Part shown: piece by piece, positions 1 to 64,000 of the stretch | Layout of the letters: each line of letters begins with the position of its first letter | Numbering within the stretch: position 1 is the first letter of the stretch | From: Methylocystis sp. B8 | Lineage (GTDB): Bacteria > Pseudomonadota > Alphaproteobacteria > Rhizobiales > Beijerinckiaceae | DNA: 64,000 nucleotides | NCBI RefSeq assembly: GCF_005771425.1 | Contig: NZ_VBTZ01000006.1 | Span: forward strand, 132,580-196,579 | Direction: 5' to 3' | Program-made: the position numbers and the translations under genes | The notes under the pieces: generated by a model | Database searches by the model: none | What the model was told of the DNA's origin: nothing | The model's input: the letters and a program-made list of their open reading frames with translations, nothing else

Positions 1-349
1 TCGCCTCGGCGAAACTGCCGTAAATGGTCCAAACGGTGATCGCGCCAGCAATGGCGCCAACATAGAAGAGCAGGCCGATGAGCGCAGCTTTGCCTTCATT
101 AAGCGACTCGGTTTCGATGTAGGAAATGCGAGGAGCTTCATCGCTGTCCTCGATTTCGACCGAGCGTTTCGATCCAACCTTTTCGCGCGTCTTCGCGTCT
201 TCGGTGAGCAGGCTGATTTCGGATCTGTCGAATCCGTGAGTCATCAGATAGTCAATGGCAGACCGCAAGTTATCAAGCGAGTCGAACAGGCCTACGACTT
301 CGGTAAATTCGCGGCGCTGTTCGAGCGCAGTCGTTTCATTCGATTCCAT
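1..349 (-). CDS. General stress protein 17M (YflT)-like membrane protein, C-terminally truncated by window edge
   Basis: The frame is open from an ATG at 347-349 (minus strand) through the window edge, so only the N-terminal 116 residues are visible. A good Shine-Dalgarno (GGAGGAAC) precedes the ATG. The protein begins MESNETTALEQRREF and then reads VVGLFDSLDNLRSAIDYL and RSEISLLTED, the pattern of the YflT / general stress protein 17M domain. A hydrophobic segment (ALIGLLFYVGAIAGAITVW) starts near residue 90. These proteins are usually stress-induced and membrane-associated; the exact role is unknown. It stands alone, reading away from tRNA-Thr. Confidence 0.75.
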   Translation of the reverse strand, partial: MESNETTALEQRREFTEVVGLFDSLDNLRSAIDYLMTHGFDRSEISLLTEDAKTREKVGSKRSVEIEDSDEAPRISYIETESLNEGKAALIGLLFYVGAIAGAITVWTIYGSFAEA

Positions 350-679
350 GGAGTTCCTCCCGAAACTTGGTACTCTTGAATCGAAGCCTGCCTCTGCGCG
401 CCCTTGCCCATCTGAGCGGGCGTTCGCCGTGTGGCCGTCGTATCAAATATCAGCATGCCCCCGCTTGGCGCTTTCGACAAGGCCAAGCGCTAACGGAGCT
501 CAGGCGAAGAGCTAGAGGCCGCGCCGTCGACGGCCTCAGCGCGAAGATCCGCGATCGCCGGAAGGGCAGGGAGCTGCACGGCGGCGTGCCGAAATCACGC
601 GAAGCGTGGGACTGGATGTGGGACCAAAACGCTCATCAAAGCGTAACAAACTGATATATTAATATTATATTTAGTCAGG
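350..679. other. Intergenic stretch with no supported gene
   Basis: The open frames here are short, mutually overlapping and show no recognisable protein. The segment should contain the promoter of the leftward stress-protein gene. An AT-rich patch at 650-675 flanks the tRNA 3' end. Confidence 0.5.
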
Positions 680-755
680 TGGTGCCGGTTGCAGGATTCG
701 AACCCGCGACCTACTGATTACAAATCAGTTGCTCTACCAGCTGAGCTAAACCGGC
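680..755 (-). tRNA. tRNA-Thr (anticodon TGT)
   Basis: The reverse complement folds as a complete 76-nt cloverleaf: 7-bp acceptor stem GCCGGTT/AACCGGC, D-arm with GCTC/GAGC, anticodon stem ACTGA/TCAGT with loop TTTGTAA (anticodon TGT), T-arm GCGGG-TTCGAAT-CCTGC, and an encoded CCA. It decodes ACA and wobble threonine codons. Confidence 0.97.
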
Positions 756-836
756 CCATAGCGTCGTTTGAGGCGCGTCGCGCGACTTCTCTATGCGTCC
801 AAGCCGGCGGGGAGGTCAATCCCGCGCCCGGCGCCA

Positions 837-1649
837 TCATCCGAGCCGCATCGTCGCCACGCTCAAAGCGGCGGCGCAGGCGTTCGACACGTTGAGGCTC
901 TTGATCGGTCCGGGAAGATCGAGCCGCGCGACGGCGTCGCAGCGTTCGCGCGTCAGACGCCGCAATCCCTTACCCTCGGCGCCGAGCGCCAGAACCAGCG
1001 GCTTTGACAGCGCGATGGTCGAGAGCGATTCACCACCTTCCGAATCCAGTCCGACGCGCGCATAGCCACGCTCGGCGAGTTCGTCGAGGGCGCGTGCGAG
1101 ATTGACCACGGAGACGATCGTCACGAATTCCAGCGCGCCAGACGCCGCTTTGGCGAGCGCGCCCGAAAATTCCGGACTGTGACGTTCGGTGACGATGACC
1201 GCGTCGACGTTGAAGGCGCAGGCCGTACGCAGGATCGCGCCGACATTGTGCGGGTCGGTGATCTGGTCGAGCGCGAGCACGACGCCGCTGACGCTGACGA
1301 TATCGGAAATATCAGCCTCTGGCAGCGGACGCGCCTCGAGCAACAGCCCCTGATGCACGGCCTCTGCGCCGAGACGCCGCGCGAGATCGCGCGCGTCGAC
1401 GAGGCGTGGCTCGAGACCCGCCGCCTGCGCCAGATCCTTGATGCGCGGTAGCGCGGTCTCGGTCGCATAGAGCGACAGCAACTTGCGCTTGCGCGCGGTG
1501 AGCGCGGCGCGCACCGGATGCGCGCCATAAAGCGCGACGAGATCGGGCGAGGCGGGGCGGAACGGCCCACGCGCCTCCGTTTTAGCGATCGGCGCGCGGC
1601 GGCCCGTGTCATGTGGGCTGCGGTCTTTCGGGGGCGGTCGGCGGCTCAT
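837..1649 (-). CDS. rlmB: 23S rRNA (guanosine-2'-O)-methyltransferase, SpoU/TrmH family (RlmB)
   Basis: The product is a SpoU-class (SPOUT knot) rRNA ribose methyltransferase of about 270 aa using S-adenosylmethionine. All three SpoU motifs are present in order: [27 protein letters not shown], and the C-terminal [17 protein letters not shown]. An RNA-binding N-domain ([12 protein letters not shown]) precedes them. I chose the ATG at 1647-1649 because it overlaps the ispE stop as ATGA, indicating translational coupling; the frame is open further upstream inside ispE, but that part looks like read-through. The N-terminal 30 residues are basic and low in complexity. Family assignment is certain; RlmB against a paralogous SpoU enzyme is likely but not proven. 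Confidence 0.9.
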
Positions 1650-2512
1650 CTCAGCACGGTCGTCTTGATCCACCATCCGGGATGTTGGGCGCGAATGACG
1701 CGGGCGGCGCGAACGGCGTCGCGTCGCGTCGAAAACAGCGCGAAGCATGTCGCGCCCGAACCCGACATGCGCGCGAGCCTGCAGCCGCGCGCCGCGCGCA
1801 ATATGGCGAGCGCATCGACAATAACAGGCGCCTGTAGACAGGCGGCGTCTTCAAGGTCGTTGCGGCCTTTCGCCAGCAAGGCGAGCACGTCTTCTGCGCT
1901 TGGCCGGGCGCCGATCTGCAAATGCGCAGCGCGATCGAGCGACGCGCCCGGCTTCAATCCAAGCGCGGCAAAGACCGGCGCCGTCGCGACCGGAACGCCG
2001 GGATTGATCAGCACCGCCGGCAGCAGGGGAAGACGAATCGGCGCGTCGAGACTTTCACCGGCGCCGCGCATCATGCGCGCGCGCGGCTCTAGACAGACGG
2101 GCACGTCCGAACCGACGACGCGTGCGACCTTTCGGATGCGAGGATCATCGAGGGAAAGATCATTCGCTTTCGCTAAAAGGCGCAGCGCGGCGGCGGCGTC
2201 CGACGAGCCGCCGCCAATGCCCGCCGCGACGGGCAGGCGCTTCTCCAATCGAAACCGGCCGAGCCGCAGGCCCTTTATTTCTTCCGCGAGGCGTCGCGCG
2301 GCGCGCAACACGAGATTGTCATCGCCGGCGCCGGCGGCCGAGGACGTGGGTCCCGAAATGTCGAGCGACAGCGTTTCGTCCGGCGTGAGGGATAGAGTGT
2401 CGCCTGCGCCGGAAAAGGCGACGAGACTTTCGAGCTCGTGATAGCCGTCTTGCCGGCGGCCGAGGACGTGAAGGGTGAGATTGATCTTCGCCGGGGCGCG
2501 CGTCGTCAGCAT
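1646..2512 (-). CDS. ispE: 4-diphosphocytidyl-2-C-methyl-D-erythritol kinase (IspE)
   Basis: GHMP kinase of the non-mevalonate (MEP) isoprenoid pathway; it phosphorylates CDP-methylerythritol with ATP. The N-terminus [20 protein letters not shown] is the IspE substrate motif, and the glycine-rich ATP loop [18 protein letters not shown] lies near residues 94-111. The C-terminal GHMP motif ([12 protein letters not shown]) is present. The length of 288 aa is standard. Its stop overlaps the rlmB start (ATGA). The upstream side is where the integrative element entered a neighbouring tRNA-Gly gene, about 50 bp from the ispE start, so the native ispE promoter may have been separated from it. Confidence 0.96.
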
Positions 2513-2562
2513 CTAACCCCGGTCTCCGCACGTGGGGATCGAATTCGCGGAGCCCTTTGAAC

Positions 2563-2609
2563 TGGAGCGGGCGAAGGGATTCGAACCCTCGACCCCAACC
2601 TTGGCAAGG
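2563..2609 (-). repeat. attL: displaced 3' fragment of tRNA-Gly(GCC)
   Basis: The 47 bases are identical to 17368-17414. They contain the tRNA-Gly 3' end with CCA, the T-arm, the variable loop and the 3' half of the anticodon arm, and stop inside the anticodon loop. The sequence after 2609 diverges into AT-rich DNA (AAAAAAGATAGGG), so no cloverleaf can form and this is not a functional tRNA. It lies between ispE and the integrase gene. Confidence 0.95.
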
Positions 2610-2726
2610 AAAAAAGATAGGGTTTCCGGCCATTACTCAATTTTTCCTCACTTGACTAGCGCCTTGCGTTTGTTGGCTTTTCCGCTTATTTATTTTTCCC
2701 ACGATTTACCCGGCTTTCCTTTTGGC

Positions 2727-2760
2727 GGCTTCCGAATGGCTTCCGAAAGTGGCTTCCGAA
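2727..2760 (+). repeat. Three direct repeats of GGCTTCCGAA next to int (candidate integrase arm or Xis sites)
   Basis: Exact copies of GGCTTCCGAA lie at 2727-2736, 2738-2747 and 2751-2760, with start-to-start spacing of 11 and 13 bp (about one helical turn), immediately before the integrase GTG start. Related copies lie at the opposite end of the element. Helically phased short direct repeats flanking the core site are typical of arm-type sites for DUF4102-type tyrosine recombinases. The last copy occupies the int Shine-Dalgarno position, so binding could also autoregulate int. Confidence 0.7.
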
Positions 2761-2761
2761 G

Positions 2762-4069
2762 GTGTCCTCGCACGTGAAGGTCAGGCTCACCAAACAATTC
2801 TGCGACACATGGCGACCCTCAAAAGACGATGACGTCGCATGGGACGAAGCGACCGAATGCTTCGGCCTGCGTGCTATCAGGAAAGGCGAAGGCTTCCGCA
2901 AGACGTTTGTCGTTCAAAAGAAGGGCGCCGGCAAGAAGACGATCGGCCCCTATGGGCTCTTGACGCTCGACCAGGGCCGCAAGGCGGCCCGCGAGTTATT
3001 GGCGCGCCTCGCGCTCGGCGAAAACCCGATCGCGGACGAGCGGAAGAGACGCGACGCGCTCACCGTCGCCGAACTCTGCGAGCAATATCTCGACGCCGCC
3101 CGCGCTGGGCTCGTCGTGACCAACAAGAAGCGCGTCAAAGCCGAGTCGACGGTCTCAATCGACGAGGGCAGGGTCGCCCGCCATATCATTCCTCTACTCG
3201 GAAAGCTCCCGGCGAATTCACTTGCCGGCCGGGCAGACCTGTTGCAGCGGTTCTATGACGACGTCGCCGCCGGGAAGACGGCTGGCAAGATCAAGACGAA
3301 GACCCGCGGGATGGCCCGCGTGCAGGGCGGGGCGCCGGCCGCCAAACGGGCCGTTGGCTTGTTCGGCGGTATCTGGACGTGGGCGAGCAAGCGCGGGCTT
3401 GTAGAGGGCGCTAACCCCACCCGCGGGGTCGATATGGCCGCCGACGCCACGCGCGAACGAATCCTCGCGGCGCATGAACTGGCGAACCTCGGGCAGGCGA
3501 TGCGAGGGGCCGCCGAGCGCGAGACGATGGCGGCGGCCGCCGTTCGAATACTTGCTCTAACGGGTATGCGCCGCGAGGAAGCCGTCAGCCTTCGCTGGCG
3601 CGAGATAGACGCGGCGACTCAATGCTTGAGGCTTGAGGCGACGAAGACCGGGCGCTCCATGCGGCCGATCGGAAGGGCGGCGCTCGACTATCTGCAAACG
3701 CTGCCGCGCCTTCACGATGAATTCGTGTTCCCGAACCGCGACGGAACTGGCGCCGCCGATCTCAAGAAACAGATCGCGGCCATCTTTGACGACGCCAAGC
3801 TGACAGACGCGCGGTCGCAAACGCTGCGCCGGACCTTCGCAAGCATCGCCGCCGATGAAGGCTATGGCGACGCGACCATTGCCGAACTCTTGGGCCATAG
3901 CCGCCGGGGCGTGACGCAGCGGAGCTACATCCGCCGCCCCGATGCTGCGCTTGTCGCCGCTGCCGATCGAGTCGCCGCGCGAATAGCGGCTGCGATGGAC
4001 GGGCAGGGGGCGGACGTTGTTAGCCTCCCGACGAGGGCGAAGGCCCATCGAAATGAGCAAGAGCTATAG
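2762..4069 (+). CDS. int: Tyrosine recombinase / phage-type integrase
   Basis: The 435-aa protein has an N-terminal arm-binding domain of the DUF4102 type (about residues 1-90, GLRAIRKGEGFRKTFVV), a core-binding helical domain (about 95-215) and a C-terminal catalytic domain. The first catalytic arginine is in LTGMRREEAVSLRW (about 267-280), the second in LRRTF, then LLGHSRRGV and the nucleophile in QRSYIRR (Tyr about 388). The usual histidine of HxLRRT is replaced (SQTLRRT), a common variation. The start is GTG at 2762, since no ATG lies upstream in frame. The gene sits beside the attL fragment and points into the element, the end away from the intact tRNA. It should excise and integrate the element at tRNA-Gly. 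Confidence 0.95.
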   Translation: MSSHVKVRLTKQFCDTWRPSKDDDVAWDEATECFGLRAIRKGEGFRKTFVVQKKGAGKKTIGPYGLLTLDQGRKAARELLARLALGENPIADERKRRDALTVAELCEQYLDAARAGLVVTNKKRVKAESTVSIDEGRVARHIIPLLGKLPANSLAGRADLLQRFYDDVAAGKTAGKIKTKTRGMARVQGGAPAAKRAVGLFGGIWTWASKRGLVEGANPTRGVDMAADATRERILAAHELANLGQAMRGAAERETMAAAAVRILALTGMRREEAVSLRWREIDAATQCLRLEATKTGRSMRPIGRAALDYLQTLPRLHDEFVFPNRDGTGAADLKKQIAAIFDDAKLTDARSQTLRRTFASIAADEGYGDATIAELLGHSRRGVTQRSYIRRPDAALVAAADRVAARIAAAMDGQGADVVSLPTRAKAHRNEQEL

Positions 4070-4637
4070 CAGCCTCGCCGAGTGGGCGGCCGCGTTTGCG
4101 GCGGCGCAAGATGTGCGTCGCAACGCGTTCGACGCCGCGACGGGCGGAGCGCCGCGCGTGGTCGACGGCGCAGAGATTGCGCGAGCGGAAGCAGAAGTTC
4201 TGCGGTTCAAGATGACGTGGCAACGGAATCGAATGCGAGAAATATTCAAGGCCTCGCCGGTCCATCAAGACCAGATGGACGGACTAATGATGCTTGACGA
4301 CATGCTCGTCACGGCGATGCGACTCGGCGCGCTCGAACTCACGAATGATAAGCGAGACAGGATCGAAGCGACACGGAAAGGCCGCGCGGCCGGAAAAAGG
4401 CGCGGGGCGCAACTTAGCGCGGAAGCCGAGGGAATGTGGAAGCCTCACGCACTACAATTGGCGCAGGACGCGCAGCGGAAAGACCCCACGCTGCTTTTGC
4501 AGAAAGACCTTGCCGAAACCATCAAGAACGGCTGGAGATTGAATATTCACTGTCCCACGTCGCAGCTCGTAAGAGCCGTCCGCGCATGGCAGCGCGAGGG
4601 TCGGCTGTTGAGACGAAAAGGGCGGTCAGCCGGCTGA
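4053..4637 (+). CDS. Hypothetical protein of the integration module
   Basis: I do not recognise this 194-aa protein. The ATG at 4053 (MSKSYSSLAEW) lies 17 bp inside the end of int, so the two are probably translated together. The protein is soluble and helical, and basic toward its C-terminus (GRAAGKRRG and a GRLLRRKGR tail), where a KDPTLLLQKDLAETIK segment followed by SQLVRAVRAWQREG suggests a small DNA-binding fold. A longer frame starting at 4017 exists but would lie entirely inside int. A role beside the integrase is inferred from position only. Confidence 0.75.
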   Translation: MSKSYSSLAEWAAAFAAAQDVRRNAFDAATGGAPRVVDGAEIARAEAEVLRFKMTWQRNRMREIFKASPVHQDQMDGLMMLDDMLVTAMRLGALELTNDKRDRIEATRKGRAAGKRRGAQLSAEAEGMWKPHALQLAQDAQRKDPTLLLQKDLAETIKNGWRLNIHCPTSQLVRAVRAWQREGRLLRRKGRSAG

Positions 4638-4674
4638 TCTTCTATACTAGGCGGAAAACGTGCGTAATCTGCAA

Positions 4675-4716
4675 AACCATTCCCGCCAAGAGCGGGCTCG
4701 CTCACGCGGAATGGTT
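4675..4716. promoter_or_regulatory. Nested inverted repeat before a small HTH gene (candidate operator)
   Basis: AACCATTCC (4675-4683) pairs perfectly with GGAATGGTT (4708-4716), and CCCGC/GCGGG (4682-4686, 4692-4696) forms a second hairpin between them. GCAAAACC also recurs as a direct repeat at 4671-4678 and 4721-4728. The structure fills the 81-bp gap before the HTH gene at 4719, where an operator for an AlpA- or Xis-like regulator would be expected. Confidence 0.5.
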
Positions 4717-4718
4717 AG

Positions 4719-4946
4719 ATGCAAAACCGCAAATTCATGCGCGCCAAGGATGCCGGCGTCTATCTCAAAGACAAATTCGGCTTTGGCTCCGAAAAATCTC
4801 TGAACAAGCTTGCCTGCCTTGGCGGCGGCCCTGAGTTTCATAAGGCTGGCCCCGCTCGGCTCTACACGCCCGAAGCGCTCGACGAATGGGCGATGAGCAA
4901 GATCGGCGCGGCGCAGAAAAGCACGTCAGACACGGCGGCGGCGTGA
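4719..4946 (+). CDS. Small helix-turn-helix DNA-binding protein (AlpA/excisionase-like)
   Basis: The product is 75 aa. It has the winged-HTH pattern of small excisionase or AlpA-type regulators in alphaproteobacterial prophages and islands: AAxYLKDKFGFGSEKSLNKL, then GGGPEFHKAGPARLYTP and LDEWA. The first helix-turn-helix spans about residues 8-32 and the wing about 35-50. A start at the second methionine (4737, MRAKDAG) is equally possible because neither ATG has a strong Shine-Dalgarno. It follows a nested inverted repeat and precedes a close-packed gene run, consistent with control of excision or of the left operon. Confidence 0.8.
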   Translation: MQNRKFMRAKDAGVYLKDKFGFGSEKSLNKLACLGGGPEFHKAGPARLYTPEALDEWAMSKIGAAQKSTSDTAAA

Positions 4947-4949
4947 GAC

Positions 4950-5216
4950 ATGCGCCGCTCAAACGAAAGCCCGCCTCCTGGCGAGAGGCGGGCTCGGAAA
5001 ATTGATCGATCTGGCAAGGCGATCGCTTCCGAGAAAACCAAATCCGCTCCCGAAAATCAAGGGAAATCACTCCCGCCAAAGGCGACGCTCGCGCGCAGAT
5101 GGCCGCGCCTTCGCGTCAACAGATTCAATTTCAAATGGGTCGACGACGCGACCGGCGAGCGGGGCGATGACGTCGAGTCGTTGCGCGCCTTCCTTGAGAG
5201 GAAGGCGACTTCATGA
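4950..5216 (+). CDS. Hypothetical small basic protein
   Basis: 88 aa, no family recognised. The first half is a basic, disordered segment (RRARKIDRSGKAIASEK) and the second half a short folded-looking stretch (VNRFNFKWVDDATGERGDD). The start lies 4 bp after the HTH gene stop and its own TGA overlaps the next ATG (ATGA at 5213), so it is an internal member of the left operon. Confidence 0.6.
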   Translation: MRRSNESPPPGERRARKIDRSGKAIASEKTKSAPENQGKSLPPKATLARRWPRLRVNRFNFKWVDDATGERGDDVESLRAFLERKATS

Positions 5217-5668
5217 CGCTCACCCCAGCCATCGCGAACAAACTTGCGGCGATTCTTCCGCGGCTTGCGAGCAACCACGATGGCGAAGTCGTCGCGACGG
5301 CAAGAGCGATCGATCGCACACTCAAGAGCGTCGGCGCAGACTGGCACGATCTCACCGAAGCTTTCACGCGCGGCGCGGCGGTCATCATCATTCGCGACAG
5401 GAAGGCGGCGAAGCCGGAACCGAAGCCGTCGTCACGCAAGCCGCCACCGCGATCGGCGCCGTCGTGGGACTCGCTTTCCCTCGCCGGTCGCATCGCATGG
5501 CTCACGATCTGCGCGGAGAAGGCGTGCCTTTCGCCATGGGAGCAATCATTCGCCGAGAGCATCTTGGTGTCGCTCCGCGACGATCCATACAGGCCGCTCT
5601 CGCCGAAACAGAAGGGCATCTGTGACCGGATAATCCGAAGCGCATTCAACTTCGGGTTTCGGCCATGA
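5213..5668 (+). CDS. Hypothetical protein, conserved type in alphaproteobacterial islands
   Basis: 151 aa. The N-terminal 50 residues (LPRLASNHDGEVVATARAID followed by LKSVGADWHDL) match a helical segment I know from many uncharacterised phage and island proteins of this class. A linker rich in Lys/Pro/Ser (about 65-85) leads to a second segment with Trp and Cys. It overlaps both neighbours by 4 bp (ATGA at 5213 and 5665), which supports tight co-translation with the replication-like gene downstream. Function unknown. Confidence 0.75.
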   Translation: MTLTPAIANKLAAILPRLASNHDGEVVATARAIDRTLKSVGADWHDLTEAFTRGAAVIIIRDRKAAKPEPKPSSRKPPPRSAPSWDSLSLAGRIAWLTICAEKACLSPWEQSFAESILVSLRDDPYRPLSPKQKGICDRIIRSAFNFGFRP

Positions 5669-6906
5669 CGGAATCGAGCCGCAGGGCCAAACGCACAATC
5701 AGTCGCCGTCAGCGGGCTTCGCTCACCCTCTCGCAGCTATACCGCGTTGCCGCGGCGCAGAGCGCCGCTGGTGAGCTTTTGGACCCAAGGCCATGGCTCA
5801 AGGTCCTGGCCAACGTTCTCTCATCGGCACCCGCCGGACGCATCGGAAAGCGCAGCGGGCGAGACGCTCCAGACTACTGGGAGCTTTCCTATAACAGCTT
5901 GCTTGTCGCCGCTCAGCGCTGCGGCATTGAGGCTCCGGCGGAAGAGATAGAGGCGCAAGTCGCCGATACGTCCGAATGGCGCGCGCGTGAATCGCGGCGC
6001 ATCGGCCGCTCTCACTTCATGGCCATGAGCGCCGAAAAGATCGGCGAACTAATCGGCATGACCGAAGAGATTTGGCGCGAGGCCAAAGCATGGAATCTCG
6101 CGCCCTACGGCAGTTCGAAGGAGTCGCTGCAACAGGCAAGGAAGGAGCGCGACAAGATGCGAAAGCAGGACAAGCGCCGCGCGGAAGGCGCGCGACCGCA
6201 AGGCGAGAGTTTGTCCAAGCGCAGGCCATGGGAAGCTGAAGGCGTCTCTCGCCGGACATGGTATCGCCGCATCGCGGCGGCCCAGAATGGAGCGCCGGAC
6301 GATCCCAATGATGGCGGTGGCACAACTTCGTCCGCGACAAATAAGTTGGCACAACTTCGTCCGGCACAACTTCGTCCGCGACAAATAAGTGAGCGTGGCA
6401 CAACTTCGTCCGGGACAAATATTCCCTACGGGCGTTGCCCTCGGGAATTCCCCAACGACCATGTCCCGGGTTGCGGCGAGGCCGAGGCGGCGCAAGCGCG
6501 CCGACCGGCCGGACCCGGCTGCAATGACCGCGGAACGGCCAACGGGATTGCAAACGACGCGGCGCCCGGCGAAGGCGACAGCGCGGCGGCGCTTGAGCGC
6601 CGACTGACAGGCGACTGTGACCAATCATTTTCTGACGCGAAGGATGAAACGCTTCGCAGGGATGGCGGCGAGAGCCGGCATGATGGCCAATCGTCCGGCG
6701 CTGCATCCGGTTATGCGGCAGGCGACTTTGAGGACGCCATAGCGCGGTATCAGCGCATCAAAGGCGAGCCCGCGCCGGCCTATCAGATGCAGCCCGGCGG
6801 CCTTGCCGTGCGCGCCTTGGCGCTGGTGCGTCGTCCCGACCAGATGACCATGCAGCCGATACGTCGTGCGCGCCTTGAGCGACCGCTTGAGGAGATGGCC
6901 GTATGA
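5665..6906 (+). CDS. Replication-module-like DNA-binding protein with internal DNA repeats
   Basis: 413 aa, starting in an ATGA overlap. Residues 1-150 are helical and basic (RRQRASLTLSQLYRVAAAQS; IGELIGMTEEIWREAKAWN), residues 150-185 form a charged coiled helix, and at about 190-210 lies RPWEAEGVSRRTWYRR, a helix-turn-helix-like signature that recurs in uncharacterised alphaproteobacterial phage and island proteins. The segment after it is encoded by iteron-like DNA repeats read in two different frames, and the C-terminal 150 residues are low-complexity. The placement resembles lambda O, where origin iterons lie inside the initiator gene. An initiator role is inference; a transcription factor is possible. 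Confidence 0.65.
   Translation: MTESSRRAKRTISRRQRASLTLSQLYRVAAAQSAAGELLDPRPWLKVLANVLSSAPAGRIGKRSGRDAPDYWELSYNSLLVAAQRCGIEAPAEEIEAQVADTSEWRARESRRIGRSHFMAMSAEKIGELIGMTEEIWREAKAWNLAPYGSSKESLQQARKERDKMRKQDKRRAEGARPQGESLSKRRPWEAEGVSRRTWYRRIAAAQNGAPDDPNDGGGTTSSATNKLAQLRPAQLRPRQISERGTTSSGTNIPYGRCPREFPNDHVPGCGEAEAAQARRPAGPGCNDRGTANGIANDAAPGEGDSAAALERRLTGDCDQSFSDAKDETLRRDGGESRHDGQSSGAASGYAAGDFEDAIARYQRIKGEPAPAYQMQPGGLAVRALALVRRPDQMTMQPIRRARLERPLEEMAV
6319..6420 (+). repeat. Four iteron-like direct repeats inside the replication-like gene
   Basis: The core GGCACAACTTCGTCC occurs at 6319, 6348, 6363 and 6397. Copies 1 and 3 extend identically through GCGACAAATAAGT, copy 4 differs by one base within the shared extension (GGGACAAAT), and copy 2 is the core only. 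Spacings are 29, 15 and 34 bp. Copies 1 and 4 encode GTTSS(A/G)TN, whereas copies 2 and 3 encode AQLRP, so the repeat is conserved as DNA, not as peptide. This suggests binding sites for an initiator or regulator. Confidence 0.8.
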
Positions 6907-6937
6907 CCGGGCTAAAGCGGACACAACCGGACAAAAC

Positions 6938-7219
6938 ATGGACGGCCTTGCTGACGCGGCGCAGACCGTCGACGCTCTTTATGAGGCTAGCCCCATAAGG
7001 CGCCGCTCGACGAAATCGGAAGTCGGGGCCCGGCGGGACGCGCTTCTCGCCATCGTCTCCGCCGGCAAGCCGATGACGGTCCGCCTGCGCGCGATCGTCG
7101 AAAGCGCAATCACAATGCACTTGCCGCACGATCAATTCGACGTCCTGAAGGCGGCCGAGGCGAGCGAGCGTGAGCACTTCATGAAAATTGCGGAAATGCT
7201 TGGCGGGAGTCCGTCATGA
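6938..7219 (+). CDS. Hypothetical protein, possibly an internally deleted topoisomerase-VI-A-like relative
   Basis: 93 aa from the ATG at 6938. The N-terminal half (RRRSTKSEVGARRDALLAIV then GKPMTVR) resembles the opening of island proteins that normally continue MTVRQVFYQA. Here the sequence switches straight to LRAIVESAITMHLPHDQFDV, so it may be a deletion product or an independent small protein. Its stop overlaps the next ATG (ATGA at 7216). An alternative short ATG at 6903 overlapping the previous stop is in another frame and ends after 31 codons. Confidence 0.6.
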   Translation: MDGLADAAQTVDALYEASPIRRRSTKSEVGARRDALLAIVSAGKPMTVRLRAIVESAITMHLPHDQFDVLKAAEASEREHFMKIAEMLGGSPS

Positions 7220-7557
7220 CGCCAGCCGCCGCCATCCGCGACGAGGCCGCAAGACTTCGATTGCAGGCCGATCGACTCGACGCGCTCGCGGACGCTCTCG
7301 ACGGCGCGCCGATCGCGCCGGCGGAGCCGACTTGGATCCCTACAGGGCGAGCGCAACAGATCCTGCGCGTTAACAGCGAGTCGACCATTTACAGAATGAT
7401 CGAAAGGCACCCGGAAATCGCCCGTCGCGCAGCCAACGGGCGCAACTGGCAGATCGACAAAGCGAAGCTCCTCGCGCTCCTCGATCGCGGCCGCGGCGAA
7501 AACGGCGAACGCAGCGGCGAAAGCGGCGAATGCCTTCTGCTCGAATCACCCCGATAA
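7216..7557 (+). CDS. Small coiled-coil plus helix-turn-helix protein
   Basis: 113 aa. An N-terminal coiled helix (EAARLRLQADRLDALADAL) is followed by an excisionase/MerR-like HTH (TGRAQQILRVNSESTIYRMI; ARRAANGRNWQIDKAKLLAL, about residues 40-90). The tail GENGERSGESGE is encoded by an imperfect GGCGAA repeat. This is the second HTH regulator in the left half. It is translationally coupled to the preceding gene and lies 25 bp before the coiled-coil gene. DNA binding is likely; the target is unknown. Confidence 0.75.
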   Translation: MTPAAAIRDEAARLRLQADRLDALADALDGAPIAPAEPTWIPTGRAQQILRVNSESTIYRMIERHPEIARRAANGRNWQIDKAKLLALLDRGRGENGERSGESGECLLLESPR

Positions 7558-7582
7558 TCCGGACAAGCAAACGGAGACGAAT

Positions 7583-8590
7583 ATGGCTTTAAGTTTTAAC
7601 GCGAACGGTCCGGTCGCCGTCGCCAGATCGCTTTCGCCCGAAGAGTGGAAAGCGCAGGCGAGCTTCGCGCTCGACAAGGACGCCGCCGACAAATTGCCCG
7701 CTGGCGCCCGTGCGAAGTTTCTGGCGCTCCGCAACGAATTGGCCGAAGCGCGCGCGGTCCTCACCGTTCCGCGCGAGAAGCTCGCCGAGGCGCGCGAGAA
7801 GCGCGACAAGGTCAGGCTCCGTCTCGAAAGCCTACGCCGTAACGGAATGCATGAGGGGCACCCGGCTTTCGACGCAGAGAAAGAAGTTTTCGACCGCCTT
7901 AGCGCGGAAGTGAAGCTGGCGAGCGATGAATACTCACGCCGCTCCGCCGCGATCGGTCCGATTGGCGAGCAGATCAGGCGACTCGAAGCCTATACCGCCT
8001 CGCTTCCTCTTTCCGTCGGCATGGCTCCTGCGGTCGCCGTGAAGCTCCCCAAGGGCGCGTCCATCGTCGCCGCGATCGTACAAGCGCGGGAGAAAATCCA
8101 AGAGCACCGCGACGCCATTCAAGCCGCCATCGACGCGCCATGCACGAGCGCCGATGTGAAAAAGCGGATGCGCGCGCAGATCGAGGAGCTCGCAGAATCT
8201 GGTCGGCCGAGCGTTCAGGGCGCGGTCGATTTTGGCGAGCGCATCAAGTTTCCGACGACGCCCGCTGAGGTTTTCGTCGAAAGCAAGCGCGGACACGCCG
8301 ACGTTTCCGATGCGATCGGCCTCGTCGCTTGGTTGTTCAAGGATCAGCTTATCGCCGCGCTCGACGGCGCGCTCGCCGACGTCGCCGACGATGCGAGCGC
8401 ATTGACCGCAGACGAGCGCCGCAGGCGCGTTGCGGACGCTAAGAAGCAATTGCTCGAAGCCGAAAGGATCGAGGAGGCGCTGATCGAACAGGCTCGCCAA
8501 AGCGGTCTGACCATTGGCCGCCGGCATGACGCCGACCCGCGCGCGATCTTGCAGCTTTCCGACTCCGCGCCGGAGGTGCGTGACGATTGA
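7583..8590 (+). CDS. Large hypothetical coiled-coil protein
   Basis: 335 aa, preceded by GGAGACGAAT. Residues 45-110 form a strong charged coiled coil (LRNELAEARAVLTVPREKLA; EAREKRDKVRLRLESL), a second helix (IVQAREKIQEHRDAIQAAID) follows at about 165-190, and a third near the C-terminus. There is a single cysteine, no transmembrane segment and no signal peptide. I recognise no family. A phage-like structural or scaffolding role is conceivable given the two capsid-protease-tail-like proteins downstream, but that is inference from neighbours. Confidence 0.75.
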   Translation: MALSFNANGPVAVARSLSPEEWKAQASFALDKDAADKLPAGARAKFLALRNELAEARAVLTVPREKLAEAREKRDKVRLRLESLRRNGMHEGHPAFDAEKEVFDRLSAEVKLASDEYSRRSAAIGPIGEQIRRLEAYTASLPLSVGMAPAVAVKLPKGASIVAAIVQAREKIQEHRDAIQAAIDAPCTSADVKKRMRAQIEELAESGRPSVQGAVDFGERIKFPTTPAEVFVESKRGHADVSDAIGLVAWLFKDQLIAALDGALADVADDASALTADERRRRVADAKKQLLEAERIEEALIEQARQSGLTIGRRHDADPRAILQLSDSAPEVRDD

Positions 8591-8610
8591 GTTTCGTCCG
8601 GGCTGACGAA

Positions 8611-8656
8611 GCCGGCTGCCGCTTGGTTTAATTCCTTTGGCCATGCGGCGGCCGGC
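8611..8656 (+). other. 12-bp stem hairpin in the intergenic leader
   Basis: GCCGGCTGCCGC (8611-8622) pairs with GCGGCGGCCGGC (8645-8656) through 12 bp with one U.G pair in the plus-strand RNA (A.C on the other strand); the loop is 22 nt. No U-run follows. The next gene has its own Shine-Dalgarno (AAGGAGGGCC) at about 8678-8687, so the hairpin is more likely a processing or stabilising structure than a terminator. Confidence 0.55.
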
Positions 8657-8689
8657 ACACAGAAACAATCAGCCCAAGGAGGGCCATCA

Positions 8690-9001
8690 ATGCAACTTTA
8701 CGACGAGAAAGACCTCGAAAAAGCTTTTGAGGACGGCCGCCGCGAAGCCGCCTCCTCTTCCGGGGATATCGACGCCGCCTATGCCCGCGGAGTCGCTGCC
8801 GAGCGCGAGCGGATCAAAGGCGTGCTGACGAGCTCAGTCGCCGAGAGCGATCCCCGCACCGCCATCATGCTTGTGGTCAGCGGCGTCGACGCCACGCCCG
8901 AGAACATCGCCGCCGTCAATGAAGCGCGGCGCATCGCGGCCGATGCAAGCTGGGCAGAGATCAACGCCAAGCGGACGGCATCGCCCGGTCGCTCGTTTTA
9001 A
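8690..9001 (+). CDS. Small protein with degenerate capsid-protease-tail-like motif
   Basis: 103 aa with a very good Shine-Dalgarno (AAGGAGGGCCATCA). The segment ARGVAAERERIKGVLTSSV followed by DPRTAIMLVVSGVDATPENI has the shape of the short C-terminal motif of many phage prohead proteases and scaffolds (ER.R...ILTS.EA.GR..LA..LAFETDM). The protease domain itself is absent. A sharper copy of the motif occurs in the next gene, 15 bp downstream, so the two may be diverged duplicates. Confidence 0.75.
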   Translation: MQLYDEKDLEKAFEDGRREAASSSGDIDAAYARGVAAERERIKGVLTSSVAESDPRTAIMLVVSGVDATPENIAAVNEARRIAADASWAEINAKRTASPGRSF

Positions 9002-9015
9002 GAGGAGAAACGACA

Positions 9016-9345
9016 ATGTCGACCTACGACAACGATCCGCACTTCGTCGCCTCTCTCGGCGCCGCACTCACCAAAGAGCGAGCCGACGGCCACAACAGCG
9101 CTTATCTCGAAGACTTCGCCGCCGCCTTCACGAAGTCCTACGCCGAGGGGCGCATCGCATACCGACTGCGCTGCAAAGCGATCATTGAGTCGCCGGAAGC
9201 GAAAGGCAGAGAGGTGCAGGCGAAGCACCTCGCCCTCGAAACCGACATGACTGCCGAGCAGGCGATCGCGCTCCTGCGCACCATGGCCTCCTCGTCGTCC
9301 ATCGGCGCGCGTGCTGCCGAGACGATCATCTCTCGACCGCTTTGA
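9016..9345 (+). CDS. Small protein with capsid-protease/scaffold C-terminal-like motif
   Basis: 109 aa behind AGAGGAGAAACGACA. The C-terminal part reads RLRCKAIIESPEAKGREVQA then KHLALETDMTAEQAIALL (about residues 50-90), closely matching the pattern at the C-terminus of phage S49/ClpP-like prohead proteases in alphaproteobacterial prophages. No catalytic domain is present in the 109 aa. It is the last gene of the left operon; a run of hairpins and an intrinsic terminator follow. It could act on a helper phage capsid or be a protein-interaction module; this is inference. Confidence 0.8.
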   Translation: MSTYDNDPHFVASLGAALTKERADGHNSAYLEDFAAAFTKSYAEGRIAYRLRCKAIIESPEAKGREVQAKHLALETDMTAEQAIALLRTMASSSSIGARAAETIISRPL

Positions 9346-9351
9346 ACGGGA

Positions 9352-9555
9352 TTGCCGCGCTTCGCTCCTGTTGCGCGGCGATGACGGGCGGGCGGCGCTT
9401 GCAGACCGCCGTCCGCCCCAAGCCAACAAGGATTGCGTCCGCACTCGCCGCAATGGTGTGGACGCAACCGGGGCGAGCAGGACACCCGATCGTCATCCTG
9501 CTCGCCCTACACCAACGAAGGCGCAAGGCATTGGAATGCAATGCTTTTATTTTTA
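9352..9555 (+). ncRNA. Candidate structured RNA: four long hairpins plus intrinsic terminator
   Basis: Five consecutive stem-loops follow the stop at 9345. H1 is TTGCCGCGC/GCGCGGCGA (9352-9360, 9373-9381). H2 is GGGCGGGCGGC/GCCGTCCGCCC (9386-9396, 9408-9418). H3 is TTGCGTCCGCAC/GTGTGGACGCAA (9433-9444, 9456-9467). H4 is GGGCGAGCAGGA/TCCTGCTCGCCC (9471-9482, 9496-9507). H5 is a terminator (9525-9547) with TTTTATTTTT. Loops of H1-H4 are 12, 11, 11 and 13 nt. Every non-Watson-Crick pair inside a stem is G.U when read as plus-strand RNA and A.C on the other strand, so structure and strand agree. It may be an independent small RNA or the 3' UTR of the left operon. No known RNA family recognised. 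Confidence 0.6.
9525..9555 (+). terminator. Intrinsic terminator ending the left operon / RNA candidate
   Basis: AAGGCATTG (9525-9533) pairs with CAATGCTTT (9539-9547) with one G.U; the loop is GAATG and TTTTATTTTT follows directly. The U-run lies only on the plus-strand side. Confidence 0.8.
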
Positions 9556-9699
9556 AGGTTCCTTTCGAAGCATTCGCTTTGGGGCACGGCGCGGAGGGCC
9601 GATTTTCGCGCGTGAAAAAAAAGTGAATTTTTCCACTTGGGTTGGGAATAGGGAAAGCCGATAAATGCCGCCTCGTAGCCCTTAGACAATCCACCCGGC

Positions 9700-9909
9700 A
9701 TGGTCGAGGTCGGCGACGTGCTCAACGACTTCGAGCTAATGCTTGCAGAAATTCGCCACGATCTGGAACGCAGCTTGGCGTCGTTCGCTATGAGCGGTGA
9801 CGAACACGACGCCGAGCTGCGCGCGATTGATCCCGCGGTAAAGAGAACCTGCGTCCATTTTGAAACCCGGCTTACAAAAGCATTGGAGCGTCACGACACG
9901 CCAGGATAA
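9700..9909 (+). CDS. Small hypothetical acidic helical protein
   Basis: 69 aa, helical and acidic (VEVGDVLNDFELMLAEIRHD). No family is recognised and there is no convincing Shine-Dalgarno before the ATG at 9700. Amino-acid composition looks protein-like and the frame is not the shadow of another gene. The AT-rich 9541-9660 upstream could provide a promoter after the operon terminator. Confidence 0.45.
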   Translation: MVEVGDVLNDFELMLAEIRHDLERSLASFAMSGDEHDAELRAIDPAVKRTCVHFETRLTKALERHDTPG

Positions 9910-10201
9910 TAACGGCCAGATGTCCGTCTAATGCTGTTTCTTGAAGAAATGCTCCGGCCGAGCGAATTTCAAAAGGCGTCAGACGATTAATCTCAAATAG
10001 GAGTTCCACCGGCCCGCGCCATCCTCATGCACGTGCGCGAGATCCATCGTGGGGCTGCGGAAGGCATGTCAGGGGAAAGGGCTGCGGGGCCGGTGTATCT
10101 TCTTCGTTGTGAAAGACGGCCAGCGATCGGCGCAAAACCTTTGACGCAGGCGTCTCCATCGGTTCAAATACTGCGAAAATTAACTATTCAAAGGGATTCG
10201 T
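9910..10201. other. Intergenic region upstream of the two-gene cargo cassette
   Basis: The 292 bp have no convincing frame. CACCGGCCC (10008-10016) and GGGGCCGGTG (about 10087-10096) are complementary but far apart. AT-rich DNA just before 10202 (AAATTAACTATTCAAAGGGATTC) holds the presumed start signals of the cassette. Confidence 0.4.
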
Positions 10202-10555
10202 ATGAGCGAATCTGTGGATGGTTTCTTCACTGCATTTTTGACCGGAAAGGCAGGAAGCGGCTTTTCGATGTTCGTCATCCGCAAGGGAAAGCTTGTGGGA
10301 TCCGATATGCTTGGTGCTGTTTACGACGGACGCATCGAACAAGACGGCGCGGACGCCTACAAGGTCATATTAGGCGTTCGACTGCCGCCCAATCTTCCTT
10401 TGATTCAAGGCGGGATGAGCGGTCCTTTTGGTGACACTTATGAGATGAGTTTCAATCTGCCGCACGAGTTTACTTCTCAGAGCTTCGTGCGGATTGACAC
10501 CAAGCACGGACCGCTCAATGCGAAGATCGTGAAAATTCGAGCCTTAGATGATTGA
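10202..10555 (+). CDS. GrlR-like small regulatory-fold protein (tentative)
   Basis: 117 aa. VDGFFTAFLTGKAGSGFSMF, VIRKGKLVGSDMLGAVYDGR and the beta-rich body resemble the GrlR-type fold, a small barrel first described as a negative regulator of type III secretion and widespread as orphan genes in Rhizobiales. The resemblance is of pattern only. Base composition is lower in GC than in flanking genes. Its last 8 bp overlap the next gene (ATG at 10548), so the two form a coupled cassette. No secretion system is nearby, so the regulatory target, if any, is unknown. Confidence 0.7.
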   Translation: MSESVDGFFTAFLTGKAGSGFSMFVIRKGKLVGSDMLGAVYDGRIEQDGADAYKVILGVRLPPNLPLIQGGMSGPFGDTYEMSFNLPHEFTSQSFVRIDTKHGPLNAKIVKIRALDD

Positions 10556-11120
10556 TATTGACCCGCAAGCGCTGAGCGCCGTCGCCGCAACTGCGTCAGC
10601 GCTTGCTGCTGCTCTTTCGGTTTACGCTACGTGGCGTGGGCCTCAAGCCGCTGCAACGCTTGCTGAAATGATGCGTCGAGACTCTGAGAAAAGCCAAGAG
10701 CGCCAGCGCCAAAAGTTCATCATCTTTACAACTCTGATGCAGGAGAGATCAGCCGTCTATACCGAGAATGCGGTGCGCGCGCTCAACTTGATTGATGTTG
10801 TATTTCATGATTCCAAGCCGGTCCGGGAGGCATGGGCAGAGTTATACCTTGCGTTCAATTCGCAGCAAGTTGCGCACGGACAAGGTTTCGATGAAAAATT
10901 ACGAAGGCTGTTAGCGACGATGGCCAATGACATTGGTCTTGGCGATAAATTCGGTGCCACTGACTTGAGCAGAGTTTATATCCCAAACGCGTTGCAACAA
11001 GAGCGTATCATCCGCGACATGGAACGACAGCAAGCCCTCGCTCGACTTCAGGCAAACATGCCGCCGTCCGCCAACACAGCGCCCCCGGTAACCAATCTAT
11101 TCCCTCCCGCCCCAGAGTAA
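10548..11120 (+). CDS. Membrane-anchored DUF6680-like protein
   Basis: 190 aa. The N-terminal hydrophobic helix (AVAATASALAAALSVYATW, residues 10-30) is followed by a cytosolic helical domain: QKFIIFTTLMQERSAVYTEN, VRALNLIDVVFHDSKPVREA and WAELYLAFN, a pattern I associate with the uncharacterised DUF6680 family. The C-terminal 30 residues are Pro/Asn-rich and disordered. It overlaps the GrlR-like gene by 8 bp. Codon use is more AT-rich at third positions than in the chromosomal genes, suggesting acquired cargo. Function unknown. Confidence 0.75.
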   Translation: MIDIDPQALSAVAATASALAAALSVYATWRGPQAAATLAEMMRRDSEKSQERQRQKFIIFTTLMQERSAVYTENAVRALNLIDVVFHDSKPVREAWAELYLAFNSQQVAHGQGFDEKLRRLLATMANDIGLGDKFGATDLSRVYIPNALQQERIIRDMERQQALARLQANMPPSANTAPPVTNLFPPAPE

Positions 11121-11157
11121 GAACTGAGGCCGTTGTCGAGCCTATGAAATATTGGGG

Positions 11158-11250
11158 GGACGCAAAAAAAGCCAGCTCGCTGCGTCCGCCTCCGCGCTGA
11201 CAAGCTGCTCGACGATTTGCAGAAGGCGGCCGGCGGGAGGCCGTCCCGCC
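11158..11250 (+). other. Two perfect 7-bp hairpins downstream of the cargo cassette
   Basis: GGACGCA (11158-11164) pairs with TGCGTCC (11181-11187), and GGCGGGA (11232-11238) with TCCCGCC (11244-11250). The first contains an A-run in its loop. The stem core TGCGTCC also appears in hairpin H3 of the RNA candidate at 9434-9440. Neither is followed by a U-run on the plus strand; they may stabilise the transcript end or separate the cassette from the convergent gene at 11283. Confidence 0.4.
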
Positions 11251-11282
11251 ATGTGATTGCACCGCCTTGCGCAATTCCCTTT

Positions 11283-11507
11283 TTAACGGCCCGCAGATGG
11301 GCGCCAGCCCTTCCGCTGTATCCAGCGGTAATAGGCTCGCGCATCTGATTGATACAGGCCGAGCGCCGCGGCTATGATGGGGACCACGCTCTCCATAGGC
11401 TTGTCGGTGTGGCGAGCCATAATCTCGTAGGCCAATTGACGCTTGGTAATTATACTCAGTCCTTTCCTCGCCAGCGGCCTTGGCGCTTCGCGCCCCTCTC
11501 GCAGCAA
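11283..11507 (-). CDS. Small hypothetical helical protein
   Basis: Up to 74 aa. The conserved-looking core is ITKRQLAYEIMARHTDKPME then VVPIIAAALGLYQSDARAYY and RWIQRKG, a helical repeat typical of uncharacterised small proteins in alphaproteobacterial islands. The start is uncertain: TTG at 11507 gives the longest form, while the ATG at 11420 (MARHTDK) gives 45 aa. It reads toward the cargo cassette. No function can be assigned. Confidence 0.5.
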   Translation of the reverse strand: MLREGREAPRPLARKGLSIITKRQLAYEIMARHTDKPMESVVPIIAAALGLYQSDARAYYRWIQRKGWRPSAGR

Positions 11508-11612
11508 CGCAATAAGCCGCTCGCGCGTTATCTTGCAAGCTCCGCCGGTATGAAATTACGCAATATGACCGGGTCCGAAACTGACCCAGTCTTTGGCGGC
11601 CTGCCGCCATTG

Positions 11613-11720
11613 TTAGACGGATGCGCGCAACTCCGCGAGCCGTCTTTCGGCGATGGCGGCAACGAGGCGGAACTGCGTGACGTCGTCAGCGCCCGGTGCC
11701 TAGTCGGCGGCGTTGTTCAT
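11613..11720 (-). pseudogene. Remnant of a small gene with an in-frame stop
   Basis: On the minus strand the frame reads MNNAAD, then a TAG, then APGADDVTQFRLVAAIAERR and LAELRASV to a TAA. The second part looks like a genuine helical protein end, so this is probably a decayed small gene. It is too short to identify. Confidence 0.3.
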
Positions 11721-11950
11721 TCGCTCTAGAACGGAATTTAGCGTGTCATTCCCGAGTCTGATGCTCACCAGAATCTTACGAGATCGCGACGTGAGCGATC
11801 TACGACTGCCCAGCCTTTCCGAGAAGTCATCCACTCAGCAAATCATTGACCATCAATTTTTATTGGATAGCATCCTGTTTCCCTAAGACGCATCAGCATA
11901 TCTCAGTTCAACTTTCCAAGTGATCTCTTGTAATGATTCGGGAGGGAAAT
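11721..11950. other. AT-rich promoter region of the fibre-like gene
   Basis: This stretch is far lower in GC than its surroundings. It includes TTGACC at 11846-11851 as a possible -35 element and the near-palindrome CCATCAATTTTTATTGG. A strong Shine-Dalgarno (GGAGGGAAAT) at 11941-11950 decides the ATG at 11951. No gene was seen. Confidence 0.4.
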
Positions 11951-13105
11951 ATGGGCGATCTATCCTTGGAGGATTTCAACACTGCAACAGCGTCAACGGT
12001 ATTGGCGGGTCGCAGTGAAGCTGACGGCTCCTTCAATGGCGACGTCGTCTTAGCAGTCGAAGCTCAGACATTGGCTGATCACGCAGTTGCCGGCATCAGA
12101 ACAGTCGGACAGGGAGCGCCCGCACTGCTCGGGCTTGGACAGGGAGCACCCGCGCTGCTCGGGCTTTCTGATAATGCGGGAGTCGTCGGCGTCGGAACCG
12201 CTGGCGTTATTGGTCGGACGGATAACAAACGTTCAAGACTTCCCCCGACATTCGACAATGTAGGTGTGCTTGGCAGCTCATTCGGGGACCAATTAGCGGC
12301 AGGAATGATCGGAGAAAGCGACGTCGGATATGGGGTATATGCGGTAACGACAGCGGGCACTGGGGTCCGAGGCGACTCCGACAACGTTGGCGTTATGGGT
12401 TCTGGCCTCAACAGATTTGGGGTCGTAGGGCAATCGTTAGGATCGGGTGTCTTTGGACTTGGCGGCACAGTTGGAGTGAGAGGTCAGGCGGATAGGCCAG
12501 CTTGTAACGGCGTGTGGGGCAGCAGTGATAATGGAATTGGCGTTTTAGGCACCTCCCTCAAGAACGTTGGAGTTTACGGACAGTGCGGCGCACGGCCACG
12601 CACTCCGGGCGTTGCCGCGGGGTTTTTCGTGGGCCCTGTAATCGTAGTTGGCAGCTTCACCGCTTACGGGGCAAAGAGTGCCGCCGTGCCGTGCGACGAT
12701 GGCACGTATCGTCTGTTATACGCGGTAGAAAGTCCTGAAAGCTGGTTCGAGGACTTCGGCGATGCCCAGCTTGAATCTGGCAAGGCGAGGGTGGACTTGG
12801 ACCCTAAATTCGCTTCCTGCATCAAAGCCAAAGGGTATCATGTCTTTCTGACTGCCTGCAGTGACTGCAATGGTCTCTATGTCTCACGAAGAGATAAGAC
12901 AGGCTTTGAAGTGCGTGAGAGCCAACGCGGAAAAAGCAACGCGCGCTTTTCATTCCGGATCGTTGGCAAGCGGAAGGATATTTCCGCTGAAAGGTTCGCT
13001 TCGGCACCATCCTCAAACGATCTCCTGAAAGCAGTCGAACCGTCATTGAAGTGTGAACGCTTTAAGATGCCAGAACAACCGAAGCGCCGGAAAAAGCGGC
13101 TCTGA
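11951..13105 (+). CDS. Glycine-repeat fibre-like protein with conserved C-terminal domain
   Basis: 384 aa from the ATG at 11951, chosen over the ATG at 11933 because GGAGGGAAAT directly precedes it. Residues 60-210 are made of repeats of the form GVxGxSxxG (NVGVLGSSFGD; NVGVMGSGLNR; NGIGVLGTSLKNVGVYG), a beta-helix or fibre-like pattern found in tail fibres and surface proteins. The C-terminal domain (SPESWFEDFGDAQLESG; YHVFLTACSDCNGLYV) is a recurrent cap in such repeat proteins of bacteria and phages. The tail is basic (PKRRKKRL). There is no signal peptide. It could be a surface or tail-associated protein; function unproven. Confidence 0.8.
   Translation: MGDLSLEDFNTATASTVLAGRSEADGSFNGDVVLAVEAQTLADHAVAGIRTVGQGAPALLGLGQGAPALLGLSDNAGVVGVGTAGVIGRTDNKRSRLPPTFDNVGVLGSSFGDQLAAGMIGESDVGYGVYAVTTAGTGVRGDSDNVGVMGSGLNRFGVVGQSLGSGVFGLGGTVGVRGQADRPACNGVWGSSDNGIGVLGTSLKNVGVYGQCGARPRTPGVAAGFFVGPVIVVGSFTAYGAKSAAVPCDDGTYRLLYAVESPESWFEDFGDAQLESGKARVDLDPKFASCIKAKGYHVFLTACSDCNGLYVSRRDKTGFEVRESQRGKSNARFSFRIVGKRKDISAERFASAPSSNDLLKAVEPSLKCERFKMPEQPKRRKKRL
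12107..12166 (+). repeat. 30-bp tandem duplication inside the fibre-like gene
   Basis: Positions 12107-12136 and 12137-12166 are identical except for two bases, and both changes are synonymous Ala codons (GCG/GCA swapped). The unit is exactly ten codons (GQGAPALLGL), so the reading frame is kept. Confidence 0.9.
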
Positions 13106-13192
13106 GCCTGCGACGCAAAGATCGTCTCGATCTGTCGACGTCGTCGATGACCCATCGCTCACAGAACGATCGCCGCCGAATTCAGCGTTTCG

Positions 13193-13486
13193 ATGCGCGT
13201 AGGCGGAGTTCGAGCGGCGGGGGAAACCGTATCGAGATGGGAGAGTGAGGCCCAGCCGATGGGCGCTTCCGCGGAGAAAGTCCTGCGCCTCGTCGTCTGC
13301 GAAGAACTCAAAGAGCAGGCGCCGGGCGTCACATATAATGCGGCTATGCTCGCAAGCCTGGAAATCACTGACCCGTGGCGCGATGATCCAAACTATGAAG
13401 CGCCGCCGATCGAATTCATTTTCGGTCGCCTAAAAGAGCAATCCGGCAAGATTGTCGAGGCGTGGGATACCAGACTCGCCGCGTGA
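13193..13486 (+). pseudogene. 5'-truncated MqsA/YgiT-type HTH antitoxin remnant
   Basis: The frame encodes AAGETVSRWESEAQPMGASA and EKVLRLVVCEEL, matching the recognition helix and following helix of MqsA-type XRE antitoxins (ETVSRWENG.QPMG...E.LLRL). The zinc-finger N-terminal half and the first HTH helix are missing. The frame upstream of the ATG at 13193 has no homology-like sequence, so this looks like the 3' half of a gene. A short protein of 97 aa might still be made. No MqsR-type toxin is adjacent. Confidence 0.5.
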
Positions 13487-13495
13487 TCCCACAAC

Positions 13496-13532
13496 AAAAA
13501 CGTCCCGCCGTTACATCCACGGTCGGGCTTTG
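13496..13532. terminator. Hairpin terminator candidate
   Basis: CCCGCCGT (13504-13511) pairs with ACGG (13519-13522) and CGGG (13524-13527) around the loop TACATCC, with one bulge. There is an A-run before it (AAAAA, giving T5 on the minus strand) and CTTT after it. It shares the TTACATCC loop with the hairpin at 14864-14897. It separates the antitoxin remnant from the SRAP gene. Confidence 0.45.
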
Positions 13533-13552
13533 AGGTCTGCTATGCTGCCGGC

Positions 13553-14218
13553 ATGTGCGGCCGGTTTACGCAGCATCTGTCTTGGGAAGAGCTCCAGCGC
13601 CTCGCCGATCTGATCGGCCAGCCGCGCAATCTCGCGCCGCGCTATAACATCGCCCCCACCACGCAGATTGAGGTCATTCGGCCTACGGCAGCCGGCAACG
13701 AGCTCGTTCCGATGCGCTGGGGACTTGCGCCGTCTTGGTGGAAAAAGCCGCTGGGCGCGCTTCCTGCAACGTTCAACGCCCGCGCCGAGACGGTCGCCGA
13801 GAAGCCGATGTTCCGATCGGCGTTCAAGTCGCGACGCTGCGTCATCCCGGCGTCCGGGTTTTACGAATGGACCGGCAAGCCCGGCGCGAAGACGCCGCAT
13901 TATTTCTCATCGCCTGACGGCCGGCTGCTTGCGTTGGCCGCTCTATGGGAAAGCTGGCGTGATCCCGAGAGCGACGCGAAGGTCGACTCGGCGACCATCA
14001 TCGTCGGACCGGCGAACGAATGGATGCAGCGCTTTCACAATCGAATGCCGGTCATTCTCGACTGGCGCGACGTCAGCGCATGGATGACGGGCGACGATCC
14101 CGGCACGCTGTTGCGGCCTGCGCTGGAAGACGCCTTGCAAGAGTGGGTTGTTTCGTCGCGCGTCAACCGCTCGGGCGTCGCCGACGATGATCCTGCGCTT
14201 ATCCTGCCGGTCGCGTGA
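13553..14218 (+). CDS. SRAP-family protein (SOS response-associated peptidase, YedK/HMCES-like)
   Basis: 221 aa. The catalytic Cys2 follows the initiator Met (MCGRFTQH). Other family features are present: NIAPT, MRWGLAPSWW, FNARAETV, RRCVIPASGFYEW and the C-terminal FHNRMPVIL with its active-site histidine. SRAP proteins crosslink through Cys2 to abasic sites in single-stranded DNA and protect them; they are common on islands and prophages. The length is normal and all key residues are present, so it is probably functional. Its GTGA stop/start overlap couples it to the next small gene. Confidence 0.95.
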   Translation: MCGRFTQHLSWEELQRLADLIGQPRNLAPRYNIAPTTQIEVIRPTAAGNELVPMRWGLAPSWWKKPLGALPATFNARAETVAEKPMFRSAFKSRRCVIPASGFYEWTGKPGAKTPHYFSSPDGRLLALAALWESWRDPESDAKVDSATIIVGPANEWMQRFHNRMPVILDWRDVSAWMTGDDPGTLLRPALEDALQEWVVSSRVNRSGVADDDPALILPVA

Positions 14219-14433
14219 CGGCGACAGCGCCTTACGCCCTGCCGTTGCGCGTGCGCAAGATCGGCGAGTCCTACGTCGTCGCCGACCTAAACGGCATTGC
14301 GCTCGCCTATGTCTATTTCGAAGACGAGCCGACCCGGCGTGGAATCGCCAAACGGCTCACTTCGGATGACGCCAAGGCGGTTGCGCAGACGATCGCTCGG
14401 GCGCTGACGGAGGACGCGAAGAATGGCTCATAG
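14215..14433 (+). CDS. Hypothetical small protein coupled to SRAP gene
   Basis: 72 aa, GTG start overlapping the SRAP stop (GTGA at 14215). The sequence LRVRKIGESYVVADLNGIAL then AYVYFEDEPTRRG and KRLTSDDAKAVAQTIARAL is a small conserved-looking alpha/beta protein frequent in Rhizobiales genomes without known function. The C-terminal helix is amphipathic. Coupling to the SRAP gene suggests co-expression during DNA damage, by inference. Confidence 0.75.
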   Translation: MTATAPYALPLRVRKIGESYVVADLNGIALAYVYFEDEPTRRGIAKRLTSDDAKAVAQTIARALTEDAKNGS

Positions 14434-14478
14434 GAAAGCCGAAAAAGGAAGGAAAAGGAACGCGGTAGTGTCTTAATT

Positions 14479-14730
14479 TTATCGCTCGTGAGTTTTTGTT
14501 GGACTGTTTGGGCAGCCAGGTCCAAGAGTCATGCTCCCGCACCACCTGCATTTGTTCCCGCTGCCATGACGGTGTCGACCCGTTGGACTGTTTGGGCAGC
14601 CCTGACCGTAGGCCATTGAGTTGCAATACTCGCAATGTCGAGAATCTGTTGCATGTTGATGGCGCTTGTTCGGGCTATTCGGACACCCAGAGCCAAAAGC
14701 GATTGACCCGCAATAGACACACTTACTCAT
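14479..14730 (-). CDS. Triple zinc-ribbon repeat protein
   Basis: 83 aa composed entirely of three tandem units of about 27 residues: CVYCGSIAFGSGCPNSPNKRH, CEYCNSMAYGQGCPNSPTGRH and CRWCGSMTLGPGCPNSPTKTH (each given in shortened form). Each unit is C-x2-C-x8-C-x6-H, a plausible zinc site, so the protein would bind three metal ions. No linker or other domain exists. It is the only gene on this strand between the SRAP pair and 14935. Related single or double units occur in hypothetical proteins; no function is known to me. Confidence 0.8.
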   Translation of the reverse strand: MSKCVYCGSIAFGSGCPNSPNKRHQHATDSRHCEYCNSMAYGQGCPNSPTGRHRHGSGNKCRWCGSMTLGPGCPNSPTKTHER

Positions 14731-14863
14731 TGTTTTGCCCTTTGCTCCGTCACGATTGCCGCTCTAACTGCATCGCGCGCTAGCGAAGAACGTTGTCCGC
14801 GACGTGATCGTATCGGATTGAACGCCGCCTAAGCTAGCTCGCCCGCCTTCCCGACGAAGCCAA

Positions 14864-14897
14864 AACGCCCCCCGCTTACATCCGGCGTCGGGGCGTT
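14864..14897 (-). terminator. Terminator-like hairpin downstream of a small minus-strand gene
   Basis: AACGCCCC (14864-14871) and GGGGCGTT (14890-14897) pair perfectly. On the minus strand the stem runs into TTTTGG. It lies 37 bp beyond the stop of the gene at 14935-15102. The loop contains TTACATCC, as in the hairpin at 13496-13532. Confidence 0.5.
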
Positions 14898-14934
14898 AAG
14901 TGCGACGGCGGGGGGCCGTCGGCTTGTTGTGAAT

Positions 14935-15102
14935 CTACGTGCGCGACCGCACGAATGCAATCGCGCCTGGCCGTTTGCTCGCCCGCAAAAGCGACTCCGC
15001 AAGGGCGAGAAAACGGCAGGCGTTAGCGCCCTCGGCGGCCCGCAGTAGGCCCTCCGCAAGCACCGCCCAAGCGAGGCGGCGGAGGCCGTCGTAACTCGTC
15101 AT
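14935..15102 (-). CDS. Hypothetical 55-aa protein
   Basis: The ATG at 15100-15102 forms an ATGA overlap with the stop of a longer minus-strand frame (15099-15329) whose last 30 residues (GVTATFHARLRARKYGFEVV) look like real protein. The product begins MTSYDGLRRLAWAVLAEGLL and continues RAAEGANACRFLALAESLLR. A terminator-like hairpin follows. The partner frame upstream collides with the HEPN-like gene on the plus strand, so this pair may be the surviving end of an older operon. Confidence 0.4.
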   Translation of the reverse strand: MTSYDGLRRLAWAVLAEGLLRAAEGANACRFLALAESLLRASKRPGAIAFVRSRT

Positions 15103-15164
15103 GCCAGCGGCTCCCCGCTAAGGTCCACAACCTCAAACCCATACTTGCGCGCGCGGAGGCGAGC

Positions 15165-15788
15165 ATGGAACGTCGCCGTCACCCCAGGCAGTTTATCGAG
15201 AGATCTGAGAGCGAGGAATATCTGCATAAAGCGGCTTGGTCTGTAGTTAACCGGCAGCTCCGACGAGCGGAAAAGAAACGTCGGGGTGCTCTCTATGACG
15301 ACCTTGTAGCGATGGTCTTCGCGTTCCACAGCATTGAAGGCTATTTGAATTTCGTCGGAGAGAAGATCGCTCCGGACCTATGGAAAAACGAAAAACACGA
15401 ATTCGGAAACGACCTCTACAAGAAACTCAAAGCGATATGTGAGCGCTGTGAGATCGACCCCCCAGAGAAGTCGAAGTGTCCGTACTCCACGATCGAGGCA
15501 CTGAAGGATTTGCGCAATAAAATGACGCATCCGAAAACACACAGGGCAAAAGAGGAAACCAAATTCACTGATGGTCAAGAACCGGAAATATTTTCCCCGA
15601 CGCACCTAGAAACACTCGTCAGTCACGAAAAAGCGCTTCTAGCGCGCGATGATGTGAGAAAAATTGCAGATCTCATCCACCCCGCCGCCAGAGGTCGATT
15701 TCCTGACTCCGGACTGGGCTCAGATCCATTCGATGGAATCACATCGATGCGTAATTCAAGCACGAGTCTGCTTAGCGACGATCCCTGA
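15165..15788 (+). CDS. HEPN-like protein (candidate RNase or defence-type)
   Basis: 207 aa, mostly helical. A long helix (DDLVAMVFAFHSIEGYLNFV) is followed by charged helices and then STIEALKDLRNKMTHPKTH (about residues 113-131). RNKMTH fits the R-X4-6-H motif of HEPN RNases, at the usual place at the start of the last core helix. No toxin or antitoxin partner is obvious. GC is lower than in neighbours from about 15200 onward. The start is uncertain: the first residues (MERRRHPRQF) lie over the remnant minus-strand gene. HEPN membership is inference from motif and helical pattern. Confidence 0.65.
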   Translation: MERRRHPRQFIERSESEEYLHKAAWSVVNRQLRRAEKKRRGALYDDLVAMVFAFHSIEGYLNFVGEKIAPDLWKNEKHEFGNDLYKKLKAICERCEIDPPEKSKCPYSTIEALKDLRNKMTHPKTHRAKEETKFTDGQEPEIFSPTHLETLVSHEKALLARDDVRKIADLIHPAARGRFPDSGLGSDPFDGITSMRNSSTSLLSDDP

Positions 15789-15869
15789 AACTGATAGTTA
15801 ACCGGATGCCCCAGGCGCGAAGCTGAAAAAAGGCCCGCGGCCATGAACCGAGGGCAAGGCGGCGAGACG

Positions 15870-15971
15870 TCAGTGCTGAAGCAGCAGCATGGCGCCGCCC
15901 AAAATCACGGCGACCACGACGGACGCGATCACTGCGTTAGCAATGGGAGGGGCGATCGGAGCGCGGGTCAT
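15870..15971 (-). CDS. 33-aa single-pass membrane protein
   Basis: The frame reads MTRAPIAPPIANAVIASVVV then AVILGGAMLLLQH, a single hydrophobic helix with a short polar N-terminus. The Shine-Dalgarno is weak. Such short TM peptides occur in islands and prophages, but at this length chance is possible. Confidence 0.4.
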   Translation of the reverse strand: MTRAPIAPPIANAVIASVVVAVILGGAMLLLQH

Positions 15972-16243
15972 ACGAAAATCTCTAAACGCAAGTGGACCAA
16001 ACGTCGATTAGGCACGTCGCCGCAAGCGTCCAGACGGAAGTGATCCTCATCCCGGAGAATGGCGGCGAACCGTGGGCCGCGCCATTCATCCGGCTCGCCT
16101 CGTAATGGGGCCTCATCCCGCTGGACAGCATCCCTTCTTATGCTAACCTTCGGCCGCGCCGAAATGACGCACGTCACCACTTATGGGTGATAGAAAAATG
16201 TCTGAAGACAAAGACTTGTGCGAGAAACAAAAGGGAGGCGGTC

Positions 16244-16408
16244 ATGGCTAAAGAACTCGAAATCACATCGAACGTCTACATCTTCGCTGGAATCGGCGCT
16301 GTTGTTATCGGCGCCCTTGCGAGTTTTGCTCTTGGCGGCTTTGCCAACACACTCGCCGCTGCTGTCGTCGGCGGCCTTGCGGGCGGCTGCCTCGGCCTCT
16401 TCTTCTAA
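16244..16408 (+). CDS. 54-aa membrane protein with glycine-rich helices
   Basis: The ATG at 16244 follows GGGAGGCGGTC. The protein MAKELEITSNVYIFAGIGAV then VIGALASFALGGFANTLAAA and VVGGLAGGCLGLFF has two hydrophobic, glycine-zipper-like helices, so it probably inserts in the inner membrane. No family is recognised. A terminator candidate lies 145 bp downstream. Confidence 0.7.
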   Translation: MAKELEITSNVYIFAGIGAVVIGALASFALGGFANTLAAAVVGGLAGGCLGLFF

Positions 16409-16553
16409 TCAATACGAGCCGACGCAGGGCTTGGCTCGGCGTCTGCTAGGGAGCGCCGTCAGCGGCAAAGCACCGCGATTGACCTAGGTGTGTTCGCGCC
16501 TAGTTGAGCCGCAGGCCGTTGGCCCTATGGGCTGGCACCGCCCTTGAACTTCG

Positions 16554-16582
16554 AAGCCCGGCCGGAAACGACCGGGCTTTTC
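16554..16582 (+). terminator. Intrinsic terminator candidate
   Basis: AAGCCCGG (16554-16561) pairs with CCGGGCTT (16572-16579), 8 bp, and TTTTCG follows. It would end transcripts of the small membrane-protein gene. Confidence 0.65.
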
Positions 16583-16601
16583 GTTTGGCGCTGGCGCTCT
16601 C

Positions 16602-17039
16602 AGCGCGAAGATCGTCACGTATGAAGGCGACGACGAAGCGGCGCTCGCTTTTGTCGTCAGCAAGAATCTAGCGCGGCGTCATCTCAACGAAGATCAGCGC
16701 GCGGCCGCTGCGGCAGAGATCGCGAATATCATGAATGGCGGTGATCGTCGTTCCGATCAGTCCGCAATATTGCGGGCTGAAAAAGTTTCTACGCCTCAAG
16801 CCGCCAAGATGATGAACGTGGCGCAGCGCCGCGTCGAAGCGGCGGCCAAAGTGAAGCGCAAGGCGCCGGAGGTTTTCCAGCGCGTCAAAGACGGGAAGCT
16901 GGCGACGCACGTACCCGACAAGGCTACAGCGAAGGCGCTAAGCTCAGGGGTCAATCGCGGTCGAGCTTTTTTTCCAACGCGTTCAATAGGTCGTGGACCT
17001 CAGCTGGCAGGGGCTCGCCGACGATCTTGGCAAGCTTAA
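16602..17039 (+). pseudogene. 5'-truncated ParB-like / KorB-like protein remnant
   Basis: The frame reads AKIVTYEGDDEAALAFVVSK, NLARRHLNEDQRAAAAAEIA, then VSTPQAAKMMNVAQRRVEAA and KRKAPEVFQRVKDGKLATHV. This is the end of a ParB/Srx N-domain followed by its HTH, as in ParB-like proteins of islands. The first half (start and GERR-type motif region) is missing; homologous-looking sequence begins abruptly right after a terminator. After about 16960 the frame runs into unrelated sequence. A short product from the ATG at 16731 is possible but unlikely to function. Confidence 0.55.
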
Positions 17040-17139
17040 ATTGCAGCTCTGTGCCGACATTTTCCAGCGCAGCGGCAGACTGTTCTTGAACCTCGCGGTC
17101 GAGAGCGCTCCGCCATTCGTTACATTCTTGTTTTTTCAT
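16951..17139 (-). CDS. 62-aa NepR-like protein (tentative)
   Basis: The protein MKKQECNEWRSALDREVQEQ continues to ENVGTELQFKLAKIVGEPLP and AEVHDLLNALEKKLD. The VGxEL....IVxEPLPxxxxxLLxxLE pattern resembles NepR, the anti-sigma factor of the alphaproteobacterial general stress response (IGxxLRxMYxxVVxEPxPDRxxxLLxxLD). The MY-containing core is not conserved, so this is a weak match. It overlaps the 3' end of the ParB-like remnant on the other strand. No ecfG or phyR gene is adjacent. Confidence 0.4.
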   Translation of the reverse strand: MKKQECNEWRSALDREVQEQSAAALENVGTELQFKLAKIVGEPLPAEVHDLLNALEKKLDRD

Positions 17140-17143
17140 GACA

Positions 17144-17168
17144 CCCCGTGGTCGTCGGGGCTTTTATT
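17144..17168 (+). terminator. Short intrinsic terminator
   Basis: CCCCG (17144-17148) and CGGGG (17156-17160) pair around TGGTCGT and are followed by CTTTTATT. It would end transcripts from the ParB-like remnant. Confidence 0.5.
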
Positions 17169-17292
17169 CTCAACGATCGGACGGAGGCAAGCTGAGCCGC
17201 AGGGATAGACCGCACTTGACGACGCGCTCGGCGCGAAGTCGGCGATGGTCGGAGAGGCAGGGTAGCGCATCGCGGACAGGATAGCGGCGGCC

Positions 17293-17338
17293 GGCTTTCG
17301 CCGGCTTCCGATTCGCTTCCGAAGCCTTCCGGCTTCCA
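17293..17338 (+). repeat. Right-end repeats related to GGCTTCCGAA
   Basis: Copies in the same orientation as at the left end: GGCTTTCG (17293-17300), GGCTTCCGA (17303-17311), GCTTCCGAA (17315-17323), CCTTCCGG (17325-17332) and GGCTTCCA (17331-17338), spaced about 10-12 bp. They lie 30-75 bp inside the right attachment repeat and mirror the cluster beside int, as expected for arm-type sites of the element. Confidence 0.65.
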
Positions 17339-17367
17339 TTGATTTTTTAGCTAAGTATTTGATTTTT

Positions 17368-17414
17368 TGGAGCGGGCGAAGGGATTCGAACCCTCGACCC
17401 CAACCTTGGCAAGG
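17368..17414 (-). repeat. attR: element-side copy of the 47-bp attachment repeat
   Basis: Identical to 2563-2609 and forming the 3' part of the intact tRNA-Gly. Integration therefore kept the tRNA functional, with its 3' part now supplied by the element. Confidence 0.95.
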
Positions 17415-17442
17415 TTGTGCTCTACCCCTGAGCTACACCCGC
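17368..17442 (-). tRNA. tRNA-Gly (anticodon GCC)
   Basis: Complete 75-nt cloverleaf: acceptor GCGGGTG/CGCCCGC, D-arm GCTC/GAGC, anticodon stem CAACC/GGTTG with loop TTGCCAA, T-arm GAGGG-TTCGAAT-CCCTT and encoded CCA. It is the attachment gene of the integrative element to its left. Confidence 0.97.
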
Positions 17443-17577
17443 ATCCGTCGCGCCGGCAAAGCGTGTCGCCGAACCGTCGCGGGCGTCGTTATGCCGGAAA
17501 CGAATTTGCTTTGCAACAGGCGCGGCGCGCCTGAAGTCGACGCTACAGAAGGGACGGACTCCCGGAGCGTCGCTGCG

Positions 17578-17748
17578 TCATTGGATCATGCGCGCTGTGC
17601 CGCCGGTGTTTCCGGTGATGTTTGCGCTATCTGGCGATATCCAATGCGGGACCCAGGTAAGAGCGAGGACAACAAATGCGGCGAAGCCAATAAGATACGC
17701 GAGGATCCTGCCGACTTCCGCGCCTCCGTGAACATTAACGGCCATTTG
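17578..17748 (-). CDS. Small single-pass membrane protein
   Basis: 56 aa. The ATG at 17748 is chosen because GGAGAGGCAA precedes it; longer upstream frames lack a ribosome site. The sequence runs MAVNVHGGAEVGRILAYLIG, then a hydrophobic helix (FAAFVVLALTWVPHW) and a polar, Asn/Thr-rich tail. No family recognised. It is the first chromosomal gene to the right of the element. Confidence 0.65.
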   Translation of the reverse strand, partial: QMAVNVHGGAEVGRILAYLIGFAAFVVLALTWVPHWISPDSANITGNTGGTARMIQ

Positions 17749-17980
17749 CCTCTCCATCTTTCTGTTGTCCGGTGTTCGCCGGAGGGACAGGGACGGCGAC
17801 GGACGATGCAGCGATGAGCGCCGTCGCCGTCCGCCAAGACAGCCAACAGGGGGCGCTGCCGTGGCTAACGCGCAGTCTGCGGAGGCGGGAGCCAAGAACA
17901 AGGACCACAAGCTGTATTTTCTATGGTCAAATACTTGGTATCATTAGATTTATACTGGATGGATCCAGGAGCCGCCCGCC

Positions 17981-18526
17981 ATGTCCGACGCGCTGAGCTA
18001 TCAAGACATCATCGATCTGCTCGCGCTTGAGCCGAACGCGACATGCGGATTTGTCCGCATCACTTATACGAGCAAGCTCTCCTTCGCCGCCGACGCGCTG
18101 CCGGCGCCCTTCGCACGCAGCGGGCCAGTGGGTTCGGCGCTCTATTTTCTTGTGACGCCGCACGCGCCGGTGCGGCTGCACCGAATTCGCAACGATCAGC
18201 TCTATCATTATTACCTGGGCGATCCGCTGGAGCTGTTCATGCTGCATAACGACGGCTCGACCGAGCGCATCGTCGTCGGACCCGATCTACGCGCCGGCCA
18301 CCGCGTTCAGCTGCTCATTCCCGGCGACACTTTTCACACGGCGCGGCTCTTAGGGAGCGGACGCTGGTTTTTTGGCGCGAGCACTGAGTGGCCGGGCGTC
18401 ACGCCGCAGGATGTCGAGATCGGCGATCTGGATCAACTAGCGACGCAATATCCTGGCGTGGCGCCCGAGATCCGCGCCATTGCGGCTTCGGTCAGAGAGG
18501 TTCCGACCGCGCCTGTGCCGCGGTAG
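17981..18526 (+). CDS. Cupin superfamily protein, DUF985 type
   Basis: 181 aa. The DUF985 (Cupin_5) pattern is clear: SALYFLVTPHAPVRLHRIRN, QLYHYYLGDPLELFMLH and the second cupin motif LLIPGDTFHTARLLGSG then WFFGASTEWPG. This family makes a beta-barrel, sometimes sugar-binding, and its enzymatic role is unknown. The start follows CAGGAGCCGCCC. A convergent IalB-family gene ends 1 bp beyond the stop. Confidence 0.9.
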   Translation: MSDALSYQDIIDLLALEPNATCGFVRITYTSKLSFAADALPAPFARSGPVGSALYFLVTPHAPVRLHRIRNDQLYHYYLGDPLELFMLHNDGSTERIVVGPDLRAGHRVQLLIPGDTFHTARLLGSGRWFFGASTEWPGVTPQDVEIGDLDQLATQYPGVAPEIRAIAASVREVPTAPVPR

Positions 18527-19189
18527 CTATTTGCATTCCTGCACGGCGCGGGCGAGCGCTTCCGACAATCCTTTGAGAGAGTAGCTGTCGGTCGTGCTTG
18601 TGCCCTTGGACGAAGAAGCCTTCACGATGAGCTTGGAGCCGCCACGCAGCGCGCCCACGAATTCCCGCTCACGAGTCTGATCTTTCACCCAGGCGTTCGT
18701 TCCTTTGGTGATCAATTCGTAACTGTCGCCGTCGATGTCGGCCATTGCGGCCGAACCGTCTTTCGTCGGATAGCCAAGACTGATTGCGACCTCGTTGTGA
18801 ATATTCTCGGCGGGCCGCGTCGAGATGAAGATATAGGCGGAGGAGTCTTTGAGCTTGGATTTCGGGGTGCGCTCCTTCGGTTGCCCGAGCGCATAGCAGG
18901 TTCTATTGCGCCCGCTCTGAGCGGCGTAGGCGCCCCATTCTCCGAAGCTGCCGATCTGCTCCGGCTTGTCGGATCCCTTGTCGGCCGCCGGCTTCTCGGC
19001 TTTTTCGTTCTTGGCCGGTTTGCGCTTACTAGCGGCTTTCGAGCCGGCGTCTTCAGCCGGAGCTTCTTCGGCCTTCGGTTTGGTCTCCGCCTTAGGTTTC
19101 GCTTCGGCTACGCCAAAAGCGAAGGCTAGGACCAGGGTTGCGGCGAGCGAAAGGAAAACGCGGAAGCGCGGAAGGGAGTCTATTGGCAT
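18527..19189 (-). CDS. Invasion-associated locus B (IalB) family secreted protein
   Basis: About 220 aa from the ATG at 19189. A signal peptide (LSLAATLVLAFAFGVAEA) is followed by a low-complexity Lys/Ala/Glu-rich region (about residues 30-85, with repeats such as KPKAE) and the IalB domain (SFGEWGAYAAQSGRNRTCYA; AYIFISTRPAENIHNEVAI; FVGALRGGSKLIVKASS). IalB proteins are periplasmic and common in Rhizobiales, including non-pathogens; their role is unclear. Here only the C-terminal half is conserved. Confidence 0.85.
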   Translation of the reverse strand: MPIDSLPRFRVFLSLAATLVLAFAFGVAEAKPKAETKPKAEEAPAEDAGSKAASKRKPAKNEKAEKPAADKGSDKPEQIGSFGEWGAYAAQSGRNRTCYALGQPKERTPKSKLKDSSAYIFISTRPAENIHNEVAISLGYPTKDGSAAMADIDGDSYELITKGTNAWVKDQTREREFVGALRGGSKLIVKASSSKGTSTTDSYSLKGLSEALARAVQECK

Positions 19190-19260
19190 AGGCTCAGAGT
19201 CTACTGTCGCCTCATGGCGCGAACAAGAGCCTGAAGCGAGGCCCCAAACGCGGCGCAAGA

Positions 19261-20031
19261 TCAGCCCTCTTTCTTCGCGGCCATCAGATAATTGACGTCG
19301 GTGTCATGGCTTTTGCGCCAGGTTTTCGTCAGCGGCTGCAAGCTCATTCCAGCTCGGTCAATTTCCCGCATGCCGCCTTGACGCACCCACGACGAGAGTT
19401 CGTCGGGGCGAATGAATTTGTCATGATTGTGCGTGCCCTTCGGCACCCAGCCGAGCACATATTCGGCGGCGACGATCGCCAGCAGATAGCTCTTCATCGT
19501 CCGGTCTATGGTCGCCAGGAAGAGGAGCCCGCCGGGTTTCAGCAGCCGCCCCAGCATGGCGATGAATTCCCGCGGCCCTTCGACATGCTCGATGACTTCG
19601 AGGGCGGCCACGGCGTCGAACTGCTCGCCGGCCGCGGCGAGGTCTTCGGCGGTGATATTGCGGTAGTCGATATCGAGGCCGGACTTCTCGGCGTGCTTTT
19701 TTGCAATGGCGATGTTGTTTGGCGCAGGATCAACGCCGGTCACGCGCGCCCCGAGCTGCGCCAGCGACTCGCTCAATATGCCGCCGCCGCAGCCGATGTC
19801 GGCGATGCGCACGCCCTCAAGAGGACGGTGTCCGGGCGCATTCAAGGCTCCGGCGTCATGCCGGATGAACCGGCGGACGTGGTCGCGGATGTAGTCCACG
19901 CGGACGGGGTTGATCTCGTGGAGGATCCCCATCTTGCCGTTCTTGTCCCACCAAAGCTCGGCCAACCGGTTGAAGCGCGCGACATCCTCCGGGTCGACGC
20001 TGGCGGAATGAGGAGTGGAGCGTTCGGGCAA
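19261..20031 (-). CDS. ubiG: Ubiquinone biosynthesis O-methyltransferase UbiG
   Basis: Class I SAM methyltransferase carrying out both O-methylations in ubiquinone synthesis. UbiG marks are present: ASVDPEDVARFNRLAELWWD at the N-terminus, SAM motif I IADIGCGGGILSESLA, VAALEVIEHV, and the C-terminal KGTHNHDKFI. I place the start at TTG 20031 (MPERSTPHSAS; 256 aa, normal for UbiG) since the longer ATG-initiated frame has no UbiG-like sequence and would run through the lysC promoter and start. It diverges from lysC over about 136 bp. Confidence 0.93.
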   Translation of the reverse strand: MPERSTPHSASVDPEDVARFNRLAELWWDKNGKMGILHEINPVRVDYIRDHVRRFIRHDAGALNAPGHRPLEGVRIADIGCGGGILSESLAQLGARVTGVDPAPNNIAIAKKHAEKSGLDIDYRNITAEDLAAAGEQFDAVAALEVIEHVEGPREFIAMLGRLLKPGGLLFLATIDRTMKSYLLAIVAAEYVLGWVPKGTHNHDKFIRPDELSSWVRQGGMREIDRAGMSLQPLTKTWRKSHDTDVNYLMAAKKEG

Positions 20032-20167
20032 GAGGAGGCCTCGCGAATATGCGGATAAATTGGGTAAATCTTGGAGGCGAGCGTCGCCGTTGACAGGCCC
20101 GCCGGCGCGGACACATATAGCGCCGCTTTCTGCGGGACGCGAGCGTCTCGCCCATTTCCCGGTCCTC

Positions 20168-21400
20168 ATGTCACGCTTGGTCATGAAATTCGGCGGCACG
20201 TCGGTCGCCACTGTCGATCGCATCCATAATGTCGCGCGCCACGTGAAACGCGAGGTCGACGCCGGGCATGAGGTCGCGGTCGTCGTCTCTGCGATGGCCG
20301 GCAAGACCAACGAACTCGTCGCTTGGTGCAAAGAGGCGGCGCCGCTTTACGATCAGAGCGAATATGACACCGTCGTCGCCTCCGGGGAGCAGGTGACGGC
20401 CGGACTTCTCGCCATCGCCTTGCAGAAGGCGGGCATGCCCGCCCGTTCTTGGCTCGGCTGGCAAGCGCCGATCTACACCAATGCCGCGCATGGTGCGGCG
20501 CGCATCGAATCGATCGACGGCTCGGGCATCGTTGACGGTTTCGGCCGCGGAGAAATCGCCGTCGTTGCGGGCTTTCAGGGCGTGCACAAGAACAGCGGAC
20601 GGATCACGACGCTCGGCCGCGGCGGCTCCGACACCAGCGCCGTCGCGCTGGCCGCGGCGATCAGGGCCAACCGCTGCGACATCTACACGGACGTCGATGG
20701 CGTCTACACCACTGATCCCCGCGTTGTGCCGAAGGCGCACCGGATGGACAAAATCTCCTTCGAAGAGATGCTGGAGATGGCGTCGCTCGGCGCAAAGGTT
20801 TTGCAGGTGCGCTCAGTCGAGGTCGCTATGGTGCACGGCGTCGCGACTTATGTGCGCTCGTCGTTCGACGACCCGGAAAATCCGGGGCAGGGGACGTTGA
20901 TCTGCAACGAGGAGGACATCGTGGAAGCCCAAGTCGTCACAGGCATCGCCTTCTCGCGCGACGAGGCGCAAATCACGCTTCGGCGCGTCGCGGACAAGCC
21001 GGGCGTCGCGGCCGCGGTGTTCATGCCGCTGGCTGAGGCGGGGATCAACGTCGACATGATCGTGCAGGTCGTCTCTGAGGAGGGAATGACCGACATGACC
21101 TTCACAGTTGGCACAGCCGATTATGAGCGCGCCTTTGCGATCATTGAAAAGGTCAAGGATGCGGTCGGTTTCGCGCACATGACCGGCGAAAAGGACGTGG
21201 CCAAGATTTCGGCGATCGGGATCGGCATGCGCAGCCATGCCGGCGTCGCCGCTCAGGCGTTCCGCGCACTCTCGGAGAAGGGCGTCAACATCCGCGCAAT
21301 CACCACGTCGGAGATCAAATTTTCCGTGCTGATCGACGAGGCCTACACCGAACTCGCCGTTCGGACGCTGCACTCGCTTTACGGCCTCGACGCCGCATAG
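20168..21400 (+). CDS. lysC: Aspartate kinase (LysC)
   Basis: 410 aa from the ATG at 20168. The kinase domain begins MSRLVMKFGGTSVATVDRIH and contains TTLGRGGSDTSAVALAAAI; two C-terminal ACT domains follow (ITLRRVADKPGVAAAVF; KISAIGIGMRSHAGVAAQAF). It phosphorylates aspartate, the first step to lysine, threonine and methionine, and the ACT domains allow feedback inhibition. Size and organisation match monofunctional alphaproteobacterial aspartokinase. The longer frame upstream (from 20015) is rejected because it overlaps ubiG. Confidence 0.96.
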   Translation: MSRLVMKFGGTSVATVDRIHNVARHVKREVDAGHEVAVVVSAMAGKTNELVAWCKEAAPLYDQSEYDTVVASGEQVTAGLLAIALQKAGMPARSWLGWQAPIYTNAAHGAARIESIDGSGIVDGFGRGEIAVVAGFQGVHKNSGRITTLGRGGSDTSAVALAAAIRANRCDIYTDVDGVYTTDPRVVPKAHRMDKISFEEMLEMASLGAKVLQVRSVEVAMVHGVATYVRSSFDDPENPGQGTLICNEEDIVEAQVVTGIAFSRDEAQITLRRVADKPGVAAAVFMPLAEAGINVDMIVQVVSEEGMTDMTFTVGTADYERAFAIIEKVKDAVGFAHMTGEKDVAKISAIGIGMRSHAGVAAQAFRALSEKGVNIRAITTSEIKFSVLIDEAYTELAVRTLHSLYGLDAA

Positions 21401-21484
21401 CATGCCTCATATAGCCACGCTTGAAGCCTAGCGTCGCCGCGACATCTCTCCCGCAACCGCAGTGTTTGCGGGGGAGGACGTCCA

Positions 21485-21916
21485 ATGGAAGATCTCACCA
21501 AAAACGTCATCGCCGAGACGAAGCTCGATCCGAACGTCGCCAAGGCGGCGATTGGGCTCGTGCTTCGTTTTCTTCGCGACAAGGATAAGACCGGCAATAT
21601 GCAGGTCATGATCGCCAAGATGCCGAGCGCCCAAGAGGCCGTCGACACGGCGCAGTTTGTCGGCGACGGCGGCGTCACTCAGACCATAGAAGGCATGACG
21701 AGTCTTTTCGGTCGTGGCCGCGCCGATGTGAACATTCTCGCTGGACAGCTCGAAAAACTGGGGATCAGCGAAGTTCAAACCGACGCTTTGGTGCGCCAAG
21801 TTCTAAATTGCGCCGAAACGATCCTTGGAGCCGATGGGGTCGAGAAGATCCGAAGCATCCTGCCTGCCTTGCGCGAGCGAACTGGCACGCGGACCGATCT
21901 TCGCCGATCAGCGTAA
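21485..21916 (+). CDS. Hypothetical helical protein, paralogue of the next gene
   Basis: 143 aa with GGGGAGG upstream. The N-terminal part AKAAIGLVLRFLRDKDKTGN then MIAKMPSAQEAVDTA matches the following gene (ARTAIGLVLGFLQKESPDGA; LDTLPGAQEAIASA), so the two are tandem duplicates. The fold resembles DUF2267/DUF2780-type small helical proteins. No signal peptide. A near-palindrome around 21445-21475 (CTCCCGCAA..TTTGCGGGGGAG) overlaps the ribosome-binding site and could affect translation. Confidence 0.7.
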   Translation: MEDLTKNVIAETKLDPNVAKAAIGLVLRFLRDKDKTGNMQVMIAKMPSAQEAVDTAQFVGDGGVTQTIEGMTSLFGRGRADVNILAGQLEKLGISEVQTDALVRQVLNCAETILGADGVEKIRSILPALRERTGTRTDLRRSA

Positions 21917-22072
21917 GGTTCCGGAGATGGCGCGCGCGGTAAGCGCGCGTCAGCCGTCCCGCCAAATCCAACCTACCTCGTGCGAAAGCGCGAGCGGAGC
22001 GGCCTTGATTTTCATCCCCGTCGCGGCGACAGTCCTCGCGTTTTCCGACTTAGGAAGTGTGGGAGGCCCGAT

Positions 22073-22453
22073 ATGGATGAACTGGTGGCGCGCGTCTCTG
22101 TGGCCCTTGGCGTTGACGCGGAGGTCGCCAGAACCGCGATTGGCCTCGTCCTGGGCTTCCTTCAAAAAGAGTCGCCCGATGGCGCCGTCGCCGAATTTCT
22201 CGACACGCTTCCCGGCGCACAGGAGGCGATCGCGTCTGCCGAATCCGCCGGCGGCGGCAGCGGCCTCAGCGGATTGATGGGCGGCATGGGCGGACTGATG
22301 GGGCTTGGCGCCAAGCTCAACGGCGCCGGAATCGAAATGAGCCAAATCCCGGCGCTGGGCCATGAGATTTTCGGCTATGCCGAAGCTAAACTGGGCCCAG
22401 AAAAGCTGCGAGAGATTGTTGATTCGATCCCTGGCTTAGCTCAGTTCGTTTGA
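22073..22453 (+). CDS. Hypothetical DUF2267/DUF2780-like protein
   Basis: 126 aa from the ATG at 22073, set by GGGAGGCCCGAT. The N-terminal helix pair is shared with the preceding gene; then comes a Gly/Leu-rich linker (GLSGLMGGMGGLMGLGAKLN) and a C-terminal helical segment (IPALGHEIFGYAEAKLGPEK). The glycine-rich hinge followed by a helical end is typical of DUF2780. Its last 18 bp overlap the convergent murJ end. Confidence 0.75.
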   Translation: MDELVARVSVALGVDAEVARTAIGLVLGFLQKESPDGAVAEFLDTLPGAQEAIASAESAGGGSGLSGLMGGMGGLMGLGAKLNGAGIEMSQIPALGHEIFGYAEAKLGPEKLREIVDSIPGLAQFV

Positions 22454-23986
22454 CGCACGCTGCCTAAGGCTGCGAATTGTTACGCCGCCGGCGTGCAGCG
22501 CGCCGATGAGCGCGCCGGCGTAGACGAACGCGCCAACGGTCGCGAGCGCCGTCAGCGCGACGAGATTGGCGAGAACGCCGAAATTGGCGCCGAGCGCCAG
22601 CGCCGACGAACGGCCGAAGATCGCGACAGCGGATAGAAAGGCGCAGGCGACAAATGTCGCGCCGAGCGTCTTTACGAAAATGGCGTCAAAACGCATCCAT
22701 TGCTGAGCGAGTGCGATTCCGACGAGCGCGGCGAGGTTGATCCACAGTCCGACCGACGTCGCTGTCGCGAGCCCGACGGCGCCGAGCGGCCGAAACAAAA
22801 CGATTTTCAACGCGACATTTGCCGCGAGGGCGGCTAGCGCGATGAGCATTGGCGTTCTGGTGTCGCCGCGCGCCTGAAAACTTGCGCGCGCCGAGGCGAT
22901 CAGCACGAGCGCCATCAGACCGGCGCCATAGGCGGCGAGCACGTCGCCCGCCGCGTAGGCGTCTGCGGCTGAAAATTTGCCGCGCTGGAAGAGCCCTGCG
23001 ACGATCAGCTCCGGAATCGTGTCGAAGGCGATGAAGAATGGCGCGGCGAGCGCGACGGTGAGCGCCATTGTTCGGCTCTGCGCGTGAAGCGCGCCCGCTT
23101 CGTCGCCCGCGGCAAGGCGTCGGCTCATTTCCGGCAGCAGCACAGTGCCTGCGGCGATGCCGATCACGCCGACGGGAAGCTGATAGAGCCGCTCTGCATA
23201 GGAGATCGATGACACTCCGCCGTCGGGAAGCATCGATGAAAGGATCGTGTCGGCGAGCACGGCGATCTGCGGACTTGCCGAGCCGATGATCGCCGGCCCA
23301 AGGCGGATGAAGAAATCGCGCACGCGCGGCCAATGCGGCTTCCGCAGGCGCTGAAGAACGCCGATGCGCCGCGCTTGCCACATCAACAATCCGAGTTCGA
23401 GAACGCCGGAGACCGTAATTCCCCAACTCGCGGCATATCCGGCGTTTGGAAAAAGAAAAGCGACGGCGAGCGCCGCCATCACCGTAAGATTCATTAGATT
23501 TGGCGCGAAGGCTGGAAGCGCGAACCGGCCGTGCGCGTTCAGCGCGCCCATATGCAGGACAAAAAGCGTGATGAAGAGCAGATAGGGAAAGGTGATGCGC
23601 GTCAGATTGACGGCCAGCGCGAATTTTTCCGGACGGTCATCGAGGCCTGGAGCCAACAACGAAACGAATTGCGGCGTGAGGACCCAGACGATCGCCAGCA
23701 ATATGATCTGTGAGGCAAGGAGTAACGTGTAAACTTCGCCGGCGAATTCCTCGGCGGCCGCGTCGCCCTCCTGCTCGATCGCCATCGAATAGGAAGGAAC
23801 GAAGGCGGCGTTGAACGCCCCTTCGCCGAAGATCGCGCGAAAACTGTTCGGCAATCGCTGGGCGATGAAGAAGGCGTCGGACACGGCGCCAGCGCCCATG
23901 ATCGCCGATTGCATCGCGAGCGACAGAAATCCCGTCACGCGCGAAAGCAGGGTGAAGCCCCCAACCGAGAGCAGATTGCGAATCAT
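22436..23986 (-). CDS. murJ: Lipid II flippase MurJ (MviN)
   Basis: 516 aa with about 14 hydrophobic helices. The N-terminus MIRNLLSVGGFTLLSRVTGF and the segment LPNSFRAIFGEGAFNAAFVP are the classic MviN/MurJ signature. MurJ exports lipid II across the inner membrane for peptidoglycan synthesis and is essential in most bacteria. Length and start are standard. The C-terminal end overlaps the convergent neighbour slightly. Confidence 0.96.
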   Translation of the reverse strand: MIRNLLSVGGFTLLSRVTGFLSLAMQSAIMGAGAVSDAFFIAQRLPNSFRAIFGEGAFNAAFVPSYSMAIEQEGDAAAEEFAGEVYTLLLASQIILLAIVWVLTPQFVSLLAPGLDDRPEKFALAVNLTRITFPYLLFITLFVLHMGALNAHGRFALPAFAPNLMNLTVMAALAVAFLFPNAGYAASWGITVSGVLELGLLMWQARRIGVLQRLRKPHWPRVRDFFIRLGPAIIGSASPQIAVLADTILSSMLPDGGVSSISYAERLYQLPVGVIGIAAGTVLLPEMSRRLAAGDEAGALHAQSRTMALTVALAAPFFIAFDTIPELIVAGLFQRGKFSAADAYAAGDVLAAYGAGLMALVLIASARASFQARGDTRTPMLIALAALAANVALKIVLFRPLGAVGLATATSVGLWINLAALVGIALAQQWMRFDAIFVKTLGATFVACAFLSAVAIFGRSSALALGANFGVLANLVALTALATVGAFVYAGALIGALHAGGVTIRSLRQRASNELS

Positions 23987-24025
23987 CGCAATCGTCCTAG
24001 CAGGATTCCGTTAAGCCTGCGCTCT

Positions 24026-24442
24026 TCAGTGCTCAGGGCAGCGGAGGGTATATCCGCCGGTTATCGCGGCGAGTTCGTCGCCTTCTCCCCGCGACCAGCG
24101 AATATTGGCGCTGCGGCGACATTTATCCGAGATGTTCGCGCCGCGCTCATAGGTCGCGATGTCCTTCTCGGCGTCGACCATAAAGCCATCGTCGCGCAAT
24201 TCGTCGATAAGATCGTCGACCTCGGTCGATCCCACATGGAAGCGTTCGGTAAGCCGTGACTGGAAAACCTGCTGATCGGTTTCCGTCTTTGACTCCGGCA
24301 ATCCTTCGAGCAGGGTCGGCACGCCGGGGGCCGCCGCGAAACGCCAGATGCGCACGCCGAAGGCGGCAAAGAGCGCGATCAGCGCCGCGGCGATGATGAG
24401 GTTTTTGCCGCGCAATGGCGGACGGCCGGCGTCCAGGTTCAT
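24026..24442 (-). CDS. Hypothetical membrane-anchored protein
   Basis: 138 aa. One N-terminal transmembrane helix (NLIIAAALIALFAAFGVRIW, about residues 14-33), then a soluble domain: QVFQSRLTERFHVGSTEVDD, LIDELRDDGFMVD, and a Cys-containing end (SDKCRRSANIRWSRGEGDEL; GGYTLRCPEH). I recognise no family. It sits alone between murJ and a glycosyltransferase, both on the same strand. Confidence 0.75.
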   Translation of the reverse strand: MNLDAGRPPLRGKNLIIAAALIALFAAFGVRIWRFAAAPGVPTLLEGLPESKTETDQQVFQSRLTERFHVGSTEVDDLIDELRDDGFMVDAEKDIATYERGANISDKCRRSANIRWSRGEGDELAAITGGYTLRCPEH

Positions 24443-24509
24443 TAATTTGCGCCTCGTCTATTAGTTGCGGCGAGCAGTGAATGTAACGGTTGAATAAGCG
24501 TTTGTATCT

Positions 24510-25484
24510 TCATGTTTTTAAAGTATTATTAACCTCTCTAGCGCTGGTTTCCTCACCGCCCAATCTTTCTGCGACGAGATAAAGCGGCCTTCCCTTTACC
24601 TCATTAAAGATGCGCGCGACATACTCGCCGAGCACGCCAAGAGAAATCAGCTGAACGCCGGAGAAAAAGGCGATCGACACCACCAGCGTGGGAAAGCCCG
24701 GCGTGTCGACGCCAAAGAGCATGGTGCGCGCCCAATAATATACCGCCATGGCGAGGGCGAAGGCCGATATGCCCATTCCGACATAGGTCCAAACCTTGAG
24801 TGGAATTGAGGAGAAGGACATCAGCCCGTCGAGCGCGAAACGCGCCAGCCTCGAGAAATTGAATTTCGACTTTCCGGTGGCCCGTTCCTCAACTTCGAAA
24901 GGCACGCCGATCGATTTGAAGCCGATCCAAGCGAAGAGGCCCTTATTGAAGCGCGCCCGCTCGCGCATCGTCAGCAGCGCGTCGACCGCCTGCCGATCGA
25001 GGAGGCGAAAGTCGCCGGCGCCGGGCGGCAGCCGCACGTCGCCGAAATTCTCCAGCAAACGGTAAAAGAGGCGGGTGAGCGCGACGCGCAGCTTAGGATC
25101 GGTGGCGCGGTCGATGCGCTGGCCGTAGACATTCTTGTAGCCTTCACGCCACTTCTCGATGAATTTTGCAATCGCTTCCGGCGGGTGCTGGAGATCGGCG
25201 TCCAGGATCACGACCGCGCGTCCTTTGGCGTGGTCGAGCCCGGCGGCGATTGCAACCTCTTTGCCGAAATTGCGCGAAAGCGACAGGGCGCGAAAGCGTG
25301 GCTCCTCAGCGCAGAGGTCTCGCAAGATGTCCAGGCTCTCGTCGCTAGAGCCGTCGTCGACGAAGACCGCCTCATAGGAGACGTCGCAGACGTCGAGGGC
25401 GGACCCGATTCGGGCCGCCAGCGGCCGAAGATTCGCCGCTTCGTTAAAAATGGGGATCACGAGCGATATGTCGGGACTGTTCAT
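24510..25484 (-). CDS. Family 2 glycosyltransferase with two C-terminal TM helices (GtrB/dolichyl-phosphate-mannose-synthase-like)
   Basis: 324 aa. GT-A domain with IPIFNEAANLRPLAARI, FVDDGSSDESLDILRDL and ILDADLQHPPEAI (the DxD-like metal site), then RGAGDFRLLDR-type and KFNFSRLARFALDG motifs, and two C-terminal transmembrane helices (GMGISAFALAMAVYYWA; VVSIAFFSGVQLISLGVLG). Such enzymes transfer a sugar from UDP or GDP to polyprenyl phosphate for lipid or surface glycan modification. It diverges from a ChbG/HpnK-like deacetylase, suggesting a shared glycolipid function. Confidence 0.9.
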   Translation of the reverse strand: MNSPDISLVIPIFNEAANLRPLAARIGSALDVCDVSYEAVFVDDGSSDESLDILRDLCAEEPRFRALSLSRNFGKEVAIAAGLDHAKGRAVVILDADLQHPPEAIAKFIEKWREGYKNVYGQRIDRATDPKLRVALTRLFYRLLENFGDVRLPPGAGDFRLLDRQAVDALLTMRERARFNKGLFAWIGFKSIGVPFEVEERATGKSKFNFSRLARFALDGLMSFSSIPLKVWTYVGMGISAFALAMAVYYWARTMLFGVDTPGFPTLVVSIAFFSGVQLISLGVLGEYVARIFNEVKGRPLYLVAERLGGEETSAREVNNTLKT

Positions 25485-25554
25485 GAAGCGGTTTAAACCA
25501 ATATTTATTGGAGTAGCATAGGGATAATTGCCGAGCGGCGGAGGAAGCGGGCCG

Positions 25555-26436
25555 ATGGGTAAAGACCAGATTGTTGCGTTATGCGCGGATGATTACGGCC
25601 TGTCCTATGGGGTCAGCGCCGGCATTCTGGAAGCGCTCGATGCGGGAAGGATTACAGCAGTTTCGGCGCTCGTAAATGGGCCCCGTTGGCCGGCCATGGG
25701 CTTGGAGCTGGTTCGCCGGGGGCGAGACGCGGACATCGGCCTGCATTTCAATCTGACCCTAGGACGGCCTCTCTCCTCGATGCCGAAATTTGCGCCGAAC
25801 GGAGAATTTCCCCCGCTCCCGCAAGTCATCCGGATGGCCTTCAAGAAGGAGCTGCCGCTTGACGAAATTCGCCAAGAGATTGATCGGCAGTTCGACAGAT
25901 TCGAAGCGGTGATGGATCGCCCGCCCGACCATGTCGACGGACATCAGCATATTCATGTCCTCCCCGGCATAAGAACGGCGCTGCTCGACGCCATGTCCGC
26001 TCGAAATCTTAAGGGCCGGACCTGGGTGCGCGACGCTGGAGATGTCTTGCATCGCATTCTTACCCGGGGCGCCAACGCTCGAAAGGCGCTCGCCGCCGTC
26101 TCACTTGCGAGCGGCTTCAGACGGGAGGCGCGCTACCGTGGCTTTGACGTAAATGACGGTTTCGCGGGATTTTCGGATTTTCATCCGAGCTTCGATTACG
26201 CGAAAGCCTTTCAGAGCTACTTACGAGCGCCGGGCAGCAGACACCTCATCATGTGCCATCCCGGACATGTCGACGAGGACCTGCGAAAGCTCGATACGGT
26301 GACCATCACGCGCGAGCAGGAGCTCGCCTTTCTGCTTTCGTCCAAGCTGCCGGCAATGTTGGAGAAGCGCGGCCTGCGATTGGGACGCTTGTCGCAGTCG
26401 AATGGAACGCCCGTCGTCGCGCAAGCGTCAGCTTAG
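25555..26436 (+). CDS. ChbG/HpnK family carbohydrate (glycolipid) deacetylase
   Basis: 293 aa from the ATG at 25555, which GGAGGAAG precedes. YdjC-fold metal-site motifs are present: ALCADDYGLSYGVSAGI (Asp), ADIGLHFNLT (His) and VDGHQHIHVLPGI (His-x-His). Family members deacetylate chito-oligosaccharides (ChbG) or N-acetylglucosaminyl hopanoids (HpnK). Next to a polyprenyl-phosphate glycosyltransferase, a glycolipid substrate is more likely than chitobiose. HpnK itself is not proven because no hopanoid genes are visible. Confidence 0.85.
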   Translation: MGKDQIVALCADDYGLSYGVSAGILEALDAGRITAVSALVNGPRWPAMGLELVRRGRDADIGLHFNLTLGRPLSSMPKFAPNGEFPPLPQVIRMAFKKELPLDEIRQEIDRQFDRFEAVMDRPPDHVDGHQHIHVLPGIRTALLDAMSARNLKGRTWVRDAGDVLHRILTRGANARKALAAVSLASGFRREARYRGFDVNDGFAGFSDFHPSFDYAKAFQSYLRAPGSRHLIMCHPGHVDEDLRKLDTVTITREQELAFLLSSKLPAMLEKRGLRLGRLSQSNGTPVVAQASA

Positions 26437-27215
26437 TAGATTTTCTCAAATGAGATCGGGGCCCGGCGCTTCCCGTCCTGCAGATAGATGTCTTTGAGGA
26501 ACGACGCGCGCCGACGATTGAAATCCTGCAGCCACCAACCGTCGCCCAACGGATCAAAGACCGGCGCGTCGGTACGGCGGAAAATGGCCGTCGAGCCGAC
26601 GAATTCGACCTTCTCGAACATACGGTCCTCGCTGAGGAAGTCGGCGAGCCGGCTGATGGTTGGGATATGGATGTCGTCGATGATCAGCAGCCCATCGGTC
26701 TTCAGGTGCGGATAGAAGTAGTAATATTCGAGTTCCGGGAATGGAAAACCGTGTGGGCCGTCGATCAGGACGAGATCATAAGGAACATGGCCCTCGTAGC
26801 GCGGCAGCGTGAGCTGAGTCGGACCAAAGACAAGTTCGAGGCGATCCCGCCGGGTCGCGGAACAGTTCATGAAATAGTCGACGCTCGAAGCCTCCTGGCC
26901 GCGATCGTCATAGCAGAAAACCTTATGCCGTTCGGCGATGCGGGAGAAAAAGATCGTTGACTTGCCGCAACCGGTTTCGGCCGAAAAAATCGACGTTCCG
27001 GTCAGCAGCCGCTCAATGCGCAGCAAGGTGCGCAACGGCATCGAGCCCGCGCTGTGGGCAAAGCCGACAGTGCGCTCATAATCGCTGATCTCGGCGGCGA
27101 GAGAGCTGTCTCGCGACGCCTCGGGGCGTAACGGCAGCGGCATCGACGAGATTGGGGAGCTCCAAAGCCTTCGCCGCACTCGGCTGATCAGCTTGCGAAC
27201 GAAGGACGAAGGCAT
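26433..27215 (-). CDS. SAM-dependent methyltransferase, class I (Methyltransf_24-like)
   Basis: 260 aa. A Rossmann methyltransferase core is suggested by FSAETGCGKSTIFFSRIA (motif I region), VFCYDDRGQEASSVDYF, PYDLVLIDGPHGFPFPELEY and LIIDDIHIPTI, the layout of the FkbM/Methyltransf_24 group. The N-terminal 40 residues are basic and probably disordered. The 3' end overlaps the convergent deacetylase by 4 bp. Substrate unknown; a role in glycan or lipid modification is inferred from neighbours. Confidence 0.75.
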   Translation of the reverse strand: MPSSFVRKLISRVRRRLWSSPISSMPLPLRPEASRDSSLAAEISDYERTVGFAHSAGSMPLRTLLRIERLLTGTSIFSAETGCGKSTIFFSRIAERHKVFCYDDRGQEASSVDYFMNCSATRRDRLELVFGPTQLTLPRYEGHVPYDLVLIDGPHGFPFPELEYYYFYPHLKTDGLLIIDDIHIPTISRLADFLSEDRMFEKVEFVGSTAIFRRTDAPVFDPLGDGWWLQDFNRRRASFLKDIYLQDGKRRAPISFEKIY

Positions 27216-27326
27216 GGCTCCTGACGTTGCTCGAGGGTTTGTGAAAGCGTGGGGGTTATAACAGCGCGAGCGGCGCCAAGGAAGCCGGCCGGCGGGGGCG
27301 CCCGGGCGAAGCTTCGCTGGAACAAG

Positions 27327-28181
27327 TTATCGACTGATTTCTATGTCTAAACCGATATCAAAGGTGGCGGCGGAGTGCGTCAGCGCCCCGACGGAGATGA
27401 GATCGACGCCTGTTTTCGCTATCTCGGCGACGTTCGAGAGCGTGACGCCGCCCGAGGCTTCGCAGATCATCCGGCCGGCGACGAGCGTGACGGCGCTGCG
27501 CAGATCGTCAAGCGTCATATTGTCGAGCAGCACGGCGTCGGCGCCTTCGTCGAGGACCTCACGCAGCTGGTCCAGCGTGTCGACTTCGATCTCGACTTTC
27601 ACAAGGTGGCCGACATGCGCCTTGGCCGCTCTGAGCGCTGGAACGACACCGCCGACGACGGCGACGTGATTGTCTTTGATGAGCACGGCGTCGTCGAGGC
27701 CGAAGCGGTGATTAACGCCGCCGCCGCAGCGCACCGCGTATTTTTCCAAGGCGCGCAGCGATGGCGTCGTTTTGCGCGTGTCGCAGATGCGCGCCGACGC
27801 GCCGGCGACGGCGCTGACGTAGCGTGCGGTCAGCGTGGCGACGCCCGACAGCCGGCCAAGAAAATTAAGCGCGACGCGCTCGGCGGAGAGAATGGCGCGC
27901 GCCGAGCCGGACACAATGGCGATCTGCGTTCCTGGTTCAACGGAGTCGCCGTCCTTCGCCTGTTCTTCAAAGAGGATTTCGGGCCCCATCATGGCGAAGG
28001 CGACGCGCGCCGCGGGAAGTCCGGCGACGACGCCCGAGTCGCGCGCGACGATGGCCGCACGAGCCTGCGCGCTCGTGGGGATGGTCGCCTGCGTGGTGAC
28101 GTCGCCGGCGCGGCCAAGATCTTCGGCGAGCGCTGCTCGGACCGCCTCTTCGATCAATATCGGCGGCAAATCGAAGGTCAC
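27327..28181 (-). CDS. nadC: Nicotinate-nucleotide diphosphorylase (carboxylating), NadC
   Basis: Quinolinate phosphoribosyltransferase of de novo NAD synthesis. 284 aa with [76 protein letters not shown] and [11 protein letters not shown], all typical of NadC. Its start overlaps the nadB stop by 4 bp. It is the last gene of nadA-DUF4202-nadB-nadC. Confidence 0.96.
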
Positions 28182-29722
28182 GCCTCAACCTCGTCGGCGA
28201 CGCGCAGAACGGCGTCGAGCGTGTTGAGCGAGCGTCGCGCAAGCGTGACGTCCGCCTGCGGAAAATCCGAGCGGAAATGCGCGCCGCGGCTCTCACGCCT
28301 CTCTAGCGCCGTCGCGGCGACGAACAAGGCCGTCGTCAACATATTCCGCGCCTCGATATCGCTCGTCCACGACATCATGCGCCGGATCGATTTTACCGCG
28401 ACCGCGAGCGAGGGGCCGTTGCGGATGACGCCGACATTCGCTGACATCAGATCGCGTAGCTCCTCGATGACCGCAAAGTCGCGATCGCGCGGTATCGGCT
28501 CGATTCGATCCGCCTGGGGCCGCCATTCGATGGAAGCGAACGGCGTTGCGCGCACGTCCTCTGCGACGCGGGCGCCGAAAACGATCGCCTCTAGGAGAGA
28601 GTTGGAAGCGAGCCGGTTTGCGCCATGGACGCCCGTCGACGCAACTTCGCCGACGGCCCAGAGACCATCGAGGCTCGTGCGGCCGCGCGCGTCCGTCCAA
28701 ACGCCGCCCATGTGATAATGCGCCGCCGGCGCGATCGGAATGAGTTCGCGCGAGGGATCGATGCCGGCGCTCATGCAGCTTCCGTAAACCGTTGGAAAGC
28801 GCGCCGAGAATTCGGCACCGATTGCTGAACGCGCGTCGAGAAAGGCGCCATCGCCAGCCTTGATGCTGGCGAAGACGCCGCGCGCGACGATGTCGCGTGG
28901 CGCAAGCTCCCCATTCGGATCGATGTCGAGCAAGAAGCGTCGGCCGTTGCGGTCCACGATCGTCGCCCCTTCGCCGCGGAGAGCTTCGGTCGCAAGCGGC
29001 GCCGGGTCGGCGTCGATATCGATTGCCGTCGGGTGAAACTGAACAAATTCCGCATCGGCGATCAACGCGCCGGCGCGCGCCGCCATGGCGACGCCTATTC
29101 CGCGCGCCTCCAACGGATTGGTCGTGACCCGATAAAGATGGCCGATGCCGCCCGTCGCGAGAATGAGCGCCGCGCAGGGAGTCTCATGGATCATGCCGTC
29201 GTTATCGCGAGCGTGGACGCCGACCGCTCGGCCGTCGCGCATGACGATTTCCTGTGCCGAATAGCCTTCGACGATGTGGATCGATGGGGTTCTGGCGACT
29301 TCCTTCGCCAGAATGTCCATGATCGCGCGCCCGGCGACGTCGCCTTTGACGCGAACGATGCGCCGCCGCGAATGCGCCGCCTCTTGCGACGGCGCGAAGC
29401 CGCCGAGCGCCGATCGATCGAAAGGCGTCCCCATCGCTGCGAGATCTTCGATGCGCGCGCGCGCTTCTCGCGCCATGGTGAGCGCGATGTCGCGATCGAC
29501 AATGCCGCCGCCGGCCGCAACCGTATCGTTCGCGTGATTTTCCGGCGTGTCGCCTTCTTCGACAGCGGCGGCGATGCCGCCCTGCGCCCAAAAGGATGAG
29601 CCACTGTATCCGATCGGCGTCGGCGCGAAGATCGCCACTGGCGTCGGCGCCATTTTAAGCGCGCAGAACACGCCCGCGAGTCCGCCGCCGACAATAATGA
29701 TGGGAGGCAAATGCTCGCGCAT
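28178..29722 (-). CDS. nadB: L-aspartate oxidase NadB
   Basis: 514-aa flavoprotein that oxidises aspartate to iminoaspartate for NadA. FAD-binding [19 protein letters not shown] at the N-terminus, [36 protein letters not shown] and [20 protein letters not shown] are present, as in NadB. The C-terminal helical domain is complete. It is coupled to nadC by a 4-bp overlap and follows the DUF4202 gene by 7 bp. Confidence 0.96.
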
Positions 29723-29729
29723 CGACTCT

Positions 29730-30350
29730 CTAATCTACTGCGACTGCCGCGAGCCGCGCGAGCGCATCGGCCTCGCGGGCCAGGGCCGCTTCGACTAGGC
29801 CGCGCGCGCGTGGGGCGAAAGGAAGAGCAAGAGCCGCCGCATGGCCCTTGGGCGACATTTTGCACAAGGTCTTGCCGAGAATGTCGATGAGCTTGTCGTC
29901 TTCGTAATCGCGGTGCTTTTCCAGAAAGTCGTCGAAGTAGTGCTCAAGAAAGACGATGGCGGCGAGGTTTTCGAGCGCCTGCGACTCAGGGTCTTTCTTG
30001 AGCTGTTCCTTGCGGATCAGCGCGCCGACATGCGCGACCGCCCGATCGTCGTAACCATTGGCGCGCATGATGTTCGCTACGAGATTGGCGTGATGGATGC
30101 GGCAGGCGCGCCGCCAGTCGTTATAGCCGCGGCGTCCTTCCTCATATTTCGCGCGTTCGATTTCCCAGCGGCGCAGGTGCTGCGCCCGAGTCGCAATCTT
30201 GAGGAGATCTGAGGCGCCGGGATAGAGCGATACAAGCCGCGCGCTCATGCGCTCAGCGTAGACCAGCTCGAAGGCCCGGCCATCAATCTGACGGGGGTCG
30301 TCGGCATTGGCGGCGTCGATGGCCGCAATCATCGCATCGAGCGCCGGCAT
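29730..30350 (-). CDS. DUF4202 family protein in the nad operon
   Basis: 206 aa. The sequence carries DUF4202 features: AIDAANADDPRQIDGRAFEL, VYAERMSARLVSLYPGASDL, KIATRAQHLRRWEIERAKYE and VFLEHYFDDFLEKH. The family has an HD-like arrangement of His and Asp residues (RAQHLRRW; CRIHHANL; FLEHYFDDF), which suggests a metal-dependent hydrolase fold, unproven. Its place between nadA and nadB suggests a link to NAD metabolism. Confidence 0.85.
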   Translation of the reverse strand: MPALDAMIAAIDAANADDPRQIDGRAFELVYAERMSARLVSLYPGASDLLKIATRAQHLRRWEIERAKYEEGRRGYNDWRRACRIHHANLVANIMRANGYDDRAVAHVGALIRKEQLKKDPESQALENLAAIVFLEHYFDDFLEKHRDYEDDKLIDILGKTLCKMSPKGHAAALALPFAPRARGLVEAALAREADALARLAAVAVD

Positions 30351-30389
30351 GGTCCGCCCTGTTCAAGTCAGGCCCAGATGGCCCGCAGT

Positions 30390-31490
30390 CTAGCCCAAAT
30401 CCATCATGCGTTGCACGCTGCGGCGCGCGCGCTCGGCCACCGCCGGATCGACCGTCACTTCTTCTCGGACGTAAAGCAGGCTATCGAGGATTTTCGGCAG
30501 CGTGATGCGCTTCATATGCGGACAGAAGTTGCAGGGCCGCACGAATTCGGTCTCCGGCGTCTCGGCCGCGACATTATCGGCCATCGAACATTCGGTGACG
30601 AGCAACACGCGGGCCGGCTTCTTGGTCCGGACATAGTCGATCATCGCCGCCGTCGAGCCGGCGAAGTCGGAAACTTCAATCACTTCGCGCGGGCATTCGG
30701 GATGGGCGAGGACCTTCACGCCCGGATTGTCGGCGCGGTAGTTCTGAATCTCTTCGGCCGTGAAGCGCTCATGCACCTCGCAGGCGCCATGCCAGGCGAT
30801 AATTTTCACCTTGGTTTGCGCGGCGACGTTTTGCGCCAGATAGCGGTCGGGAACCATGATCACACGATCGGCGCCGAGGCTCTCGACGACTTTGACTGCA
30901 TTTGATGACGTGCAGCAGATGTCGACCTCAGCTTTCACATCGGCCGAGGTGTTCACATAGGCGACGATCGGTACGCCCGGACACTCCCTGCGCAGGGCGC
31001 GCACGTCGGCGCCGGTAATCGATTCCGCGAGGGAGCAGCCCGCCTTGAGGTCGGGCATGAGCACCACCTTGTCAGGATTAAGCAGCTTCGAGGTTTCGGC
31101 CATGAAATGCACGCCGCCTTGAACGATGATGTCGGCGTCGGATTTCGCCGCGAGCTTGGCGAGTTGCAGGCTGTCGCCGATATGGTCGGCGACGCAGTGG
31201 TAGATCTCTGGCGTCATGTAGTTGTGCGCAAGGATGGTCGCGTTGCGCACATGTTTGAGATCGTTGATCGCCTTCACATAAGGCGCGTGGAACGGCCACT
31301 CGACCGGCGGAATGACTCTCGCCACCCGCTCGTAAAGATGGGCTGTCGCGGCCTGGATTTCCCGCGTCCATTCGAGAGCAGGCCGGGGCAGGGCCGGAAA
31401 GCGGCCGCTCGGGCCGCCGCCGAGGGCGTTCCCGGGTAGCTCGCGCGCGCCGCTCGATACGTTGCGCAGGTCGGCTGTCAGAAGGGTCAT
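30390..31490 (-). CDS. nadA: Quinolinate synthase NadA
   Basis: 366 aa. NadA condenses iminoaspartate with dihydroxyacetone phosphate using a [4Fe-4S] cluster. The three cluster cysteines are in [29 protein letters not shown] and [34 protein letters not shown] and [19 protein letters not shown] are family motifs. The gene starts the operon, and a palindromic operator lies 13-41 bp upstream of its ATG. Confidence 0.97.
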
Positions 31491-31502
31491 GCTCGGAACC
31501 TT

Positions 31503-31531
31503 TTACTTATACTCAGCTTGAGTATAAGTAA
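31503..31531. promoter_or_regulatory. Perfect 13-bp-arm palindrome at the nadA promoter (NadQ/NrtR-like operator)
   Basis: TTACTTATACTCA (31503-31515) and TGAGTATAAGTAA (31519-31531) are exact inverted repeats separated by GCT, 12 bp from the nadA start codon. In alphaproteobacteria, nadABC are often controlled by the repressor NadQ, whose sites are of this TATACTC-N-GAGTATA type as I recall. No regulator gene is nearby. Binding just upstream of the start would block transcription. Confidence 0.75.
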
Positions 31532-31736
31532 CCCCCATAAAATCTCCGAGAGGGGTTCCCGCTCGGAGCGCTCAAGCGTTCAAGACTAAGCTGCGGATTA
31601 GGATCTCGCAACCTACATTGCGCAAGACATGTGCTCGCCTAGAGTATATGTCAAGGACTCTGAGGATGATCACTCAACTTCCGCGCGCCGGCGACATCGC
31701 GCTTCCGGCGTTGGTCAAAGCTGCTATAGACGGCGC

Positions 31737-32687
31737 ATGCAAATAGGGGCGACGCAAGCTTATTTCCCGCACCGCCACCTTCTCGGCATTGAAGGGCTGA
31801 CGCGTCCCGATATTGAAACCCTTCTCGACATGGCCGAGGAGGCGATCGAGGTTTCGCGCCGCGTCGACAAAAAGCGTTCGAGTTTGCGCGGGCGAACCCA
31901 AATCAATCTCTTTTACGAGCCGTCGACGCGCACCCAGGCGTCCTTTGAGATCGCTGGGAAGCGTCTGGGCGCCGACGTGATGAACATGTCGGTCGCGCGC
32001 TCCTCGGAGTCGAAAGGCGAAACGCTGATCGACACGGCGGTCACGCTCAACGCGATGCGCCCGGACATTATCGTGGTCCGTCATGCGCACGCTGGGGCGG
32101 TCCATCTTCTTGCGCGTAAGGTCGATTGTTCAGTGGTCAACGCTGGCGACGGCGCGCATGAACATCCCACTCAGGCGCTTCTCGACGCCCTGACGATCAG
32201 GCGCAACAAGGGCCGCATCGAGGGACTGACGGTCGCGATCTGCGGCGACATTCTTCATTCGCGCGTCGCCCGATCGAACATTTTGCTCCTTGGCGCGCTG
32301 GGAGCCCGCGTGCGGGTGATCGGACCTTCGACGCTTGCGCCCGACGGACTCTCGCGGCTGGGCGTTGAGGTGTTCCACGACATGAAGCGCGGACTCGAAG
32401 GGGTGGACATCGTCATGATGCTGCGCCTTCAGCGCGAGCGCATGGCCGGCGCGCTGACGCCGAGCGCGCGCGAATATTTCCATTTCTTCGGCCTCGACGA
32501 GGAGAAGCTCGCCTGCGCGGCGCCGGATGCGCTCGTGATGCATCCCGGGCCGATGAACCGCGGCGTCGAGATCGACACGGCGGTGGCCGACAGCGCGCGC
32601 TCTCTCATTCGAGAGCAGGTGGAGATGGGCGTTGCGGTGCGCATGGCGGTGCTCGAAGCGCTCGCGCAGCATTTGCCGAACGTGTAA
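31737..32687 (+). CDS. pyrB: Aspartate carbamoyltransferase catalytic subunit PyrB
   Basis: 316 aa from the ATG at 31737. Carbamoyl-phosphate loop [50 protein letters not shown] and [13 protein letters not shown] are all diagnostic. It commits carbamoyl phosphate to pyrimidines. The longer frame to 31629 has no ATCase-like sequence. The partner dihydroorotase-like gene lies 29 kb away at 60924, an unusual separation. Confidence 0.95.
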
Positions 32688-32721
32688 GCTTTCCCAAAAT
32701 CAATGAGAGCAGGGAAGTGAA

Positions 32722-33135
32722 ATGATCAAGCTCGTCCGCTTTGTAGGACTCATCATTCAGTCGATCTTGATCGAGTTCTTGCACGTCTTCGGGCTCGTCG
32801 CATTCGTCATAGCGATAGCGCTTGGCTTTTTCCGGTTGCCGTCCTGGCTCGTGCCTATCGTCGGCATCATCTGCGGCGTGATCGCCGACAAATTTATCGA
32901 CCAGACCGAAGTCATCGCCCTTCTCGAACGGGCGGCTTCCGCCAATCAGCGGGGCGGCTTCTTAGTAATTGTCTATATCGTTATCGCCGCTGTGGGCTAT
33001 GTCGTCGGCGCCTATTCGCGTCATGCGCTGCATCGTCGCAAGATTGCACAGGCGCCGCCGCCGCCCGCGCCAAAGCCGAACCCCGCGCCAAAGCCGCCGC
33101 AAAAGCGCAACAGAAACGGATCTTCCAAAACCTGA
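32722..33135 (+). CDS. Hypothetical membrane protein with proline-rich tail
   Basis: 137 aa. Three hydrophobic segments (LVAFVIAIALGFFRL; WLVPIVGIICGVIADKF; FLVIVYIVIAAVGYVVGAY) are followed by a basic linker and a Pro/Lys-rich C-terminal tail (PPPPAPKPNPAPKPPQK). AGGGAAGTGAA precedes the ATG. It lies 34 bp after pyrB and may be cotranscribed. No function known. Confidence 0.7.
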   Translation: MIKLVRFVGLIIQSILIEFLHVFGLVAFVIAIALGFFRLPSWLVPIVGIICGVIADKFIDQTEVIALLERAASANQRGGFLVIVYIVIAAVGYVVGAYSRHALHRRKIAQAPPPPAPKPNPAPKPPQKRNRNGSSKT

Positions 33136-33164
33136 GACGCGCGCCGGCGCCCGCGCCGTGACTG

Positions 33165-34148
33165 TTACAGTCCCTCAAAGAGCGCTGTCGAAAGATAGCG
33201 CTCCGCAAAGGAGGGGATGATCACGACGATATTTTTGCCGGCCGCTTCAGGACGGCTGGCGATCTCCAATGCGGCCGCGACCGCGGCGCCGGACGAAATG
33301 CCGACCGGAATGCCCTCCACGCGAGCCAGCATGCGTGCGGTCTCGAACGCGGTCTGATTGCCGATAGTGATGATCTCGTCGATGACGCTTCGATCGAGAA
33401 TGGGCGGCACGAAGCCTGCGCCAATCCCTTGAATTTTATGCGGGCCGGGCGGGCGTCCGGAAAGTACGGCGGAATCTTCGGGCTCCACGGCCACGACGCG
33501 CAAGCCGGGCCGGCGCGCCTTGAGCGCCTGGCCGACGCCCGTAATCGTGCCGCCGGTCCCAACGCCCGAAACGAAATAATCAACCTCGCCATTCGTGTCG
33601 TTCCAGATTTCCTCCGCCGTGGTCGCGCGGTGAATGTCCGGGTTTGCAGGGTTCTCGAACTGCTGCGGGATGACCGCGTCGGAATTTTCGGCGGCGAGTT
33701 CATTGGCCTTTGCGAGCGCGCCCTTCATGCCCTGCGAGGCCGGCGTGAGGACGAGCTCGGCGCCGAGCAGCGCCAGCATCTTGCGCCGCTCCAGTGACAT
33801 CGACTCCGGCATGACGAGGATAAGTCGGTAACCGCGCGCAGCTGCAACGAACGCGAGAGCGATGCCGGTGTTGCCGGACGTCGGTTCAATCAGCACCGAT
33901 TTGCCCGGCGTAATCCTGCCGCTCTTCTCGAGCGCCTCGATCATGCTGACGCCGATGCGGTCCTTGACGCTCGCGATTGGATTGAAGAATTCGAGCTTGG
34001 CGAGGAGATTCGCTTCTACGCCGCGCTCCCGCGCCAATCGATCCAGCCGAACGAGCGGCGTATCGCCAATCGTTTGGGTTATTGAGTCGTAGATTCGGCC
34101 TCGGCCGGGTTTCGTCGGCGGCGTGAACTTCGGCACTGTCTGCAACAT
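33165..34148 (-). CDS. cysK: Cysteine synthase A (O-acetylserine sulfhydrylase)
   Basis: 327-aa PLP enzyme making cysteine from O-acetylserine and sulfide. PLP lysine in [16 protein letters not shown], substrate loop [16 protein letters not shown], phosphate-binding [14 protein letters not shown] and the C-terminal [17 protein letters not shown] are present. It follows the TauE-type gene by 27 bp on the same strand and probably shares a promoter that faces the Rrf2 regulator gene. Confidence 0.96.
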
Positions 34149-34175
34149 GTCGCGCTCCTGAGGGAGAATTGTGGA

Positions 34176-34979
34176 CTATATCGAGAGTTTGATTCCGACG
34201 AAGGCCATGACGCTCGCCAAGGCGGGCCGTAAATAGCGGTCGGGAACCCGCGCCGCGAAGTGGGCCCCCAACGCAATGCCCGGAATTGAACCGATAAGAA
34301 GCGAGAAAAGCAGCAACCAGTCGACGCCGCCCATCAGCCAATGTCCGAAGCCGGCGATCAGCGTCAGCGGCACGGCATGGGCGATATCAGAGCCGACAAG
34401 ACGCGCGGTCGGCGTGTGCGAATAAAGAGCCAGCAGCACGGTCATGCCGATCGCTCCGGCCCCGACGGAGGAGATCGACACCAGCACGCCGAGAAAGACT
34501 CCGAGGGTCACCGTCAACCAGAGCGAGCGTCTGTCGCTCATATTGCTAGTGTGCCTCGCGATGTGATCCAGGAGCCATCGCCGAAAGAGGATTGAGCACG
34601 CGGTGAGCAGCAGAGCGAATCCGAGAGCCGAAGTAATCAGGCCGTTGGCCGCGTGACCGCCCGCCTTGCCGAGCCAAGAGAGAAGGACCAGACTCGCAAT
34701 GGTCGCAGGCACGCTGCCATAGGCCAGCCGGCGCGTGATGCGCCAATCCACCGTGCCGTGCAGGGCGTGAACGAGCGTGCCGTTTGTCTTGGTGATGGCG
34801 GCATAGAGCAGGTCGGTCCCAACCGCGGTGTTTGGGGCGATGCCGAAAACCAGCATAAGTATCGGCGTCATCAGCGAGCCGCCGCCGACGCCGGTGAAGC
34901 CGACGAGCGCGCCGACGGCGAAGCCAGAAATGGAATAGAGCGGATTAATTGTGCTCAGAGCGTCGAAGACTGTCGCCAT
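34176..34979 (-). CDS. TauE/SafE family membrane transporter (sulfur anion exporter-like)
   Basis: 267 aa with about eight hydrophobic helices. The TauE/SafE hallmark GALVGFTGVGGGSLMTPILML is near residue 25, with a second half-repeat (LGVFLGVLVSISSVGAGAIG). Members move sulfite, sulfoacetate or related anions. Position between cysK and a divergent Rrf2 regulator supports a sulfur role. The exact substrate is unknown. Confidence 0.9.
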   Translation of the reverse strand: MATVFDALSTINPLYSISGFAVGALVGFTGVGGGSLMTPILMLVFGIAPNTAVGTDLLYAAITKTNGTLVHALHGTVDWRITRRLAYGSVPATIASLVLLSWLGKAGGHAANGLITSALGFALLLTACSILFRRWLLDHIARHTSNMSDRRSLWLTVTLGVFLGVLVSISSVGAGAIGMTVLLALYSHTPTARLVGSDIAHAVPLTLIAGFGHWLMGGVDWLLLFSLLIGSIPGIALGAHFAARVPDRYLRPALASVMAFVGIKLSI

Positions 34980-35007
34980 TTTCCCTTTCCTGGCGAGACC
35001 GAATTTT

Positions 35008-35035
35008 ACTCTATAAAGTGAGTCGACTTTGTCAA
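35008..35035 (-). promoter_or_regulatory. Candidate tauE-cysK promoter with an embedded inverted repeat
   Basis: On the minus strand TTGACA (35035-35030) is a consensus -35 and TAGAGT (35013-35008) a possible -10 at 16-bp spacing. AAAGT (35015-35019) and ACTTT (35026-35030) form an inverted repeat between them, where a repressor such as the adjacent Rrf2 protein could bind. Confidence 0.45.
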
Positions 35036-35155
35036 TTCTGGTGTCCGACCTGAGTCGCCCATAAATATAGAAAACCGGCAGAATTCCATTAGAATGCCGG
35101 TGAATAAGGGAATTGCGCGAGTCATTCGCCGGGTCCCCTAAAGGTCAAACAGGGA

Positions 35156-35614
35156 ATGCTGACGAAAAAAGCCAAGTATGGTCTCAAGGCTATGGTTCAC
35201 TTGGCCGGAGTGCGGCCGGGCGAAACGGCGCTAGTCGCGGATATCGCCGCCTCGAACCAAATTCCAAAAAAGTTTCTCGACGCGATCTTGGGCGAATTGC
35301 GCAACGCCGGCTTCGTTTATTCGAAAAAAGGCAAGGGAGGCGGCTATATGCTGGCGCGCCCCCCAAAGGAGATTGGGGTCGGCAATATCGTGCGCGCGCT
35401 CGACGGGCCGCTCGCGCCCATTCAATGCGCGAGCAAAACGGTTTATCGTCGCTGCGACGATTGCGTGGACGAGACGCGGTGCGCGGTGCGCCTCGTCATG
35501 CTTCAGGCGCGTGAGGCCATCGCCGACGTTCTCGACAAGACCTCGCTCGAACAAATGCGTCGACTGGGTGAAAGCGACGACGGCGTCCGTATGCTCGTGG
35601 GCGCCGAGTTGTGA
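35156..35614 (+). CDS. Rrf2-family transcriptional regulator (CymR-like)
   Basis: 152 aa. Winged HTH MLTKKAKYGLKAMVHLAGVR and IPKKFLDAILGELRNAGFVY then KKGKGGGYML is typical of Rrf2. Three cysteines (CASKTVYRRCDDCVDETRC region, about residues 86-104, four in total) could ligate an Fe-S cluster, as in IscR or RirA types. Divergent placement from tauE-cysK resembles CymR control of cysteine genes. A perfect 7-bp hairpin (ACCGGCA 35074-35080, TGCCGGT 35095-35101) lies in the leader. Confidence 0.9.
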   Translation: MLTKKAKYGLKAMVHLAGVRPGETALVADIAASNQIPKKFLDAILGELRNAGFVYSKKGKGGGYMLARPPKEIGVGNIVRALDGPLAPIQCASKTVYRRCDDCVDETRCAVRLVMLQAREAIADVLDKTSLEQMRRLGESDDGVRMLVGAEL

Positions 35615-35717
35615 GTCGAGCGATGGACATGACGTGAGTCGGCTCCTATAAAGCGCCGGCGGCGAATTCCTGCGCTGCAGCATCTCCTGCGAGGGGCCGG
35701 CGCAAGCCGGATATCGA

Positions 35718-36422
35718 ATGTTGGACAAGGTGACGCGAGTGGCGAAAGCGCGTGAGGCGACGGCGACGCTCCGGCACACCATGGTTGAGCGCCAGCTTCG
35801 TCCTTTCGACGTTACCGACGTGCCTTTGCTGGAACGCTTTCTCAGCGTCCCGCGCGAGCTTTTCCTGCCCGATTCCCTCGCGTCGCTCGCCTATTCGGAT
35901 CTCGCGGTCTCCGTGAAATCCGCTGGCGGACACAAGCGCAGCCTGCTGCCGCCGCTCGTGCTCGCACGAATGCTCCAGGAGGCCGAGATCAAGGCAACCG
36001 AAAAGGCGCTCGATATCGGCGGGGCCGGCTACTCGGCCGCACTGCTCTCTGGACTTGCGGAGAAGGTCGTCGCGCTCGAATGCGACCCTGAGCTTTATGC
36101 GCGCGCCGAGGCAGGGATCGACGCGCTGAACTGCGAAAACGTGCAATTGGCGCTGGGACCGCTGGAAAAAGGCTGCCCTAGCAATGGGCCCTATGATGTC
36201 ATCATCGTTCAGGGACATGCTCAGGCGGGCCTCGACGCCTTGTTTGAGCAGCTGACGCCCGACGGACGGTTGCTTGCGATTGTCAGGCCTGAGCCGCGCG
36301 CCGGCCAGCAAGTCGTGCGCTTCGAGCGTCAAGAAGGCCGCGCGGCCGGTGAGCGGCCGCTCTTCTCGGCCAGCGCGCCGGTTCTTGAAGGTTTCGCTCA
36401 GACCCCAGCGTTTAGCCTTTAG
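35718..36422 (+). CDS. Protein-L-isoaspartate O-methyltransferase-like protein preceding tolC
   Basis: 234 aa. The Pcm-type sequence MVERQLRPFDVTDVPLLERF, LSVPRELFLPDSLASLAYSD, SAM motif EKALDIGGAGYSAALLSGLA and PYDVIIVQGHA are visible, but the classic Pcm catalytic motif GSG is weak. Alphaproteobacteria regularly place this Pcm homologue before tolC; whether it repairs isoaspartate is unknown. The start could also be the Met at residue 22. Confidence 0.85.
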   Translation: MLDKVTRVAKAREATATLRHTMVERQLRPFDVTDVPLLERFLSVPRELFLPDSLASLAYSDLAVSVKSAGGHKRSLLPPLVLARMLQEAEIKATEKALDIGGAGYSAALLSGLAEKVVALECDPELYARAEAGIDALNCENVQLALGPLEKGCPSNGPYDVIIVQGHAQAGLDALFEQLTPDGRLLAIVRPEPRAGQQVVRFERQEGRAAGERPLFSASAPVLEGFAQTPAFSL

Positions 36423-36526
36423 CGCCGCCATTTCGCCTCAATCACATTTCTAGCGTTGCATTCAGCGTTCATCGTAGCGACTCACCGCAGCCGGAGAGCG
36501 GCCGCGCGAGGAGAGGTTGGGGAACA

Positions 36527-37996
36527 ATGGCGACTGACGGGTTTGGCCTCGGGAGGCGGCGAACAGCCCGCTTCCTGTCCTGCGCGTCCGCCGCATTAGC
36601 GCTTGCCTTCCTCACCGTCTCGCCTGGTCGGGCTTCGGCCGAAACCCTGCTCTCGGCTTTGGCCCGCGCCTATTATGGCAATCCGGACCTCAACCAGAGT
36701 CGAGCCAATGTGCGGGTGCGCGACGAGGACGCGCCGAAAGCAAAGTCCGGCCTTCGACCGAAAGCCAGCATTACCGCGCAATACGGCGCCCAATATGCCG
36801 CAGTGAGAATTCCCTTTGGCGTCCTTAGCAATCAGCAATCCGGCGCCCAGTCGGGCGCGAGCGGCGACATTCAGGGCACCTACACTGGCTATCCACGCGG
36901 CGCGACTTTGAACGTGTCGCAGACGCTGTTCGATGGCTTCCGCACCGAAAATTCTGTGCGGCAGGCGGAATCAGGCGTCTTCGCGGCGCGATCGACGATG
37001 CGTCTGACTGAACAGGCGACTCTTCAGAACGGCGCGACCGCCTACATGAACGTGCTGCGCGACACCGCGGTCGTCTCGCTGCGCAAGAACAACGTTTCGG
37101 TTCTGGAGGAGCAGCTCAAGCAGACGCGCGATCGCTTCCAGGTCGGTGAGGTGACGCGAACCGACGTGGCTCAGGCGGAGGCATCCGTGGCGCTGGCCCG
37201 CTCCGAATTTTATGCCGCGCAGGCGCAGCTTAAAAACAGCATGGCGAACTATCGCCAAATCATTGGCAGCGAACCTAAGCATTTGCAGCCTGGGCGCAGC
37301 CTCGAGCCGCTGCTGCCGAAGTCGCTGGAAGAGGCGATCGCCATCGCTCTCGTTGAGCATCCTGGCGTGACTGCCGCCCTGCATCAGGTCGACGCCGCCG
37401 AACTCGCCGTTAAGGTCGCCGAAGGCGCGTTGATGCCGAGCCTCTCGGTCAATACCCAGGTTTCAAATCAATTTGATTCATTTCTTGGACTGCCCGGATC
37501 CAGGCAGTTCACTGCGTCTGCGATAGGACAATTGAACGTGCCGCTCTATCAGGGCGGAGCAGAATATGCCTCAGTTCGGCAGGCCAAAGAGCAACTTGGG
37601 CAAGCGCGGCTCAATGCCGATGTTCAGCGCGACAGCGTGCGCGCCAGCGTCGTTTCGAGTTACGGCCTCCTCGAGACCGCGAAGGCGTCGATCATCTCAG
37701 GCCAGGCGGCGGTTAAGGCGGCGGAGACGGCGCTCGCCGGCGTGCGCGAGGAGGCCAACGTCGGACAGCGCACGACCCTTGACGTGCTAAATGCGCAGCA
37801 GGCGCTTCTCAACGCCCGGGTCAATCTCGTCACGTCCCAGCGCGATCGCGTCGTTGCTTCCTATGCTGCGTTAGGGTCGATCGGGCGCTTGTCGGCGCAA
37901 GAAATTAACCTCGCCGTCGTGGTCTACGATCCGAGCGTTCATCTTTATCAGGTCCATGAACAATGGTTGGGTCTCGACACGCCGGACGGCCGATAA
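36527..37996 (+). CDS. tolC: TolC family outer-membrane efflux protein
   Basis: 489 aa. N-terminal signal peptide (SCASAALALAFLTVSPGRASA), then two OEP repeats: LARAYYGNPDLNQSRANVRV, TLFDGFRTENSVRQAESGVF, RDRFQVGEVTRTDVAQAEAS, and NVPLYQGGAEYASVRQAKEQ with ANVGQRTTLDVLNAQQALLN. These are the alternating barrel and helix segments of TolC trimers that serve type I secretion and efflux pumps. The adjacent Pcm-like gene is the usual alphaproteobacterial neighbour. Confidence 0.95.
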   Translation: MATDGFGLGRRRTARFLSCASAALALAFLTVSPGRASAETLLSALARAYYGNPDLNQSRANVRVRDEDAPKAKSGLRPKASITAQYGAQYAAVRIPFGVLSNQQSGAQSGASGDIQGTYTGYPRGATLNVSQTLFDGFRTENSVRQAESGVFAARSTMRLTEQATLQNGATAYMNVLRDTAVVSLRKNNVSVLEEQLKQTRDRFQVGEVTRTDVAQAEASVALARSEFYAAQAQLKNSMANYRQIIGSEPKHLQPGRSLEPLLPKSLEEAIAIALVEHPGVTAALHQVDAAELAVKVAEGALMPSLSVNTQVSNQFDSFLGLPGSRQFTASAIGQLNVPLYQGGAEYASVRQAKEQLGQARLNADVQRDSVRASVVSSYGLLETAKASIISGQAAVKAAETALAGVREEANVGQRTTLDVLNAQQALLNARVNLVTSQRDRVVASYAALGSIGRLSAQEINLAVVVYDPSVHLYQVHEQWLGLDTPDGR

Positions 37997-38135
37997 GAAT
38001 TTCGCGAATGCGGGTGACATCATAGGGCGAAAAGTGTGGAATTCATTCGGGCCGAATTGATTCGCGGGTTTGGCGTGGTCAGAAATGCGGTCCACCCTCA
38101 TGCGCGGCGCCTTCCGCGCAAAGCGGCAGAACTCC

Positions 38136-38777
38136 ATGAGCGCAGCGAACGCATCAGCCCCGTCGCACTCGTTCCAGGACGAAGCGCGCGCGAATGAGCC
38201 CTCCATGGAGGAAATTCTCGCTTCGATCCGTCGCATCATCGCAGATGATGACGGCCTCCCCGGCTTGCGCGGCGACGACCGTCGCCGCATTCGCCCGGAT
38301 GTCGATGCGCCGTCATTAGCGGGTAAAGCCTATCCCGCGCCCGTGCTTGATCGACGTGAGGATGAACCGCCGTCATCGCTCGCGTTCGACCCACGTCGCG
38401 AGAAGCTAGAGACGGGCGACGCGCGGTTGCTGCGTTTCGCCGCCCGCGAGAGCGAGCAGAAAATGGAAGGCGCGCCAGCGGAGATTGATGATAAAAGCGC
38501 GTTCGAGCAGCAATATTCGAGTATAGGGGTCCCCGACGCCGGGCCCGAGAAGTCGCTGCTGTCGGCCGAGGCTGCAGCCGCGGTCGCGTCGCAATTTCAG
38601 GCCCTTGCGGCCAGTGTGGCGCTTAGTGAGAGCGAAATTCTAAATCACGGCGTTGAAGAAATGCTGCGGCCAATGCTGCAGCAATGGCTCGACGCCAATC
38701 TGCCCTCGCTTGTCGAGCGGCTCGTTCGTGTCGAAATCGAGCGGCTGGCGCGGTCTGGAACAAAAAAAGCGATCTAG
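38136..38777 (+). CDS. PopZ-family polar organising protein (DUF2497)
   Basis: About 213 aa from the ATG at 38136; an upstream start at 38100 is possible. The N-terminal helix SMEEILASIRRIIADDD is the diagnostic PopZ motif, a long acidic Pro-rich disordered middle follows, and the C-terminal MLRPMLQQWLDANLPSLVER with LVRVEIERLAR is the oligomerisation region. PopZ forms a polar scaffold that anchors chromosome origins (ParB) in alphaproteobacteria. Confidence 0.88.
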   Translation: MSAANASAPSHSFQDEARANEPSMEEILASIRRIIADDDGLPGLRGDDRRRIRPDVDAPSLAGKAYPAPVLDRREDEPPSSLAFDPRREKLETGDARLLRFAARESEQKMEGAPAEIDDKSAFEQQYSSIGVPDAGPEKSLLSAEAAAAVASQFQALAASVALSESEILNHGVEEMLRPMLQQWLDANLPSLVERLVRVEIERLARSGTKKAI

Positions 38778-38806
38778 CCTTAACGGCGCTTAAACCCGCC
38801 TAACTT

Positions 38807-39148
38807 ATGTTGGCGGTCATGCATCGTCTCCGTGTTTTTCTCCGCGCGCTCATACTTCCGCTCGCTCTGTATACGGCGGCTGGCGTTACGGCCGCCTACT
38901 TCATTTGGCATGGGGTTAACGGTCAGCGTGGGCTGAAGACCGGCGAAGAATATGAGCAAAAGCTCGAACAGTTGCGTCTGGAGCGCAATCTGCTCAAGCT
39001 TCAACGCATGCACTGGGAAAGCCGTCTGGCGCTCATCAAGGGTAATGCCGTCGACGCCGACATTCTTGACGAGGAAGCCCGCAAGCGGCTGGGCCGCGTG
39101 CACAAAAACGACGTCGTGATCTTTCTGCAGGCGTCGCAAGCGCCTTAA
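38807..39148 (+). CDS. FtsB/DivIC-type septum formation initiator
   Basis: 113 aa. One N-terminal transmembrane helix (ILPLALYTAAGVTAAYFIWH) is followed by a coiled coil (GEEYEQKLEQLRLERNLLKL) and then DADILDEEARKRLG, the FtsB/DivIC signature. It should act in divisome assembly with FtsQ/FtsL. It overlaps nothing and follows popZ by 29 bp, an unusual site, since alphaproteobacterial ftsB normally lies near eno and pdh. Confidence 0.8.
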   Translation: MLAVMHRLRVFLRALILPLALYTAAGVTAAYFIWHGVNGQRGLKTGEEYEQKLEQLRLERNLLKLQRMHWESRLALIKGNAVDADILDEEARKRLGRVHKNDVVIFLQASQAP

Positions 39149-39150
39149 GT

Positions 39151-40050
39151 TCAGCGGCCCCCGAAACGCGACTGCAGTCCAGGCGTTCCCGCACAATCGA
39201 CGAGACCGCGCGAGATTAAATCTTCGAGATGGGCGAGCGTCGTCATCGCCGCGGCGGGGTGGAGGCGTTTGTCGACGCCTTCGTAAATGTGGGCGACAAT
39301 CTCGGCGATCGTCTCGTCCCCGGCTTCGAGACGTTGGAGAATCGCAGCTTCTCGCGCGCGCCGATGATGTATCAAGGCGCGCAGATAGCGCTGGGGATCT
39401 CGAATTGGTTCGCCATGACCCGGCCAGTAAATGCTGTCGCGGCGCGCGCGCAGCCGCTCGACCGACGCCATATAGTCGCGCATCGAGCCGTCGGGCGGCG
39501 CAATCACGGTCGTCGCCCAGGCCATTACGTGGTCGCCGGTAAAGAGCGCTTGTTCTTCAGCAAGCGCGAAGCAGACGTGGTTAGCGGTGTGTCCGGGCGT
39601 CTCCAGGGCCACGAGCGACGTATCGCCAATTTCGAGTTCGTCGCCGTCCTTGAGCACAATATCCGGCGCATACGCCAAGTCATGCGCGGCGTCGAGATTA
39701 AAACCGCCGACGCGGTTGGACTCGGAAGGCGCATAGGGCCGGCATCCGGTTATCATGGCGCCCGTCGCCTCTTTCAGTGCGTGCGCCCCCGGAGAGTGGT
39801 CACGGTGCGTATGGGTGACGAGCACATAGCGTAGTTTTTCATTGCTGATCGTCGCGAGCAGCGCTTCAACATGGCGCGGGTCGTCAGGTCCGGGATCAAT
39901 GATCGCCACGTCGCCGGATCCGACGATATAGCTGCACGTGCCAGTATAGGTGAAAGGACCGGGATTAGGGGCGAGCGCGCGCCGGACCAGCGGCGAGACG
40001 CGCGCTGCGGCAGCTTGTGAATTTTCGGCTCGAATGGTGGCGGCCCTCAC
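39151..40050 (-). CDS. Metallo-beta-lactamase-fold hydrolase (LACTB2/RNase-like)
   Basis: 299 aa. The zinc motif THTHRDHSPGAHAL is near residue 80 (HxHxDH), followed by VALETPGHTANHVCFALAEE and LFTGDHVMAWA, then YWPGHGEPI, and a C-terminal winged-helix-like domain (IAEIVAHIYEGVDKRLHPAA) as in LACTB2-type enzymes. Metal ligands are intact. Substrate could be a thioester or RNA; unproven. Confidence 0.9.
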   Translation of the reverse strand: MRAATIRAENSQAAAARVSPLVRRALAPNPGPFTYTGTCSYIVGSGDVAIIDPGPDDPRHVEALLATISNEKLRYVLVTHTHRDHSPGAHALKEATGAMITGCRPYAPSESNRVGGFNLDAAHDLAYAPDIVLKDGDELEIGDTSLVALETPGHTANHVCFALAEEQALFTGDHVMAWATTVIAPPDGSMRDYMASVERLRARRDSIYWPGHGEPIRDPQRYLRALIHHRRAREAAILQRLEAGDETIAEIVAHIYEGVDKRLHPAAAMTTLAHLEDLISRGLVDCAGTPGLQSRFGGR

Positions 40051-40144
40051 TGCGGCTGCGTGGCCGCAGCGGCATCATAGGGCGTCCGGGAAGGGCTCGA
40101 AAGAGCGGCGCGGCGGCGGAATGTCCATGCCGCGCCGCCGCAGA

Positions 40145-40627
40145 TTACATCGGGAAGAGTGCGTTCTGGCGCTGCAACTCGGACTGGATCGCGTAGCCCG
40201 TTCTGCCGCCGTAATTCACCTGGCACCAGACGACGCCGCCGGTGCCCTGGACACAAGCGCCCTGGTTGACCGTCTGGTTCTCCGGAATGTTTCCGATGAT
40301 CTTGTAGTTGACGCCAGGGCCCTTGTAGATCGCGACCTGGTTGTTGGTGACGACGGGCGCGATAAGCACATTATTTCCCTGCGTTCCAAGGACGCCCGCG
40401 GCGACGAAGCCATGGACGGAGCCCGCCTGAACTTCGCACCAGTCGCGCTTCCACCCGGCGCCGCAGTCGACCACCGTCACATCGGTTCCCGCCGGCAGGG
40501 TGGCGACCACGCGCCATTTCGGGCTGGGCCCGGACCGGACGTTCGCAGGGCTGGTCACCGGATCGGCGAAAGCGGAGCCTCCAAACAGAACGGCGGCCGC
40601 GGCAGCAAATCCCAGAATTTTATTCAT
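40145..40627 (-). CDS. Secreted SH3-domain protein
   Basis: 160 aa. A signal peptide (FAAAAAVLFGGSAFA) precedes two bacterial SH3 units (SPANVRSGPSPKWRVVATLP; APVVTNNQVAIYKGPGVNYK), each with a CQV or CEVQ strand. Likely a periplasmic protein that binds cell-wall peptide or another protein. A perfect EcfG-type promoter lies 61-85 bp upstream of the start, so stress induction is expected. Confidence 0.85.
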   Translation of the reverse strand: MNKILGFAAAAAVLFGGSAFADPVTSPANVRSGPSPKWRVVATLPAGTDVTVVDCGAGWKRDWCEVQAGSVHGFVAAGVLGTQGNNVLIAPVVTNNQVAIYKGPGVNYKIIGNIPENQTVNQGACVQGTGGVVWCQVNYGGRTGYAIQSELQRQNALFPM

Positions 40628-40687
40628 CTTCTACCTCCCAGTTAAAACTAAGCCTTTTTTAGCGCGAGGCTCTGGCTCTGGGGGAGA

Positions 40688-40712
40688 AACGAAATCGGAG
40701 CAAAACGGTTCC
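40688..40712 (-). promoter_or_regulatory. EcfG-type (general stress sigma) promoter
   Basis: Minus strand GGAAC (40712-40708), a 16-bp spacer, then CGTT (40691-40688): an exact match to the GGAAC-N16/17-CGTT consensus of alphaproteobacterial EcfG sigma factors. It faces the SH3 gene, and the distance from CGTT to the ATG is about 61 bp. Confidence 0.75.
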
Positions 40713-40849
40713 GCCCAAGGCCATATTCCACGCCACGCATTTCATATTCCTACGCTTCCGTTTAGCAAAGCCACAGCCAAGAAGACCAGCGCCAGTTCAA
40801 TTTAAGGTTATCTCATTCCCCTTATTGGCGGGTCGGAGCGACGCTCCCT

Positions 40850-40882
40850 AAAAAGAAAAAGCGGCTTCGCCTTTGAAGCCGC
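40850..40882 (-). terminator. Intrinsic terminator of the glycine-zipper gene
   Basis: GCGGCTTC (40861-40868) and GAAGCCGC (40875-40882) pair perfectly around GCCTTT. On the minus strand the stem runs into TTTTTCTTTTT (40860-40850). It follows the gene at 40960-41142. Confidence 0.85.
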
Positions 40883-40959
40883 CAAGTTTCACGCGCGAAC
40901 TCGAAACCTACGCCTTCGAGCCGGACCCGAATTTCACGTCGCCCGGCGCGAACTCGCTT

Positions 40960-41142
40960 TCAGTCGAACACCGCTCCAAGCGCAACGCCGAGCAGTCCGA
41001 CGACAATGGCGGCCGGCAGGACGGCATAGCCGCCCAACAGCAGCGCGCCGATCGTGCCGCCGATGGCCGCGGCAATCGCGCCGCCGACGATTTTGCCGGT
41101 ATTGCTTTCGGACTTTTCGGTCTGCATCGCGTCTTTCGACAT
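40960..41142 (-). CDS. Small glycine-zipper membrane protein
   Basis: 60 aa from the ATG at 41142, set by GGGAGGATGCC. The hydrophobic part reads GKIVGGAIAAAIGGTIGALL then LGGYAVLPAAIVVGLLGVAL, with glycine-zipper spacing. Likely inserted in the inner membrane. The N-terminus is polar and cytosolic. An intrinsic terminator follows. Confidence 0.75.
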   Translation of the reverse strand: MSKDAMQTEKSESNTGKIVGGAIAAAIGGTIGALLLGGYAVLPAAIVVGLLGVALGAVFD

Positions 41143-41311
41143 GGCATCCTCCCGTCTTCGCCGCATCGACGGGTCGGTAGCAGAGTCATGTGAGAGAGCG
41201 ATGAGAGTTTCGTGAATACGCCGTCACCGCGGCGCCATGTTAGCTTCATCATCTCGCGAAATATCGCCGTGCTTTCTTGAAGCGACGCTACAGGCGGGGA
41301 GTTCTGGAGGC

Positions 41312-41746
41312 TTACGCAGCGACGCCTCGCACCACCAGCACCGAACATTGCGCGTGGTTGACGATCGTCGTGGCGTTAGAGCCGATGAGAAAACGATCCA
41401 TTCCCGGCCGATGCGAGCACAGTACGATAAGGTCTGCGCCCCAGTCTTCAGCTTCGGCCAGAACCTTTTGGTAGACAGGGCCGAACAGCACTTTGGTTGA
41501 TATGCGTTCAGGCGCATACTGAATCTTGGCGGCGACCGCCGCCATCTCCTTCTCGAGACCGCGACGCACTTGGAGATCAAAATTTTCCGGCACGTAATCA
41601 AGAAAGGCGATCGGTAACAGCGATTGCACGTTGACGAGCCGCATGTCGCCGTTGAAGGCCTTAGCCAATGCCTGCCCAACGGCGAGCGCGCGGTCCGTCA
41701 TCTCAGGTTCGGTAATATCGATGGGCAGAAGAATCTTGCGATACAT
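41312..41746 (-). CDS. Universal stress protein (UspA family)
   Basis: 144 aa from the ATG at 41746, which GGAGGGTGCCG precedes; the upstream GTG adds only two residues. MYRKILLPIDITEPEMTDRA, ALAVGQALAKAFNGDMRLVN and GADLIVLCSHRPGMDRFLIG then SNATTIVNHAQCSVLVVRG are the UspA motifs, including the ATP-binding G-2x-G-9x-G(S/T) type end. Stress-related; no partner gene. Confidence 0.92.
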   Translation of the reverse strand: MYRKILLPIDITEPEMTDRALAVGQALAKAFNGDMRLVNVQSLLPIAFLDYVPENFDLQVRRGLEKEMAAVAAKIQYAPERISTKVLFGPVYQKVLAEAEDWGADLIVLCSHRPGMDRFLIGSNATTIVNHAQCSVLVVRGVAA

Positions 41747-42018
41747 CGGCACCCTCCATCAGAAGATTCTTTAGGGATATGGCGCAGGGGGCGTTCGAAA
41801 CAACAAACAAAGCCGAAGCTCGTTTAGCGGGGAATATAAATCGATTGCGCCACTAAGCTGTTACGTCGATTTCAACTATGGACCTTGCAGCCCGTCTGAG
41901 CGCAACTTAAAAAAAGCAGTCTCCAGGGGAGCGGCTGAGGTTTCATAACGCAATCTTCGGCCGGACCATGCGGTCTGATCTTGCCGAGGGCGAACCGTAG
42001 AATGGAAGGAGAAGACGG

Positions 42019-42456
42019 ATGCATTTCACAAAAGCTACCTTTGTCCTGTTGCTGAGCGTGGGCCTCGCGGCGACGGCCGCCGCACAGTCGGCAAACAAAA
42101 TCTCGGTCAATGTCGTCGGCCTGCGCGATGACGATGGCGTCGTGCGCTGCGGGCTCTACAATTCTGCAAGCACCTTTCGCCAGCCAGGCGCCCAGTACAA
42201 GGGCGTGATCGCGAAGATCAACGGCGGGCAGGCGAATTGCGTGTTTGCCGCCGTTCCAGCGGGCAATTACGCCGTCGCCCTGTTCCACGCCGAGCACAAC
42301 GAGTCTGAGATTACGACCGGCGCATTCGGCAAACCGCAGGAGGGCTTTGGCGTCTCCAATAATCCGTCGATGACCTTCGGCGCGCCCTCCTTCTCGGACG
42401 CAGCCTTCGATTACGCAGGCGGCCAGAAGGCGCTGACCGTTCGGGTCAACTACTGA
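42019..42456 (+). CDS. DUF2141 family secreted protein
   Basis: 145 aa. Signal peptide (FVLLLSVGLAATAAA) then a beta-rich DUF2141 domain: KISVNVVGLRDDDGVVRCGL, FAAVPAGNYAVALFHAEHNE and GFGVSNNPSMTFGAPSFSDA. Family members are periplasmic and of unknown function. It overlaps the carotenoid oxygenase start by one base, so the two are cotranscribed. Confidence 0.9.
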   Translation: MHFTKATFVLLLSVGLAATAAAQSANKISVNVVGLRDDDGVVRCGLYNSASTFRQPGAQYKGVIAKINGGQANCVFAAVPAGNYAVALFHAEHNESEITTGAFGKPQEGFGVSNNPSMTFGAPSFSDAAFDYAGGQKALTVRVNY

Positions 42457-43877
42457 TGATGCGTCCCGCTCTCGGCGATCGGCCCTGGAGCGCTGGATTC
42501 CGCAGCCTTGCGAACGAATACGACTACCGCATAGAGGACATCGACGGCAGCGTGCCGGCTAGTCTGCGTGGGACGCTGTTCCGCAATGGCTCCGGCCGCA
42601 ACGACCTCGCTGGCAAATGGTTTCCGCACTGGTTTGACGGCGACGGCATGATCTCGGCGATCCGCTTCGACGAGACGGGCGTTCGCTATCAGAACCGATA
42701 CGTCCGCACCGACAATTATGTTGATGAAACGCGTGCGGGACGGATCCTTTATCGCGGCTTCGGCAAGATGCGCCCCGGCGGCGTTCTCGCCAATATTTTT
42801 CATTGGCCGGGGAATGTCTCCAACACGTCGGTGGCGATGCTTGGCGAGCGGCTGCTCACGCTCTGGGAGGGTGGGCCGCCTTTCGCGCTCGATCCGAAGA
42901 CGCTCTCGACGTTCGGGTTGGAGGATTTCGGCGGCGAGGTCCGCGCCTTTTCCGCGCATCCTAAGTTTGATCCGATCACCGGAGAATTATTCAATTTCGG
43001 AATCGATTACGGGTTGAAGACGACGCTCACGCCGTATCGCATCGATTCTTCCGGCCTGACGCGGCTTGCGCCAGTCACGCTGCCTTATCCGGTGATGAAT
43101 CACGATTTCGCGTTGACGGAACGATTCCTCGTCTTTTGCATCGGTCCGATCCTGGTAAGCCCGTTGAAGTTTATGTTGGGCTTTTCGAGTTTCGACGGCG
43201 CGCTTTCTTGGGACGGCGGGCGACCGACCCTGATCCTGCTCGTTTCGCGCGACGGTTCGAGTTCGCCACGTTTCATCGAGACGGAGCCATTCTTCCAGTT
43301 TCACTTCGCCAACGGCTTCGAGGAGGATGACTCTGTCGTTCTCGACTTCGCGCGCTACCCGGACTACGCCGCGATCGGCGACGCGCTGCGCAATTTCTGG
43401 CGCTCTGACTTTAGCGCGCAGGGCTTAGCGGAGTTCATGCGCTTGCGCGTCGATCTTGCGACAGGCGCCGTCGAAAAGCGCGTCTTTGAGACCGGTCCCG
43501 CGGTCGAATTTCCAAGGGTCGATCCGCGCGTCGTCTCGAAGCCCTATCGCTACGCTTATGTGGCGGATAATGCGCCAGGCCGGACAGTCGGGCTGCAGCA
43601 GCGCATCACGCGCGTCGATCTAGAAAGCGGCGCAACCGTCTCTCATGACTTTGGCCCCGACGGCTATGTGGGCGAACCGGTCTTCGCGCCGACTCGCGCC
43701 GATGGCGACGAAGACGAGGGCGTCGTTCTCACTTTCGTGTATGACGCGGCCGATGGCCGCACGGCGATTGTCGGCCTCGACGCGCGCGACCTGTCGGATC
43801 GGCCATTGTTCGTCGCGCGCCTCAAACATCACGTGCCCTTCGCGCTGCACGGGCAGTTCACCGAGAGGCTTTTCTAG
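42456..43877 (+). CDS. Carotenoid oxygenase family protein (retinal pigment/lignostilbene dioxygenase type)
   Basis: 473 aa, seven-bladed propeller. The four iron-ligand histidines sit in FSAHPKFDPITGE (about 166), VMNHDFALTERF (about 213), QFHFANGFEEDD (about 283) and the terminal FALHGQF (about 464). The enzyme class cleaves C=C bonds in carotenoids or stilbenes with O2. The substrate cannot be told from sequence. Coupled to a DUF2141 gene upstream. Confidence 0.93.
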   Translation: MMRPALGDRPWSAGFRSLANEYDYRIEDIDGSVPASLRGTLFRNGSGRNDLAGKWFPHWFDGDGMISAIRFDETGVRYQNRYVRTDNYVDETRAGRILYRGFGKMRPGGVLANIFHWPGNVSNTSVAMLGERLLTLWEGGPPFALDPKTLSTFGLEDFGGEVRAFSAHPKFDPITGELFNFGIDYGLKTTLTPYRIDSSGLTRLAPVTLPYPVMNHDFALTERFLVFCIGPILVSPLKFMLGFSSFDGALSWDGGRPTLILLVSRDGSSSPRFIETEPFFQFHFANGFEEDDSVVLDFARYPDYAAIGDALRNFWRSDFSAQGLAEFMRLRVDLATGAVEKRVFETGPAVEFPRVDPRVVSKPYRYAYVADNAPGRTVGLQQRITRVDLESGATVSHDFGPDGYVGEPVFAPTRADGDEDEGVVLTFVYDAADGRTAIVGLDARDLSDRPLFVARLKHHVPFALHGQFTERLF

Positions 43878-43932
43878 GGGGAAGAGTTGGGGGCCGTTCG
43901 GCTACGCCATGCGTTTTCGTAAGGCCGGAGCG

Positions 43933-44008
43933 TGGTGGAGCTGGGGGGATTCGAACCCCCGACCTCTGCAGTGCGATTGCAGCGCTCTCCCATCTGAGCT
44001 ACAGCCCC
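43933..44008 (-). tRNA. tRNA-Ala (anticodon CGC)
   Basis: Complete 76-nt cloverleaf with acceptor GGGGCTG/CAGCTCC (one wobble), anticodon stem CTGCA/TGCAG with loop ATCGCAC (anticodon CGC), T-arm GGGGG-TTCGAAT-CCCCC and encoded CCA. It decodes GCG, a common codon in this genome. Confidence 0.95.
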
Positions 44009-44156
44009 GCTCCGGCGCGTGGGGTACACGGGGGGCGATTTCCTGTCAATCGTATGCTGCGCTTTTGACGCGCCAGAAGCGCCCGCACGACTAAGGATTG
44101 CCGAGGCGGGGCGGGGAGGCTAGACAGTCGGCAACCTCATCCGCTGGAAGCCCCTC

Positions 44157-44453
44157 ATGTCCTACGCCGTGGTCAAACTCCTTCTCACGATCATCGATAT
44201 TTACTGGTGGATTCTGCTCGCCACGGTGATTGTGTCCTGGCTCGTCGCCTTCGACGTCATCAACATGCGCTCGAACGTCGCCTATTCGATCTGGAAATGG
44301 CTGAACGCCCTCACTGAGCCGCTGCTCGGACCGATCCGCTCGGTGCTGCCAAGCGTCGGCGGTCTCGACATTTCACCGCTCATTTTGCTGCTGCTCATGC
44401 AATTCCTGCGCGATCTCATCGCCAGCAGCGCCGGCGCCTATACGCTTGGGTGA
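44157..44453 (+). CDS. YggT family membrane protein
   Basis: 98 aa with two hydrophobic helices. WWILLATVIVSWLVAFDVIN, NALTEPLLGPIRSVLPSVGG and LDISPLILLLLMQFLRDLI are the YggT signature. Family is linked to osmotic stress and to membrane or division processes in some bacteria. Its end overlaps the DUF167 gene start by 8 bp. Confidence 0.92.
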   Translation: MSYAVVKLLLTIIDIYWWILLATVIVSWLVAFDVINMRSNVAYSIWKWLNALTEPLLGPIRSVLPSVGGLDISPLILLLLMQFLRDLIASSAGAYTLG

Positions 44454-44784
44454 AGGAGGCGCGGGGAAAGCATCTTCCGCCTGGGCGGTCGAGCCGGGAG
44501 GGGTCGCGCTTCACGTGCGCCTGACCCCAAAGGGCGGACGCGACGCGATCGAAGGCGTCGAGGCTCTCGCCGATGGCCGCAACGTTCTAAAGGCGCGCGT
44601 GCGCGCCGCTCCGGAGAATGGCAGGGCCAACGAGGCGCTCATTGCGCTGATCGCCTCGGCGCTGCGGGCGCCTAAAAGCACGGTTTCGATCCGCGCTGGC
44701 GCGACCAGCCGCGTCAAAACAGTTTTCGTTGCGGGCGCGCCCGCGCTTTATCTCGACGCGCTGGCGAAGCTGGCGCCCAACTAA
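44446..44784 (+). CDS. DUF167 (YggU) family protein
   Basis: 112 aa. LHVRLTPKGGRDAIEGVEAL, LKARVRAAPENGRANEALIA and GATSRVKTVFV define DUF167. The start is TTG at 44446 inside yggT. yggT-yggU adjacency is widely conserved. Function unknown, possibly RNA-related in fold. Confidence 0.9.
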   Translation: MGEGGAGKASSAWAVEPGGVALHVRLTPKGGRDAIEGVEALADGRNVLKARVRAAPENGRANEALIALIASALRAPKSTVSIRAGATSRVKTVFVAGAPALYLDALAKLAPN

Positions 44785-44794
44785 CGGCTAGGAC

Positions 44795-45853
44795 ATGAGC
44801 AAGTCGAAGATCAACGTTGGCAATTTCTTCGAAGACTTCAAAATCGGCCAGATCATTCGCCACGCCGCGCCACGCACCGTCACGGTCGGCGAGGTCGCGC
44901 TCTACACAGCGCTTTATTTGCCGCGCTTCGCCGTGCAGTCGTCGACGGCTTTTGCGCAAGCCATCGGCTATGAGCGCGCGCCGATCGACGATCTTCTCGT
45001 GTTTCATCTCGTGCTCGGCAAGACCGTGCCGGACGTCTCTTTGAACGCGATCGCCAATCTGGGTTACGCGGATTTCAAATTCCTCGTTCCCGTCTATCCG
45101 GGCGACACGCTCTCGGCGACTTCCGAAGTCATCGGCCTTAAGGAAAACTCCAACAAGGAGACCGGCGTCGTCTATGTGCGCACGACGGGCGCCAATCAGC
45201 GCGGCGAGACCGTGCTGAGTTATGCGCGATGGGTGATGGTGAAGAAGCGCGACAAAGACGCTCCCGTCGGGCCGGAGGTCACGCCCAATCTGCCGAAGTC
45301 CGTGGATCCGTCAGAACTGGGCAAGGCCACGCCGGCGATCAATGTCGGCGCCTATGACAAGGCGCTGGCCGGCTCTCCCTATTTCTGGGGCGATTACGAT
45401 AAGGGCGAGAAGATCGATCATATCGACGGCATGACGGTCGAGGAGGCGGAGCATCAACTTGCGACGCGGCTCTATCAGAACAACTCAAAAGTCCATTTCA
45501 ATCAGTATTATGAGTCGCAGGGCCGCTTCGGCAAACGCATCATCTACGGCGGCCATGTCATCTCGCTCGCCCGCGCGCTCTCCTTCAACGGACTGGAAAA
45601 CGTCTTCCATATTTCTGCTGTGAACGGCGGGCGCCACGTCAATCCGCTGTTCGCGGGAGGGACAGTCTTCGCCTGGTCGGAAGTGCTGGATAAGGCGGAG
45701 ATTCCCGGGCGTAAGGATATCGGCGCGCTGCGCCTGCGGCTCGTCGCCACTAAAGACAAACCCTGTGCGGAATTTCCGCTCCAGGGGGCCGACGGCAAGC
45801 CCGACCCGGCGGTGCTGCTTGATCTTGATTATTGGGGCGTGCTGCCGCGATGA
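44795..45853 (+). CDS. mcd: Mesaconyl-CoA hydratase (MaoC-like, ethylmalonyl-CoA pathway)
   Basis: 352 aa with tandem hot-dog (MaoC-like) domains: NFFEDFKIGQIIRHAAPRTV, IGYERAPIDDLLVFHLVLGK in the first and YGGHVISLARALSFNGLENV with NGGRHVNPLFAGGTVFAWSE in the second. Length and both domains match the mesaconyl-CoA hydratase that makes beta-methylmalyl-CoA in the ethylmalonyl-CoA pathway, used by serine-cycle methylotrophs to regenerate glyoxylate. Another MaoC-type hydratase is possible but less likely. Confidence 0.85.
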   Translation: MSKSKINVGNFFEDFKIGQIIRHAAPRTVTVGEVALYTALYLPRFAVQSSTAFAQAIGYERAPIDDLLVFHLVLGKTVPDVSLNAIANLGYADFKFLVPVYPGDTLSATSEVIGLKENSNKETGVVYVRTTGANQRGETVLSYARWVMVKKRDKDAPVGPEVTPNLPKSVDPSELGKATPAINVGAYDKALAGSPYFWGDYDKGEKIDHIDGMTVEEAEHQLATRLYQNNSKVHFNQYYESQGRFGKRIIYGGHVISLARALSFNGLENVFHISAVNGGRHVNPLFAGGTVFAWSEVLDKAEIPGRKDIGALRLRLVATKDKPCAEFPLQGADGKPDPAVLLDLDYWGVLPR

Positions 45854-45902
45854 ATCGGCTATGATAAACAGCCGTATCTGCGATCTTGGGGGGATTGGTC
45901 GA

Positions 45903-46319
45903 ATGAACAGAACTTTTCTTGTTGCGCTCTCCTTTTGCGCGGCTATTTCGATCGCGCAGCCTGTCGCCGCGCAAGGCGCCGCCCCGCAAAGCAAACTCTC
46001 CGTTCCCATGGAGGCTTTGCCGCGCTACGGCTCGCTCGTTTCGGCCTGGTACAAAAAGCCGGTTTACGACACCAATGAGAAGAAAGTCGGCGTCATCACC
46101 GATATGCTGTTCTCCGGCGGCGAGGTCAACGCGATCATGCTCGACGTCGGCGGCTTCCTCGGCATCGGCGCCAAGCATGTCGCCATTCCCGCCAATGACA
46201 TCACGGTCACCGAAAAGAACAATAAGACCTGGCTGACCATCAATACGACGAAGGACATCGTGAAGAAGGCGACTGGCTACAAATACGACGCGAAGGAACA
46301 CGCCTGGAAGCAGATGTAA
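45903..46319 (+). CDS. Secreted PRC-barrel protein (first of three)
   Basis: 138 aa. Signal peptide (FLVALSFCAAISIAQPVAA), then a PRC-barrel domain: YGSLVSAWYKKPVYDTNEKK, VGVITDMLFSGGEVNAIMLD and GGFLGIGAKHVAIPANDITV. GGGGGGATTGG-type purine-rich sequence precedes the ATG at 45903. PRC-barrels bind proteins, RNA or small molecules; here the protein would be periplasmic. Two paralogues follow. Confidence 0.88.
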   Translation: MNRTFLVALSFCAAISIAQPVAAQGAAPQSKLSVPMEALPRYGSLVSAWYKKPVYDTNEKKVGVITDMLFSGGEVNAIMLDVGGFLGIGAKHVAIPANDITVTEKNNKTWLTINTTKDIVKKATGYKYDAKEHAWKQM

Positions 46320-46389
46320 GAAACGCCGCCGCGAGTAGTGCGCTTAATCCGCGTTCGTTCATTCGCGCTCTTTCAGAAGGGAATTTCTC

Positions 46390-46806
46390 ATGCTGAAACA
46401 TGTCGTTGTTGCAGCTTCGCTCGCCCTCGCGCTTGCAACCCCGCCGGCCTTGGCGCAGCAGGCCGGAGGCGAAACCATCGTCATTGTTCCGATGGAGAAG
46501 CTGCCGATCTATGGTTCGGTGGTCTCTGCTTGGTATAAGCAGCCCGTCTATGATCCCAACGAAAAGAAGCTCGGCACGATCGCCGACATGCTCTTTTCCG
46601 CGGACGGCTCCATCAATGCGGTGATGCTGAACGTCGGCGGCTTTTTGGGCCTCGGCGTGAAGCATATTGCGGTTCCGGTTTCGTCGATCACGATCACGCA
46701 GAAGAACAACAAGTCGTGGCTGACGCTCAATACGACGAAGGATCTGCTGAAGAAGGCCACCGGCTATAAGTTTGATAAGACCACCGGTCTTTGGGATCCG
46801 ATTTAG
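46390..46806 (+). CDS. Secreted PRC-barrel protein (second of three)
   Basis: 138 aa, same plan as the preceding gene: signal peptide (AASLALALATPPALA), then YGSVVSAWYKQPVYDPNEKK, LGTIADMLFSADGSINAVML and GGFLGLGVKHIAVPVSSITI, ending in KKATGYKFDKTTGLWDP. High similarity to both neighbours shows tandem duplication. AGAAGGGAATTTCTC precedes the ATG. Confidence 0.88.
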   Translation: MLKHVVVAASLALALATPPALAQQAGGETIVIVPMEKLPIYGSVVSAWYKQPVYDPNEKKLGTIADMLFSADGSINAVMLNVGGFLGLGVKHIAVPVSSITITQKNNKSWLTLNTTKDLLKKATGYKFDKTTGLWDPI

Positions 46807-46860
46807 CTGAACTCTCAAGCCGCGCCGCAGCGTCACGTACGGATATCTGCGGCGAAGGTT

Positions 46861-46885
46861 GGAACATCGGTCTCCGATGCTTGTT
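46861..46885 (+). promoter_or_regulatory. EcfG-like promoter (near match) upstream of the third PRC-barrel gene
   Basis: GGAAC (46861-46865), 17 bp, then GTT (46883-46885; TTGTTC in place of CGTT). A second GGAAC lies at 46897-46901 with CGT at 18 bp. The ATG is at 46942. One mismatch from the consensus in each case, so either could serve as a stress promoter. Confidence 0.4.
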
Positions 46886-46941
46886 CTAGGCGCACAGGAA
46901 CATTTCGTTCGCTGTGAAGCGTAACTCGCACGGAGAGTACA

Positions 46942-47430
46942 ATGCTTAAGTCCTACGTCTTCGCTGGCGCGCTCGTCGCGACCCTGTCAGGCGCGGCTTT
47001 GGCCGAACAGATGAATCGTATGGACCGGCCTGGCGGCGCAATGGACCGCTCCACGACCGGGGCTATGGACCGCTCTACGACTGGCGCGACCGGAGCACGG
47101 CCGGAATTCCTGACGGCGCTTCCACAGAACGCGCTGCTGGTCTCGAATATCCACGAGCAGAACATTTATGATCCGCAAGAGAATAAGCTCGGCGCGATCA
47201 AGGATCTCATTATGGATCGCGGCGGCAAGGTCACCGCGGCGATCATTTCTGTCGGCGGCTTCCTCGGCATCGGTGAAAAGGATGTCGCAGTGCCGTTCAG
47301 CGACATTAAAGCCACCGAGCGTAACAACAGATGGTGGCTCACCCTGAACGCCACGAAGGACGAGCTGAAGAACGCGACGGGCTTCCGCTTCGACAAGAAT
47401 AAGGGCCTGTGGACGCTCGGCGCCAAGTAA
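46942..47430 (+). CDS. Secreted PRC-barrel protein (third of three)
   Basis: 162 aa. Signal peptide (FAGALVATLSGAALAEQ), a short repeat (MDRSTTGAMDRSTTGATGAR), then the PRC-barrel: IYDPQENKLGAIKDLIMDRG and VGGFLGIGEKDVAVPFSDIK, ending in NATGFRFDKNKGLWTLGAK. The domain is more diverged than in the first two and the linker is expanded. An EcfG-like promoter candidate lies upstream, and a strong bidirectional terminator separates it from dnaB. Confidence 0.88.
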   Translation: MLKSYVFAGALVATLSGAALAEQMNRMDRPGGAMDRSTTGAMDRSTTGATGARPEFLTALPQNALLVSNIHEQNIYDPQENKLGAIKDLIMDRGGKVTAAIISVGGFLGIGEKDVAVPFSDIKATERNNRWWLTLNATKDELKNATGFRFDKNKGLWTLGAK

Positions 47431-47454
47431 CCGCCGATCCTTCTCAGTATTGTG

Positions 47455-47489
47455 AGAAGTCTCGCCGTCCGCCGGCGAGGCTTCTTTAC
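47455..47489. terminator. Bidirectional terminator between prc cluster and dnaB
   Basis: AGAAGTCTCGCCG (47455-47467) pairs with CGGCGAGGCTTCT (47473-47485), 13 bp with one U.G, followed by TTTA on the plus strand. It would serve the PRC-barrel genes; its left arm gives a stem for the converging dnaB too. Confidence 0.75.
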
Positions 47490-48991
47490 ATCCGCGCTGG
47501 CAGCTTGTCTTCGTCGGCAAGATTGGAGAAGCGCGTCACTTCCGCCTCGAAGGCGAGCTGGATCGTCCCCGTCGGGCCATGACGCTGTTTGCCGATGATC
47601 GCTTCGGCGCGACCATGCGCGCGCTCCATATCGGCCATCCATTGGATGTGTTCTTCAGTGCCTTCGCGCGGCTCGCGGTTGCGCAAATAATATTCCTCGC
47701 GGAACACGAAGAGGACCACGTCCGCATCCTGTTCGATAGAGCCAGACTCGCGCAAATCCGAAAGCTGGGGACGTTTGTCGTCGCGATTCTCGACCTGGCG
47801 AGAAAGCTGCGACAGCGCGATGATCGGCACGTTGAGCTCCTTCGCCAGCGCCTTTAAGCCTGTCGTGATTTCCGTGAGCTCTTGAACGCGATTATCGGCG
47901 CGCGTGCGCGATCCCGCGAGCAATTGCAGGTAGTCGACGACGAGCAGGTCGAGGCCTTTTTGGCGTTTCAGTCGCCGCGCCCGCGCGGTGAGCTGCGCAA
48001 TCGAAATGCCGCCGCTCTGGTCGATATAGAAGGGAATGCTTTGCATCTGCCTCGCGGCGTCGGCGATGCGGCGAAAGTCGTCTTCGTTGATGTCGCCGCG
48101 GCGAATTTTGTAGCTTGCGACGCCCGACTGCTCGGCAATAACGCGCGTCGCCAGTTGTTCGGCAGACATTTCGAGCGAGAAGAAGCCGACAATCCCGCCA
48201 TTGATCGTCTTATGCGCGCCGTCGGGCTCAGTTTCGAATTGATAGGCGCTCGCGACATTGAAGGCGATGTTGGTCGCAAGCGCCGTCTTGCCCATGCCGG
48301 GACGCCCCGCCACGATGACAAGATCGGATTTCTGCAGACCGCCCATCTTCTCGTCGAGATCGAGAAGGCCCGTCGCTATGCCCGAAAGATGGCCGTCGCG
48401 CATATAGGCGCTGCTCGCCATGTCGAGCGCAGTCGTGAGCGCATCCGCAAATCGCTGGAAGCCGCCGTCGTAGCGACCGGTTTCCGCGATCGAATAGAGC
48501 TGCCGCTCGGCTTCCTCGATTTGCGCGCGCGGCGGCGAATCGATCGGCGAGTCATAGGCCGTGTTGACGATATCCTGCCCGATGACGATGAGCTCGCGGC
48601 GAACCGCGAGATCATGCACGGTGCGGCCATAGTCCTCGGCGTTGATGATCGTCGTCGCTTCCGCGGCGAGCCGCGCAAGATAGGCCTGTATCGTCACCCC
48701 AGCCGGAAGCTCGATGTCGGCGAGAAACGTCTTTAGCGTCACGACGGTTGCGAGCTTGCCGGCGCGAATAAGCTGCGCGGCGACTTCATAGATGCGGCGG
48801 TGTAATTCCTCCGAGAAATGCTCGGGCTTCAGGAAGTCCGAGACTCTGTCGAAAGCGTCGTTGTTAACCAGAATGGCGCCGAGCAGCGCTTGCTCGGCTT
48901 CGATATTGTGCGGCGGCGCGCGATAGGCGGGCGCTTCAGGCTGCGCGATCTGAATCGCGCGCCGGCCCGCCAATTGTTCGATTGGCGGCAT
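47486..48991 (-). CDS. dnaB: Replicative DNA helicase DnaB
   Basis: 501 aa. The N-terminal helicase-loader-interaction domain (PPHNIEAEQALLGAILVNND), Walker A VAGRPGMGKTALATNIAFN, Walker B LLVVDYLQLL and the C-terminal GSIEQDADVVLFVFREEYYL are all present. It is the hexameric fork helicase. It follows rplI on the same strand, with a terminator between them. Confidence 0.97.
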   Translation of the reverse strand: MPPIEQLAGRRAIQIAQPEAPAYRAPPHNIEAEQALLGAILVNNDAFDRVSDFLKPEHFSEELHRRIYEVAAQLIRAGKLATVVTLKTFLADIELPAGVTIQAYLARLAAEATTIINAEDYGRTVHDLAVRRELIVIGQDIVNTAYDSPIDSPPRAQIEEAERQLYSIAETGRYDGGFQRFADALTTALDMASSAYMRDGHLSGIATGLLDLDEKMGGLQKSDLVIVAGRPGMGKTALATNIAFNVASAYQFETEPDGAHKTINGGIVGFFSLEMSAEQLATRVIAEQSGVASYKIRRGDINEDDFRRIADAARQMQSIPFYIDQSGGISIAQLTARARRLKRQKGLDLLVVDYLQLLAGSRTRADNRVQELTEITTGLKALAKELNVPIIALSQLSRQVENRDDKRPQLSDLRESGSIEQDADVVLFVFREEYYLRNREPREGTEEHIQWMADMERAHGRAEAIIGKQRHGPTGTIQLAFEAEVTRFSNLADEDKLPARM

Positions 48992-49271
48992 CGATCTTTT
49001 GACTTTGCGAGTGTGCGCCCCTCAGCTCCGAACGCGACGCGCGAGTCGTTGGGGCTCGATCAACGATACATTAAAATGCGTCCGCCGCCACCGGCTTTTC
49101 GAGTCGCCGCACGTAGACGCCGGGTTGCGAGTCCTTTGCACATTCGTCCACATCGCAAAAAAAGATTTCTCGCTTGCAGCTCGCGTCGCTCTTGCGCAGT
49201 TCGAATCGACCTACGAACAAAAACGGCGGCCACGAAGGCCGCCGGATGAATCACGAAAAGCTTGCGAGCTA
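48992..49271. other. Intergenic region with rplI terminator and dnaB promoter
   Basis: 280 bp. No convincing frame was seen. A clear terminator for rplI lies at 49225-49245. The dnaB promoter must lie between there and 48992, because the terminator cuts the rplI transcript. Confidence 0.5.
49225..49245 (-). terminator. Intrinsic terminator of rplI
   Basis: CGGCGGCC (49225-49232) and GGCCGCCG (49238-49245) pair perfectly with a 5-nt loop, and the minus strand continues TTTTTGTTC. It follows the rplI stop by 26 bp. Confidence 0.85.
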
Positions 49272-49835
49272 TTACAGTTCCACGTCGCCGGCTTGGGCCA
49301 GAGCCGCGCCGACTTCGAGACCGAGATCGTCCATCGACGTCTCTTCCTTGAGCGTGACGCTTTCGCCGCGCGCCTGACGCGCGGCCTCTTCTTCCGAGCG
49401 GGCGACGTTAATCGTGATGCTCACGTCGACTTCCGGGTGCAGATGCACGGGCGTCGGATGAAGGCCCAAGGTCTTGATCGGGTGCACCAGGACGATCTGG
49501 TTGCGATTGACCGAGAACCCGCCGGCGGTCGCCGCCTCGGCGACGTCGCGCGCCGAAACCGAACCATATAGCTGGCCGCTCTCGCCCGCTTGGCGAATGA
49601 TGGTGAAGCTTTGGCCGTTGAGCTTTTCTGCGACGGCTTCGGCTTCCTTCTTGGCCTCGAGATTGCGGGCCTCGATCTGCGCGCGCTGGGTCTCGAAATG
49701 CTTCTTGTTGTTTTCCGTCGCGCGTAGCGCCTTACCGCGCGCCAGCAGGAAATTACGTGCGTAGCCGTCGCGCACGCGCACGGTGTCGCCCATCTGGCCA
49801 AGCTTGGCCACGCGTTCAAGCAGAATGACGTCCAT
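49272..49835 (-). CDS. rplI: 50S ribosomal protein L9
   Basis: 187 aa from the ATG at 49835. The N-terminal globular domain [20 protein letters not shown] with [20 protein letters not shown] is standard L9. The C-terminal domain [40 protein letters not shown] is intact. It sits between DUF2232 and dnaB, the alphaproteobacterial order; rpsF and rpsR, which usually precede DUF2232, are not here. Confidence 0.96.
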
Positions 49836-49887
49836 CTTTTCTATGTCTCCAGGATTGCGGGCTATGTCGAGAAAAACCGGTGAAAAG

Positions 49888-50952
49888 TCAATCCGGTTTT
49901 TGCATTGCGGCCGGATCTGCGTCGGTCTTTCGGGCGCGATAGTTGAATATGAGGTCGGCGAGGCCGAGCGCCGCGAAAAACAGGATGGGCCAACCCAAAA
50001 GTCCGAGCGTGAAATAGATGATCGCGAGCACAAGCGCGCTCGAGCGCGAACCGCGCAGAAAAATATGCGCGACGGCAAGGCCCTGAAACGCCAGGAGCAT
50101 TCCCGTGGTCGTCGAGAGCACTAGGCCGATCGGGCCGGCTAGGCCGCCGAAGAACGCCAGCGCGATCCCGCTTAAGAAAAGGCCGCCAACCGGCTTTGGA
50201 ACGCGGAACTCCTTGGCGATGTCCGGCCAGGGCCGGCCAAGCAGCTTGGACGCCTGCGCAATTCTTGCGGCAAGCCACAGATTGATGACGTGGATCAAAA
50301 GGCCATAGGCGGCGAAAAACGCCGGAACGGCGCGCGCCACCGACCCTGATAGCGTCGTCGGATCAATCTTATCGCCAAGGTCTCGTTCCTTGACCATCAG
50401 GTCGAGGAGAATGAAGGCGCGCGCCCGGATCGGGTTCAAGGCTTCGTCGAGCGAGCCGAACACGAGGGTCGCGACGACCAGCCAGAGAATGATCGCAGTC
50501 GCCAAAAAGGTCGCGGGCGCGAGAGCCGCCCAGCCCGGCAGATTGCTCGTCAGCCTGTCCCTCCCGCCGCGCGGCGCGCCGGACGCCGCGTAGACGGCGG
50601 ACCACGCCGGCGCCGCCACCAACAGCGCATAGGCCATTCCGATCACCGGATGCGGCCAGAAGGAAAGGATCACCGTCGCCAGTATCGCCGCCGTCGCGCC
50701 ATGGATGAGACCGAAGGCGAAAGCGACGATCATGATCGGCAGCGGCGCGAGATGCGCAAAAAGGAGGCCGCCAAGCCCGCCTCGCGTCACGACGGCGAAG
50801 ATCACCGCAGCGGCGACGCCGCCGAGAACCGAAACGGCGACATTCGGCCAGGAGAGGACGCTCTTGTCGGGCAAAATTGGATTCCGCTGACGGCGCGTCG
50901 CCGCATTTGGCGGATGACGCGAAAGGCGCCGCTCGGCAGACCGTCGACGCAT
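49888..50952 (-). CDS. DUF2232 family multi-pass membrane protein
   Basis: About 350 aa. Around eight hydrophobic helices ([75 protein letters not shown]). The gene lies directly upstream of rplI in the order DUF2232-rplI-dnaB seen across the class. The start is uncertain: ATG 50952 is used here, but an upstream ATG (51051) and a TTG near residue 26 are possible, and no clear Shine-Dalgarno decides. Function unknown. Confidence 0.85.
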
Positions 50953-51123
50953 TGGGGTTTTAGGAGGTCGCAAGCCAAAGGGCAAGGCGGCGCTGGGGTT
51001 ATGAAAATAAGCCGTCGCCGCCCGTAGCGCATTACGCTCGAGCTCGAACAAACAGAGCGAGGAAAAGTTACTTCCTAAGACCGTCGAGGCCTTTGAAGCC
51101 TAGCCGGCTTAGGAGAAACCGAA

Positions 51124-51498
51124 ATGAGCCGAATGTCTTATGCTTGGGTCGCGGTTTTGGCCGGCGGGCTGGCCATCGCAGCGCCCGCGCAGGCGCATCA
51201 TCAATTTCTGGTCGCGTCGTTTCCAGCTTCGAAACAGGTGGTTGCGGGGCCAGTCCGGCAGATCAAACTGGTGTTCCAAGGCAAGGCGGATGCGGTGATC
51301 TCGACGATCACGCTCAAAAGCCAGAATGGAACGGTCATCGCCAAGGCTACGCAAAAGGAAGCGTCGAGGGAGTTGCTGTTGGACACGCCGGCCTTGCGGC
51401 CCGGTCTCTACGAGGTCGACTATCGGGTGCTCGCGACCGATGGGGAGATTGTGGAGGGGTGTTTCCCCTTCTTAATTCAAGCGTCGCTCTCCGCCTAG
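51124..51498 (+). CDS. CopC-domain copper-binding periplasmic protein
   Basis: 124 aa. Signal peptide (WVAVLAGGLAIAAPAQAHH) ending at AHH, which places the copper-site histidine at the mature N-terminus, then the CopC beta-barrel (VAGPVRQIKLVFQGKADAVI; LRPGLYEVDYRVLATDGEIV then GCFPFLI). No CopD gene follows. Copper handling fits a methanotroph but is not specific. A convergent ybbP ends 4 bp downstream. Confidence 0.8.
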   Translation: MSRMSYAWVAVLAGGLAIAAPAQAHHQFLVASFPASKQVVAGPVRQIKLVFQGKADAVISTITLKSQNGTVIAKATQKEASRELLLDTPALRPGLYEVDYRVLATDGEIVEGCFPFLIQASLSA

Positions 51499-51501
51499 GG
51501 C

Positions 51502-54060
51502 CTAAAGCTCACGCAGTTCTGGACCTGGACGACGCGATAGCGCGCGCCAGGTCCCGGCGAGGCCGAGCGCAATAGTCACGGCGAGCGTCGCCATCGAGAT
51601 GAGCGCCGCCGTCCATGGCAGGAAGGCGAAATCGATCTTCATCACCAGGCTGGTCATGGCGCAGGCGGCGCCGGCGCCGGCTGCGACGGCGATCAGGGAC
51701 GCGACGAGGCCCACGAGTCCAAATTCCAGCGCATAGGCAGTCGCGAGCCAAGGGCGAGTTGCGCCTAACGTCTTCAGCACGACTGCGTCGTGCACTCTCG
51801 CCCGCTGGCCGCTCGCGAGCGCGCTTGCCAGCGCCAGCACCGCCGTCACGATAGCGAGTCCTGCGGCAGCGCGCGCGGCCAGCGCCAATTGCCCGGCGAT
51901 TTTGTCGATCGCCGCCAGCGCGTCCTTGACCCGCACCGAAACGACGCTTGGGAAACGCTTGGCTGCTTCTCGTGCGAGGTGCGCATCCAACGCGTCGCGC
52001 GCTGCAATCGTGGGCGCGCCATAAGCGACGGTGAAGAGCTCCGTGTAAGGCGCTCCTGAAAAAACATTCGGCGAAAACACCATCACGAAATTGATGGCGT
52101 AGCTCCGCCAGTCGACTCTGCGCAGATTGGCGACCTTCGCAATTATCTCCCTGCCGAGCACATTGACCCGAATAGCGTCGCCGATTCCCACACCCAATCC
52201 TTCGGCGATCTTCTGTTCCAGCGAGACGAGCGGCGGACCAGCGTAATCGGCCGGCCACCATTCGCCTTCGGCGAGCGCGGAATTCGTCGGAACAGTGGAG
52301 GAAAACGTCACGCCGCGGTCGCCTTCGAGCGCCCATTTGGCGTCGTCGGCCACCGCGATCTTTTCGACGGGCGTGTCTTTCACGGCGACGATGCGACCGC
52401 GCATCATCGGCACATGCTCGATGCGCGCGCCGGGCGCTTCGGCGGAAAGGAAATCGAGAAAGGTTTGAGTTTGCGCCTTCGGAATATCGATGAAAAAGAA
52501 GTTGGGAATCTCTCCTGCGTCGGCGCGCGCGAGCTCCTTGTGAATCGCGCCTTCGACCAACGCGAGCGCAATGAGCAGCGTTTGCGTCAGGCCGATAGAG
52601 ATCATCAGCGCCGGCGTGAGACTTTTCGGCCGCCAAATGTTGGCGAGCGCGAAGCGCAGCCGCGCGTCGCGCAGGCGGGGAAGGGCGCGCGCCAGCCGCA
52701 TCACGCTCCAGGCGGCGCCGCGAAGCAATCCGAAAGCCACGACTGCGGCGGCGACATAGGCCGCGCCGAGCTTGACGTCGAAGGACGTCGCCAGGACCAG
52801 CGCGACAAGCGCGACGCCTGCAGCCCATGCGGCGGCTCGATAGCGCGCGAGACTTGGAGTGCGCTGATCGTCGCGCAGCAACGCCGCGACTGGAACTTCA
52901 TGCGCGCGCCCAAGCGGAACGAGCGCAAAGACGAGAACGACGAGGAAACCATACAGCGCGCCGTAAAGCGCGCCGCGGGCGTCGAGCGAGGCGGATACGG
53001 GGAGGTCGGCGAGATCGCGCAGCGCTTCCGCCGCCGCCCATGGAATCGCCGCGCCGGCGATAAGCCCAAGCAAAATGGCGAAAGACGCCGCCGCCAGGAC
53101 CTGGGCGAGGGCGATCCTAAAGACGCGCGACCCCTCTGCGCCGAGCGCCTTTAGGATCGCGAATTGCGCGCGCTTGCGCTCGACGAAGCCTTGCACGGCG
53201 TTGGCGACGCCGGCGCCGCCGGCGACAAGCGCCGTGAGCGCAACGAGCGTCAGCAGTTGCGCGAAGCGGTCGAGATTGCGCGAGAACTGCGGCGACACGG
53301 CGTCGCGCGTGCGCGCCTCCCATCCGGCTTGCGGAAATGCGGTCGCCGCTTCGGCGGCGAAGGCCCTTGCGTCAGCGTCGCCCGCAGCCCCTCTGAGAGT
53401 GACCCGCACGACATTCCTGACGATCGAGCCCGGTGTCGCAAGCTCCGCGCTAACGAGCGCGGCGCGAGTCATCATCAGGCGTGGTCCGAAGCCCACGCCG
53501 CCAGCGAGCTTATCGGGCTCGCTGCGCAACAGCGCCCGCAGCACGAAGCGCGAAGCGCCGACCATGACCACGTCGCCGAGCTTGGCGTCGAGGCGCGCCA
53601 GCAGCATGGGATCGACGGCGACGCCAGGGGGTCCCTGCCGCTCCTCCAGCGCAGCGGACAAAGCCATGTCAGGTTCGAGCGCTACCGCGCCAAAGGCGGG
53701 ATAGGTTTGTGGATCGACGGCCTTGATTTCCACCAGCGCCGCTTCGCCGTCATCGCGCCGCGCCATCGCCCGCATCAGCGAAATTTCGGAAAGCCGCCCG
53801 CGCGCCGCAAAGAAGGCGCGTTGCTCTTGTGAAAAATCTCGCGAAACGAGGCTGAAGGAGGCGTCGCCGCCCAAGATCGTCCTGCCCTCGCGCGCGAGTC
53901 CCTGCGCCAGCGAATGGGAGAGGCCGGATACGCCGGAGATCGCAGCGACCCCGATCACGATGCAGGCGGTGAAGACGCCAAAGCCGCGCGGGTCGCCGAC
54001 GAGATCGCGCAGGGCGAAGCGCAACGCGAAGGGCAGGGCGGCGAAGCGTAAGGCTCTCAT
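51502..54060 (-). CDS. ABC transporter permease of the FtsX/MacB type (YbbP-like)
   Basis: 852 aa with about ten transmembrane helices in two FtsX-like blocks. Characteristic segments are LAYRDLVGDPRGFGVFTACI-type N-terminus (ALRDLVGDPRGFGVFTAC), SLVSRDFSQEQRAFFAARGR, AVQGFVERKRAQFAILKALG and RARVHDAVVLKTLGATRPWL. Large periplasmic loops lie between. With the adjacent YbbA-type ATPase it forms a lipoprotein- or lipid-related exporter. Its start overlaps the ATPase stop by 4 bp. Confidence 0.93.
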   Translation of the reverse strand: MRALRFAALPFALRFALRDLVGDPRGFGVFTACIVIGVAAISGVSGLSHSLAQGLAREGRTILGGDASFSLVSRDFSQEQRAFFAARGRLSEISLMRAMARRDDGEAALVEIKAVDPQTYPAFGAVALEPDMALSAALEERQGPPGVAVDPMLLARLDAKLGDVVMVGASRFVLRALLRSEPDKLAGGVGFGPRLMMTRAALVSAELATPGSIVRNVVRVTLRGAAGDADARAFAAEAATAFPQAGWEARTRDAVSPQFSRNLDRFAQLLTLVALTALVAGGAGVANAVQGFVERKRAQFAILKALGAEGSRVFRIALAQVLAAASFAILLGLIAGAAIPWAAAEALRDLADLPVSASLDARGALYGALYGFLVVLVFALVPLGRAHEVPVAALLRDDQRTPSLARYRAAAWAAGVALVALVLATSFDVKLGAAYVAAAVVAFGLLRGAAWSVMRLARALPRLRDARLRFALANIWRPKSLTPALMISIGLTQTLLIALALVEGAIHKELARADAGEIPNFFFIDIPKAQTQTFLDFLSAEAPGARIEHVPMMRGRIVAVKDTPVEKIAVADDAKWALEGDRGVTFSSTVPTNSALAEGEWWPADYAGPPLVSLEQKIAEGLGVGIGDAIRVNVLGREIIAKVANLRRVDWRSYAINFVMVFSPNVFSGAPYTELFTVAYGAPTIAARDALDAHLAREAAKRFPSVVSVRVKDALAAIDKIAGQLALAARAAAGLAIVTAVLALASALASGQRARVHDAVVLKTLGATRPWLATAYALEFGLVGLVASLIAVAAGAGAACAMTSLVMKIDFAFLPWTAALISMATLAVTIALGLAGTWRALSRRPGPELREL

Positions 54061-54746
54061 GATGTCGCCGGCTCGGTCGCTTCGACGCGGCCCGAGCGCA
54101 GCATCACCCGCCGGCCGCAGCGCGCCGCCAAAGCCGGATCATGGGTGACGAGCATTAGCGTCGCGCCGCGGCGCATTTGCTGCGCAAAAATGAGATCGAT
54201 CACGGCCGCGCCAGTCTCGGAGTCGAGGTTGCCGGTGGGTTCATCCGCCGCGAGGATCAGAGGGTCGGGGGCCAGCGCCCGCGCCAGCGCCACCCGCTGC
54301 TGTTCGCCTCCCGAAAGTTGCGCCGGGTAATGGGACAGGCGTTCGGCGAGCCCAACTGCGGCAAGCTCCGTCTCGGCCCGTCCGAAAGCGTCAGTTTTTC
54401 CAGCCAGTTCGAGTGGAATGGCGACGTTCTCCAGCGCCGTCATAGTGGGGATCAGCTGGAAAGACTGGAACACGATCCCTATGTTTTCCCCTCGGAAACG
54501 CGCCAGCGCGTCTTCCGAAAGCGCGCTCAAATCGCGCCCGTCGATCCTGACGCTGCCGGCGTCTGGTCGCTCAAGTCCGGCGAGGGTCATGAGCAAAGTC
54601 GATTTGCCTGAGCCGGAGGGTCCAAGAAGAGCGACCGTTTCGCCCTGCGCCACACTCAAGCTGACATTCTTGAGCACATGTACGCGGGCGGCGCCTTCGC
54701 CGAGCGTGAGATCGACGCGCTCAACCTCGATAATTTGTCGCCGCAA
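54057..54746 (-). CDS. ABC transporter ATP-binding protein (YbbA/LolD-like)
   Basis: 229 aa. Walker A LLGPSGSGKSTLLMTLAGL, Q-loop FQLIPTMTALENVAIPLEL, signature LSGGEQQRVALARAL and Walker B LILAADEPTGNLDSETG are all intact. It pairs with the large permease gene (4-bp overlap). Only 11 bp separate its start from the divergent tesA start, which share a very small regulatory gap. Confidence 0.95.
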   Translation of the reverse strand: MRRQIIEVERVDLTLGEGAARVHVLKNVSLSVAQGETVALLGPSGSGKSTLLMTLAGLERPDAGSVRIDGRDLSALSEDALARFRGENIGIVFQSFQLIPTMTALENVAIPLELAGKTDAFGRAETELAAVGLAERLSHYPAQLSGGEQQRVALARALAPDPLILAADEPTGNLDSETGAAVIDLIFAQQMRRGATLMLVTHDPALAARCGRRVMLRSGRVEATEPATS

Positions 54747-54757
54747 GGAGGAAAACC

Positions 54758-55468
54758 TTGATTGATGCGCCGCATTCGACGCCCGAAGTGCAGTCGCTTT
54801 ATTGCGCTTTCCGCCGTCCGCTCCAAGTCGCGGCGACCGCCGTCCTCGCGCTGTTCACGCTCGCGGTTGCGCCGGCCCAGGCGGCCCCGGTCCGAATCCT
54901 TGCGTTCGGCGACAGTCTCACAGCCGGCGCCGGCGTCGCCGCCGAGGACTCGCTTCCGGCGCAACTCAAGAGACGCCTAAGCGAGGATGGGTTCGACGTT
55001 GAAGTCGTGCAAGGGGGCGTTTCCGGCGACACCACGACGACCGGGCTCGCGCGCCTCGAATATACTTTGGGAGCGGGTCCGTTCGACATCGCCGTCGTCG
55101 AGCTCGGCGCAAACGACATGCTGAATGGGCACGACCCGAAGGTGACCCGCGCCAATCTCGATCAGATTCTGGCGACCCTGAAGCAAAAAGGCGTTCGCCC
55201 GGTGCTGACGGCCATGGTGTCGAGCGCCAATCACGGGCAAGCTTATAAGCGGGATTTCGATTCGATTTATCCGAATCTTGCCGCCAAACATGAGGCGCCG
55301 CTCGTGCCCTTTATCTTGGAAGGCGTCTGGGGTTCGCCCGCGCTACTCATTGGAGACGGCGTTCATCCCAATGCGGCCGGCGTCGCGAAGATCGTCAAAA
55401 AGCTTGCGCCCTATGTCGAAAAGACGCTCGTCTCGATGGGGGCGAGTAAGACCTCGCGCGCGCAATGA
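54758..55468 (+). CDS. tesA: SGNH-hydrolase esterase (TesA/arylesterase-like)
   Basis: 236 aa, TTG start at 54758 supported by AAGGAGGAAAACC; no ATG is near enough. Signal peptide (AVLALFTLAVAPAQA) and SGNH blocks: ILAFGDSLTAGAGV (Ser), VSGDTTTTGLARLE (Gly), VELGANDMLNGH (Asn) and DGVHPNAAGVAKI (Asp/His). Periplasmic thioesterase/arylesterase. The ybbA-ybbP/tesA arrangement is conserved widely. Confidence 0.93.
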   Translation: MIDAPHSTPEVQSLYCAFRRPLQVAATAVLALFTLAVAPAQAAPVRILAFGDSLTAGAGVAAEDSLPAQLKRRLSEDGFDVEVVQGGVSGDTTTTGLARLEYTLGAGPFDIAVVELGANDMLNGHDPKVTRANLDQILATLKQKGVRPVLTAMVSSANHGQAYKRDFDSIYPNLAAKHEAPLVPFILEGVWGSPALLIGDGVHPNAAGVAKIVKKLAPYVEKTLVSMGASKTSRAQ

Positions 55469-55498
55469 GGCCGCGCGATCCCGTTCGGGGAGGATGTC

Positions 55499-56068
55499 AT
55501 GCCCAGACTGTTCACGGCCTTGGAGATTCCCCGACAGATCGCGGAAAGCCTTGCGAGGCTGCGCGGCGGCGTGCCCGGCGCGCGATGGATCGACGTTGAG
55601 AATTATCACATCACCTTGCGTTTCATCGGCGACGTCGACGACGCTTTCGCGCGCGACGCCGCGCATGCGCTCTCTTTCATTCGCCGTCCGGAAGTCACGG
55701 TCACCTTCGACCAGTTGACGTCCTTTGGCGGCGACAAGCCCCGCGCTATCGTCGCGCGCGCACGGCCTGAGCCGGCGCTCATAGAAATGCAGGCGGAGCA
55801 GGAGCGGCTGCTGCGCCGGCTCGGCGCGCCGCCGGAGGCGCGCAAATTCATTCCTCATGTGACGCTTGCCCGGCTGCGCGGCGCGAGCGCCGGCGCTGTC
55901 GCAGCCTATCTCGGCGCGCGAGGTTACTTCCCGCCGCTGCGCTTTACCGCTGAGCGCTTCGTGCTTTATTCGTCGCGCGATTCAGTTGGCGGAGGCCCCT
56001 ATATCGTCGAGGCTGAATATCCCTTTATGGCGGCGCCGCAGGCGCTGACAGGAACCGCGGGGATTTAG
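55499..56068 (+). CDS. thpR: RNA 2',3'-cyclic phosphodiesterase (ThpR)
   Basis: 189 aa of the 2H superfamily. Both HxTx motifs are present, YHITLRFIGDVDD (about residues 39-51) and PHVTLARLRG (about residues 119-128). The usual N-terminal PRLFTALEIPRQIAESLARL is seen. GGGGAGGATGTC precedes the ATG. It lies 31 bp after tesA. The enzyme hydrolyses 2',3'-cyclic phosphate termini of RNA. Confidence 0.93.
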   Translation: MPRLFTALEIPRQIAESLARLRGGVPGARWIDVENYHITLRFIGDVDDAFARDAAHALSFIRRPEVTVTFDQLTSFGGDKPRAIVARARPEPALIEMQAEQERLLRRLGAPPEARKFIPHVTLARLRGASAGAVAAYLGARGYFPPLRFTAERFVLYSSRDSVGGGPYIVEAEYPFMAAPQALTGTAGI

Positions 56069-56154
56069 GCTAAAGGCGCAAACGCCTTCGCCCTCAGGAT
56101 GAGGAAACCTTCATATCGCGACTAGTGAAAGATAGAGCGCTGATAGAGCCTTCG

Positions 56155-57012
56155 TCATTCCTTCGCGGGCGCGGAAATCTCCGCGCTCGCGCGTCCTTTT
56201 GCGATGATTTCCGCAAGCGAAGGGTCCTTCGCCAACGCTTCCTGCATTAGTCGGTCGGACGCTCCTTCAATATCCGTGGAGAGTTTCTCGAAAAAGTCGC
56301 GCGGCTCCATGCCGGGCGTGATGACCGGCAGGAATTCGATCACGACCGTGCCCGGACGGACGATGAAAGAGCGGCGCGGCCAAAAAAGACCGGAGTTCAC
56401 GGCGACGGGCAGCACCGGCGTCTCGGTCGCGGCATAGAGACTGGCGATGCCAAACTTATATTGCGGCGGCGCGCCGGCGGGGCGGCGGGTGCCTTCGGGG
56501 AAAATGAAGAGCTGCCGTCCTTGCGTGAAAATCTTCTTCGATTTGGCGATCAGCTGCGGCAGGAGCTTCCCGCCCTTCGATCGATCGATCGCGATTTGCT
56601 CCGCGGCCAGCAAATACCAGCCAAAAAAAGGCAGCCAGATCAGTTCGTGCTTCAAAATATAGCTGAAGTCGGGAAATCTGATTGGCAGAACGAAGGTCTC
56701 CCAGATCGACTGATGTTTACAGGCGACGATCACCGCGCCTTTGGGGATGTTCTCGAGGCCGCGCCAATCGATCTTCGTGCCGCAGATTTTTTCGAGCAAC
56801 CAGAGAGTCGTGCGTCCCCAAGTGCGTCCCAGCTCCTGGTTGATTTGACGGCGCATCGGCATCGCCGGCAGCCAGACGATCATCAGGGCGAACATGTTCA
56901 GGAAGAACACGATCTGGAAAACGAGCGAGCGCAGGAAGAGCATTGGCGGGCCGGGGCGAGGTGTCGTCGCACGCCTTTTAGGGCGCCACGGCGCGCTGAA
57001 ACAAGATTTCAC
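56155..57012 (-). CDS. 1-acyl-sn-glycerol-3-phosphate acyltransferase-like protein (PlsC)
   Basis: 285 aa. The acyltransferase blocks are ACKHQSIWETFVLPIRF (HX4E variant of HX4D) and FIFPEGTRRPAG, then VLPVAVNSGLFWPRRSF. A hydrophobic N-terminal helix anchors it. The start at 57012 overlaps the ydcF stop as ATGA; an internal ATG at 56943 (MLFLRSL) is also plausible. Last gene of ftsE-ftsX-ydcF-plsC. Confidence 0.92.
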   Translation of the reverse strand: MKSCFSAPWRPKRRATTPRPGPPMLFLRSLVFQIVFFLNMFALMIVWLPAMPMRRQINQELGRTWGRTTLWLLEKICGTKIDWRGLENIPKGAVIVACKHQSIWETFVLPIRFPDFSYILKHELIWLPFFGWYLLAAEQIAIDRSKGGKLLPQLIAKSKKIFTQGRQLFIFPEGTRRPAGAPPQYKFGIASLYAATETPVLPVAVNSGLFWPRRSFIVRPGTVVIEFLPVITPGMEPRDFFEKLSTDIEGASDRLMQEALAKDPSLAEIIAKGRASAEISAPAKE

Positions 57013-57761
57013 TCATATGCGACGCTGCTGCGAAGTTGCGGCGGCGCCTCGGACTCGTCGTAGTCTCTCAAGACCTTGATGCGCAACAACGACCCGAGAT
57101 ATTTCACATATTCCTTGCCGATAAAGCGCGCGACGCGCGGATCGCTGGCCCAGTCCGCGACATTGATATGTTCGCTGACGACGGGAAACGGATAGAGCTC
57201 GACATTCGGCAAGGCGGCTGAGATTTCGACCAGCGCACGCGGCATATGGTAGTTCGAGGTGACGACGATGAGCGTCCGGGTGATGTTGTGCTGGCGCGCC
57301 CAATCACGCGTTTCTTTCGCGTTTCCGGCGGTGTCGAGCGCCTGGTAGCCGAGATCCACGCAGCAGTCGAAGAGCGCGCGGGACATCGGCAATAATTTCG
57401 CGATGACGGCGCTGCGCGTGCCGCGATTGACGCCGGTAATCAGCATGCGGCGCGCCTGTCCGCCCGCGAGGAGGGTCGCCGCATCGAGCACGCGATCCGA
57501 GCCGCCGGTCAGCGCAACGACGCCTTCAGCTTGCACCGGAATGGGGAATTCCTCGCGCGGCAGCGACAGCGCGAAGCCGGCGTAGCCCATGACGAAGGCC
57601 GCGCCGAGAAGACCGCCGCTCGCCACGATTGCTATGGCGACCTTGCGAACAGCGCTGAACTTCTTATCCACTCCCTGGCGCGCGGGAATTGTCACTTTTG
57701 GGTCCCTTGCCCATCTTCTTGACCTGAGCGCGCGGCGCGACTCGGGCGTGAATATAGGCAT
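57009..57761 (-). CDS. YdcF/ElyC (DUF218) family protein
   Basis: 250 aa with one N-terminal transmembrane helix (VAIAIVASGGLLGAAFVMGY). DUF218 motifs: GVVALTGGSDRVLDAATLLA, GGQARRMLITGVN, and ITRTLIVVTSNYHMPRALVE. The family is periplasmic and linked to envelope polymer control. It overlaps the acyltransferase by 4 bp and follows ftsX by 46 bp. Confidence 0.92.
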   Translation of the reverse strand: MPIFTPESRRALRSRRWARDPKVTIPARQGVDKKFSAVRKVAIAIVASGGLLGAAFVMGYAGFALSLPREEFPIPVQAEGVVALTGGSDRVLDAATLLAGGQARRMLITGVNRGTRSAVIAKLLPMSRALFDCCVDLGYQALDTAGNAKETRDWARQHNITRTLIVVTSNYHMPRALVEISAALPNVELYPFPVVSEHINVADWASDPRVARFIGKEYVKYLGSLLRIKVLRDYDESEAPPQLRSSVAYE

Positions 57762-57807
57762 ATTTCAAAGCCGATGTTATCTGCCCGGGCCGATTTCGGC
57801 GATGGGT

Positions 57808-58767
57808 TTAACCGAGCCGTTGCAGGTGGCGCAGCACAATAAACTGCGACAGATAGCCGGTTAGCACGGCGACGGTCCCTGCGAGCAGCGCGATGACGAT
57901 GAACCCGCTCCAACCGATTGTGAAATCGCCGAACATCGCCTCCATCTGCTCGCCGCCGCCGGTGGCGCGCCATCGCTCGGCGATGAACTGCGCCAATACG
58001 AAGAACGCGATCGCGCCGCCGCCGCCGATCAAGGCTCCCCGGAGCCCTAGCGCCATAAAACGGCGCTGGAATTCTCGCGCGATAAACGAGTCGGCGGCGC
58101 CAACGATATGCAGCACTTCGACGATCTCGCGGTTCGTCGCCACGGCCGCGCGCGTCGCCGACGCGACAGCGACCGCCATAGCGGCCAGGATCAAAATGAA
58201 GATGAGAGCGGCCATGGCCACGGCCGCTCGCGCCATATCGCCGAGACGCTCGATAAAGACATGGTGATCGTCAAGCACGGCATTGGGTACGGCGCGTTCG
58301 AGCTCCATGCGTAACCTGTCGAGATCCACGCCATTGTCTGGGTCGAGCCTCAAAACGATCATTCGGGGCGTGGGCAGCTCCGAAAGGTCGAGACCCTGGC
58401 CAAGCCATGGCGACAGCAGCGCCTCTGATTCCGACTTGGCGTAGACGCGCGCCTCGCTAACTCCAGGCGTCTGTCGCATCACCTCCGCGGCTTGTCTCAC
58501 GTCGGCTTCGAGGTCGCGGCCCATGACGGGGCGCACCTGCACGGTCGCTTCGCGCGCGATGTCGCCGCGCCATTCGACGCTTGCATCAGCGACGAGAATG
58601 GCGACGTTGGCGGCGAGCGCCGCCAGGAAGGTCATGATCGCGATGACGATGACGAGCGAGCGGCCGGCGACAGAATCGGCGGGCACCAGCGCGCATTGCG
58701 CCGGAATCTCTTCCGCGTCTTCGCCGACGTCGGAAGCGGTCAGACGGGTCGAAGACCAGAGTCGCAT
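57808..58767 (-). CDS. ftsX: Cell division protein FtsX
   Basis: 319 aa from the ATG at 58767; the longer frame upstream overlaps ftsE. N-terminal cytoplasmic part, TM1 (LVIVIAIMTFLAALAANVAI), a large periplasmic loop, and three C-terminal TM helices (VAMAALIFILILAAMAVAVA; GALIGGGGAIAFFVLAQFI; FIVIALLAGTVAVLTGYLS). With FtsE it regulates amidase activation at the septum. It follows ftsE by 16 bp. Confidence 0.95.
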   Translation of the reverse strand: MRLWSSTRLTASDVGEDAEEIPAQCALVPADSVAGRSLVIVIAIMTFLAALAANVAILVADASVEWRGDIAREATVQVRPVMGRDLEADVRQAAEVMRQTPGVSEARVYAKSESEALLSPWLGQGLDLSELPTPRMIVLRLDPDNGVDLDRLRMELERAVPNAVLDDHHVFIERLGDMARAAVAMAALIFILILAAMAVAVASATRAAVATNREIVEVLHIVGAADSFIAREFQRRFMALGLRGALIGGGGAIAFFVLAQFIAERWRATGGGEQMEAMFGDFTIGWSGFIVIALLAGTVAVLTGYLSQFIVLRHLQRLG

Positions 58768-58783
58768 TAGGGCAATCGTCCGC

Positions 58784-59446
58784 TCATTCGAAGATGTGAA
58801 GCCTGCCGTCCGCGAGCACGAGCCGGCGCGCTTCGTCATATTGATCCATGAGCGTCAAGTCATGGGTCGCGATGATGACGGCGGTTCCGGATTTGTGAAG
58901 CTCGATGAACAGCCGAAGAATCCGGCGCGCGAGCGTAGGGTCGACGTTGCCCGTCGGCTCGTCCGCAAGCAGCAGTTTAGGTTGCGAAATTAGCGCTCGC
59001 GCGATCGCGGCCCGCTGCTTTTCGCCGCCCGAAAGAATTGTCGGGAAGGCGTGCGCGCGCTCGCCAAGGCCCACCCAGCGCAATAGTTCGACCACCTCGG
59101 CGCGATAGCTCGATTCTTCGCGCCCTAGCACGCGCAAAGGCAGGGCGACGTTTTCGTAAAGCGTCAGATGGTCAAGCAGGCGGAAGTCCTGAAACACGAC
59201 GCCGATGCTACGACGCGTCTCCGCGATTTCCTCATTGCTGAGCGCCGCCGTGTCCTTGCCGAAGATGTTGATCAACCCGCGTGTAGGCCGCAACGCCATA
59301 ATGATCAAGCGCATCAAGGTAGTCTTGCCTGCGCCTGAGGGGCCAGTCAGAAATTGAAAGGAGCGCGGCGCGATCTGAAAATTGACGTCCCGGAGGGTCT
59401 CGGCCCCGACGCCATAGCGCAAGCCGACATTCTCAAAAGTCAACAC
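58784..59446 (-). CDS. ftsE: Cell division ATP-binding protein FtsE
   Basis: 220 aa. MLTFENVGLRYGVGAETLRD, Walker A FLTGPSGAGKTTLMRLIIM, signature ILSGGEKQRAAIARALI and Walker B LLLADEPTGNVDPTLA. FtsE with FtsX couples division to peptidoglycan hydrolysis. First gene of its operon. Confidence 0.96.
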   Translation of the reverse strand: MLTFENVGLRYGVGAETLRDVNFQIAPRSFQFLTGPSGAGKTTLMRLIIMALRPTRGLINIFGKDTAALSNEEIAETRRSIGVVFQDFRLLDHLTLYENVALPLRVLGREESSYRAEVVELLRWVGLGERAHAFPTILSGGEKQRAAIARALISQPKLLLADEPTGNVDPTLARRILRLFIELHKSGTAVIIATHDLTLMDQYDEARRLVLADGRLHIFE

Positions 59447-59628
59447 GAAGCCGACGCTCCCAAAAGTGACTCCTGACGACGCCTCTCAGGACGAACTGGT
59501 GGCCGCACAATAGCAGTTGATCCCTCCTTAACCATAGCCAGCGTTAAGGATTTCTTGTCTCGGAGCGGTCTGGAGATTTTCGTTTTATTACAGTAGCGTC
59601 GCACCCATGCGGAGATGAGCGGCTCCCC

Positions 59629-60789
59629 TCAGGGCTTCGCCAAAGGCAAGACGAAGCTGAAAATGGTCCCGCCTCTGGGATTGGGCTCGGCCCAGATCTT
59701 TCCCTTATGCGCTTCGATAATCGAGCGCGATATGGACAGCCCCACGCCGAGGCCATGCGGCTTTGTCGTCGTAAACTGCTCGAAGAGCCTATCCCTTATG
59801 GAATGCGGAAGCCCGGGACCAGTGTCGGCGACATCGGTCTGGATCTTATCTCCTTCGACGAGGCGGGTAGACACGGTCATCTCCCGCCTGTCCACGTCCC
59901 GCATGGCCTCTATAGCATTTCGTTTCAGATTGACGACGACCTGCTGAATTTGAACTTTATTGATGATGACCTGATCCGGCGACGCCTCGAGATTAACCGT
60001 CGTTTTTACATCGTGTTCTTTGGCGAGAGCGTCGGTAAATTCGCAGGCGGTTCTAATGACTGCATTTAAGTTTTGAAGCGATCTTACTGTATCTCCGCGC
60101 GCGATAAACTGACGAAGATTGTCCATAATTTCAGAGGCGCGAAAGACTTGCGCGCTCGCGTTGTCCAACAACTCCTCGACCTTCTCAACCGAGAAGTCTT
60201 TCTGCTTCAACTGACGGTGCGCGAAATTGATATAAGCGGCGATCGCCGACAAGGGTTGTTTGAGTTCATGCGCCAGTCCGGCCGCCATATTTTCCATTAA
60301 ATCGAGCCTGTTCGTCTGCAGCTCATGGAGTCGCCGTTCGAACTGGCGCGATCGGCTGAGGTCGTGAATCAGTCCAACGAACACGCGTTTGCCCTCGGTC
60401 GCGACAACGCTCACGCCAAGCTCCATCGTGAAGATGGAGCTGTCCTTGCGCATCCCTTCGACCTGCCGGCCAATGCCAATGATCTTTGGCGTTCCGGTGC
60501 GGAGATATTCGCTTATGTAGGAGTCATGCCTGCTGCGATCAGGCTCGGGCATCAGCATACGGACGTTTTGTCCGATGACTTCTGAAGGCGGGAATCCGAA
60601 AAGCTTGGCCGCCGCCGGGTTCATCGAAAGCACCGTGCCTCGCTCGTCGATCGTGATGATGCCGTCCAAGGCGGCATTCATGATCGCGGCAAGATAGGAG
60701 TCATGCCCGGGGACGCTCACGGCGTCGCAAGCCTCCTCAGTTGCGGAGCTCGGCGCAACCGGTGAGTCGGGGAGGTGGGCGAAACCCAT
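59629..60789 (-). CDS. FixL-like haem-PAS sensor histidine kinase
   Basis: 386 aa from the ATG at 60789; the upstream frame lies over the divergent pyrC start. PAS domain: IITIDERGTVLSMNPAAAKL, IGQNVRMLMPEPDRSRHDSY, then YLRTGTPKIIGIGRQVEGMR. The His of RSRHD aligns with the haem-ligand His of FixL, and the GIGR arginine with the O2-sensing Arg. Kinase: GLAHELKQPLSAIAAYINF (phospho-His), NLKRNAIEAM, DTGPGLP and GLGVGLSISRSIIEAHKG. No FixJ gene is adjacent, so the partner must be elsewhere. No transmembrane helix. Confidence 0.88.
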   Translation of the reverse strand: MGFAHLPDSPVAPSSATEEACDAVSVPGHDSYLAAIMNAALDGIITIDERGTVLSMNPAAAKLFGFPPSEVIGQNVRMLMPEPDRSRHDSYISEYLRTGTPKIIGIGRQVEGMRKDSSIFTMELGVSVVATEGKRVFVGLIHDLSRSRQFERRLHELQTNRLDLMENMAAGLAHELKQPLSAIAAYINFAHRQLKQKDFSVEKVEELLDNASAQVFRASEIMDNLRQFIARGDTVRSLQNLNAVIRTACEFTDALAKEHDVKTTVNLEASPDQVIINKVQIQQVVVNLKRNAIEAMRDVDRREMTVSTRLVEGDKIQTDVADTGPGLPHSIRDRLFEQFTTTKPHGLGVGLSISRSIIEAHKGKIWAEPNPRGGTIFSFVLPLAKP

Positions 60790-60923
60790 ATTTTTTCCCG
60801 GGAGGGGCGCAATGAACGCTCGCCGCTCTCCCAATGCGGTAGCTAGGCGTTTACGAGCCGAGGTCAAGCCCGGCGCCCTGCGGATGCATTTCCATCCCCA
60901 GAGAAATCGCATAAGCAAGCGCC

Positions 60924-62225
60924 ATGTCGCCGCCCCAAGCTCCTGCGCCGCTGCTGTTCTTCAACGCTCGCTTGATCGATCCCGCTTCGGGATGCGAAAT
61001 GCGCGGCGGCGTTGTGACGCGAGACGGCATAATCGCGGAGGTTGGCGAAACCGTTCGCGAGGGCGACGCGCCCGAAGGCGCGCGCGCCATCGACTGCGCG
61101 GGCGACGTCGTCGCGCCGGGGCTCATCGACATGCAGGCCTTTGTGGGCGAGCCAGGCGCGGAGCATCGCGAAACCATCGCCAGCGCTACTCTCGCCGCCG
61201 CGGCCGGCGGGGTCACCACTCTCGTCTCGACGTCGGCGACGTTGCCGCCCGTCGACGATCCGGCAGTCGTCGATTTCGTATTGCGTCGTGCGCGCGACAC
61301 GGGGCGCGTGCGCGTCTTACCGATGGCGGCGCTGACCAAGGGTTGCGAGGGCAAAGAGATCGCCGAACTCGGTTTGCTGCAGCAGGCCGGCGCGATAGCC
61401 TTCTGCGATGGCGCGCGTTCGGTGAAAAACGCGCTGGTAATGCGCCGGGCGCTTACCTATGCGCGCGATTTTGACGCTTTGGTCGTGCATTTCGCCGAAG
61501 ACCCCGATCTCGGGTCCGGGGTCATGAACGAAGGAGAATTCGCGCATCGACTCGGCCTGTCGGGCGTCCCGCGTGAAGCCGAGGCGATCATGCTCGACCG
61601 TGACATGAGGCTCGTAGCGCTTACGGGCGCGCGCTACCACGCCGCCCTTGTCACGACGACGCTGTCATTGGATGCGCTACGGAAAGCTAAGGACGAGGGC
61701 CTGGTCGTCACCTGCGGGACCTCGATCAATCATCTGACGCTCAACGAGAATGACATCGGCGACTATCGCACCTTCCTCAAGCTCAAACCGCCGCTCCGCC
61801 ACGAGGATGAGCGCAAAGCGCTCGTTGGCGCGCTTTCAGAAGGCCTGATCGACGTCATCGTTTCCGATCACGATCCACAGGACGTCGAAACGAAGCGGCT
61901 GCCCTTCTCTGAGGCCGACTCCGGCGCGATCGGCGTTGAGACGATGCTCGCGGCAGGGCTTCGACTGGTGCATTCGGGAGACGTCGCGCTGATGCGCCTG
62001 CTCGCCGCGATGACCTCCCGCCCGGCCGAAATTCTCGGTCTGCCGCAGGGGAGGCTGCAAAAGGGCGCGCCGGCGGATCTTGTGCGCTTTGACCCCGACG
62101 CGCCTTTCGTCGTCGATCCGGACGCGCTTCATTCACGCAGCAAGAACACGCCTTTCGATGGCGCTGTGCTCCAGGGGGTCGTCAAGGCTACGGTCGTCGC
62201 CGGCGCAGTCGCGTACGAGACCTGA
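60924..62225 (+). CDS. pyrC: Dihydroorotase-like protein PyrC (class I, HxH lost)
   Basis: 433 aa amidohydrolase fold. The usual metal motif DxHxH after VVAPGLID is replaced by LIDMQAFVGEPGAEHRET, so the two histidines are absent. Later motifs are altered too (VVHFAEDP; CGTSINHLTLNEN; SDHDPQDVETKRLP). Such non-catalytic pyrC copies act as structural partners of PyrB in several bacteria. An active dihydroorotase is presumably elsewhere. Divergent from the FixL-like gene over about 134 bp. Confidence 0.85.
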   Translation: MSPPQAPAPLLFFNARLIDPASGCEMRGGVVTRDGIIAEVGETVREGDAPEGARAIDCAGDVVAPGLIDMQAFVGEPGAEHRETIASATLAAAAGGVTTLVSTSATLPPVDDPAVVDFVLRRARDTGRVRVLPMAALTKGCEGKEIAELGLLQQAGAIAFCDGARSVKNALVMRRALTYARDFDALVVHFAEDPDLGSGVMNEGEFAHRLGLSGVPREAEAIMLDRDMRLVALTGARYHAALVTTTLSLDALRKAKDEGLVVTCGTSINHLTLNENDIGDYRTFLKLKPPLRHEDERKALVGALSEGLIDVIVSDHDPQDVETKRLPFSEADSGAIGVETMLAAGLRLVHSGDVALMRLLAAMTSRPAEILGLPQGRLQKGAPADLVRFDPDAPFVVDPDALHSRSKNTPFDGAVLQGVVKATVVAGAVAYET

Positions 62226-62531
62226 GGAGCCGCTGAAGGCGTACACGACCAAGGCTAACGAAATAATCAAATAAAATTAATAAGAAACGAGTTAAAGTTC
62301 ACCATTAACATGAGACTGCGTCAGCTCGTTCGAGACGATCGTCGCGAAAGAGTCAGGCGCGGTGAAGAAGACGCAGATCGGCGCCATCCTGGCGGTTTCA
62401 GCAGCCGACAATTCGCTGCCGCATGGACGCCTCACGTACATCACGATGTTTTGAATTGATGGCGAGGCTGTCGCCGCAACGGGTGCAGCCATTGATGCAT
62501 TCATGATTGTTTAAGAAAGAGGAGTGGCCTT
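62226..62531. other. AT-rich intergenic region after pyrC
   Basis: The 306 bp include an AT-rich patch (62260-62310). A minus-strand frame at 62292-62504 (MNASMAAPVAATASPSIQNI) has no Shine-Dalgarno and no recognisable family, so I do not call it. No terminator is obvious; the downstream gene's Shine-Dalgarno (AAAGAGGAG) lies at about 62516-62524. Confidence 0.4.
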
Positions 62532-62876
62532 ATGAAAGCGCTTTTCTCCGCAACCGCGGTTTTCCTCGCAGTTTCTCTCTGTTCTAGCGCTCTCGCACAG
62601 GTCCCGAGTTTCCCTAAAGATGAGCCTTATGCGAAGGCGCGTAAGGTTCTCTTGAAAAAAGGCTGGAAGCCTGTTCACGAGCCCGAGGCTGGCTTCGTTT
62701 GCCAAAAGGACGATCCGCGCTGCAAGGATCGGCCCGAGACCGTCGCTTGCGCGGGAACGGGAAACGCCAATTGTATTTTTCGTTGGAAGCGCAAAGGCGT
62801 CGTGGTCGACGTCAATACGGTGGGCGAAACGCAGCCGGTGGTTACGGAAGTGACCTGCCACGCCGGTTGCAATTGA
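62532..62876 (+). CDS. Secreted hypothetical protein with cysteine-rich domain
   Basis: 114 aa. Signal peptide (ATAVFLAVSLCSSALAQ), then a small domain with the cysteines in FVCQKDDPRCKD, ETVACAGTGNANCIF and VTCHAGCN, about six in the mature part, likely forming disulfides. The start YAKARKVLLKKGWKPVHEP resembles PASTA/SH3-like small secreted domains. Gene orientation matches the following gene, but no promoter is visible. Confidence 0.75.
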   Translation: MKALFSATAVFLAVSLCSSALAQVPSFPKDEPYAKARKVLLKKGWKPVHEPEAGFVCQKDDPRCKDRPETVACAGTGNANCIFRWKRKGVVVDVNTVGETQPVVTEVTCHAGCN

Positions 62877-62962
62877 GAGTGAAAGCGCGAGAGCGGGGCA
62901 GGCATTGCCCTCGACTGATCGGACGCGCGAGGCGCCGCTCATAAGCGACGCGCAATTATAAC

Positions 62963-62988
62963 GGAACGCTTCCACGCATTTAAGCGTT
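62963..62988 (+). promoter_or_regulatory. EcfG-type (general stress sigma) promoter
   Basis: GGAAC (62963-62967), 17-bp spacer, CGTT (62985-62988): exact consensus for the alphaproteobacterial general stress sigma factor. The next start codon is at 63030, 42 bp downstream. Confidence 0.75.
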
Positions 62989-63029
62989 AGTCAGAACATC
63001 ATTTTCTCAAATTTTACGAGGCGCCGATT

Positions 63030-63665
63030 ATGAAACGTCGATATGCTTTCAACGGCCCTTTCCTTGCGATGGGCCTCGCTTTCGCTGGAGTTCCTGCTAC
63101 TTCTCACGCGCAGGCGGTGAAATCTTACGAAACGATAAAGACGGAGTATCAATACGCCGCCAAAGTCGTCTGCTCGCTGATGTTCCCGCATCAGGACGGG
63201 ACTTTGGCAAAGGGCGTCTATCGCACCATCGTCAACATCCATAATCCCACGAAGAAGAAGTTCACCATCGCCGCCAAAGTGGCGCTGTCGACGGAATTCG
63301 GATCAGCTCCCGGCCCCTTCAGCGTCACCCCGTTTAGAAAGGCCGAACTCCAGGCGGACGGCGCGACCGAATTGAATTGCTTCAACATTGCCGGCTACTT
63401 TTGCCCCATCAATGGCGTGTGCGTCGATTTTGCGTTCCTTGAGGGCTTCGTCGTGATCAAGAGTCCGGAGCCTTTGGACGTGGTCGGCGTATATTCGGCG
63501 CGGCACTCCGACGGCGAAGTGGAAACCTTGGACGTCGATGTGGTTCCTGAGCGAAAACTCAGCGAAGAGGTGCCTTTGACCGCGCCCGAGCCCAAATCAG
63601 AGATCAAGAGACACATGGAATTTCCGGCCAAAGGAAGTCCCGCGTCTGACGGCCAGCCGAAATAG
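63030..63665 (+). CDS. Secreted hypothetical protein under a stress promoter
   Basis: 211 aa. Signal peptide (AMGLAFAGVPATSHAQA), then a beta-rich domain: YAAKVVCSLMFPHQDGTLAK, GVYRTIVNIHNPTKKKFTIA and ELNCFNIAGYFCPINGVCVD with paired cysteines, and a Pro/Glu/Lys-rich tail. It resembles periplasmic immunoglobulin-like domains. A perfect EcfG-type promoter lies 42 bp upstream, so it is probably a general-stress gene. Confidence 0.8.
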   Translation: MKRRYAFNGPFLAMGLAFAGVPATSHAQAVKSYETIKTEYQYAAKVVCSLMFPHQDGTLAKGVYRTIVNIHNPTKKKFTIAAKVALSTEFGSAPGPFSVTPFRKAELQADGATELNCFNIAGYFCPINGVCVDFAFLEGFVVIKSPEPLDVVGVYSARHSDGEVETLDVDVVPERKLSEEVPLTAPEPKSEIKRHMEFPAKGSPASDGQPK

Positions 63666-63877
63666 AGCCGGGCGATAAAAACGCCATCATGCGTTGGCGC
63701 GGGGCGGCCGCTCTTGCGCAATGCGAAAGGGCGGCGGAGGCGGTCGTATCCCTGACTGCATCGGATAGGCTGAGCAAGCAGCCTAGCGGTTACGCCTCTT
63801 GAAGAATCCCGCCAATAGCCGTAAAGGCTCGCCGCGCGCGCGAGCGACGGGCTCGTGACCACTCGGAAACGGTGACT
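63666..63877. other. Leader/promoter region of tuf
   Basis: 212 bp with no supported gene; it should hold the tuf transcription start. A minus-strand frame exists (63395-63862) but is a shadow of the secreted gene and this leader. Confidence 0.4.
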
Positions 63878-64000
63878 ATGGCCAAGGAAAAGTTTTCACG
63901 CACGAAGCCGCACTGCAACATTGGGACGATTGGACACGTCGACCATGGCAAGACGTCTTTGACGGCGGCGATCACGAAAGTGTTGGCGGAGACGGGCGGG
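63878..64000 (+). CDS. tuf: Elongation factor Tu, N-terminal part (cut by window end)
   Basis: The first 41 codons read [20 protein letters not shown] and [20 protein letters not shown], the EF-Tu P-loop region (GHVDHGKT). The gene continues past the window. EF-Tu delivers aminoacyl-tRNA to the ribosome. Confidence 0.97.

Follow-up and report, generated by a model that had tools for sequence, protein, structure and literature searches.

What do the hairpins at the end of a likely operon in a phage-like island of Methylocystis sp. B8 do? The window analysed here, a stretch of 64,000 nucleotides from this bacterium, carries an array of four GC-rich hairpins at 9351–9508, directly 3′ of the last operon gene, as established by reading the sequence and listing the pairs. 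Five nucleotides separate the stop codon of that gene (9016–9345) from the array. The four hairpins, all read on the plus strand, are H1 (9351–9360/9373–9382; 10 bp, 12-nt loop, one T·G pair), H2 (9386–9397/9407–9418; 12 bp, 9-nt loop, one G·T), H3 (9433–9444/9456–9467; 12 bp, 11-nt loop, one G·T) and H4 (9471–9482/9496–9507, or 9470–9508 with its extra basal G·T pair; 12 perfect bp, 13-nt loop). The initial annotation had described these stems and a terminator downstream of them as one candidate structured RNA. Both the four hairpins and the terminator-like hairpin proved to be real, with stem and loop sizes right to within 1–2 nt, and our pair listing bears out that the non-Watson–Crick pairs of these stems are all G·U in the plus strand. 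As a proof of selection the latter observation falls short, as three or four pairs share a direction by chance in 1 of 4 or 1 of 8 cases.

Folded as RNA, the plus strand of the array reaches a minimum free energy of −113.1 kcal/mol (z = −6.67), and 0 of 200 shuffles were as low; folding is good on the opposite strand, too (z = −4.29). Four strong hairpins were obtained in 0 of 1000 dinucleotide shuffles of 9346–9520 (mean 0.17). The hairpin finder scores G·T and A·C pairs alike, and in the comparison of loci below we call a hairpin strong at a score of at least 26. In 344 kb of the same genome, made up of the window and fourteen stretches of 20 kb, the array is the sole cluster with four hairpins of score at least 24 per 250 nt; four other clusters hold three hairpins each. 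When the array was searched as DNA against 397 genomes of the order, it matched its own copy and otherwise gave short matches in 73 of the 396 other genomes (E = 1.6e-4 to 0.01), which we take to be chance-like. At gathering score, Rfam recognised only tRNA in the whole window, and a permissive scan of 8600–9900 gave seven matches, every one far under its cut-off. None of the five open reading frames that overlap the array region has a Pfam match. Comparison of sequences alone overlooks this putative RNA structure, which came to light through synteny and pairing statistics.

The array lies in an island of 14,852 bp between perfect 47-bp repeats. The attR-like end (17368–17414) is inside a tRNA-Gly gene (17368–17442, minus strand), and the attL-like end (2563–2609) is an identical repeat of the end of that tRNA gene. 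The island encodes, on the plus strand, a tyrosine integrase (2762–4069; PF00589, 1.8e-18; phrog_1, 2.9e-41), an HTH protein resembling excisionases or regulators (7216–7557; HTH_17, 5.9e-6, 26.9 bits at a cut-off of 27; phrog_66, 0.0035) and an uncharacterised protein of 335 aa known from relatives (g335; 7583–8590), which serves as the marker of this island family. The predicted structure of g335 is mainly helical and confident (AlphaFold2, mean pLDDT 91.2, pTM 0.76). We considered g335 as an RNA-binding protein, but the model found no fold match in PDB and BFVD at E ≤ 0.001. Two small plus-strand genes follow. The product of the first (8690–9001) is possibly scaffold-like, with weak resemblance to PHROGs head, scaffold and tail-assembly families (best E = 0.023). 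That of the second (9016–9345), the last gene before the array, is capsid-scaffold-like (phrog_6382, 6.6e-9; phrog_17040, 1.8e-7; phrog_53, 4.5e-6), its similarity to phage head protease families lying in their C-terminal scaffold part; this protein has three homologues besides itself and no match in the phage record collection. g335 and the small genes likely form one operon. A partial tail-protein match at 11933–13105 is the other structural-type match among the typed island proteins. The island also holds a gene for an SOS-response-associated peptidase (SRAP; 13553–14218; PF02586, E = 1e-64), and 5665–6906 has no match in Pfam or PHROGs. Neither terminase nor primase was found among the typed window proteins, a set that covers part of the small open reading frames, and no defence family matched any of eight island proteins. 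We regard the element as a phage-satellite-like island.

Loci with g335 homologues were collected from GTDB species genomes (21 loci) and IMG/VR (six loci). g335 matched in 16 of 397 genomes of the order, in 7 of 39 genomes of the genus and in 45 of 265 genomes of the genus of G171; the last of these includes G731, with a g335 identical to the one encoded at L066, a named Bradyrhizobium locus. The named hosts belong to the order Hyphomicrobiales. The two nearest g335 proteins, at 63 and 53 percent identity, lie outside the loci obtained from the genome and viral collections. Dropping duplicates (L080, L142, L143, L162, L163, L164 and L165) left 74 of 81 loci, and removing one further duplicate (L168, the same as L062) left 73 distinct loci with the hits unchanged. 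The counts leave out islands A and C of genome G238 (which have the hairpins of island D), L049 (on the contig of island F), L036 (the gene of L063), L060 (cut off 3′ of g335), fragments with no usable gene end (e.g. L089, L091, L094, L119 and L121) and those g335 matches in the genus of G171 for which no locus came back. For L071, just 83 nt were available 3′ of the operon. The end of g335 in island B was set by hand at a non-stop codon, with the array start (the scaffold stop) correct, and in internal-stop copies such as L145 the slot was placed too early; these were counted as they fell. Two g335 copies are broken, by a frame break in L136 (G529) and a stop in L135 (G534).

Of the 73 distinct loci, 51 have a strong hairpin within 300 nt past the operon end. 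The controls were 210 ends of other genes taken from these loci, of which 52 have one. Two or more are present in 19 of 73 loci against 7 of 210 controls. With the duplicate kept, 51 of 74 loci have at least one (Fisher p = 2.6e-11) and 19 have two or more (p = 1.6e-7); these p-values are guides only, because the loci are related by descent. By this finder, 22 of 73 loci have no strong hairpin within 300 nt; one of the loci lacking it is L056, with another open reading frame closely 3′ of g335. Some Bradyrhizobium loci have long arrays (e.g. seven hairpins in L055 at a looser score). The number of hairpins and the letters of stems and loops differ between loci, and the pairing is kept. Conservation of the five-hairpin unit as such is not supported. 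Since hairpins recur at one site with other letters, selection likely acts on the folded RNA, which would protect or end the operon message.

A genome of the same genus, G238, has five islands that encode a g335 homologue of 38–39 percent identity. Some stretches of these islands (L042–L046) are very similar to one another, and others have been swapped. A scaffold-like gene precedes the hairpins in four of them and another gene in the fifth (island E); directly 3′ of that gene stand two tandem hairpins (read in B, D and E; A and C have the same hairpins as D). Across the five islands, 2 of 22 pairs are changed on both sides, a count that 39 of 500 shuffles equal, and there is one compensatory series (G-C, G·U, A-U). 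Covariation within the genus is small and modest. In G443, also of this genus, the gene order is kept and the hairpins are different; its island proteins share 99–100 percent identity with those of an uncultured Methylocystaceae bacterium (CAIQCB010000041.1).

The strand bias of the G·U pairs could be counted over the relatives. Among 85 distinct array hairpins with a score of at least 26 within 450 nt past the operon, the coding strand has 39 G·T and 5 A·C pairs (p = 1.4e-7 against 1:1; 37:5 without the window). Control hairpins at this score gave 23:12 upstream and 22:20 farther downstream (pooled, 45:32). At cut-offs of 24, 28 and 30, the array ratios were 48:10, 36:4 and 27:3. Compared with the pooled controls, the excess is clear at 24 (p = 3.8e-5) and 26 (p = 4.5e-4), but it is not distinguishable from controls at 28 (25:10 in controls, p = 0.07) or 30 (14:3, p = 0.65), where control hairpins are few and likewise tilted to G·T. 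Subsets gave 27:3 (45 loci, score at least 28) and 32:5 (50 loci), the latter against 94:91 in controls (looser score). The excess at moderate cut-offs is as expected if selection acts on the sense RNA, although a C-to-T bias linked to transcription could contribute. The earlier proposal of selection on a plus-strand RNA is thus supported by the recurrence of hairpins and by the 39:5 ratio, and not by the strict cut-offs.

Taken together, we favour the reading that the hairpins form a putative array in the 3′-untranslated region, where they would shield the message of the operon or end it; to this reading we assign a probability of about 0.45. The array and the terminator-like hairpin would likely be the transcribed 3′ untranslated end of the operon of g335 and the scaffold-like genes, and 3′ exonucleases would be stopped by the folded RNA as by a roadblock. 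Protection of the upstream message may in turn give more scaffold-like protein than terminase, and at the window locus transcription may stop at the U-tract hairpin, before it reaches the packaging-site region. The unity of the operon, the transcription of the region, the protection of the upstream message and the working of the terminator are inferred. Free letters in stems and loops combined with kept pairing are easier to reconcile with a bulk structural role than with one that depends on base-pairing or on a specific sequence. Together with the start right 3′ of the scaffold-like gene and the place ahead of the relatives' packaging region, they lead us to prefer a 3′-end roadblock. No terminase small subunit was found 3′ of the array among the typed window proteins, so at this locus the proposed difference in dosage may have lost its importance. 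There is a precedent in another alphaproteobacterium: according to PMC7509114, 3′ hairpins hinder 3′–5′ RNases, and the puf operon mRNA of Rhodobacter can be kept from cleavage by multiple hairpins, which protect the operon message. We claim no homology with the puf hairpins. Should the slot serve only to stabilise the mRNA, it would be an elegant yet unremarkable example.

Two further ideas about the array were tried and set aside. One was a function as anti-Shine–Dalgarno ('cuckoo') loops: the array loops are U-richer and A-poorer than control loops, yet they share no common motif. A put-like antiterminator was dropped for want of a fixed hairpin pair.

A different role is raised by what occupies the same site in Bradyrhizobium. 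Nine Bradyrhizobium loci have a covarying, pseudoknotted RNA 3′ of g335, in which 11 of 19 pairs are changed on both sides (0 of 500 shuffles reach that) and 98.2 percent of cells are paired. The double-changed pairs include two of the pseudoknot, and slid controls gave at most 4 such pairs. Because the structure was written down from these sequences, it leans to them. Covariation, which the initial annotation had named as a check and which adds to the support for selection on a plus-strand RNA, is well borne out for the RNA at this site in Bradyrhizobium and modest for the same-genus islands.

This RNA resembles Proteo-phage-1 (RF03044), a structured RNA of phage-like DNA. RF03044 matched 5 of 7 sources at 34.5–40.9 bits and 2 of 14 more at 31.5 and 36 bits; in Bradyrhizobium all matches are under the gathering score of 42 bits. 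Of the nine loci in the alignment, the scan covered all but L167, and seven of these eight gave a match, the exception being L150. Eleven other related loci gave no Proteo-phage-1 match at gathering score. The family's core, of type AAGnCGGnnAGUG ... AACnCCGnCAGCC, is present with partly changed letters in the nine Bradyrhizobium loci, and with its complementary strands it has no match in the window at 9300–9700. A model built from the nine loci (R1) matched, below E = 0.01, L066 (the twin of a training sequence), L067, L069, L085, L143, L145, L146 and L148. A scan of 297 genomes of the order with RF03044 gave two weak matches, L172 and L173, which we judged irrelevant from their surroundings. 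Exact core patterns were found in 84 viral contigs (78 + 6; L174–L257). Up to 4 kb on either side of the core, none of these contigs encodes a g335 homologue, and their 19 typed neighbours are mixed (terminase large subunit, primase/helicase, recombination, nuclease, transposase, regulator and several unmatched). The g335 slot is therefore a place for Proteo-phage-1-like RNA apart from those contigs.

The array might be a small RNA of the island that acts in trans, or the precursor of one. Such an RNA would be a diverged counterpart of Proteo-phage-1 and would probably act on helper-phage or host functions. We consider this unlikely. The RNA in the Bradyrhizobium slot speaks for it, as do the mixed neighbours in the viral contigs, which are what a standalone RNA gene would have. 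The window shares with Proteo-phage-1 the context of phage or prophage DNA (integrase and attachment repeats). However, it matches neither RF03044 (E ≤ 10) nor R1 (E ≤ 5), and the loops and stems of the plain arrays are not conserved, unlike those of a base-pairing RNA. At best, the window array is a functional counterpart of Proteo-phage-1 and not a member of the family. The Bradyrhizobium RNA indicates that the slot can also house a more specifically structured RNA than the hairpin array of our preferred reading.

The terminator-like hairpin of the window stands at 9525–9533/9539–9547 (plus strand; 9 bp, one G·T), with a tail to 9554 that contains TTTTATTTTT at 9545–9554. Thus, a hairpin followed by a U tract, as in intrinsic terminators, is present at 9525–9554; its stem differs in having just three G-C pairs, and the four preceding hairpins have no U tract. 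The scanned 1.8 kb contain 3 terminator-like sites, with 2.4 expected from shuffles. No promoter-like site was found in 8500–10300. Only 2 of 74 loci, one of them the window, have a terminator-like hairpin, which gives no support for the terminator as a part of the hairpin unit. In the relatives, the 10 nt past the last strong hairpin have a T fraction of 0.27, with five or more T in 5 of 52. Termination is therefore not the shared role, and this weighs on a second alternative, by which the tandem GC-rich hairpins would be a composite terminator or insulator between the upstream operon and the packaging genes. It would account for the terminator-like hairpin of the window and for arrays that stand before a cos-like motif (islands A–F and L070) or before the terminase small subunit gene (L062 and L064). 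Given the lack of U tracts in most relatives' arrays, we rate it as rather improbable.

The packaging-site region itself bears on whether the repeats work as DNA. Downstream of the terminator-like hairpin, the window has AAGGTTCCTTT (9555–9565, plus strand), which is shared with relatives and stands there before a cos-like site or the terminase small subunit gene; AAGGTTCCTTT is all that we found in the window, where no cos-like core was detected. Farther 3′ of the hairpins, the G238 islands contain AAGGTTCCTTTT (C, D and E) or GATGGTTCCTTTT (A and B), as well as GGGCGGCGACCC, identical at 11 of 12 positions to the left end of phage lambda (GGGCGGCGACCT). The cos-like core, GGGCGGCGACCC or GGGCGGTGACCT, was seen in L045 (at 9222), L042, L043, L044, L046 and L070, with 11 of 12 bases as in the lambda left end; GGTTCCTTTT starts about 31–33 nt before it. 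Our initial cos pattern found nothing in the viral contigs and, among 39 genomes of the genus, G443 only; as written, the pattern misses G238.

Inverted repeats that work as DNA, namely as packaging, replication or recombination sites, with the G·T bias left by mutation or transcription, would suit the neighbourhood of the cos-like site, the good folding of the opposite strand and the lean of the controls to G·T at strict cut-offs. We nevertheless hold this to be very unlikely. Arrays exist in L054 and L055, where no open reading frame matched two TerS anchors; the G·T bias exceeds that of controls at moderate cut-offs; and the pseudoknot covariation in Bradyrhizobium is a property of RNA. Moreover, in island B an inserted gene parts the array from the cos-like site and, because of this intervening gene, we assign the array to the end of the operon. 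REP-like palindromes or functionless chance repeats, already disfavoured, are the least credible of all: the genome is GC-rich and the letters are not conserved, but the array is single-copy in its own genome (one match, and not the many copies of REP/BIME elements), and both the shuffle tests and the repeated presence of hairpins at a single site of related islands argue against them.

The island resembles PICI-type satellites in several features described in PMC6092414. Like them, it is about 15 kb long and has a tRNA attachment site with 47-bp repeats, an integrase and an HTH protein, and its relatives carry terS and a cos-like site. Neither a primase/initiator nor terS was found among the typed window proteins, and g335 and free scaffold-like genes are absent from the PICI description compared. 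Island D encodes a prim-pol/AAA protein and, past the hairpins and the cos-like site, a terminase small subunit (phrog_57) and a tape-measure protein (phrog_28); L070 also has a phrog_57 terminase small subunit. In the phage record collection, g335 of island D has no match and its terminase small subunit has one weak match. More broadly, these elements might constitute an undescribed satellite family of Hyphomicrobiales with a dedicated RNA slot, filled by interchangeable modules from plain arrays to Proteo-phage-1 pseudoknots and steering packaging or conflict with helper phages; for the present, we regard this as speculative and doubtful. If the slot is functional, the orphan family Proteo-phage-1 would be tied to one defined element family, with a testable site by the scaffold-like gene, and the slot would offer a starting point for studying control at the RNA level in satellites of alphaproteobacteria.

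Three minor observations concern the surroundings. In the satellite-like islands, a tail tape-measure gene lies next to terS at 9837–12461 in L045 and 3498–5549 in L070. A further strong hairpin of the window (8611–8656) stands directly 3′ of the g335 stop codon, before the first small gene, and has a 16-bp stem with one G·T and one mismatch. Finally, an inverted repeat with 16-base arms and a 21-nt loop is located 3′ of the array at 9769–9821.
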